This document shows, piece after piece, positions 1 to 33,926 of a stretch of DNA of 33,926 nt. The stretch is from Clostridiales bacterium. Its GTDB lineage: Bacteria > Bacillota > Clostridia > Christensenellales > Pumilibacteraceae. Location: positions 1 through 33,926 of the forward strand of contig JAFLVE010000112.1 in assembly GCA_022511445.1 (NCBI GenBank). The letters are read 5' to 3'. Made by a program: the position numbers and the translations under genes. Each line of letters begins with the position of its first letter. Positions within the stretch are counted from its first letter, which is position 1. Below the pieces are notes generated by a model. It was not told the DNA's origin, did no database searches, and saw only the letters and a list, made by a program, of their open reading frames with translations.

Positions 1-1
1 C

Positions 2-3000
2 ACGTCGAGTAACGACGGAACGTACTATCCCGCAGGCGGCGGCGGTGGTGGCGGCGGCTACTACGGCGGCGGCGGTGCGGCAGGCGGATCTATCCGCGGA
101 AGCTCCAATAACCGTATCGGATACAACGGCAGCGCGGGCTCGTCCGGACAGGGCGGCGCAGGCGGCGCGGGGCAGACGAGCGGCAGAGCATATCACAGCG
201 GCGCAGGCGGCGGTGGCGGCGGCGGAAGCAACTACACCGGCGGCGTAACGAGCGCAGGCGCTACCAACGGCAACCGTGCGGGCAACGGCTATCTTCAAAT
301 TTATGTAGTCCGTGCCAATCAGGAGCCTGTAACTCTTAATAAGACTTATTCCGGCGGCACTCGCGGCACGGGCAAGAGCGTTGTAATAAAGGCTTCCGAA
401 ATTGCAAAGGACCCCGACGGCACGGCGACTGCGGTTTACTTTACCGATAACGTATCGACCAACTACGACACGTGCACGCAGGGCGGCTTTAAGCTTTATC
501 TTAACGCGGCTTGCACGACCCAGGCGACCAACTATATCGATTATACCGTAAACAGCACCTCTCAAATAACGATAACCAATATTAAAAAATATCCTCGAAA
601 CGGCGTAGACGGCTGTACTTCAAACGGACGGCTGACTTTATACTGCAAAGTTAGAGACGCGTACAATACAAGCACAACGCGCGGTATAGGTACTATTTTG
701 TTCTACGTAACCGTTTCGTACACTATGCCTACCGCTAAAACGGCGGTTACGCTTACGACGGGCGGAACGAGTCCGAGTACTATGTACGTCGGCAATTCGG
801 GAAGAACAACGGCTCCCGAATCCGCGTCGGTAAGCAGCATTTACAATCCTAAGGGTACCGGCATTTACACCGCTATGATTACTCAGCCTATCAAGTTGAG
901 TAAGGCGGGGCAGGCCGAGTCCACGGTGGTAATCAATCCCGGCGACCTTTTGAATAACGTCGCCACGACTTACGACATGGCGGCGATTGCACTGCGCGAC
1001 GTTTCAGCTATCGACAAGGTCAACTCTTCACGTATATTTAAGGTTAACGAATACGACAGCAACTCCGGAATAACGGCATACACCGACGCCGGAGTAAAGA
1101 TATCCAATATATTCTCTCAGCTTACGATTGTAGGCGTAAACTCCAAAGAGGAGTATCAAGTTTTACCCGTTACTCTGTACGTTCTCGAAAAGGCTTCGCC
1201 TAAGGGCACCAACTACGGACTGCCCGGGTTTACGGCAATAAACCTCGAGATTGTATTTAAGGTAGATAACACGCGACCTACCGTAAAGAATACCCAGACG
1301 ACAATTCCGGTTATCACTCTTTCCGCTTCCGATGCGTCTCCGGTCAAAAAGTCGCTTAACGATTTCTTCGTAGATATAGACAACTCTACGATGAATACAA
1401 ATACGCACAAAATTACCGGAGTAAAGGTACCTCAATACGAGTGGGTACAGCTCGATAAATACGGCAAGGTAGTTTCCACGGCAATGAATAACGGCACCTC
1501 GTACTATAACGCCGTACCGTTATCCAATTTACCGAGCAACGACGCACTCAACACAGTGCTGACGACGGGCGAGCTCAGAACGGCCGACGGCACGTTTGCT
1601 ACGGGCTTTGAGAGCTGGTTTATTTCGGAAAGTGCGAGTTCCTCTGCGTTCATATCCTATTCTTTTAGCGGAATCGACATAACGTTAAAGGGTCTGCGTG
1701 CGACTTATTCCATGTATAAGCCTGCTCGTACATCGTACACGTCGCTTGTTTCGGGAAGCACGTCCGGCGTAACGGCGAGTAACTGCAGCGGCTCGATTGT
1801 CAACCCCGGACATTTCTATATCCTTATTAATGTCCAGGATAAAAACGATAACGACGACCTCGGTATATGGCTGCCCCTCGGCATAGAAGTCAGCAACAGC
1901 GCGCCTACCAATATTTCGTACGAGCGCGGATCGTCGGTGCTTAGCACTATGCCTACCGCAAGCGGCAACGGTATTTCCGCAAGCGGCGAGCCCGGCGAAA
2001 CCTTCTACTTTACGCCAATGGGTATAAACGTAGACCGCGTTACTTATCCTCTCGGACAGTATAAAGTCGGCAACGAACTCGTCAGCACAAATCTCCGTGC
2101 GCTTTCTACCGACATAGACACCTATGCCGTAAACACAATGCTCGGCAGCAGCACCGGATTCCTTAACGAATTGGTGCGCATTACTTCGATGCCGGCAGAC
2201 GTTATGGCGGGCGTTCAGGGCAACGTTTTAGTCAGTAACAGTTTTCTCGATCGGCAGTATCACCAGTACTTTGACGTCGAGGCGCTTGACATTTATATCC
2301 CGACCGCAATATTCGGCGGCAGGCTCGGTCCCGCCTCCGATTACGGCACCGTACAGGGCGAGCACGTTATTGTAACCGGTCTCAAGGTTACGCTTAACAA
2401 CTGGACGCAGGGCAGATATCTTTACGCGCCCGTCAACATCAAAGACTCGGCTAACGCGACGGCAACGGTGTATATCGCGGTAAACGTAAACAATAGCACA
2501 CCTACCGCAATTAAGACGTCCGGAGATACGACGATGCTTGCCGACAGCGTAGCGACGCTCGATATAGTCAGCAACGGCAAAGTCGTTAAATCGACCTACG
2601 CTTTGGACGATGAAAACATTCCTACTGTTTCGTATCAAATTCCTTACGGCGACAGCGTTATTATCACACCGTACGACGTGCTTAACGACCTTAACATGCG
2701 TCTTTCGGGCATTACGTACCCGGCAGGCGGGTTTACGCTGAACGGTCTTTCCGGCTATATAGGCACAGACGGCGTGTTCTCCGTTAACGGCTCGTCGTCT
2801 GCCAACTCGGTTAAGTTCGAAGGGCTTGCAACCCCCGATAACGTCGGCGTCGACTACTCGTCGTCCGATTATTTGGCGAGTCTTAAAACGACACTTGGCA
2901 AGATTGTCGCAGGACACAGTCTTAGCAGCGTTTCAAATGTTAACTCATTTGCGACACCTTCGGGCGTTACAAGCGTAACTTACGACAGACTGTATTTCGA

Positions 3001-6000
3001 GCGCACGATTGACGCAAGCAATCTCGACGGTTACACCTTCAATCCCAGCGAGTCGGGCGACCAGAAGAACGCGTTTACGATTCCTTCCATTATCAACTCG
3101 TCGTATATCGATCTTCGCTTCGGCAGCAACATTTCTTGGGACGGCGCGACGTACGGAATTGACTTCCTTGTCGTTTCCGGCAGACAGCGTACGCCGAGCG
3201 GCGTTGTTTCCACGTTTACTCTGAACGTCCGCGATAAGACGGGCAGAGGCGCGTCAGGCGCAAGCTCCGGCATAGCTCAGATAAACGTTAATATCGAGGT
3301 TATAAACAGCACGCCTCATCTTAAAGAGCCCAACAAGATTTACGAGCTTATTGCAGGCGACGTAAGCAGAGGTATGCTTTCGCTTGCTTCGAGCGGTGAT
3401 GACGGAATCCTTACCGACACCGAGGATTCGTACATGGCGTTTGTCGCTAACTCCGCGTCGGTTATTACCTTTGTTGACGGAGAGAAAACCTCTACCGATT
3501 CATACGGAAATACATTTATAAACAACTATGTTTTGGTTACAATTAACGCTCAAACGCTTACTATAACTGCGCTTAACTCTACACAGGCGATTCAAAAGCT
3601 GTATATCGAGTTCCGTGCAGTCGACGACTATTCGACTACGGACAGCTCTACGCTACGCATTCAAATTCAAATTTCCAATGCGAAGATGACTGTCAATACG
3701 ACAGAGTCGGGCTTTGCACATGACAGTAACTCCAGCCTTAACATTTGGAGCGTCAACTCGGTTACCGAAACCGATATGACAATGGAGAGATACCTTGTTT
3801 CGAGCGAGGCCGCTGCGCAAGCGCTTAAAGACCAAGGTATTGCAGACGGTCAGATTAAGTATCTTGTAAAAGACGAGGACAGACTGCAAGGCGCTATTCT
3901 TGCTCCCGTCGAAATCCCCGACCCGGCGAACGTTGCGCCGGATCAGGGCATGGCGTATATAAATAAGCCTTCGACTTTCCCCGAAGGGAGGACCGCAAAG
4001 GATTACGTCCCGTACCTTTCGACTACCGAAAGAGGCTTTGACGGCATAACTCCCGTCGGCGTATATCTTAACTGGGTAACAAGAGATACCGTAAGCGATC
4101 CCGAAAGCTTTAATAACCCCGAAGACGACGGTATGAAGGGCAACAAGTTTATCGCAAATCAAGACATTATTTATTTGATCGGTACGGGAGAAGACGCCGC
4201 GTTCCACAGCGCGTCCGAAATCAGAGCGGGCACCGACCCGGTCGACCTTTCCGGCTCGTTCGATTCGCAAGGGCGCTGGAATGTAAAAGACTGGGCTATA
4301 AAAATCCAAACTATAACGATGTTTGACGCCGGTCTGTATTTGCAGATTAACGTAATGCTTCGCGACGATCCCGCGTACGGCGGCGACACGGCGGGCGTAA
4401 AAACAAACTACGATTTTAAGGATTCCGCGTACGCTAACGGAGAACAATCCAACGTAGACGGATATGCCTTCCTTAAGTACCACCTTACCATTAAAGGTAC
4501 GGGTCTTGTAACTTACGATTACTACGACAACTACAACGGTTATTATATCGTATCCGACGAGGCGGATCCTTCCGTCGTTTATCTTCCTACGTACGACCCC
4601 GTCTTCTCAAAGACTTTCCCGACGACTCGCGACAATATTTACTACGTCCCGGGCAAAACCGACGAGGGAATTATAAACGCATACGCCAATCAACCCGGCG
4701 GATCCACGCTTGTTAAAGACCGTACGATGAACCAACAAAACGGTACTTTCGGCGGAATTAACTCGGGCATGCTTTACTCCGACTTCAATCCCGAAAGAAC
4801 GGTTTTCTCCGACGGAGAGGCTCCTTTCAGATACACCAATACTATTTCTGTTTCGGGCGATACGACAAACGGAGCGGTATTTACCTATATTCCTATGAGC
4901 TATATGGGTCTTATGCAGTCTCTTCTCGGACCGACTCAGGACGAGGGAGAGGGTATTTCTCCGTCAAACGTCGGTTTGGTTAACTTTAAGAGATATGACT
5001 ACGTCGCGTACAACATAGATACAGCTTTGGGTTACCACCGCGGTACTTATAGCGAGATACGCGACGCTATAACGATAAGCGACGGCGTAGACAGCTGGAC
5101 GGGTACACGATTAGACAGCAACCCTTATATCCAGTTTGACGCATACGACGCTTATATCCATACGTATCAAATGACCAATCAATCCGAAAAGGATGCCCAA
5201 AGGGATTATGCGATTTATTCGCAGACCAAAAACGAACCTTACTTTAACAAGGCTCTCCATATAAGCACGGTATCCAAGGACGCTTCCAAAAACACGGTAG
5301 TAAAACCTTACGTTAAAAATAGTGACAATCATGTAAATTTTGTAGGCAACGGACACTTGATGTACATTGACGGTCAATACAGCGACACCGGTCTGCAAGA
5401 GAACATGTTCGGTATCGGACTTGCCAAAAAGACGGGCTCCGGCACAAAGCGTGCAAGCGTAGAAAACTTGACTATAACGATTAAGCTTGCGGTCTGCAAA
5501 ACCGATCAGTCCTCCGTCCCCGGCGATACCACTCTGAACGGTTTGACTAAAACGAACTACACCGAAGACGACGTCGATACCTACACCGCGGAGGTTACGT
5601 TCCATATCGATCTCGGCAACGCGCCTATGGACCTCGTTTCCGAAACGGGTAACGAAGCGGTTATCAAAGCGGACAACACAACTGGCTATTACTCCGAAGT
5701 TCGCCTCCAGAACGGCGGAACGGGTGTGACGTTTAAGCTTGACAATAATGTCGATCCAAGCACTTTGGAAGGCGAGAAGCTTATTAAGTTTACCGACGCC
5801 GACACTTCCGACACCGCGCATTTCTATCCCGATTCGCTTAACCGTCTCAATAAGTGGAACAATGCCGCATACAGGCGCACTTTGACGTCGTACACGGCGG
5901 AAACCGCAAGCGCGGGCAGCACCTATAAGCTTAAATACACGGCTCAAAGCGACAACGCGCAAAGGTCGATGTTCAACTACTACGGTGTTGCGTTCGACAG

Positions 6001-9000
6001 AGACAGGGAAACCAATATCGCTAAGCTTGAAGAAAACGATTACAGGTATGCCGCCAACGACGGTATTTACGGTACTAACCGCGCTACATCTCTTGCTACG
6101 GCAACAGGCGACGAGGGTTACAGCCGTTACTTCTCGGCAGCCTTTATGAACAACAACGAGGAGCTTACAATTACTCCTCTTGCAAAGACGCTTATTAACA
6201 GCGACGCGCTTAATGCGGGATATCAAAGCGCCCAGGGTAGTAACGTACGTGAAAAGTACATAAACTACTACGCAGAGCGCGGACTTGTACCCGTATTCGA
6301 AAGTCCCACGGCTAACGTCGTCGTTGACGCTTACTATCCGCTGAAAGTCATGATTTACGACGATTGCGGCGACGGTTGGGATAGGGCGTCTTACATTGCG
6401 CTCGAAATAAGGGTTTACGTAACCGATTCGGTTATTAAGCTCGCATCCGGTCTTAACAACACCAATAAGGACGCTGAGGGTAACGACATTGTCGACGGAA
6501 ACAAGACGATGGAGCTCTCGCTTGCGGTAGGATCGTCGTATGTGCTCAACCTTTCGTCCATTATTACCGGCAACGACATTATGCCCGTTAACAATCAGCG
6601 CAGATGGTGGAAGACGGATTACGACGGACTTAAAAATGCGACCAACATCGACGACAAGTTCGCTTACGAAACGGCAAACTATATAGTATCGCCGTTTGTG
6701 GAATGGAAGTCGACGACTAAGGATGCCGCAAATACGGCGCTCCGTAACGGTAACGGCACGTATACCGACACAACCACTTTGGCAGAAGCGGATCAGCCCG
6801 ATATCACTATCGGAATGGAATACAACACCGGCTCCCTGTCCAATCAATCGATACCTATTACAAACGACATTACCATTCACGTAAACCGTCGTACGATTTA
6901 CAAAGAGGGTAACACAAGCCATACTCAGACAGAATTCGAGTTTAACCTTGTGTTCTACGATAGCGGTCACTATTACGGCGACAGAAATATCTACAACGAG
7001 GGCACGGGAACTCTTACCATTAAGATCAACGTTACCAACAAGAGCCCCGAGCTTCGTACCGGTCTTATACCGACCGAAGTAACGATGCGCGTTGAAGACC
7101 ACTTCCGTCTTATGACCACGCCTTATGACGAGTTTATGAGCGGAACGGAATCCAACTCCGTCGGCTGGTACAACCGCGGTGAAAAGATTGACAGTAGGGA
7201 CCAAAGCTTTAACTTCTCGCACTTTACTACGTCCGTTCTTGCCGATCCCGAGACAAAAGTAAGAAACGCAACCGTTAACGACAGCGCCAAGGCTGATCTC
7301 GGTACCGCGGCAATCGTAAAGGACGATACTCCTTGGACGTTGCGTATTAAGTCGCTTGTTTACAACGAAACGTATTTCCAAATCCGTAGATATGACAACC
7401 TTGCATACGAGAGAGATCCCGACGAGACGGGTGCGCTACACATTGTTATAACCGCGCTGAAAACAACGGCTTCACGTATGCCTGTTTCCGTAGTGGTTAC
7501 GGACGGAGAGGGCTCCGAAGTGACATTTACCGTTTACATCTCGGTAGAAAGCTCCAAGCCTCAAGCAATATCCAGGGCGGACACTTCGTCTCACTCACTT
7601 AACGACGGTCTTGAGTTTATCAACGATTCCAACGGAAACGAGATTCACGGCGAATACTCGCTGTACATGACTGTTTACGACGGTACCGCTCGCTCGCAGA
7701 ATATTACGCTCAACGACAACTCGAGCACGGTTGTTAAGGCGTTTAACGAGCTTACGATAAATGCCGCAAACGTTGCTTTCGATCCCGATTACAACGATAA
7801 CCTTTCCATCGGTCTCTATACGCCGACCGCAGAGGAAGGTACCTCGGTATTCATGTTTAACAATGCCGACGTCGATATGTCGGTTGACGGATCGTACCTG
7901 GTGCCCGGCAAGTTCCTTATTACTCCGCTTGACGGCAATTTGAGCAAGTTCTCCATTAGGTGCTTAAGCTTCAACTCGTCCAAAAATTACGAGACGCTGT
8001 CGTTTAGGGTTAGAGACGTCGGCAACAACATAGCCGAAAACGCCGTTACCATCACGATAAGGATTTACACCCTGTTTGCGTCGATGAGCAACGCCCACGC
8101 TATTTCCACATCGACCTCTCAAATCACGCGTCTTACGGTAGACAATATCTACGTTAAGTCGTACGACGAGTTTATGGGAATCGGCATCGAGGAGGGCGAC
8201 GAAGGGTTTGCGCATATCGGCGAACAGAGCAGCTATCAGTTCCTCAAATACGGCGGAATGCCCGAGTCCATCGACCAGAATTCTTCCAAGAGCGGCGCGT
8301 ATATAATCGACCCCGACGTCAGCATGAGCAACTTTAACCTCAACTACGACGTTAAGATTTATGCGTTTATGAATGGTAACGGAACGGACGGCTTTACAAG
8401 CTCCGATCCCTCTACGCTTACCGACTTGTTCAACGTCAATGTAAACAACGGCACGTTCGCGCTTAAAAACCGCTCCGACTCCGAATTCGATATTCAGTAC
8501 CTTATCGGCGGCAGAAGGTCGACGGGCGCGTCCTACGACTCGCTTATCAACAAGCAGCTGTTAATGTACTTAAGAGAATACTTTGTGTTCTCAATCGGCG
8601 AAGACGGGGTTTCGATCACCTTTAGACCTATAACCTCCAACTTCGACAAGAAGATTCTCTTGTACGTCGACATCCAAAAAACGGTTGAAGCAAGCAGAAC
8701 TATTGCACCTAAAAACGCACAGCTTTCCGCAGGCTCGCTGTTCTACGTCGATATAAACGACTCCAAACCGATCGCCAGTACCGAGGAATCAATAAAGAAG
8801 TTCGAAGGTCGCCGCGGCGATTCCGCCACATTCACTATCTTCGATAACGACGATCCGTTCGGCTCGCTGTTCACCGATTCCGACGTCGGCGACAAGGTTA
8901 TCGTAAAAGGGCGCTCGAGACTGACCGATCACACGAAGGTCGGTGTAAACGACTTCGATTACGAAGCTGCTCTTGCGGGAACGACGCTCGATTGGGACGC

Positions 9001-11260
9001 CGGCAGCAACAAGGATCGCGCTATCGATATATCTGTAGACAACGAGGCACATACCTTGACGGTTACCATTAAGCGCCGAATCGACGATAAGGACCAAAAC
9101 GGAGCTTATAAGCCGAAGGTAGAATTGCCTGTCGTTATTACGGGTGTTGATAATGCCGAAAAGACCGCTCAGGTTATTCTGCTTATTACGATTGTCAACT
9201 CCGAAATGTCGATTGACTTCGACGGCTTGCAGATGTCCCAAAACAACATTACCGAAAGCATGAATAGCGACATGACGGGTTACCGCTTGCTTAAGGGCGA
9301 AAACGATTACTCCTTCACACTCGAAGTGATGGTTTCGGTCGATTCCCCTTCGGTCGAAGTTAGGATGCTCGAGATGTTCAACGACCCCGACTACCGCAAC
9401 CCGGTATACGACGACGTAAACAATCCCGCCGATACCGATTCCTTCCGTCTAGTTGCACCGGATGAACGCGGTACGTACATTACATCGACTACGCATATCT
9501 TTACCGCGGCGCAGGAGGAAGATGAACGACTCGATCTTGCAACGGTAACGCCTCGCTTTATCGGCAACGACCCGTATAAGTTTACCGGCATCGTGGTGTC
9601 CGCCAACTCGTACATGCGCGGATACTCCGGCACGGCAACGATGAGAATTGTCGACAGGAGCGGAGATCCCACAAACACGGGAGAGGGTGTAACCATTACG
9701 CTTAAGGTTATTATCGTTAACTCCGCGCCGACCCTTAAGGCAGGCATGCAGCGGGCAGAATACGATGTAATCGGATCGCAAAACGGCACGGTTGCGCCTA
9801 TTATTATCAACATTGCGGACTTTGTAACCGACGTCAACCCGACCGACGTCCCGTCCCAGGCTGGAAAGACCGATACATACGTACGTATTACGTCATTCTC
9901 GCCGGATATGCCCGAGACGATGTTTGCAACGCCGGACGCAGCGGACGACGGCGGTGACGGTGTCCTCTCCGTCCAGTTGAACACCGAGGATACTTTCAAC
10001 CAAAGCTGTATCGTTACCCCGAGAAAGGGCGTGTTCGGAACGCAGACGATTCATATTACAGTTTCGGACGGAACGGCAAACGACGTCGAAACGCGTACAA
10101 CAACATTTGCCGTACGTGTATCCGTTGTTTACAACTTCGACGAAATTACGAAGCTAAATACGATAAATGTTATTCGCGGAATTTATAAGACGGTTACTGT
10201 TGCGGATCTTGTAGACGAAATCGAGAACACCGCCACCGGCAAGAATGCTCGCCGCTACAATTCCGGCATAGCCACTTATGCGGAGGGAGACGAGGAAGAC
10301 CGCAATACGTTTAACCCCGGCGCGGAGTATATTCTTACAAGGCTGACCGTTCCCAACACATATGTAGACTATGTGAAGATCGATCAGGACGAGGACGGTT
10401 GGCGCTTCCGTCCGATGAGAGTTACGACAAACGGCAACGTCTCGCTCAACGCAGAGTTCAAGCTTAAAACTCAAGTCGACGATCCCGAAGCAAAGACGTA
10501 CAGCGCTTCGTTCGAGGTCAGCATTGCAGACAATCCCAAGCCCGTGCTTATCGACGCGTTTGCCAACGGCTACACATTCTATACGTCGGGCAACGGCTAC
10601 ATTCTTACCGAGGGCACGGTTAACCTGAGACCCGAGCACATGTTTATCGATAAGGCGCCGGGCGACACGCTTAAATTCCATCATGCGTCGACGCTTTCAC
10701 CGTCGCTTGCGACCGCCGAAGTTATTGCGGACGACACGCTTCGCATCCACTTTAACTACAAGGGCGAGACCGAGATTACGGTCGGCGTTATGGACGCTAC
10801 GGAAGAGGTTGTTTCCTTCACGTTTAAGATTATCAACATCGATTTGGAGGAACCCAATCTGTGGGCAACCATCATGATAAGCTTCGAGTCCAACCAGATG
10901 ATTTGGATAATCGCGCTCGGTGCGGTAGGACTGCTTATTATAATCCTCATAATCGTTCTTATAGCGGTTAAACGCCGTAAGCGCAAAATGGAAGAGATGG
11001 AAGCCATACTCATGTCCGAGCTCGAGCTCGAGGAGCAGATGATGCGCCTACAAGCCGGGTCTATGGGAATGATGGGCGACGCGTACGGATACTTGCCACC
11101 TACAATGGGCGGAGGTCCCGTCGATCCCGGGCTTATGCTCGGTAGCGGCGGTACGCAGCAGGTTAATCCTCAGGGTACGTTAAACCTTAACCCCGGTCAG
11201 CAACCCGGAGCGCCTACTCAAGACTACTTCAACGGTGGGCAAAACGATCTCGACTTTTAA
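2..11260 (+). CDS. Giant surface protein, 5'-truncated: Gly-rich domain, tandem cadherin/Ig-like repeats, C-terminal TM
   Basis: Frame 2 is open from base 2 to the TAA at 11260 (3752 residues), so the start and any signal peptide lie left of the window; the TTG at 698 is internal. Residues 1-97 are extremely Gly-rich with Tyr/Asn/Ser and close with NGYLQIYV, which resembles the ALK/LTK-type glycine-rich domain. Then follows a Ser/Thr/Asn/Asp-rich tandem array. Repeat ends share a beta-strand followed by N-[ST]-x-P, for example VNNSTPT (about nt 2490), VINSTPH (3303), VTNKSPE (7038) and VNSAPT (9720), spaced roughly 100-270 residues. This is typical of cadherin-like or putative Ig-like extracellular repeats. 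A stretch around nt 3700-5600 is Tyr-rich with weaker repeat signatures. Residues 3633-3656 form a 24-aa hydrophobic helix followed by KRRKRK and a 96-residue Met/Glu then Gly/Pro/Gln-rich tail. There is no LPXTG motif. Predicted role is an envelope-anchored adhesin or cell-surface scaffold; the exact function is unknown. Confidence 0.85.
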   Translation, partial: TSSNDGTYYPAGGGGGGGGYYGGGGAAGGSIRGSSNNRIGYNGSAGSSGQGGAGGAGQTSGRAYHSGAGGGGGGGSNYTGGVTSAGATNGNRAGNGYLQIYVVRANQEPVTLNKTYSGGTRGTGKSVVIKASEIAKDPDGTATAVYFTDNVSTNYDTCTQGGFKLYLNAACTTQATNYIDYTVNSTSQITITNIKKYPRNGVDGCTSNGRLTLYCKVRDAYNTSTTRGIGTILFYVTVSYTMPTAKTAVTLTTGGTSPSTMYVGNSGRTTAPESASVSSIYNPKGTGIYTAMITQPIKLSKAGQAESTVVINPGDLLNNVATTYDMAAIALRDVSAIDKVNSSRIFKVNEYDSNSGITAYTDAGVKISNIFSQLTIVGVNSKEEYQVLPVTLYVLEKASPKGTNYGLPGFTAINLEIVFKVDNTRPTVKNTQTTIPVITLSASDASPVKKSLNDFFVDIDNSTMNTNTHKITGVKVPQYEWVQLDKYGKVVSTAMNNGTSYYNAVPLSNLPSNDALNTVLTTGELRTADGTFATGFESWFISESASSSAFISYSFSGIDITLKGLRATYSMYKPARTSYTSLVSGSTSGVTASNCSGSIVNPGHFYILINVQDKNDNDDLGIWLPLGIEVSNSAPTNISYERGSSVLSTMPTASGNGISASGEPGETFYFTPMGINVDRVTYPLGQYKVGNELVSTNLRALSTDIDTYAVNTMLGSSTGFLNELVRITSMPADVMAGVQGNVLVSNSFLDRQYHQYFDVEALDIYIPTAIFGGRLGPASDYGTVQGEHVIVTGLKVTLNNWTQGRYLYAPVNIKDSANATATVYIAVNVNNSTPTAIKTSGDTTMLADSVATLDIVSNGKVVKSTYALDDENIPTVSYQIPYGDSVIITPYDVLNDLNMRLSGITYPAGGFTLNGLSGYIGTDGVFSVNGSSSANSVKFEGLATPDNVGVDYSSSDYLASLKTTLGKIVAGHSLSSVSNVNSFATPSGVTSVTYDRLYFERTIDASNLDGYTFNPSESGDQKNAFTIPSIINSSYIDLRFGSNISWDGATYGIDFLVVSGRQRTPSGVVSTFTLNVRDKTGRGASGASSGIAQINVNIEVINSTPHLKEPNKIYELIAGDVSRGMLSLASSGDDGILTDTEDSYMAFVANSASVITFVDGEKTSTDSYGNTFINNYVLVTINAQTLTITALNSTQAIQKLYIEFRAVDDYSTTDSSTLRIQIQISNAKMTVNTTESGFAHDSNSSLNIWSVNSVTETDMTMERYLVSSEAAAQALKDQGIADGQIKYLVKDEDRLQGAILAPVEIPDPANVAPDQGMAYINKPSTFPEGRTAKDYVPYLSTTERGFDGITPVGVYLNWVTRDTVSDPESFNNPEDDGMKGNKFIANQDIIYLIGTGEDAAFHSASEIRAGTDPVDLSGSFDSQGRWNVKDWAIKIQTITMFDAGLYLQINVMLRDDPAYGGDTAGVKTNYDFKDSAYANGEQSNVDGYAFLKYHLTIKGTGLVTYDYYDNYNGYYIVSDEADPSVVYLPTYDPVFSKTFPTTRDNIYYVPGKTDEGIINAYANQPGGSTLVKDRTMNQQNGTFGGINSGMLYSDFNPERTVFSDGEAPFRYTNTISVSGDTTNGAVFTYIPMSYMGLMQSLLGPTQDEGEGISPSNVGLVNFKRYDYVAYNIDTALGYHRGTYSEIRDAITISDGVDSWTGTRLDSNPYIQFDAYDAYIHTYQMTNQSEKDAQRDYAIYSQTKNEPYFNKALHISTVSKDASKNTVVKPYVKNSDNHVNFVGNGHLMYIDGQYSDTGLQENMFGIGLAKKTGSGTKRASVENLTITIKLAVCKTDQSSVPGDTTLNGLTKTNYTEDDVDTYTAEVTFHIDLGNAPMDLVSETGNEAVIKADNTTGYYSEVRLQNGGTGVTFKLDNNVDPSTLEGEKLIKFTDADTSDTAHFYPDSLNRLNKWNNAAYRRTLTSYTAETASAGSTYKLKYTAQSDNAQRSMFNYYGVAFDRDRETNIAKLEENDYRYAANDGIYGTNRATSLATATGDEGYSRYFSAAFMNNNEELTITPLAKTLINSDALNAGYQSAQGSNVREKYINYYAERGLVPVFESPTANVVVDAYYPLKVMIYDDCGDGWDRASYIALEIRVYVTDSVIKLASGLNNTNKDAEGNDIVDGNKTMELSLAVGSSYVLNLSSIITGNDIMPVNNQRRWWKTDYDGLKNATNIDDKFAYETANYIVSPFVEWKSTTKDAANTALRNGNGTYTDTTTLAEADQPDITIGMEYNTGSLSNQSIPITNDITIHVNRRTIYKEGNTSHTQTEFEFNLVFYDSGHYYGDRNIYNEGTGTLTIKINVTNKSPELRTGLIPTEVTMRVEDHFRLMTTPYDEFMSGTESNSVGWYNRGEKIDSRDQSFNFSHFTTSVLADPETKVRNATVNDSAKADLGTAAIVKDDTPWTLRIKSLVYNETYFQIRRYDNLAYERDPDETGALHIVITALKTTASRMPVSVVVTDGEGSEVTFTVYISVESSKPQAISRADTSSHSLNDGLEFINDSNGNEIHGEYSLYMTVYDGTARSQNITLNDNSSTVVKAFNELTINAANVAFDPDYNDNLSIGLYTPTAEEGTSVFMFNNADVDMSVDGSYLVPGKFLITPLDGNLSKFSIRCLSFNSSKNYETLSFRVRDVGNNIAENAVTITIRIYTLFASMSNAHAISTSTSQITRLTVDNIYVKSYDEFMGIGIEEGDEGFAHIGEQSSYQFLKYGGMPESIDQNSSKSGAYIIDPDVSMSNFNLNYDVKIYAFMNGNGTDGFTSSDPSTLTDLFNVNVNNGTFALKNRSDSEFDIQYLIGGRRSTGASYDSLINKQLLMYLREYFVFSIGEDGVSITFRPITSNFDKKILLYVDIQKTVEASRTIAPKNAQLSAGSLFYVDINDSKPIASTEESIKKFEGRRGDSATFTIFDNDDPFGSLFTDSDVGDKVIVKGRSRLTDHTKVGVNDFDYEAALAGTTLDWDAGSNKDRAIDISVDNEAHTLTVTIKRRIDDKDQNGAYKPKVELPVVITGVDNAEKTAQVILLITIVNSEMSIDFDGLQMSQNNITESMNSDMTGYRLLKGENDYSFTLEVMVSVDSPSVEVRMLEMFNDPDYRNPVYDDVNNPADTDSFRLVAPDERGTYITSTTHIFTAAQEEDERLDLATVTPRFIGNDPYKFTGIVVSANSYMRGYSGTATMRIVDRSGDPTNTGEGVTITLKVIIVNSAPTLKAGMQRAEYDVIGSQNGTVAPIIINIADFVTDVNPTDVPSQAGKTDTYVRITSFSPDMPETMFATPDAADDGGDGVLSVQLNTEDTFNQSCIVTPRKGVFGTQTIHITVSDGTANDVETRTTTFAVRVSVVYNFDEITKLNTINVIRGIYKTVTVADLVDEIENTATGKNARRYNSGIATYAEGDEEDRNTFNPGAEYILTRLTVPNTYVDYVKIDQDEDGWRFRPMRVTTNGNVSLNAEFKLKTQVDDPEAKTYSASFEVSIADNPKPVLIDAFANGYTFYTSGNGYILTEGTVNLRPEHMFIDKAPGDTLKFHHASTLSPSLATAEVIADDTLRIHFNYKGETEITVGVMDATEEVVSFTFKIINIDLEEPNLWATIMISFESNQMIWIIALGAVGLLIIILIIVLIAVKRRKRKMEEMEAILMSELELEEQMMRLQAGSMGMMGDAYGYLPPTMGGGPVDPGLMLGSGGTQQVNPQGTLNLNPGQQPGAPTQDYFNGGQNDLDF
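35..300 (+). repeat. Low-complexity glycine-codon repeat region (GGC/GGT runs)
   Basis: Runs of ggc/ggt codons at about 35-80, 145-175 and 200-230 encode poly-Gly tracts of up to eight residues inside the giant surface protein. The tracts alternate with Tyr, Ser, Asn and Ala codons. This is coding low complexity rather than an intergenic repeat, and it may be variable in length between strains. Confidence 0.75.
10898..10969 (+). other. C-terminal transmembrane helix of the giant surface protein
   Basis: These bases encode 24 almost uninterrupted hydrophobic residues, starting MIWIIALG and ending IVLIAV. They are followed at once by a basic stop-transfer cluster (KRRKRK). The large repeat region should therefore be outside and the last 96 residues inside the cell. 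A sortase motif is absent, so anchoring is by this helix. Confidence 0.85.
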
Positions 11261-11271
11261 TTAAACCTAAC

Positions 11272-11299
11272 AAAAGGCGCCGCGTTTGCGGCGCTTTTT
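11272..11299 (+). terminator. Rho-independent terminator after the giant surface gene
   Basis: The left arm at 11272-11283 pairs with the right arm at 11288-11299 around a GTTT loop. The core is seven G-C-rich pairs, extended by a G-T pair and four A-T pairs. It ends in five T residues, and the A-run on the left side means it could also work in the reverse direction. It begins 11 nt after the stop codon. Confidence 0.92.
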
Positions 11300-11374
11300 G
11301 CGTGCGAATAAACCGGAAATAACCGAAAGATTGGGAAAGCGACAATATAATTTATAAAAATTGTTATAAAACCG

Positions 11375-11403
11375 TTGTAATTTTATATCCGTTGTGATAT
11401 AAT
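11375..11403 (+). promoter_or_regulatory. Sigma-A promoter of rnjA
   Basis: The -35 box is TTGTAA (11375-11380), the spacer is 17 nt, and the -10 box is TATAAT (11398-11403) preceded by a TGA extended -10 element. Transcription should start near 11410. Confidence 0.8.
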
Positions 11404-11624
11404 TTTTACGGAAATAAAAGATATTCGCACCGAGTTAAGTTAAAGTTACAAAAGCAATATCGAATTTTTGTCGGTGTGTATGGTTGTTTTAGATACTTTA
11501 ATACCGTATTTTTCGGCGTAAGCCGTTTTGTTTATTCTTATATATAATTTATATATATATTGTATTTTTTGCCGTTTTTTCTTGGGTGAAATTTCGGTTA
11601 ACTATATAACGGAGGCAAAAGCTT
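11404..11624 (+). other. Long AT-rich 5' leader of rnjA
   Basis: About 215 nt separate the predicted transcription start from the rnjA TTG codon. I see no open frame with a ribosome binding site on either strand here. There is an AT-dinucleotide-rich stretch at 11540-11562 and a small CGGC/GCCG hairpin with a GTAA tetraloop at 11514-11525. No known riboswitch was recognised. The ribosome binding site GGAGG lies at 11611-11615. Confidence 0.5.
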
Positions 11625-13295
11625 TTGCAAAAAAAGATTGTAGAGCCCGTATTGAAGGTTATTTTTTTGGGCGGAGTAGGCGAGATCGGTAAAAATATGA
11701 CCGCTCTCGAGTTTGGTGAAGACATAATTATTATCGACTGCGGATCGACGTTCCCCACAGCGGATACGCCCGGTGTGGACCTTATCATACCCGATCCCGC
11801 GTACCTTATGCTTAACAAGGATAAAATACGCGGTATTGTAGTTACGCACGGGCACGAGGACCATATAGGCGCGATACCGTACTTCCTTAAAGAGTGTAAC
11901 GTTCCCGTATTCGGCACGCGTTTGACGCTTACTTTAATCGAGAACAAGCTGCGTGAAATGCGTATCGACAACGCAAAACTTAACGTTGTTCAGGCGGGCA
12001 ATACAGTGTCGCTCGGCAGGGCGTTTAAGGTGGAGTTTATAAAAGTTTCCCACTCTATTGCGGGGTCGTGCGCGCTTTCGATTTCAACTCCCGTCGGAGT
12101 TGTTTTCCATACCGGTGACTTTAAGGTGGACTTTACGCCCATCGACGGTAATATGATCGACCTTCAGCGCATTGCGGAAATTGGCAAACAGGGCGTACTA
12201 TTGCTTCTCTGCGAGAGCACTAACGTCGAGCGCCCGGGCTCGTCCATGAGCGAGGCTACGGTCGGGCGGTCTATGCGTGCTATTTTCAACGAGAACAAGG
12301 ATAGGCGGCTTATTATAGCAACCTTTGCTTCCAATATCCATAGACTTCAGCAGATAATAGACCTTGCCGCCGAATTTAAGCGCAAGGTCGCGTTTTCGGG
12401 CAGGTCTATGATAAACGTTGCGGAGAGCGCCGCCAAAATAGGCGAATTGCACCTTGACAGAGAGCAGATTGTCGATATCGAAAAGGTTAAAAACGTAGAC
12501 GACAAGGACCTTGTTATTCTCACGACCGGCAGTCAGGGCGAGCCGATGAGCGCGCTTACCCGTATGGCGAGCGACGAGTTTTCCAAGGTGAAGCTTGGTT
12601 ATAACGATACGGTTATTCTTTCCGCGCACCCCATACCCGGCAACGAGCGCATGGTTTACACCGTTATAAACAACGTTTACCGCCACGGCGCGAGGGTTAT
12701 TTACGAGAGCCTTGCGGAGCTTCACGTTTCCGGTCACGCCTGTCGCGACGAGCTTTCGCTTATACACGCTCTGCTTAAGCCGCAGTATTTTATCCCCGTT
12801 CACGGCGAGCACAGACATCTCCAAAAGCATGCCGAGCTTGCCGTCGCTATGGGCGAAATGCCCTCGCATATCATAATTACGGATATAGGCGATTGCGTGT
12901 ACGTTTCGCCGCGCAAGTTTATGATAGGCGAGCAGGTTGCCGCGGGAAGCCTATTAATCGACGGACTGGGCGTGGGTGATACGGATAGCTCGGTACTCCG
13001 CGACAGAAAAATCCTTGCCGAGGAAGGTCTTTTGCTTGCCGTTATCTGTATCGACGAGCTGTCGGGTACCGTCTCCGCAGTGGATATAACGTCGCGTGGA
13101 TTCGCCTATGACAAGGACAACGGCGACTTTTTCGAGGGATGCCGCGGGGATGTTATGCGCGTTCTTTCCGACTACGACCTCCGCGAATGCGACAGGAACG
13201 TTCTTAACAACACCATCAGAAAAGAACTTAAAAACTATATCTTTAAAAAGACTCGCCGCAGTCCTATGATACTGCCTTTGGTGATAGATTGTTAA
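11625..13295 (+). CDS. rnjA: Ribonuclease J
   Basis: This 556-aa metallo-beta-lactamase/beta-CASP protein is an endo- and 5'-3' exoribonuclease that acts in mRNA decay and rRNA processing in the cytoplasm. The zinc-binding motif HGHEDHIG gives His75, His77, Asp79 and His80. Later motifs are SHSIAGS, HTGDFK, the beta-CASP motifs ATFASNIHR and TTGSQGEP, and the HVSGHA segment followed by PVHGEHRHL. The length matches bacterial RNase J (about 550-560 aa). The TTG start is set by GGAGGC nine bases upstream and is the first codon of a normal-looking N-terminus. The end overlaps the next gene by 7 nt, so the two are probably co-transcribed. RNase J1 and J2 cannot be told apart from this sequence alone; the symbol reflects that it is the only paralogue here. 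Confidence 0.94.
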   Translation: MQKKIVEPVLKVIFLGGVGEIGKNMTALEFGEDIIIIDCGSTFPTADTPGVDLIIPDPAYLMLNKDKIRGIVVTHGHEDHIGAIPYFLKECNVPVFGTRLTLTLIENKLREMRIDNAKLNVVQAGNTVSLGRAFKVEFIKVSHSIAGSCALSISTPVGVVFHTGDFKVDFTPIDGNMIDLQRIAEIGKQGVLLLLCESTNVERPGSSMSEATVGRSMRAIFNENKDRRLIIATFASNIHRLQQIIDLAAEFKRKVAFSGRSMINVAESAAKIGELHLDREQIVDIEKVKNVDDKDLVILTTGSQGEPMSALTRMASDEFSKVKLGYNDTVILSAHPIPGNERMVYTVINNVYRHGARVIYESLAELHVSGHACRDELSLIHALLKPQYFIPVHGEHRHLQKHAELAVAMGEMPSHIIITDIGDCVYVSPRKFMIGEQVAAGSLLIDGLGVGDTDSSVLRDRKILAEEGLLLAVICIDELSGTVSAVDITSRGFAYDKDNGDFFEGCRGDVMRVLSDYDLRECDRNVLNNTIRKELKNYIFKKTRRSPMILPLVIDC

Positions 13296-14497
13296 ACAGA
13301 AATAAAATCGAACTTTTGGCGCCTGCGGGCGACTTAGCCAAGCTTGACGTTGCGCTCGAATACGGAGCAGACGCGGTGTACTTGTCCGGCAAAAGGTTGG
13401 GCATGCGCGCCGCGTGTAAAAACTTCGACTACGAGGAGCTTAAAGCGGCTTCTCTCAGGGCGCATCTCAGCGGCGCCAAGTTTTACGTGACGCTTAATAT
13501 ATTCCCGAACGACGACGATATTTCGTTCGTCCCAGAGTATCTCGATTATCTGCACAGCATACATACGGACGGAATAATTGTCTCCGACCTCGGGCTTATT
13601 AAAAAAGCGATTAGCCTTCAACCATCCCTTCCCGTACACGTTTCCACGCAGGCAAACGTCCTAAACAGCGATACGGCGCGATTCTATGCCGACATGGGCG
13701 TAAAGAGAATAGTTCTTGCCCGCGAGCTTTCGCTCGGACAAATCCGCCGTATCCGCGACGCGCTCCCCGACGACGTGGAGCTTGAAGCTTTTGTTCACGG
13801 CGCGATGTGTATATCGTATTCGGGTCGGTGCTTGCTCTCCGCATACATGTCGGGGCGCTCGGCTAACCGCGGTGAATGCAATCAAGCGTGCAGAATGTTT
13901 TTTACTCCCGAAAACAGAGTCGAGCCGTTCGAGTTTGTCGAGGACGACGGTACGTACATTTTTGGCGGCAACGATCTTAACATGATAAATCACCTAAGCG
14001 ACGTTATCGACGCGGGTATCTCGTCGCTCAAGATAGAAGGGCGCGTAAAGTCCGAGTATTACGTAGGTTGCGTTGTAAACGCGTACAGAAAGGCGTTAAA
14101 TGCCCTCTACACGGGCGAAACGCTCTCGGACGATATAATTACCGAAGTAGAAAAAGCGCCTAACCGCGGCTTTAATACCGGCTTTTATTACGGTCAGCCC
14201 GAACGCTCGGCAACGACAGTTCCGTTCTATGATTTTTGTGGTCTTGTTCGAAAGACCTCAAAGGCAGGGACCGTAGTCGAAATGCGTAACCGATTTAAAA
14301 CGGGCGATAAGCTCGAGGTTTTGTCGCCCGACAGTAAGTATCACAATTCGGTTATCACAATTCCCGTTATGCTTGATGAGGAGGGGAACGAGCTGACGGA
14401 CGCAAAGGTTACAAGACAACTCGTCACTATGCCCGGCGTTTTTCTCCCGCCGCTTTCCATGCTGCGCAGACCGCAAAAGGGCTTCAACGCAAAGTGA
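13289..14497 (+). CDS. trhP: Peptidase U32 family protein, TrhP-type tRNA hydroxylation protein
   Basis: The 402-aa product starts with the family's typical KIELLAPAGDLAKL and GADAVYLSG motifs. The U32 signature EAFVHGAMCISYSGRC is at residues 166-181. Cys174, Cys181, Cys197 and Cys201 are the conserved cysteines thought to hold an Fe-S cluster in TrhP. TrhP proteins (E. coli YegQ, Bacillus YrrN/YrrO) form 5-hydroxyuridine at the tRNA wobble position 34, using prephenate-derived chemistry. The length and C-terminal extension resemble the longer YrrO-like form. The TTG start overlaps the rnjA stop, with a weak GGTGA upstream, and suggests translational coupling. Many such genes are annotated as collagenase-like protease; protease activity is not implied here. 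Confidence 0.85.
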   Translation: MLNRNKIELLAPAGDLAKLDVALEYGADAVYLSGKRLGMRAACKNFDYEELKAASLRAHLSGAKFYVTLNIFPNDDDISFVPEYLDYLHSIHTDGIIVSDLGLIKKAISLQPSLPVHVSTQANVLNSDTARFYADMGVKRIVLARELSLGQIRRIRDALPDDVELEAFVHGAMCISYSGRCLLSAYMSGRSANRGECNQACRMFFTPENRVEPFEFVEDDGTYIFGGNDLNMINHLSDVIDAGISSLKIEGRVKSEYYVGCVVNAYRKALNALYTGETLSDDIITEVEKAPNRGFNTGFYYGQPERSATTVPFYDFCGLVRKTSKAGTVVEMRNRFKTGDKLEVLSPDSKYHNSVITIPVMLDEEGNELTDAKVTRQLVTMPGVFLPPLSMLRRPQKGFNAK

Positions 14498-14516
14498 CGA
14501 TTTTTTTCGTAAACGG

Positions 14517-14545
14517 TTGATTTATATTTTATCGAGTGTTATAAT
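14517..14545 (+). promoter_or_regulatory. Sigma-A promoter of rnpB
   Basis: TTGATT (14517-14522), a 17-nt spacer and TATAAT (14540-14545) with a TGT extended -10. The expected start, about 7 nt downstream, coincides with the first base of RNase P RNA helix P1 near 14552. Confidence 0.85.
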
Positions 14546-14550
14546 ATCTT

Positions 14551-14872
14551 CGAGATGACCGGACGGTTGCGTGCCGTAAGGTACGAGGAAAGTCCGAACA
14601 CCGCAGGACAGGACGCCGGCTAACTACCGGTGAAGGCGACTTCAAGGAAAGTGCAACAGAAAATAACAGCCGAGATTATTCGGCGAAGGTGAAAAGGTGA
14701 GGTAAGAGCTCACCGCCGGGTCGGTAACGACTTGGGCTGTGTAAACCCCGTCCGGTGCAAGATGTAAGGGTTAAGGCGGTCCGCCGTCCTTTAAAATCGC
14801 TTGACCGCCGCGGCAACGCGGCGGCTAGATAGATAACCGTCATAACAGAATTCGGCTTACAGGTCATTCTCG
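14551..14872 (+). ncRNA. rnpB: RNase P RNA, bacterial type A
   Basis: This is the catalytic RNA of RNase P, which trims the 5' leader from pre-tRNAs. The universally conserved blocks appear in order: GAGGAAAGTCCG (about 14578), GTGCAACAGAAA (14651), GGTAAGAGCTCACCG (14701), AACCCCGTCCGGTGCAAG (about 14743), and AGATAGATAACC with ACAGAATTCGGCTTAC near the 3' end. GAGATGACC at 14552 pairs with GGTCATTCTC at 14862 to close helix P1. CCGCG-GCAA-CGCGG is a clear GNRA-capped hairpin. At about 320 nt it is a little short for type A (350-400 nt), so some peripheral helices are reduced. It has its own promoter and terminator. Confidence 0.95.
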
Positions 14873-14873
14873 C

Positions 14874-14905
14874 ATCCGCAGTTTATTTACTGCGGATATT
14901 TTTTT
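14874..14905 (+). terminator. Rho-independent terminator of rnpB
   Basis: ATCCGCAGT (14874-14882) pairs perfectly with ACTGCGGAT (14889-14897) around a 6-nt loop. It is followed by seven T residues (14899-14905). Confidence 0.93.
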
Positions 14906-14984
14906 GATTGATTTGCGGAATTGTCAGTACATATATACAGGTTAGGTTATTACAAAGTTGTACTCATTCAAATTAAAGTCTTTG

Positions 14985-15665
14985 TTATATCAGCGCCTTG
15001 GAGATTTTTCCTATGGCGCGTTTTTCTATACGGGAGACGTACGAGCGGGATATACCGAGCTTTTCCGCCACCTCCGATTGAGTTTTTGCGTCCTCGCTCT
15101 CCAGTCCGTATCTTAACGAGATTACGGTGTATTCGTCGTCGGTAAGGGTGGATTTCATCACTTTTTTTACCTTTTCGAGTACGATATTGTTTTCTATCGC
15201 CTCAAAGTCGTTGTCGTCGCGCGTAATTACGTCCATAAGCACTATGTCGTTGCCGTCCTTGTCCTCGCTTACGGGCTCGTACAGACTAACCGTTTGGCGG
15301 TGCTTTTTGTTGGCGCGTATGTACATTAATATTTCGTTTTCTATGCATTTTGCCGCATAGGTTGTAAGCTGACAGCCTTTGCCGAACTCGAACGTTTCTA
15401 TGCCCTTTATAAGCCCTATGCTTCCAACGCTTATAAGGTCGTCCGCTTCGCCGGCGTTGCTGTATTTTTTTACAATGTGTGCGACGAGCCGAAGATTGTG
15501 CCTGACAAGTATGTCGTATGCGGCTTTATCGCCGTTTCTGTACTGTTCGAGATATCTTCTTTCCTCTTCGGGGGAAAGCGGCTTGGGAAAAGACCCGTTG
15601 TTGTTTACGAACGAGGTAAAAAAGAATATTCTCGACAGGAACGTCATAAACGATTCAATTATCAT
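14985..15665 (-). CDS. sigK: RNA polymerase sporulation sigma factor, sigma-K
   Basis: This sigma-70 family factor directs late mother-cell transcription in sporulation (coat, cortex and germination genes). Region 2 carries NLRLVAHIVKKY, DLISVGSIGLIKGIE and AAKCIENEILMYIR; the AHIVKKY wording favours sigma-K over sigma-E. Region 4.2 ends with LGISRSYVSRIEKRA. From the ATG at 15665 the protein has 226 aa. It opens with an 18-residue hydrophobic stretch before FVNNNGSFPKPLS, matching the cleavable pro-sequence of pro-sigma-K, whose cleavage site lies just before the equivalent of that motif. The upstream extension to 15791 is not homologous-looking. No good Shine-Dalgarno is seen; a GTG at 15674 or the ATG at 15647 are alternatives. 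GTCATAT on the minus strand (15703-15709) resembles a sigma-E -35 box, but its -10 is unconvincing. The gene is intact and not split by a skin element. Confidence 0.9.
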   Translation of the reverse strand: MIIESFMTFLSRIFFFTSFVNNNGSFPKPLSPEEERRYLEQYRNGDKAAYDILVRHNLRLVAHIVKKYSNAGEADDLISVGSIGLIKGIETFEFGKGCQLTTYAAKCIENEILMYIRANKKHRQTVSLYEPVSEDKDGNDIVLMDVITRDDNDFEAIENNIVLEKVKKVMKSTLTDDEYTVISLRYGLESEDAKTQSEVAEKLGISRSYVSRIEKRAIGKISKALI

Positions 15666-15785
15666 AATTAGCACCGAAACAAAATTGGAGTGGTTATCAT
15701 TTATATGACGAACGGTGTCGAATTTTGCCTGTCCGCGCTTGAATTTTACATATAATAATAAGGAATACAAAAACAGTAAAAATTC

Positions 15786-15814
15786 TTGCAATATGGGTAA
15801 TAATCTGTTACAAT
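15786..15814 (+). promoter_or_regulatory. Sigma-A promoter for the GT-C-like/comM/dprA/topA/trmFO run
   Basis: TTGCAA (15786-15791), a 17-nt spacer and TACAAT (15809-15814) with a TGT extended -10. The ribosome binding site AGAGGTGA is at 15821-15828. This promoter sits in the region divergent from sigK. Confidence 0.78.
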
Positions 15815-15835
15815 AGAAAAAGAGGTGATTTTATT

Positions 15836-17362
15836 TTGGAACTTTTGTCTGCAAACGGCGCTACGACCTCCGATATAATCGTTATCGTTTTTTTGGTTCT
15901 ACTCACGATCGGATGTATCGCGGCGCTCCCGTATTTTTTATGTAAGAATATCGACAATGACAAGCCTGTCGTTCACAAAAAAACGGCGCTTTTGATTATC
16001 CTTGCGGTGGGCTTGGTAATTCGCCTCGCTTTTTCATTGAGTATCCGCGGTTACCGCGAGGACTATAACGTTATACTTTCCATGTTCGACGATTTGAGTA
16101 AGTACGGAGTGGGTAAGTACTATACGGGAAACTTTGTCCACTGTCTGTACCCGATTGCGTACGTCGTGTATCTGCTTTTCGGCGGAATTTCCAATTTGAC
16201 GGGACTTACCACATTCTCTTCGCTCAGCGCACAGTTTATGGTAAAGCTTCCGCTTATTATATCCGACCTGCTTGCGGCGTTTGCAGTGTACAAAATAGCC
16301 AAAAAGTATTTTAACGAACGCGTGGCGTACGTGCTATGCGCGTTCGTATGCTTGTGCCCGATATTCTTTATGGGCTCGGTGGTGTGGACGACGCCCGCAA
16401 CGTTTACCGCAATGTTCGCTTGCTTTGCGCTTTACTGCCTTGTAAAAAAGAACTACGCCGCCATGATCGGGTTTGCGACCGCTTCGGCGTTTTCGTCTAA
16501 AGAGGGGATATACCTTTTCCCGGTATTTGCGGTTTTTTCGGTGTTTCACCTTGTACGCGCCGTATTTAATCTCCGCGCGTCAAAAAAATCGGGCGCCTCG
16601 TCTGCCGATTATAAGGCGCTGTTAAAGGGCGAGTGCAACGCCGTGATTTCCGTACCGCTAGGGTTTGTAGGATCGCTGCTTGTTGTATACCTGCTCGGTC
16701 TTACTATGTTTGCTTCTTACAGCTACAATCCGTTTACGTTTATTAACGAATTTTTGCTTTTGCCGCTTGTTACGTTCGACTTCTTCACGTACAACGGGCT
16801 CAGCATTTACGCCGTATTCAATCTAAACGGATCCGTGCCCAATACGAGATTCCCCGCGATACTGTTTGCGGTGCTGTTTGCGCTTATAATAACCGCAATC
16901 GTGAGCGTTGTATACTTTACAAAGCGCAACCGCGCAACGCTTGTTATGCTTGCGGCGTACTCCATGTTTACTCTTTCCGTATACTATCCGGGCGCGACGC
17001 CCGTAACGCTTACTGCGGCGCTGGTGCTGACGCTTGTCGCGTACGCGCTCGTCAAGGACAAGCGGTTGCTTACGATACTGTTTGTCGCGGGACTTGCTTA
17101 CGTGATAAATACGTCGAGCATCCTCGCGTGCGCGGGCTTCCTCGGCAATGCGGAAAACTTCTCTATTTCTGCGACGACCTTCTTTATGGACGGGAATTTG
17201 GCCACGGTGCCTATCGCTTGCTCGGCGGTTACGGTTCTTGCGCATTTGTACTTTACGCTTACTACCGTCAGTATCGGTACGACGGGAAACAAAAAGATGT
17301 TAAGACCTTGCGGCGGCTTCGGCGCGAGCGTAAAAGAGTTTTTTGCGAGAAAGGTGGATTAG
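15836..17362 (+). CDS. Polytopic membrane protein, GT-C glycosyltransferase-like
   Basis: The 508-aa product is mostly hydrophobic, with roughly 11-12 membrane segments, the first at about residues 14-36 and the second at 49-69. After the second helix the loop RGYREDYNVI (Glu75, Asp76) resembles the acidic motif in the first extracytoplasmic loop of GT-C enzymes (PMT/mannosyltransferase-like). These transfer sugars from polyprenyl-phosphate donors. That function is inference; no specific family was recognised with certainty. The TTG start is set by AGAGGTGA seven bases upstream. The stop lies one base before the comM start, so the genes form one transcript. Alternative: an uncharacterised lipid-linked sugar ligase or flippase. 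Confidence 0.65.
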   Translation: MELLSANGATTSDIIVIVFLVLLTIGCIAALPYFLCKNIDNDKPVVHKKTALLIILAVGLVIRLAFSLSIRGYREDYNVILSMFDDLSKYGVGKYYTGNFVHCLYPIAYVVYLLFGGISNLTGLTTFSSLSAQFMVKLPLIISDLLAAFAVYKIAKKYFNERVAYVLCAFVCLCPIFFMGSVVWTTPATFTAMFACFALYCLVKKNYAAMIGFATASAFSSKEGIYLFPVFAVFSVFHLVRAVFNLRASKKSGASSADYKALLKGECNAVISVPLGFVGSLLVVYLLGLTMFASYSYNPFTFINEFLLLPLVTFDFFTYNGLSIYAVFNLNGSVPNTRFPAILFAVLFALIITAIVSVVYFTKRNRATLVMLAAYSMFTLSVYYPGATPVTLTAALVLTLVAYALVKDKRLLTILFVAGLAYVINTSSILACAGFLGNAENFSISATTFFMDGNLATVPIACSAVTVLAHLYFTLTTVSIGTTGNKKMLRPCGGFGASVKEFFARKVD

Positions 17363-17363
17363 G

Positions 17364-18908
17364 TTGTTATCGAGGATAAAAAGCTACGCCCTCGACGGAT
17401 TGAGGGGTTACAGTGTTTCGGTGGAAGTTGATATCAGCCCCGGAGTTCCCGCGGTTGATATAGTCGGGCTTCCCGACACCGCGGTTAAGGAATCGAGCGA
17501 ACGCGTTCACTCCGCAATCAAAAACAGCGGGTTTTATTTTTCTCCGCGCAGAATAACGGTAAATCTTGCGCCGGCACACACGAAAAAAGGTGGGTCGGCT
17601 TTCGATCTTGCGATTGCTCTCGGAATGCTCGTTTCGACGGAGCAGGCAGGCGTCGACGATAACAAAAAACCGCTCTCCTCGGTAAGCGACTGTGTTTTTC
17701 TCGGCGAGCTGTCGCTGTCCGGCGAGGTCAGAAAGATTAACGGCGTAATGCCGATACTTATTTCCGCCAAAGAGCGCGGGATTAATAAAATCGTCATTCC
17801 TTACGGCAATGCAAACGAAGCAAGATACATACAGGGCATTGAAGTTTACGCGGTAAAAACTCTTCGCGAGGCAGTCGATATTATTAACGGAGTTCCCGCC
17901 GTTCCCGTAGAAAAGAGCGATATCGTTATAGGAAGCTCGACCTCTGCCGGTGAGGACCTTAAGTTTGTTAAAGGTCAGTATTCGGCAAAACGCGCTTTGG
18001 AGATTGCCGCGGCGGGCGGACACAATATGATTATGATAGGTGCGCCCGGCGGCGGAAAGACCATGCTCGCAAAGTGTATTCCCGGTATTCTTCCCGATAT
18101 GACCGAGGCGGAGGCGCTCGAAACGACAAAGATTCATTCTGTGGCGGGAATACTCGACGATTCGGTAGGTATCGTTACAGTGCGCCCGTTTCGCAGTCCG
18201 CATCACACGGCAAGCAAAATCGCGCTTACGGGCGGCGGCTCGACTTCGCACCCGGGCGAGATTAGCTTTGCACATAACGGCGTTCTGTTTTTGGACGAGC
18301 TGCCCGAATATCCGCGTGCCGTGCTCGAGATACTTCGTCAGCCGCTTGAGGACGGCGTAATCACTGTATCGCGCGCCGCAAGGACTGTGGAGTATCCCGC
18401 AAACTTTATGCTTGTCGCCAGCATGAATCCGTGCCCGTGCGGTTATTACGGCTCCGCCACTCACGATTGCTCGTGCACGCCGGCGCAGATACAAAAGTAT
18501 ATGGGCAGAATTTCCGGTCCGCTCCTTGACCGAATAGACATTCACGTCGAGGTGGACGAGGTGCGTTACGACGAGCTTACCTCTTCCGAAAATGCCGAGA
18601 GCTCAAACGACGTAAAGGAAAGAGTAAATGCGGCGAGAAAGCTGCAAACGGCAAGGTTTAAAGGCTCGCAGGTGCATTCCAATTCGAAAATGACCTCCGA
18701 AATGATAAAAACGCACTGTGCGCTCGACGCTTCGGGCGAGAGGATTTTATCCAAAGCGTTTGAAAAACTCGGGTTTTCGGCGCGGGCTTATACGCGCATA
18801 CTCAAGGTTGCGCGCACCGTTGCCGACCTTGACGGCAATCCCAAGATAGAAAGCAAGCACGTTGCGGAAGCAATCATGTACAGATCCCTCGATAAGGCGG
18901 TAAGATAA
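17364..18908 (+). CDS. comM: YifB/ComM family Mg-chelatase-like AAA+ ATPase
   Basis: The 514-aa protein has an N-terminal LonC-like domain (VEVDISPGVPAVDIVGLPD, then VNLAPAHTKKGGSAFDLAIA). A Mg-chelatase AAA+ domain follows with Walker A GAPGGGKT at 226-233 and Walker B FLDELPE near 309. The Cys-rich MNPCPCGYYG...CSCTP segment and GPLLDRIDIHVEV also match the family. In Vibrio and Haemophilus ComM is a hexameric helicase that drives branch migration during transformation. Start choice: the TTG at 17364 has AGGTGG six bases upstream and gives the usual short N-terminus. The upstream TTG at 17343 would overlap the previous gene. It directly abuts dprA, another transformation/recombination gene. 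Confidence 0.9.
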   Translation: MLSRIKSYALDGLRGYSVSVEVDISPGVPAVDIVGLPDTAVKESSERVHSAIKNSGFYFSPRRITVNLAPAHTKKGGSAFDLAIALGMLVSTEQAGVDDNKKPLSSVSDCVFLGELSLSGEVRKINGVMPILISAKERGINKIVIPYGNANEARYIQGIEVYAVKTLREAVDIINGVPAVPVEKSDIVIGSSTSAGEDLKFVKGQYSAKRALEIAAAGGHNMIMIGAPGGGKTMLAKCIPGILPDMTEAEALETTKIHSVAGILDDSVGIVTVRPFRSPHHTASKIALTGGGSTSHPGEISFAHNGVLFLDELPEYPRAVLEILRQPLEDGVITVSRAARTVEYPANFMLVASMNPCPCGYYGSATHDCSCTPAQIQKYMGRISGPLLDRIDIHVEVDEVRYDELTSSENAESSNDVKERVNAARKLQTARFKGSQVHSNSKMTSEMIKTHCALDASGERILSKAFEKLGFSARAYTRILKVARTVADLDGNPKIESKHVAEAIMYRSLDKAVR

Positions 18909-19973
18909 ATGCTTCTGTCCGATATATATCTTTGGCTTTCGTATTCGGGAATTTCCACTCGTAAGCTTAACAGACTTCTCGAGCAAATATCTCCCACTAA
19001 GCTTTGGGACAGCTTTGCGGAGGAAACCAAGCTCAATCTTGACGATAAAACTTTTTCGGTGCTTAAGCGCACCCGCAACGAAGAATACATTCAAAAGATA
19101 AAGTACTACCTCGAAGCTAACCATATCGAATACGTAACGCGCGCAGATCCGCTTTTTCCTGCGAGCTTGTCCGAGCGGGAGGTCGATCCGCCGCTTGCGC
19201 TTTATTATAAAGGCGATATTCATCTTGCCCGCGGCGACAAAAACCTTGCGGTAGTGGGGACGCGCCGCGCCTCTCCGTACGGCAAGTACGCGACCGAAAA
19301 GATAGTAAAAGAGCTTGCCTCCGCAGGCTTTACGATAGTAAGCGGACTTGCTACGGGGATAGACGGGTTTGCTCACGCGTCGACTCTCGAGGCGGGCGGA
19401 AAGACGATTGCCGTACTCGGAAGCGGAATGAATAACGTTACGCCGGTAAGCAATTTGGCGCTTTTCGATAAGATTTGTAAGGACGGGCTTGTGCTGAGCG
19501 AATATCCGCCCGACGTTCACGGCTCGGTGTATACTTTTCCGCAGCGTAACCGTATAATAAGCGGGCTGAGTAAAGGCGTGCTTGTTGTGGAGGCGGCGGA
19601 AAAGAGTGGCGCGCTCATTACGGCGGACTGCGCGCTCGAGCAGGGCAAGGACGTGTTTGCCGTACCCGGCGATATAGACAAGCCGCGTTCCGTCGGCACA
19701 AACAAGCTTATTAAGCAGGGCGGAATCGCGGTGACAAGCGCCGTCGATATACTCGACTACTACGGCGCCGCGCCAAACACAAAACCGCAGGCGATAGCGC
19801 TTGATTTTACAGAGCAGCGCGTAATGGATATACTGTCGGGCGGGGAGAAGACGTTTGATTCGCTTGTCGAAAAATGCGGCTTGTCCGTGTCCGAGCTGAA
19901 TAAAGCGCTTTCAATGCTTATGATATACGGACTTGTACACGAGAAATCGAAAAATCTATTTACGGCATCTTAA
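18909..19973 (+). CDS. dprA: DNA processing protein DprA (Smf)
   Basis: The 354-aa protein binds incoming single-stranded DNA and loads RecA in natural transformation. It has an N-terminal SAM-like segment (residues 1-70). The Rossmann-like core carries VVGTRRAS (115-122), SGLATGID (145-152) and PQRNRIISGL (211-220). A C-terminal winged-helix domain lies at about 285-350. The usual G.D..YP.EN motif reads GSGMNNVTPVSN here, a mild departure. The ATG begins immediately after the comM stop, which means translational coupling. DprA also occurs in bacteria not known to be competent, so its presence with comM does not prove competence. Confidence 0.93.
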   Translation: MLLSDIYLWLSYSGISTRKLNRLLEQISPTKLWDSFAEETKLNLDDKTFSVLKRTRNEEYIQKIKYYLEANHIEYVTRADPLFPASLSEREVDPPLALYYKGDIHLARGDKNLAVVGTRRASPYGKYATEKIVKELASAGFTIVSGLATGIDGFAHASTLEAGGKTIAVLGSGMNNVTPVSNLALFDKICKDGLVLSEYPPDVHGSVYTFPQRNRIISGLSKGVLVVEAAEKSGALITADCALEQGKDVFAVPGDIDKPRSVGTNKLIKQGGIAVTSAVDILDYYGAAPNTKPQAIALDFTEQRVMDILSGGEKTFDSLVEKCGLSVSELNKALSMLMIYGLVHEKSKNLFTAS

Positions 19974-19985
19974 AGGAGAGAGAGT

Positions 19986-22385
19986 ATGAATCTTGTTATT
20001 ATCGAGGGTATAGGAAAGCTCGAAACCGTCCAAAAGTATTTGGGCTCGGGCTACAAGGTGTTCGCTACGGGCGGACACGTAAGGGATTTGCCGTCCAAGC
20101 GGCTTGCGGTCGACGTTAACAACGAGTTCGAGCCGACCTACGTAATTATGGATGACAAGAAGGAAACGGTAGAACGCTTACGTTCCGCCGCGGCGTCCGC
20201 GCAAAAGGTGCTTCTTGCAACCGACCCCGACCGTGAGGGCGAAGCTATATCCTGGCACGTTGCGACCCTTCTTAACATTCCCGAAAACTCCCCGGTAAGA
20301 ATCGAGTTTAACGAGATAAGCAAGACCGCCGTTCAAAACGCGCTTAAACACCCGCGCGCTATCGATAAAAAGCTTGTCGACGCGCAACAGGCGCGAAGAG
20401 TTTTGGACAGACTCGTCGGATACAAGGTTTCGCCAATAATCTGCAAAAAGATTCAAAGCAACCTAAGCGCGGGCAGGGTGCAGTCCGTAACGCTCCGCCT
20501 AATAGTCGACAGGGAGCGCGAGATTCGCGCTTTCGTGCCCGAGGAATACTGGAGCTTTTTTGCCCTTCTTTCCGCCTCGAACGGCGATAAGATTAAGGCG
20601 GCGCTTGTCGGCTGCGGCGGGGAAAAGGTTAAGCTGTCGTGCGAGAGCGACGTAGAAAAGGTAAAGTCCGATCTTGTAGGTGCGAGCTACGTCGTTTCCG
20701 ACGTAAAAAAGAGCGTAACAAAGTCCCACCCGTTCGCACCGTTTATAACCTCCACTATGCAGCAGGACGCGCTCAATAAGCTTGGAATGAGTTTAAAGCA
20801 GACTTCGCTTGCGGCGCAGCAGCTTTACGAGGGAGTAGATTTGCCGGGCGAAGGCAAGGTTGCGCTTATTACGTACATTCGTACCGACTCGACGCGCGTT
20901 TCCGCAGAGGCTATTACCGCGGCGCGGGAGTATATCGACAAAAACTTCGGGGCTGACTACCTTCCCGAAAAGCCCAATTATTATGCGTCCAAAAAGAGCG
21001 CACAGGACGCGCACGAAGCAATCCGCCCGATTACGCTCGACAAAACCCCGCAGAGCGTTCGCGCTCACTTAAATAAATATCAATACGCGCTTTACGACCT
21101 TATTTACAAGCGTTTTCTTGCCAGCCAGATGTCCGACGCAACGTATAACTCGATGACCGTCGATATTGCGGCAAAAGATTACGAGTTCCGCGTTACGGCG
21201 CGCACTCCGCTGTTTGACGGATTTACTAAGGTTTACGCCGTGGAAAGTAAGGCGGACAAGGACGAGATTACCGTCAAGGTCCCCGATCTTAACGTAGGCG
21301 ACAAGCTCGGTTTTATCAAGTTCGAGCACGAACAGAAGTTTACAAAGCCGCCCGCAAGGTATACGGAGGCGAGCCTTGTAAAGGCAATGGAGGAGCGCGG
21401 TATAGGCAGACCCGCAACGTACACTCCCACGGTGTCACTTCTCTTTACCCGCAAGTACGTTTCCCGCGAGCAAAAGGCCATTGTCCCCACACAGCTCGGC
21501 GAGGACGTTACCGATATGCTTGTAAAATACTTCCCCGAGATAATGAACGTAGATTTCACCGCAAAAATGGAGAGCGACCTCGACGGAATAGAGGAAAACG
21601 GTATCAAATGGCAAAACGTGGTTTCGGAGTTTTACGACGGCTTCGAGGATAGGGTAAAGGCGGCGAGAGAGGACGATTACACTCTTAAAGCGCCCGACGA
21701 GGTAACGGACCATGTCTGCGAAAAGTGCGGCGCAAAAATGGTTATCAAAACGGGCAAGAACGGCAGATTTCTCGCGTGTCCCAATTATCCTAAGTGCAAA
21801 AACACAAAGGATATCGACGACAACGGGAATATCGTCGAGCACCCCCAAGAATCGGCGTCGAACGTGGTTTGCGAAAAGTGCGGCGCGACTATGGTTTTAA
21901 AAACGGGCAAGTTCGGCAAGTTCCTCGCATGCCCCAATTACCCCAAGTGCAAAAACACTAAAACGCTTGACGAAAACGGCAACGTCGTTCCGCCCAAGCC
22001 CGTCGAGCAGTCCGACGTGGTTTGCGAAAAATGCGGCGCTACCATGATTGTAAAGACGGGAAGATTCGGCAAGTTCCTCGCATGCCCCAATTACCCCAAA
22101 TGCAAAAATATCGTCAATCTCGATAAAAAGGAGGAGGATTCGAGACCGCTTCCCAATTGTCCAAAGTGCGGGAAACCGCTTAAAAAGATAGTTAAAGGCC
22201 GTTCGACTTTCTACGGTTGCACGGGATATCCCTCTTGCGACTTTGCTCTCTCGTCGAGACCTACGGGCGAAAAGTGCCCCGAGTGCGGCTCCCTCCTCGT
22301 AGAAAAAACGGGTAAAAACGGCGATTCCGTTAAATGCTCGAATAAAGAATGTAAGTATAAAAGTAACGTAGTAGGCAATGACTGA
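19986..22385 (+). CDS. topA: DNA topoisomerase I (type IA) with five C-terminal zinc ribbons
   Basis: The 799-aa enzyme relaxes negative supercoils. The Toprim domain carries GHVRDLPSK (30-38) and DPDREGEA (80-87). The catalytic Tyr297 sits in ITYIRTDSTRVS. A linker is followed by five zinc-ribbon units, beginning near residues 577, 628, 679, 724 and 763. The first three are near-copies with a 153-bp period (CEKCGA, then FLACPNYPKCKN). The canonical N-terminal ESPAKAKT motif reads EGIGKLET: the catalytic Glu7 and the Lys are kept but the Ser-Pro-Ala is replaced. AAAGGAG lies seven bases before the ATG. The stop overlaps the trmFO start by 8 nt. Confidence 0.95.
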   Translation: MNLVIIEGIGKLETVQKYLGSGYKVFATGGHVRDLPSKRLAVDVNNEFEPTYVIMDDKKETVERLRSAAASAQKVLLATDPDREGEAISWHVATLLNIPENSPVRIEFNEISKTAVQNALKHPRAIDKKLVDAQQARRVLDRLVGYKVSPIICKKIQSNLSAGRVQSVTLRLIVDREREIRAFVPEEYWSFFALLSASNGDKIKAALVGCGGEKVKLSCESDVEKVKSDLVGASYVVSDVKKSVTKSHPFAPFITSTMQQDALNKLGMSLKQTSLAAQQLYEGVDLPGEGKVALITYIRTDSTRVSAEAITAAREYIDKNFGADYLPEKPNYYASKKSAQDAHEAIRPITLDKTPQSVRAHLNKYQYALYDLIYKRFLASQMSDATYNSMTVDIAAKDYEFRVTARTPLFDGFTKVYAVESKADKDEITVKVPDLNVGDKLGFIKFEHEQKFTKPPARYTEASLVKAMEERGIGRPATYTPTVSLLFTRKYVSREQKAIVPTQLGEDVTDMLVKYFPEIMNVDFTAKMESDLDGIEENGIKWQNVVSEFYDGFEDRVKAAREDDYTLKAPDEVTDHVCEKCGAKMVIKTGKNGRFLACPNYPKCKNTKDIDDNGNIVEHPQESASNVVCEKCGATMVLKTGKFGKFLACPNYPKCKNTKTLDENGNVVPPKPVEQSDVVCEKCGATMIVKTGRFGKFLACPNYPKCKNIVNLDKKEEDSRPLPNCPKCGKPLKKIVKGRSTFYGCTGYPSCDFALSSRPTGEKCPECGSLLVEKTGKNGDSVKCSNKECKYKSNVVGND
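21717..22135 (+). repeat. Three tandem zinc-ribbon units within topA
   Basis: The first Cys codon of units 1-3 lies at 21717, 21870 and 22023, an exact 153-bp (51-codon) period. Units 2 and 3 share a perfect direct repeat of about 35 bp (starting at 21912 and 22065), so this looks like recent duplication or gene conversion inside the gene. Confidence 0.85.
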
Positions 22386-23658
22386 TAAAGCGGTTAACAT
22401 TATAGGCGGCGGTCTTGCGGGATGCGAGGCGGCGCTGTATCTATCCCGCCGAGGAGTAAAAGTCAATCTGTTTGAGGCGAAGCCAGTTTGGCGATCGGCG
22501 GCGCACAAAAGCGACAACCTCGCCGAAATTGTGTGCTCTAATTCGCTCAAAAGCGTTCTTCCCACCACCGCAAGCGGCGCGCTTAAAAACGAGATTTTTC
22601 ACTTGGGCGGTACTCTTCTCGAAATTGCAAAAGAGACAGCCGTTCCGGCGGGCGGCGCGCTTGCCGTAGATCGCGAGGAGTTTTCCTCGCGCGTTACAGA
22701 ACGGATAAAAAACAGTAATAATATTAACATCGTAAGCGAAGTCGTCGAGCGGTTTGATACGGACGAAGTCACTTTGGTGTGCGCGGGTCCCGTGTGTCAT
22801 GATAAGCTTGCAAGCTATATCGGCGAACTGACGGGCGAACAATCGTTATCGTTTTTCGACGCCGCCGCGCCCATTATAACCGCGGAAAGCGTCGATATGG
22901 ATTACGCGTTTTTCGGGGCGCGGTACGGTAAGGGCGGTGACGATTATCTTAACTGCCCGATGAGTAAGGACGAGTACCTCGCTTTTTACGACGCGCTTAT
23001 TAATGCCGAGCGCGCAAAGGATGAGGTAACGGGCGTGTTCGAAGGATGTATGCCCGTAGAGGTTATGGCGTCACGCGGCGTTGACGCGCTACGTTACGGT
23101 CCGCTCCGTCCCGTGGGCTTCGACAAAAAGTATTACGCCGTTTTGCAGCTCAGAAAGGAAAACGTTTTTAGCACGCTTTATAACCTTGTCGGCTTCCAAA
23201 CCAATCTAAAATTCGGTGAACAAAAGCGCGTGTTTTCCATGATTCCCGCACTTAAGAATATGGAGATTGTGCGCTACGGCGTTATGCACAGAAACACCTT
23301 TATAAACGCGCCCAAAGCGATAAACGCCGACTTGCGACTTAAAAAATATCCTAACGTTTTTATCGCCGGACAGCTTTGCGGCGTGGAAGGGTACGTGGAA
23401 AGTATCGCGACCGGGCTTGTCGCCGCGATAAACGCAGAGCGTTTTATTAACGGGGCGGCGACGGTTATACCGCCCGAGGAGACGGTAATCGGCGCGCTGC
23501 TTAGATATATAGCCACTCCCAATTCCGATTTTCAGCCGATGAATGCAAACTTCGGAATCCTGCCGTCTATCGGAGGGAAAAAGGCGGACAGAAAGCTCGC
23601 GTATTACAACAGAAGCGACGGGGCGATACAAAACTTTGTAAAAAGTGCGCTGTCATAA
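22378..23658 (+). CDS. trmFO: Methylenetetrahydrofolate-tRNA-(uracil-5-)-methyltransferase TrmFO
   Basis: This 426-aa FAD enzyme makes m5U54 in the tRNA T-loop using methylene-tetrahydrofolate as carbon donor. The dinucleotide-binding motif IIGGGLAGCEAALYL is at residues 8-22. The family-specific block AAHKSDNLAEIVCSNSLKS follows at about 41-60. Later family motifs are GCMPVEVMASRG, LRPVGF and a C-terminal AGQLCGVEGYVESIATGL. The length is slightly below the usual 430-450. The ATG overlaps the topA stop. The folate donor is also the product of GlyA, encoded further along. topA-trmFO adjacency is typical of Firmicutes. Confidence 0.95.
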   Translation: MTDKAVNIIGGGLAGCEAALYLSRRGVKVNLFEAKPVWRSAAHKSDNLAEIVCSNSLKSVLPTTASGALKNEIFHLGGTLLEIAKETAVPAGGALAVDREEFSSRVTERIKNSNNINIVSEVVERFDTDEVTLVCAGPVCHDKLASYIGELTGEQSLSFFDAAAPIITAESVDMDYAFFGARYGKGGDDYLNCPMSKDEYLAFYDALINAERAKDEVTGVFEGCMPVEVMASRGVDALRYGPLRPVGFDKKYYAVLQLRKENVFSTLYNLVGFQTNLKFGEQKRVFSMIPALKNMEIVRYGVMHRNTFINAPKAINADLRLKKYPNVFIAGQLCGVEGYVESIATGLVAAINAERFINGAATVIPPEETVIGALLRYIATPNSDFQPMNANFGILPSIGGKKADRKLAYYNRSDGAIQNFVKSALS

Positions 23659-23683
23659 CGGTGATTTTTGCGACTAAATTCAT

Positions 23684-23712
23684 TTGTCAAGATACAAACG
23701 ATGTGATATAAT
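23684..23712 (+). promoter_or_regulatory. Sigma-A promoter of the hslV-hslU-hisS-aspS-glyA run
   Basis: TTGTCA (23684-23689), a 17-nt spacer and TATAAT (23707-23712) with a TGA extended -10. The ribosome binding site AAGGAG is at 23722-23727. I see no CIRCE inverted repeat here, so heat control by HrcA is not supported. Confidence 0.85.
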
Positions 23713-23735
23713 TAAATCAATAAGGAGAGTGCATT

Positions 23736-24269
23736 ATGAAACTCGAAGGAACAACCATAATAGGCGTAAGAAAGGACGGTCAGACAGTTATTGCGGGCGA
23801 CGGACAGGTCACCCAGAATCAACAGGTAATAATGAAGGGCAATGCAAAAAAGGTGCGCCGCGTTTATAACGACAGCGTTATCCTCGGCTTTGCGGGTTCC
23901 GTTGCCGACGCCTTTACTTTGAGCGAGAGATTCGAGGAAATGCTCAATAAGTATTCGGGCAATCTTATGCGCTCCGCCGTCGAGCTTGCTATGCTGTGGC
24001 GGGGCGACAGGAATATGCGCCAATTGGAAGCGCTGTTAATAGTAGCCGACAAAAACGATATGTTTATCGTATCGGGAAGCGGCGACGTGATAGAGCCGGA
24101 GCACGGCATTTGCGCTATCGGCTCGGGCGGCAACTATGCGCTCGCCGCTGGAAGAGCGCTTATCGCCAATACTAATATGACCGCAGAGGAGATTGCGCGC
24201 GAATCGATGCGAATCGCTTCCGATATCTGCATTTACACCAATTCCAATATCGTTGTGGAGGTTGCATAA
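23736..24269 (+). CDS. hslV: ATP-dependent protease peptidase subunit HslV (ClpQ)
   Basis: The 177-aa protein is the proteasome-like peptidase of the HslUV protease. The N-terminus [26 protein letters not shown] shows the catalytic Thr at residue 6, exposed after removal of a five-residue propeptide. Bacillus ClpQ uses Ser at this place, so this is the classical Thr form. GNAKKVRR and [11 protein letters not shown] are further family motifs. The ribosome binding site is strong and the gene follows its own promoter. It overlaps hslU by one base. The neighbours xerC and codY, common beside clpQY in bacilli, are absent. Confidence 0.95.
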
Positions 24270-25582
24270 TGAATTTGACTCCCAAGCAGATTGTTGCCGA
24301 GCTCGACAGATACATTATCGGGCAGAGCAAGGCAAAACGCGCCGTTGCGATTGCGCTTAGAAACCGTTACCGCAGAAGCCAACTGACCGAGGCGGAGCGC
24401 GAGGAAATAACGCCCAAAAACATCGTCATGAAGGGTCCTACGGGCGTAGGTAAGACGGAAATTGCGCGCAGGCTTGCAAAGATAGTAAGAGCGCCCTTTA
24501 TCAAGGTGGAAGCGACAAAATACACCGAGGTCGGTTACGTCGGCCGCGACGTTGAGTCCATGATACGCGACCTTGCGGAAACAGCCGTTCACCTTGTAAA
24601 GGAAGAGCATATGGCGACGGTTGCCAATAAAGCGCGCGAGTTTGCCGAGCAAAAGATTATAAACGCGGTTGTAAAGGCGCGCAAAAAGGATAACGCCGAC
24701 ACTCCCGAATCGGTCATTAAAGCGCAGGTCGAGGAGGATTTAAAATCGGGCAAGCTCAATAAGCTCGTACTCGAGATCGAGGTTGCGGAAAGCGCGCCCA
24801 AGCTCGAGGCAATGCCCGGAATGAATATCGACATTAACATAGGCGAAATGCTGGGCGGCATAATCCCTCAGCGTAAAAAACGCCGCAAGGTTAAGGTGGA
24901 GGAAGCAATCGAGCTGTATATGCAGGAAGAGAGCGAACGCCTCCTCGATATGGACGCTATTAAGGCGGAGGGTGTGCGCCGCGCTCAAGAGGACGGAATA
25001 ATCTTTATCGACGAGATAGATAAAATCGCCAACCGCAAGGGTGCGGGCGGCGGCATGGACGTTTCCCGCGAGGGCGTTCAGCGCGACATACTCCCCATAG
25101 TCGAGGGCTGCACGGTAATGACTAAGTACGGCGCGATTAAGACCGATTACATTCTGTTTATCGCGGCGGGCGCCTTCCAAATCTCGAGCGTTACCGACCT
25201 TATCCCCGAGTTGCAGGGTCGTTTTCCTATACGCGTAGACCTCGAGTCGCTATCATATGAGGATTTTGTAAAGATATTTACCGAGCCGGAAAACGCCGTT
25301 ACCCGTCAGTATGCGGCGCTATTAAGAGTGGAAAACATCAATCTTTCCTTTACTCAAGACGCGATAGAGGAGATGAGTCGGCTTGCCGTACTCGAAAACG
25401 AGACGGGGGAGGATATCGGCGCAAGAAGGCTTCACACCGTTATGGAAAGCCTGCTCGAGGATATCAGCTTTAATGCGGACGGCAACAATCCCATGCTCGA
25501 CGTGGTGGTTGACAAAGCGTACGTCGTTGAGCATCTTGCAAAAGAAATTTCCGCTCACGACCTCAAAAAGTATATCATTTAG
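24269..25582 (+). CDS. hslU: ATP-dependent protease ATPase subunit HslU (ClpY)
   Basis: The 437-aa AAA+ unfoldase pairs with HslV. It begins with TPKQIVAELDRYIIGQ, then Walker A GPTGVGKT (56-63), the pore-loop region YTEVGYVGRDVES, Walker B IIFIDEIDKIA (about 246) and sensor/arginine-finger region ELQGRFPIRV. The intermediate I-domain (about 100-225) is somewhat short, explaining a length below the usual 443-465. The C-terminus ends in HDLKKYII, the kind of hydrophobic tail that docks into HslV. GGAGG lies seven bases before the ATG. Confidence 0.96.
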   Translation: MNLTPKQIVAELDRYIIGQSKAKRAVAIALRNRYRRSQLTEAEREEITPKNIVMKGPTGVGKTEIARRLAKIVRAPFIKVEATKYTEVGYVGRDVESMIRDLAETAVHLVKEEHMATVANKAREFAEQKIINAVVKARKKDNADTPESVIKAQVEEDLKSGKLNKLVLEIEVAESAPKLEAMPGMNIDINIGEMLGGIIPQRKKRRKVKVEEAIELYMQEESERLLDMDAIKAEGVRRAQEDGIIFIDEIDKIANRKGAGGGMDVSREGVQRDILPIVEGCTVMTKYGAIKTDYILFIAAGAFQISSVTDLIPELQGRFPIRVDLESLSYEDFVKIFTEPENAVTRQYAALLRVENINLSFTQDAIEEMSRLAVLENETGEDIGARRLHTVMESLLEDISFNADGNNPMLDVVVDKAYVVEHLAKEISAHDLKKYII

Positions 25583-25588
25583 TTTACC

Positions 25589-26842
25589 ATGATAAACATT
25601 CCCAAAGGCACAAAAGACATGCTTCCCGCCGACAGCCACAAGTGGCAGGCGGTGGAGGACGCGGCGCGTAAAATAGCGGCGCTGTATAACGTTCAAAAAA
25701 TTCGTACGCCCGTATTTGAAAGCGCCGAGCTTTTTTTGCGCTCGGTCGGCGAAGGCTCGGATATAGTCAATAAGGAGATGTACGTATTCGAGGATAAGGG
25801 CGGTAGGCGTATGGCGCTCCGTCCCGAGGGTACGGCTGGCGTTATGCGCTCGTTTATCGAGAACAATCTCGGCGAGAGTCTCCCGCTTAAAACTTATTAT
25901 ATCGAATCCATTTACCGATACGAACAGCCGCAGTCGGGAAGGTACAGAGAGCATCACCAGTTCGGCACCGAGTTTTTCGGTAGCGACAAGCCGGAGTTTG
26001 ACGCCGAGGTAATTTCGCTCGCTCACGATTTTTTGCACGAAGTGGGCTTTACCGACGATACGCTGAAGCTCCAAATTAACTCGATAGGCTGCCCGCAGTG
26101 CAGAGCCGAGTACAACAAGGCGCTGAGGGCGTTTCTTAACAGTCACATAGACGAGCTTTGCGGCGATTGTAAGCGCAGGGCGGAGGTTAATCCGCTTCGC
26201 GCGCTCGACTGCAAGGTTGACTCGTGCAAAAAGATATACGTAAACGCGCCGAGGATAAGCGATTACCTTTGCGACGATTGCCGCAATCACATGAAGGAAG
26301 TTAAAAAGCTTCTCGATCTTAACGGTATTAAGTATACCGAAAACGACAAGCTGGTTAGGGGGCTCGACTACTACACTCGCACCGTTTTCGAGTTTGTGGG
26401 ACCCAAATATACTGTTCTCGGCGGCGGCAGGTACGACGGGCTTTGCGAGGAGCTCGGCGGCAAGCACATGCCGTGCGTAGGCTTCGGTTGCGGAATAGAG
26501 CGGTTAATAGAGGCGGCGGAAGGCATAGGCGTGCAGTTTAATAGACCTATTCCCGAGGTTTTCGTTGCGGCGCAGTGCGACGGGACGAGAGACGAATGCG
26601 CAAAAATCGTCCGCGATCTCCGTAAAGCGGGGATTTCCGCGGAAACCGATCTTATGGGCAAAAGCTTAAAGGCGCAGTTTAAGTACGCCGACCGCCGCGG
26701 TTTTAGATACGTTATTACAATAGGCGAAAGCGAGCTCGCTTCCCAAACTATAAATATTAAACAAATGACAGACGGCACCGTTATTTCGATAGACAAGTCG
26801 AAACTTTCGGAGCAAGTCGGGAGGCTTTTATGGCAAAAATAG
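25589..26842 (+). CDS. hisS: Histidyl-tRNA synthetase
   Basis: The 417-aa class II synthetase charges tRNA-His. Its N-terminus carries IPKGTKDMLPADSHKW. Motif 2 is IYRYEQPQSGRYREHHQFG, the first His-specific block is LRPEGTAGVMRSF and the second is LVRGLDYYTRTVFEF. NPLRALDCKV and GFGCGIERL (motif 3) follow, then the C-terminal anticodon-binding domain from about residue 325. It starts 6 nt after hslU with no clear ribosome binding site, so translation is likely coupled. No T-box leader is present. It overlaps aspS by 13 nt. Confidence 0.96.
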   Translation: MINIPKGTKDMLPADSHKWQAVEDAARKIAALYNVQKIRTPVFESAELFLRSVGEGSDIVNKEMYVFEDKGGRRMALRPEGTAGVMRSFIENNLGESLPLKTYYIESIYRYEQPQSGRYREHHQFGTEFFGSDKPEFDAEVISLAHDFLHEVGFTDDTLKLQINSIGCPQCRAEYNKALRAFLNSHIDELCGDCKRRAEVNPLRALDCKVDSCKKIYVNAPRISDYLCDDCRNHMKEVKKLLDLNGIKYTENDKLVRGLDYYTRTVFEFVGPKYTVLGGGRYDGLCEELGGKHMPCVGFGCGIERLIEAAEGIGVQFNRPIPEVFVAAQCDGTRDECAKIVRDLRKAGISAETDLMGKSLKAQFKYADRRGFRYVITIGESELASQTINIKQMTDGTVISIDKSKLSEQVGRLLWQK

Positions 26843-28623
26843 GCAACAGGACCTCATACTGCACAGACCTTACCGAAAAGGATATCGGCAAAGAGGTCGT
26901 CGTTAAGGGTTGGACGGCAAAGCGCCGCGACCTCGGCGGAGTTATATTTGTGGATCTCCGCGACCGCACGGGCATACTTCAGGTCGTTTTCGAAGCCGCA
27001 GAAGTAGACAACTTCCCGTTGGCGGAAAAAATTCGAAGCGAGTACGTTCTTGCCGTGCGCGGTAAGCTTCGCGCGCGCGACGAGGACATGATAAACCCCA
27101 AAATAAAGACGGGCGCAATCGAGGTGCTTGCCTACGAGCTCGAAATTCTTTCCGACGCCGATACGCCGCCGTTCGCTCTCGAGGACGCGGAATCGGTCAA
27201 CGAAATGACCCGCCTTAAATACCGCTATCTCGATCTTCGCACCGACAGAATGACGGAGATTATGCGGCTCAGAAGCGAAATGCTGTACGTTACGCGCGAC
27301 TATCTCCATAAAAACGGATTTTGGGAGATAGAAACGCCGTACCTCGGCAAGTCCACGCCGGAGGGCGCAAGGGACTATCTTGTTCCTTCCCGCGTACACA
27401 ACGGATCGTTCTACGCGCTCCCGCAGTCGCCGCAGCTTTACAAACAGTTGCTTATGGTGGGCGGCGCGGATAAGTATTATCAGATTGCGCGTTGCTTTAG
27501 AGACGAGGACCTACGCGCCAACCGTCAGCCCGAGTTTACGCAGATAGACCTCGAAATGTCTTTTGTTACCCAAAAGCAGGTAATGGACTTGGCGTACGGC
27601 TTGGTGCGCGAAATTTTCAAAAAGTGCGCCGGCGTAAAGCTCCCCGCAAAAATACGCGAAATGCCGTACGACGAGGCTATGGCGAGGTTCGGCTCCGATA
27701 AGCCCGACACTAGATTCGGACTCGAGCTTGTCGACGTTTCCGATATTGCCGCGCATTGCGGTTTTCAGGTTTTCGAGCGCGCCGTTGCAATGAGCGGCGG
27801 AAGCGTTCGCATGATAAACGCGAAAGGCTTCGTAAAAGAAAACGAGCTTATTTTGTCCCGTCGAGATATCGACGCGCTCGGCGAATTTGTTAAGACGTAT
27901 AAAGCTAAGGGTCTTGCCTGGATACAGGTTAGAAACGGCATGGAGCTTAACTCGTCCATAACAAAGTTTATGTCGAAGGAGACTGTTGACGCTCTTCTTA
28001 AACGCGCAAAGGCGGAGCCCGGAGACTTGCTCCTCTTTGTCGCCGACAAAAACGAAATCGTCTTTAAGACGCTCGGCGCGCTTAGGTTGCACCTTGCGGA
28101 CATTGCCGGGCTTATCGATAAATCGAAGTTCGACGTTTTGTGGGTTGTAGACTTCCCGATGTTCGAGTGGTCGGAGGAGGAAAAACGCCACGTCGCCGTT
28201 CACCATCCGTTTACCATGCCGCACGAGGAGGACCTCGGCATTTTGGAAAGCGACCCCGGTGCGGTGCGGGCGGCGGCGTACGACCTTGTTATAAACGGCG
28301 AGGAGTCGGGCGGCGGCAGTCTTCGTATTCACGACAGGGCGCTCCAAAAGCGTATATTCAACATTCTCGGCTTTACGGACGAGCAGATAGAAGAGCGCTT
28401 CGGATTTTTCGTCAATGCGTTTAAGTACGGCGCGCCTCCTCACGGCGGGCTTGCGTTCGGCTTCGACAGGCTCGTAATGATGCTCGCTCACACCGAAAAC
28501 ATAAAGGACGTTATCGCGTTCCCCAAAATTCAAAACGCGTCCGACGTTATGACCCAGGCGCCTACGCCCGTCGACAAAAAGCAGACCGAGGAACTCGGAC
28601 TTAAGGTTGTCGAAAAGATTTAA
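26830..28623 (+). CDS. aspS: Aspartyl-tRNA synthetase
   Basis: The 597-aa bacterial-type AspRS has an N-terminal OB-fold anticodon domain, a class II core and an inserted GAD domain (about 285-415). Motif 2 is [16 protein letters not shown] and motif 3 is [15 protein letters not shown]. Asp34-Leu35-Gly36-Gly37 in the anticodon domain has Leu where tRNA-Asn-misacylating bacterial enzymes usually have His. The second site reads RARDEDMIN rather than the RPEG.. form. By analogy with E. coli and Pseudomonas enzymes this suggests a discriminating AspRS. GGGAGG (26819-26824) fixes the ATG inside the hisS end. The hisS-aspS pairing is common in Firmicutes. Confidence 0.96.
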
Positions 28624-28637
28624 CCGAGCTTTTTTCG

Positions 28638-30305
28638 ATGTTAGAGCAGTGCGTTGTAAAAAAAGTCAAAAGGTCGGTTGCATATATCGAGCTTGTCCGC
28701 TCGGATAAATGCGACGGCTGCAATATTTGTTCCTTTAACAAAAAAAAGGCGATTACCGTGCCCGCGCTTTACGATAAAAGCGTTAAAGCGGGCGACACGG
28801 TGACTGTCGAAATGCCCACCGAGTCGGTCGGGGCAGCGTCGCTTCTTATCTATCTTTTCCCAATTGTCCTTATGGCGGTCGGGGCGGCGATAGGGCTTGT
28901 CGGCTCGGTATGGCTTCAGGTATCCCTTGCGGGCGCGGGGCTTGTCCTCGGGCTTGCGGCTTCCTTTATTACCGACAAAATTTATCGGAGAAAAAGCGGT
29001 GTACTGCCGAAGATTATTTCCGTTACCGACAAAACCGATGAGAAACAAAATACAAAAGGAGAAAACATTATGGATTTCGACGTAATTGCAAAAACCGATC
29101 CCGAGGTTGCGGAGAGCATGAAAAGAGAGCTTACCCGCCAGCGTTCCAAAATCGAGCTTATCGCAAGCGAAAACTTTGTGTCGCCCGCGGTGCTCGCCGC
29201 GGCGGGGTCGCATCTCACCAACAAGTATGCGGAAGGCTATCCCGCCAAAAGATACTACGGCGGCTGCGAGTACGTCGACGAGATTGAATCGCTCGCAATA
29301 GAGCGCGCCAAGGCGCTGTTCGGCGCGGAGCATGCAAACGTTCAGCCGCATTGCGGCGCAAACGCCAATCACGCCGCGTTTTACGCAACCCTCGAGCCGG
29401 GCGACACGTTTATGGGCATGAATCTTGCTCACGGCGGTCATCTTACGCACGGCTCCAAGGTCAACTATTCGGGTAGATTCTATAACGTAGTTCCGTACGG
29501 TGTAAATGAGAAAACCGAAACAATCGACTACGACGAGGTGGAGCGTATCGCCAAGGAATGCAAGCCTAAGCTTATTCTTGCCGGCGCGTCCGCATATCCC
29601 CGCGCAATCGACTTTAAAAAGTTCAGAGAGATTGCGGACAAGGTAGGCGCGGTGCTTATGGTAGACATGGCGCACATAGCGGGTCTTGTCGCGGCGGGTC
29701 TGCACGAGAACCCCGTAAAGTACGCCGATATTGTCACTACCACCACCCATAAAACTCTAAGGGGCCCGCGCGGCGGCATGATTCTTTGCCGCGAGAGCTT
29801 TGCCAAGGCGATAGATAAGGCTATTTTCCCGGGCACGCAGGGCGGTCCGCTCGAGCATATCATAGCCGCAAAGGCAATCGCGCTTAAAGAGGCGGGCACG
29901 GAGGAATTTAAAAAATATCAAAAGCAAATCGTGCTTAACGCAAAGGCTCTGTCCAAGGCGCTTGACGCTCGCGGCGTAAAGCTCGTTTCGGGCGGCACTG
30001 ACAATCATCTTATGCTTCTTAAGCTCGAGGGAATCACCGGCAAGGAGCTCGAAATCCTTCTCGACGAGTGCAATATCACCGTCAATAAAAACGCCATTCC
30101 TTTCGATCCGCTGCCGCCGTCAAAAACGTCGGGCATCCGAATCGGCACGCCTGCGGTTACAACTCGCGGAATGAAGGAAGAGGATATGAAGGTAATTGCC
30201 GACTGCATTGTCGATTGCATCCAAAAGGGCGAGACCGCAAAGACGGACGTGCTAAAAAAGGTTAAGGCTCTTACCGATAAATACCCGCTTTATCCTCAAG
30301 TTTAA
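28638..30305 (+). CDS. RseC-like redox membrane domain in frame with serine hydroxymethyltransferase (possible fusion)
   Basis: The ORF opens 14 nt after aspS with ATG at 28638 and stays open through glyA to 30305 (555 codons). Residues 1-144 resemble the SoxR-reducing/RseC (MucC) family. There is a small beta domain with Cys5 and the cluster Cys25-x2-Cys28-x2-Cys31, then two membrane helices (about 67-90 and 92-113) and a basic stop-transfer RRK. RseC proteins are linked to Rnf/SoxR electron-transfer control. Residues 121-144 are a hydrophilic linker that runs into the GlyA start without a stop codon. Since a strong ribosome binding site lies inside that linker, two products are likely: GlyA alone, and a membrane-tethered RseC-GlyA chain. 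The alternative is a lost stop codon from a sequencing or assembly indel. The upstream start has only a weak ribosome binding site. Confidence 0.7.
29054..29069 (+). promoter_or_regulatory. Internal ribosome binding site that sets the glyA start
   Basis: AAAAGGAG at 29054-29061 with an 8-nt spacer to ATG 29070. It lies inside the longer open frame, which implies independent initiation of GlyA. Confidence 0.85.
29070..30305 (+). CDS. glyA: Serine hydroxymethyltransferase (internal start)
   Basis: From the ATG at 29070 the product is 411 aa, the standard length for bacterial GlyA. AAAAGGAG (29054-29061) lies eight bases upstream, far better than the site of the longer frame. The enzyme converts serine and tetrahydrofolate to glycine and methylene-tetrahydrofolate using PLP. 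The PLP lysine is Lys228 in [14 protein letters not shown]. Other motifs are [28 protein letters not shown] and [14 protein letters not shown]. It ends the run that starts at hslV and supplies the folate used by TrmFO. The coding region is continuous with the RseC-like domain upstream. Confidence 0.95.
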
Positions 30306-30327
30306 TATAGCTATGTAATTCCGTAAC

Positions 30328-30371
30328 AAAACGGTAAAACGGTTGTAAACGAATCGTTTTGCCGTTTTTTT
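30328..30371 (+). terminator. Rho-independent terminator after glyA
   Basis: A 14-bp stem forms between 30328-30341 and 30355-30368 with one G-T pair and a 13-nt loop. It runs straight into a T tract ending near 30371. The left A-run makes it potentially bidirectional. Confidence 0.9.
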
Positions 30372-30389
30372 ATTATGTAGCCGCCCGCC

Positions 30390-30418
30390 TTGACAACGGC
30401 AAAATAAAAGGGTATAAT
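30390..30418 (+). promoter_or_regulatory. Perfect consensus sigma-A promoter of the Rrf2-desulfurase operon
   Basis: TTGACA (30390-30395), a 17-nt spacer and TATAAT (30413-30418) match consensus at all twelve positions. The predicted start is near 30425, giving a leader of about 20 nt. Such a strong promoter next to a regulator gene suggests repression by that regulator, but no convincing palindromic operator was identified. Confidence 0.9.
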
Positions 30419-30445
30419 CATTGTATTAAATTCGGAGGGAGTTTT

Positions 30446-30859
30446 TTGAAGCTTTCCACACGCGCAACCTACGGAATAAGACTTTGCTTTATGCTTGCCG
30501 TAGCCAAATCGCCCCTTTCCGCCGCTCAGCTCGAGAAGCAAACCGACGTCACGAGAAAGTATCTCGAGCAGCTTCTTGCCATGCTTAAAAGCGGCGGTAT
30601 CGTCGTGTCTTTCCGCGGCAAGTCGGGCGGATACGAGCTTGCGCGCGATCCCGCGCAAATAACGGTAATGGACATGCTAAACGCGCTTGAAGACGGATTT
30701 GTCGCGCCCGATTGCGTGGACGGTAAGTGCGACGATATGTATTGTCCCAACCGCCGTATGTTTTATGAAATTAACAACGGAATAAGTAACGTGCTTTCCT
30801 CTGTCACTCTTCAAAAAATGGTGGACGATTACAGAAACGACTGCGGGAGAGAGCAATGA
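30446..30859 (+). CDS. Rrf2 family transcriptional regulator, IscR-like
   Basis: From the TTG at 30446 the protein has 137 aa and begins KLSTRATYGIRLCFMLA, the typical Rrf2 winged-helix start. The recognition region VTRKYLEQLLAMLKSGGIV and the wing SFRGKSGGYELARDP match IscR/CymR relatives. Cys residues in DCVDGKCDDMYC (C-x4-C-x4-C) sit where IscR-type members bind an Fe-S cluster; CymR-type proteins lack this trio. GGAGG (30434-30438) fixes the TTG start; the in-frame ATG at 30359 lies upstream of the promoter. It overlaps the desulfurase gene by 4 nt, so it probably senses Fe-S or cysteine status and controls its own operon. Confidence 0.9.
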   Translation: MKLSTRATYGIRLCFMLAVAKSPLSAAQLEKQTDVTRKYLEQLLAMLKSGGIVVSFRGKSGGYELARDPAQITVMDMLNALEDGFVAPDCVDGKCDDMYCPNRRMFYEINNGISNVLSSVTLQKMVDDYRNDCGREQ

Positions 30860-31971
30860 AACCGATATATCTCGATTACGCGGCGACTACGCCCGCAGAT
30901 AAATTCGCGCTTGCCGCCGCTAAGCCGTATATGACTTCGATTTATTACAACCCCTCGAGTATGCACTCGCTCGGGAGACGTGCTTACGCCGCCGTCGAGC
31001 GCGCAAGGGAAAAGACGGCGCGCGCAATAGGAGCGCTTTCCGATGAAATTATTTTCACCTCTTGCGGCACCGAGGCGATTCAGCAGGCGCTGTTATGTTT
31101 CCCGTATGGGGAGAGGAAGAAAGTAATAGTTTCCGCAATAGAGCACGACAGCGTTACCGCGTGCGCGGACGAGCTTATTAAGCGCGGAATAACGGTGGAA
31201 AAGATAATGCCTACTTTTGATGGGATTATCACTCCCGAGGCGCTTAAAAACGTTATTGACGAGTCTACCGCGCTCGTATGCGTGATGACGGTCAACAACC
31301 AAACGGGCGCCGTACAGCCCGTTAGAGAGCTTGCGGACGTGGCGCACAGGCACGGCGCTCTGTTTTTTACCGACGCGGTACAGGCGGTTTGCACAACCGA
31401 TATAAACGTAGCTTCGACAGGCGTCGATATGCTCGCAGCATCCGCGCACAAGTTTTACTCGTTAAAGGGAAGCGGCTTTTTATACAAAAAGAAAACCGTT
31501 AAGCTCAATCCGTTTATCGTGGGCGGAAGGCAGGAATACGGGCTTCGCGCAGGCACGGAAAACGTCCCGTCCATAGTGGCTATGGGCGAGGCGATAGAGC
31601 GCGCCGTCGTAGACAGGCGCGAATTTACAGAGCAAGTAACCGCAGCGGAAAACGCCTTTTTCTCCGGGCTTACCGTCGGAAAAATCGTGACGGTTGCAAA
31701 CAGGGCGGCGGGAATATCCTCGGTCGTTTTCGACGGGGTTAACGGCGGAAGGCTCGCGATTGCGCTTTCCTTGGCGGGCGTATGCTGCTCGGTCGGGTCT
31801 GCGTGCTCATCAGGCTCCGCCACACCTCCGCCCACGCTTGTCGCCATGGGCGTAAAAAATCCCGAGTGCGCCGTAAGGTTTTCCTTTGGGAAAAACACAA
31901 CGCCTGACGAGGCGGCGCGCGCCGCGCGCATCGTTAATCTAACCGTCGATAAGCTGAAAAAGAAGAGCTAA
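30856..31971 (+). CDS. Cysteine desulfurase, NifS/IscS family
   Basis: The 371-aa PLP enzyme removes sulfur from cysteine for Fe-S clusters or thiolated tRNA. The N-terminus has YLDYAATTP. His97 lies in AIEHDS, the PLP lysine is Lys199 in SAHKFYSLKG, and the persulfide Cys316 is in SVGSACSSGS within a class I-type loop. The usual GTESNN motif reads GTEAIQQ. The length is near the 375-390 typical of Firmicutes NifS/IscS homologues. No iscU, nifU or mnmA follows; the next gene is convergent, so the sulfur acceptor is not encoded here. The start overlaps the Rrf2 stop (ATGA). Confidence 0.93.
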   Translation: MKPIYLDYAATTPADKFALAAAKPYMTSIYYNPSSMHSLGRRAYAAVERAREKTARAIGALSDEIIFTSCGTEAIQQALLCFPYGERKKVIVSAIEHDSVTACADELIKRGITVEKIMPTFDGIITPEALKNVIDESTALVCVMTVNNQTGAVQPVRELADVAHRHGALFFTDAVQAVCTTDINVASTGVDMLAASAHKFYSLKGSGFLYKKKTVKLNPFIVGGRQEYGLRAGTENVPSIVAMGEAIERAVVDRREFTEQVTAAENAFFSGLTVGKIVTVANRAAGISSVVFDGVNGGRLAIALSLAGVCCSVGSACSSGSATPPPTLVAMGVKNPECAVRFSFGKNTTPDEAARAARIVNLTVDKLKKKS

Positions 31972-31980
31972 ATTATAATA

Positions 31981-32002
31981 ACCGGTAGCGTTTCCGCTCG
32001 GT
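31981..32002 (-). terminator. Possible terminator of the minus-strand miniprotein gene
   Basis: Read on the minus strand, ACCG-AGCG pairs with CGCT-CGGT around a GAAA tetraloop, with a 2-nt AC bulge. It is followed by an AT-rich tail TTATTATAATTT. It starts 4 nt after the stop codon at 32007. The T tract is interrupted, so strength is uncertain. Confidence 0.5.
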
Positions 32003-32006
32003 ACAT

Positions 32007-32138
32007 TCATTCGCATTCTTTCAGTTTTTTTTCGGCGCACTTAATGGCTTTTTCACACAGCTTACTTTCCTCGATTTTTTTGTAAGCGGCGATTCCTGCG
32101 ATTGCGCCGAGTCCTAATCCGATAAGAAGTTTTTTCAT
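32007..32138 (-). CDS. 43-aa membrane miniprotein with three cysteines
   Basis: The minus strand from ATG 32138 to TGA 32007 encodes 43 residues, preceded by a strong GGAGGT site about five bases upstream. Residues 1-19 (MKKLLIGLGLGAIAGIAAY) form a single membrane helix with a GxGxGxxxG glycine-zipper pattern. Residues 20-43 are a charged, probably amphipathic helix with Cys28, Cys34 and Cys42 and many Lys/Glu. Overall shape recalls YtxH-like small envelope proteins, but no family is claimed. A TATAAT box on the minus strand (32197-32192) may be its -10. It is convergent with the cysteine desulfurase gene, 35 nt away. Function unknown; thiol chemistry is a guess. Confidence 0.75.
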   Translation of the reverse strand: MKKLLIGLGLGAIAGIAAYKKIEESKLCEKAIKCAEKKLKECE

Positions 32139-32191
32139 AATTACCTCCGCCGTTATTATGCTTCGGAATATATAACTTTATTCTGTTTAGC

Positions 32192-32197
32192 ATTATA
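32192..32197 (-). promoter_or_regulatory. Possible -10 box of the miniprotein gene
   Basis: TATAAT on the minus strand lies 54 nt upstream of ATG 32138. No good -35 box is seen at 16-18 nt, so this is tentative. Confidence 0.4.
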
Positions 32198-32301
32198 CCG
32201 ATATGTATTATCCCGTCTGTTTAACCGTATGCTTTATGAAGCGGTTATGCTTTTGCTTTAAAAGTTAAAAAGAAAAAATTTTAAAAATCAAGCAAAAATA
32301 C

Positions 32302-32330
32302 TGTTAAAATCTTTTTGAATATGTTATAAT
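32302..32330 (+). promoter_or_regulatory. Extended -10 promoter overlapping the ruvX start
   Basis: TGTTATAAT puts a perfect -10 at 32325-32330 with a TG element; the -35 position (TGTTAA) is poor. A second extended -10-like TGTTAAAAT lies at 32302-32310. If the first is used, the transcript begins at about 32337, downstream of the annotated ATG. Confidence 0.55.
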
Positions 32331-32793
32331 GGCTTTTGTGGAAGAAATAAAAAAAGGCATCAGACTTTTGGGCGTCGACTTCGGGCTTAAAAGGATAGGC
32401 GTCAGCGTGTGCGACAGCGAATGGATACTCGCGTCGCCGCTTCCCGTGATATACACCAAGTCCATGCGCTCTTCCATAGACGCCGTCGCGGTTACGGCAA
32501 AAAATCAGAGCGTCGGCGGAATAGTGGTAGGGCTTCCGCTCAACCTTGACGGAAGCGAATCCGTTCAGTCGGGGCGAGTGCGCGCCTTTTCCAAAAACCT
32601 CGAAAGGGTGACGGGAATAAAAACGGTTCTTTTCGACGAGAGGCTGACCACCGTAGAGGCGAACGAGCTGTTACTGCAAGCGGGCGTAACAAAGTCCGCC
32701 GACCGCGCCAAACTTATAGACAGTATGTCCGCAAAAGTTATTTTGCAGAGCTATATTGACAACAATAAAAATTCGGAGAAGAATCATGGCTGA
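32329..32793 (+). CDS. ruvX: Putative pre-16S rRNA nuclease / Holliday junction resolvase RuvX (YqgF)
   Basis: The 154-aa RNase H-fold protein matches YqgF/RuvX. The first strand LLGVDFGLKRIGVSVCD carries the catalytic Asp17. GGIVVGLPLNLDGSES is the second motif, DERLTTVEA the third, and IDSMSAKVILQSYID the C-terminal block with the last acidic residue. It acts in 16S rRNA 5' maturation in E. coli and has been proposed as a Holliday resolvase. The start is uncertain: ATG 32329 has no ribosome binding site and overlaps a -10 box. GTG 32338 in the same frame could be a leaderless start (151 aa). It overlaps the next gene by 8 nt, the same order as Bacillus yrrK-yrzB. Confidence 0.92.
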   Translation: MAFVEEIKKGIRLLGVDFGLKRIGVSVCDSEWILASPLPVIYTKSMRSSIDAVAVTAKNQSVGGIVVGLPLNLDGSESVQSGRVRAFSKNLERVTGIKTVLFDERLTTVEANELLLQAGVTKSADRAKLIDSMSAKVILQSYIDNNKNSEKNHG

Positions 32794-33187
32794 AAACAAG
32801 GATCAGGAAGTCGAGCTTATCGACGAGGAAGAGATTATTACGCTTTACGACGACGAGAACAATCCCGTGGATTTTTACGAGGTCGCTTGCGTCGAATATA
32901 AAGGCGAATTTTATGCGCTGATGCAGCCCGTAGAGCCCATGGAGGGCTTGGGCGAGGATGAGGCGCTCATCTTTAAGGTGACGGAGCAGGACGAGGAAAA
33001 CGACGCGTTCGAGCCCGTTACCGACGAGAGCGTGCTCGAGGCGGTATTCAACGAATATCTTAACGCCGTTGCCGACGCGGAAGAATGCGGTTGCGGTTGC
33101 GAGCACGATCACTGCGACTGTGAGCACGACCATTGCGACTGCGAAGACGATCATTGCGACTGCGGTTGCGAGCATAAGGATAAATAA
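32786..33187 (+). CDS. DUF1292 family protein with Cys/His-rich metal-binding-like tail
   Basis: The ATG at 32786 follows GGAGAAG and gives 133 aa; the earlier in-frame ATG at 32756 lies deep in ruvX. Residues 1-95 are an acidic DUF1292 (YrzB-like) domain with IITLYDDENNPVDFYEVA and YKGEFYALMQPVEP. Residues 101-133 are an added tail with ten Cys and six His, built of three copies of E-[HE]-D-H-C-D-C-like heptads between CGCGC and CGC ends. This resembles metallothionein or metal-chaperone tails. Zinc, nickel or copper binding is inferred, not shown. DUF1292 proteins have no firmly known function. The pairing with ruvX is conserved in Firmicutes. Confidence 0.88.
   Translation: MAENKDQEVELIDEEEIITLYDDENNPVDFYEVACVEYKGEFYALMQPVEPMEGLGEDEALIFKVTEQDEENDAFEPVTDESVLEAVFNEYLNAVADAEECGCGCEHDHCDCEHDHCDCEDDHCDCGCEHKDK
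33101..33163 (+). repeat. Three 21-bp tandem repeats encoding Cys/His heptads
   Basis: Units at 33101-33121, 33122-33142 and 33143-33163 differ by only a few, mostly synonymous, bases and each encodes a seven-residue unit ending HCDC. The count could vary by slippage between strains. Confidence 0.85.
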
Positions 33188-33254
33188 AAACCTCCGAAAG
33201 AGCGGGGCAGGCACCGAATTTCGGATAAAAAAGCGAAAATAGGCGTAAAAAAGA

Positions 33255-33283
33255 TTGCGTTAAGATTTTCGCTGTGTTATAAT
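33255..33283 (+). promoter_or_regulatory. Sigma-A promoter of rpsB
   Basis: TTGCGT (33255-33260), a 17-nt spacer and TATAAT (33278-33283) with a TGT extended -10. The start is expected near 33290, leaving an ~80-nt leader. Confidence 0.78.
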
Positions 33284-33299
33284 AAATCGAATACTCACT

Positions 33300-33349
33300 C
33301 GATCGTTTTTCTGTGCGCGGTTAAATTTTTTCATGGCCGCGTATGATCG
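33300..33349 (+). promoter_or_regulatory. Hairpin in the rpsB leader
   Basis: CGATC (33300-33304) pairs with GATCG (33345-33349), and inside it CGCGG (33316-33320) pairs with CCGCG (33337-33341). The nested stems lie between the promoter and the ribosome binding site. They could be an S2 autoregulatory site, but no known Firmicutes motif was recognised. Confidence 0.45.
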
Positions 33350-33370
33350 GGGCGGTAAAACGGAGAAATC

Positions 33371-33926
33371 ATGGCAAATATTATCACGATGAAACAGCTT
33401 CTCGAAGCGGGCGTTCATTTCGGGCACCCCACGCGCAAGTGGAATCCCAAAATGAAAAAGTACATCTACGTCGCACGTAACGACATCTACATCATCAACC
33501 TCGAAAAGACGGTTGAGATGATAGACAAGGCGTATACCTTTGTTAAAAACATTGCGTCGGAAGGTAAGTCCATTCTCTTTGTCGGCACCAAAAAGCAGGC
33601 GCAAGAGGCGATAATGCAGGAAGCGCAAAAGTGCGGAATGTACTACGTCAAGTCGCGCTGGCTGGGCGGCACGCTTACCAATTTTTCGACTATCAAATCG
33701 CGTATAGAGCGGCTCAACAAGCTCAATCTTATGGAAAAGATGAACGAGTTTGCACTGCTCCCCAAAAAGGAAGTTCTTCAGCTCAAAGCGGAGCGCGACA
33801 AGCTGGAGGAGAACCTCGGCGGCATTAAGGACATGCGCAGCCTTCCCGGTGCGCTGTTCGTTGTCGACCCGCGCAAGGAGCGCATCGCCGTGGCCGAAGC
33901 TCGCATCCTGGGCATCCCGATCGTCG
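33371..33926 (+). CDS. rpsB: 30S ribosomal protein S2, 3'-truncated by the window edge
   Basis: The frame is open from ATG 33371 to the last base, 185 complete codons of an expected 230-260. It reads [20 protein letters not shown], then [46 protein letters not shown] and [13 protein letters not shown], all diagnostic of S2. S2 assembles late on the 30S subunit and is needed for S1 binding or mRNA handling. GGAGA lies about five bases before the ATG, and the gene has its own promoter. tsf usually follows beyond the window. Confidence 0.97.

What the first reader, a model, noticed from the sequence alone, without database searches (positions are those of the whole stretch)
28638..30305. RseC-like membrane redox domain fused in frame to serine hydroxymethyltransferase
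No stop codon separates a 144-residue Cys-rich, two-helix RseC-like domain from GlyA, while a strong internal ribosome binding site precedes the standard GlyA start. The gene could make both soluble GlyA and a membrane-tethered form. I know of no described RseC-GlyA fusion; one-carbon metabolism linked to a membrane redox module would be new.
Basis: partly seen in the sequence, partly recalled or inferred. Interest (0 to 1): 0.75.

Follow-up and report, generated by a model that had tools for sequence, protein, structure and literature searches.

The report
In-frame RseC–serine hydroxymethyltransferase gene fusion
In three related bacteria known here from draft genomes, two neighbouring genes, one for a probable helper protein of a membrane electron pump and one for a central metabolic enzyme, have no stop codon between them and read as one long gene, probably a tolerated accident of tight gene packing rather than a new machine, although a working membrane-tethered enzyme is not excluded.

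Summary
In detail: 28638-30305 (+) is one open frame of 555 residues, RseC_MucC at 7-126 and serine hydroxymethyltransferase (GlyA) at 151-524. It is not an assembly error: another species (G018; RseC 81%, GlyA 96% identical) has the same stop-less frame in a separate assembly, and G012 a 550-residue one. These are 3 of the 9 rseC-bearing genomes among 20 in the genus, and they group together. In the other six the rseC stop lies within 20 nt of the glyA ATG.

The glyA Shine-Dalgarno and ATG are kept in all three fused genes, and between G000 and G018 changed less than the linker beside them (1 of 18 versus 16 of 33 sites), so free GlyA is probably still made. RseC tracks the Rnf complex (8 of 9 rseC-bearing genus members, 0 of 11 others), not glyA. 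Best reading: RseC serves Rnf; stop loss in an abutting gene pair gave it a passenger SHMT tail beside a normal GlyA. A selected membrane-tethered SHMT is possible but unproven.

The parts
28638..30305 (+). rseC-glyA fused open reading frame, 555 aa
   Evidence: comparable frames in G018 and G012
28638..29015 (+). RseC_MucC domain (residues 1-126): Cys-rich N-terminal part with C25, C28, C31 and a long hydrophobic region taken as two transmembrane helices
29016..29069 (+). linker (residues 127-144); in four relatives RseC stops in this region, in two just past the glyA ATG
29055..29063 (+). internal Shine-Dalgarno region of glyA (AAAGGAGAA, read as KGE in the fused frame)
   Evidence: duplex -8.7 kcal/mol; little changed against the linker
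29070..30305 (+). glyA with its own ATG, 411 aa serine hydroxymethyltransferase
26830..28623 (+). aspS, 597 aa, directly upstream; its stop lies 14 nt before the rseC ATG

Best explanation
This is a real stop-less junction between rseC and glyA in a tightly packed operon. The mRNA probably gives two products: (1) a low-level RseC-GlyA protein started at the weak rseC start, whose RseC part sits in the membrane with both ends in the cytoplasm and serves the Rnf complex, with SHMT as a passenger on its C-terminus; (2) the main product, ordinary soluble GlyA, started at the strong internal site. The fusion arose by small indels at a junction where the rseC stop lay inside or beside the glyA ribosome-binding region. 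It is tolerated because the C-terminus of RseC is cytoplasmic and GlyA is still made separately. Shown: the frame, its occurrence in three species, separate genes in relatives, the kept internal start, and co-occurrence of rseC with Rnf. Inferred: two products, their amounts, the topology in this organism, the indel route, tolerance rather than benefit.
For: One frame in three genomes. In the six unfused relatives the rseC stop ends 1-3 nt before the glyA ATG (four genomes) or the genes overlap by 11 and 20 nt (two); G001 is in the same frame with a single TGA between. glyA Shine-Dalgarno strong in all nine (-6.6 to -9.1) and rseC start weak in the fused three (-0.6 to -2.2) (the unfused rseC starts range from -0.9 to -8.4). 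Shine-Dalgarno and spacer sites changed 1 of 18 versus 16 of 33 in the adjoining linker (one species pair, stretches chosen after seeing the alignment). dN/dS about 0.8 in linker codons 128-139 against about 0.13 for RseC and 0.05 for GlyA. rseC tracks Rnf: genus 8 of 9 versus 0 of 11, family 29 of 35 versus 12 of 39. rnfCDGEAB in G000. E. coli RseC has both ends in the cytoplasm, shown with reporters fused to its C-terminal side (PMC11729352, abstract and passages).
Against: The three fused genomes group together (99.3/99 in the concatenated tree). If the fusion arose once, chance retention of the open frame over that divergence is 0.22, 0.03 or 0.007 at indel/substitution ratios of 0, 0.03 and 0.1, which would argue for selection. 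Over the whole linker (codons 125-144) dN/dS is 0.21, not near 1. In E. coli, removing the C-terminal domain of RseC greatly reduced complementation (PMC11729352, abstract), so a changed C-terminus might matter. No expression or protein data were available here for these organisms.
Confidence: 0.7

Rival explanations
1. The fusion is selected: SHMT is tethered to the membrane next to the Rnf complex, coupling one-carbon or serine-glycine flux to ferredoxin/NAD redox, while soluble GlyA is made in parallel.
For: The three fused genomes group together and no unfused rseC-bearing genome falls among them; single-origin retention by chance is 0.22 or less, falling to 0.007 with indels; linker length is identical in G000 and G018 and dN/dS over codons 125-144 is 0.21; rseC and glyA are neighbours in 15 of 15 loci of the genome-contig scan.
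Against: Different junction registers in G012 and G000/G018 fit two separate origins; chance retention within the G000/G018 pair alone is 0.50, 0.26 or 0.08, or 0.52-0.59 counting substitutions only; dN/dS near 0.8 in linker codons 128-139; rseC follows Rnf, not glyA; no such frame in the other 32 rseC-bearing genomes of the family listing.
Confidence: 0.15
2. The long protein is made but cut in the linker, so that the cell ends with ordinary RseC and ordinary GlyA.
For: The middle of the linker is unconserved and, by eye, hydrophilic; both domains are under purifying selection.
Against: No cleavage motif was sought; no data.
Confidence: 0.12
3. Sequencing or assembly error removed the stop.
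For: These are draft assemblies; G012 is listed with 7% contamination and its register could come from one indel.
Against: G000 and G018 are different species in separate assemblies with many substitutions yet the same stop-less junction.
Confidence: 0.03

Closest known systems
RseC of Clostridium ljungdahlii (putative regulator or partner of Rnf; PMC9124969, abstract and passages seen) and RseC of E. coli (SoxR reducer; PMC11729352, abstract and passages seen)
   Same: Pfam RseC_MucC, three conserved Cys, a hydrophobic region fitting two helices, genome also has an rnf cluster
   Different: Cys spacing C-x2-C-x2-C instead of E. coli's C-x2-C-x5-C; the gene lies behind aspS and before glyA, not at rnf; carries SHMT at its C-terminus
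Bacterial serine hydroxymethyltransferase GlyA (closest solved: 3pgy, E 2.8e-166)
   Same: Full-length catalytic domain, NCBIfam PRK00011 over its cut-off, single copy
   Different: Readable as a C-terminal extension of RseC in three species; own start retained
Translationally coupled, abutting or overlapping gene pairs (PMC10666635, abstract and outline seen)
   Same: Six relatives have rseC and glyA abutting or overlapping by up to 20 nt
   Different: In the fused three the stop is gone, so termination-reinitiation at this junction cannot occur; only one long chain plus internal initiation (inference)

Membership tests
RseC_MucC (PF04246) | Profile match over curated cut-off | tested here: met
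   65.3 bits in the whole protein against 24.4; 69.2 in the genome search. No NCBIfam match for this part
RseC_MucC (PF04246) | Conserved Cys cluster before the first transmembrane helix | tested here: met
   C25, C28, C31 invariant in 9 of 9 genus members; spacing differs from E. coli
RseC_MucC (PF04246) | Two transmembrane helices, both ends cytoplasmic | tested here: inconclusive
   Overlapping hydrophobic windows at 61-99 and 85-113, with the GlyA part peaking at 1.78 on the same scale; topology only by analogy to E. coli; no solved relative found
Rnf-linked RseC | Occurs with an Rnf complex | tested here: met
   8 of 9 rseC-bearing against 0 of 11 rseC-less genus members; rnf cluster in G000
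Rnf-linked RseC | Acts on Rnf expression or function | not testable with these tools
   Known from C. ljungdahlii (PMC9124969, abstract and passages)
Serine hydroxymethyltransferase | Profile match over cut-off, full length | tested here: met
   PF00464 554 bits, positions 2-399 of 399; PRK00011 635 against 335
Serine hydroxymethyltransferase | Enzyme activity, tetrahydrofolate and PLP binding | not testable with these tools
   The motif [14 protein letters not shown] is present in the sequence; that its Lys binds PLP is recalled
Selected multi-domain fusion protein | Join conserved by selection beyond chance | tested here: inconclusive
   Fused genomes group together, but the linker middle drifts and there are two registers

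The most novel reading that the evidence does not exclude
A selected RseC-SHMT fusion that places a second pool of serine hydroxymethyltransferase at the membrane beside Rnf, with soluble GlyA made from the same message by an internal start: one gene giving a tethered and a free form of a one-carbon enzyme.
Probability: 0.15. Interest if true: 0.75.

Novelty: new variant of a known kind. Interest (0 to 1): 0.35.

Why it matters
It is a natural case of stop loss in an abutting gene pair, with fused and unfused states side by side in one genus and the internal start apparently still kept by selection. It shows how annotation of one long gene can hide two products. If the tethered form proves functional, it would tie one-carbon metabolism to the Rnf redox pump. 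The close co-occurrence of rseC with Rnf in this genus, at a locus away from rnf, also fits RseC as an Rnf partner.

Tried and rejected
Assembly error: rejected for G000/G018. A further fusion in genus g14 (G032, 559-residue frame, E 5.9e-4): rejected; the frame is a 538-residue membrane protein with only a sub-cut-off RseC match (13.3 bits against 24.4). A dependence of glyA on rseC: rejected; of 11 rseC-less genus members six keep full-length glyA, two have fragments at contig ends, three have none or only a weak hit. A broad search for the fusion: in the full family listing 3 of 35 rseC matches (one of the 35 under the cut-off) lie in frames of 500 residues or more. The order and phylum listings were cut short; the rows shown have frames of at most 275 and 376, but one search leaves out even G000 and G018, so fusions among unlisted matches are not excluded. 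Printed precedent: 'RseC' with 'Rnf' with 'serine hydroxymethyltransferase' gave 0 papers; 'rseC' with 'glyA' gave 4, listing only seen; 'serine hydroxymethyltransferase' with 'membrane-anchored', 'fusion', 'bacteria' gave 6, listing only seen; by title none is about this fusion. Most subscription journals, and preprints, are not in that library. A structure model could not be made.

Full report
WHAT IS THERE. The window carries one open frame at 28638-30305 (+), 555 residues. Pfam finds RseC_MucC at 7-126 (65.3 bits, cut-off 24.4) and SHMT at 151-524 (554.1 bits). The internal ATG at 29070 starts a normal 411-residue GlyA. It is preceded by AAAAGGAGAAAACATT, a strong Shine-Dalgarno (duplex -8.7 kcal/mol); the rseC start has almost none (-2.2) and lies 14 nt behind the aspS stop. 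The genome, 1.86 Mb in 118 contigs and 92% complete, shows one rseC and one glyA.

RECURRENCE. The genus holds 20 genomes in this collection. RseC is found in 9 of 20, in 9 of 9 with glyA directly behind. aspS lies directly before rseC in G000, G018, G012 and G001, about 660 nt before it in G003, G017 and G014, and not near it in G016 and G002. The frame is fused in 3 of 9: the window (555 aa), G018 (555 aa; RseC 81%, GlyA 96% identical) and G012 (550 aa). In the full family listing 3 of 35 rseC matches (74 genomes searched) lie in frames of 500 residues or more, the same three. The 15 rseC loci of the one genome-contig scan, whose pattern came from this genus, also have glyA directly behind (15 of 15). 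This is not universal: of the 30 loci L002-L031, 7 have no glyA match in the stretch fetched, and in five order-level ones glyA starts 357-437 nt away.

HOW THE JOIN AROSE. In the six unfused genus members the stop ends 1, 1, 2 and 3 nt before the glyA ATG, or the genes overlap by 11 and 20 nt. Five of the six read the Shine-Dalgarno in the register GGA-GAA/GAG, and four of these stop directly after it (for example KGE-stop). In G000/G018 that register is kept (AAA GGA GAA AAY ATT ATG): the spacer is longer than in four of the six, the stop is gone, and the ATG is in frame. In G012 the register is shifted (AAG GAG AAT GAT ATG), and a TGA in the old register is still there, out of frame. This fits two separate small-indel events; a single event needs later compensating indels. 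Against that, the three fused genomes group together: 99.3/99 in the concatenated tree (nine rseC-bearing genomes and two outgroups, AspS for six of the nine), 95.9/92 for GlyA and 96.7/89 for AspS alone, but only 74.9/22 for RseC alone; 92/83 for GlyA with six rseC-less members added. That fits a single origin. I cannot decide between these.

SELECTION. Between G000 and G018 dN and dS are 0.09 and 0.72 for RseC, 0.03 and 0.71 for GlyA, 0.31 and 1.44 for all linker codons 125-144, and 0.64 and 0.79 for codons 128-139 alone. Both domains are thus kept, and the middle of the linker drifts; the whole linker, which includes the Shine-Dalgarno, does not look neutral. Codons 139-144, which hold the Shine-Dalgarno and spacer, changed at 1 of 18 sites against 16 of 33 in codons 128-138 (Fisher p 0.0018; one species pair, stretches chosen after seeing the alignment). 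The internal start therefore seems constrained, which is the best evidence that free GlyA is still made. Random placement of the observed 19 substitutions leaves the G000/G018 linker stop-free in 0.52-0.59 of trials. A neutral simulation gives 0.50, 0.26 or 0.08 for that pair to stay fused, and 0.22, 0.03 or 0.007 for all three if there was one origin, at indel/substitution ratios of 0, 0.03 and 0.1; branch lengths and indel model are my assumptions. These numbers do not call for selection if there were two origins, and they hint at it if there was one.

WHAT RSEC DOES HERE. Rnf-Nqr (PF02508) is in 8 of 9 rseC-bearing genus members and in 0 of 11 others (Fisher 7e-5); the exception, G003, is 84% complete. 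In the family the counts are 29 both, 6 rseC only (one of them a sub-cut-off rseC match), 12 Rnf only (9 of them in one genus), 27 neither, of 74 (Fisher 7e-6). Neither test is corrected for kinship. G000 has an rnfCDGEAB run on another contig without rseC in it (RnfC by Pfam, E and A by PF02508, the other names by order and recall). In C. ljungdahlii deletion of rseC abolishes autotrophy and represses the rnf cluster during autotrophy (PMC9124969, abstract and passages). In E. coli RseC has both ends in the cytoplasm, interacts with RsxB and RsxD in two-hybrid tests, and its three conserved Cys can form an Fe-S cluster; loss of its C-terminal domain greatly reduced complementation (PMC11729352, abstract and passages). 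A C-terminal SHMT would thus lie in the cytoplasm, where it could fold (inference). glyA persists in rseC-less genomes (six of 11 with full length), so the enzyme does not need RseC.

MECHANISM. Most likely, rseC is started poorly and gives a little RseC-GlyA, while most GlyA comes from the internal start (inference from the start sites). In relatives with a stop beside the ATG, rseC and glyA would be coupled by termination-reinitiation, which needs such short distances (PMC10666635, abstract). In the fused three that coupling is gone and replaced by one chain plus internal initiation (inference).

VERDICT. The claim of a new link between one-carbon metabolism and a membrane redox module is not supported, but it is not excluded. 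Missing: any expression data, strains of the same species, and a structure model (tool off).

Noticed in passing
window 698-11260 (+): A 3520-residue frame (listed from a TTG start) ending, by eye, in a hydrophobic segment and a basic stretch, with no Pfam match at E 0.001; looks like a giant cell-surface protein.
   Followed up: partly
window 26830-28623 and genus search: The 597-residue aspartyl-tRNA synthetase near rseC is in 7 of 20 genus members; ten others show as best match only a 33-34% identical stretch in a 436-460-residue frame, so the genus may use two AspRS types.
   Followed up: no
L018, L019, L024, L025: In these four order-level relatives a thioredoxin-like frame (WCGPC) lies between rseC and glyA.
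   Followed up: no
G004, G005, G013: Three rseC-less genus members at 94-96% completeness show no glyA or only a very weak hit.
   Followed up: no
window 32756-33187 (+): DUF1292 protein with a Cys/His/Asp-rich tail (repeats like EHDHCDC), perhaps metal-binding.
   Followed up: no
window 11625-31971: At 9 of 12 same-strand junctions examined the genes abut or overlap (gaps of -20 to 14 nt; TTG starts uncertain), so stop loss can easily join genes here.
   Followed up: partly
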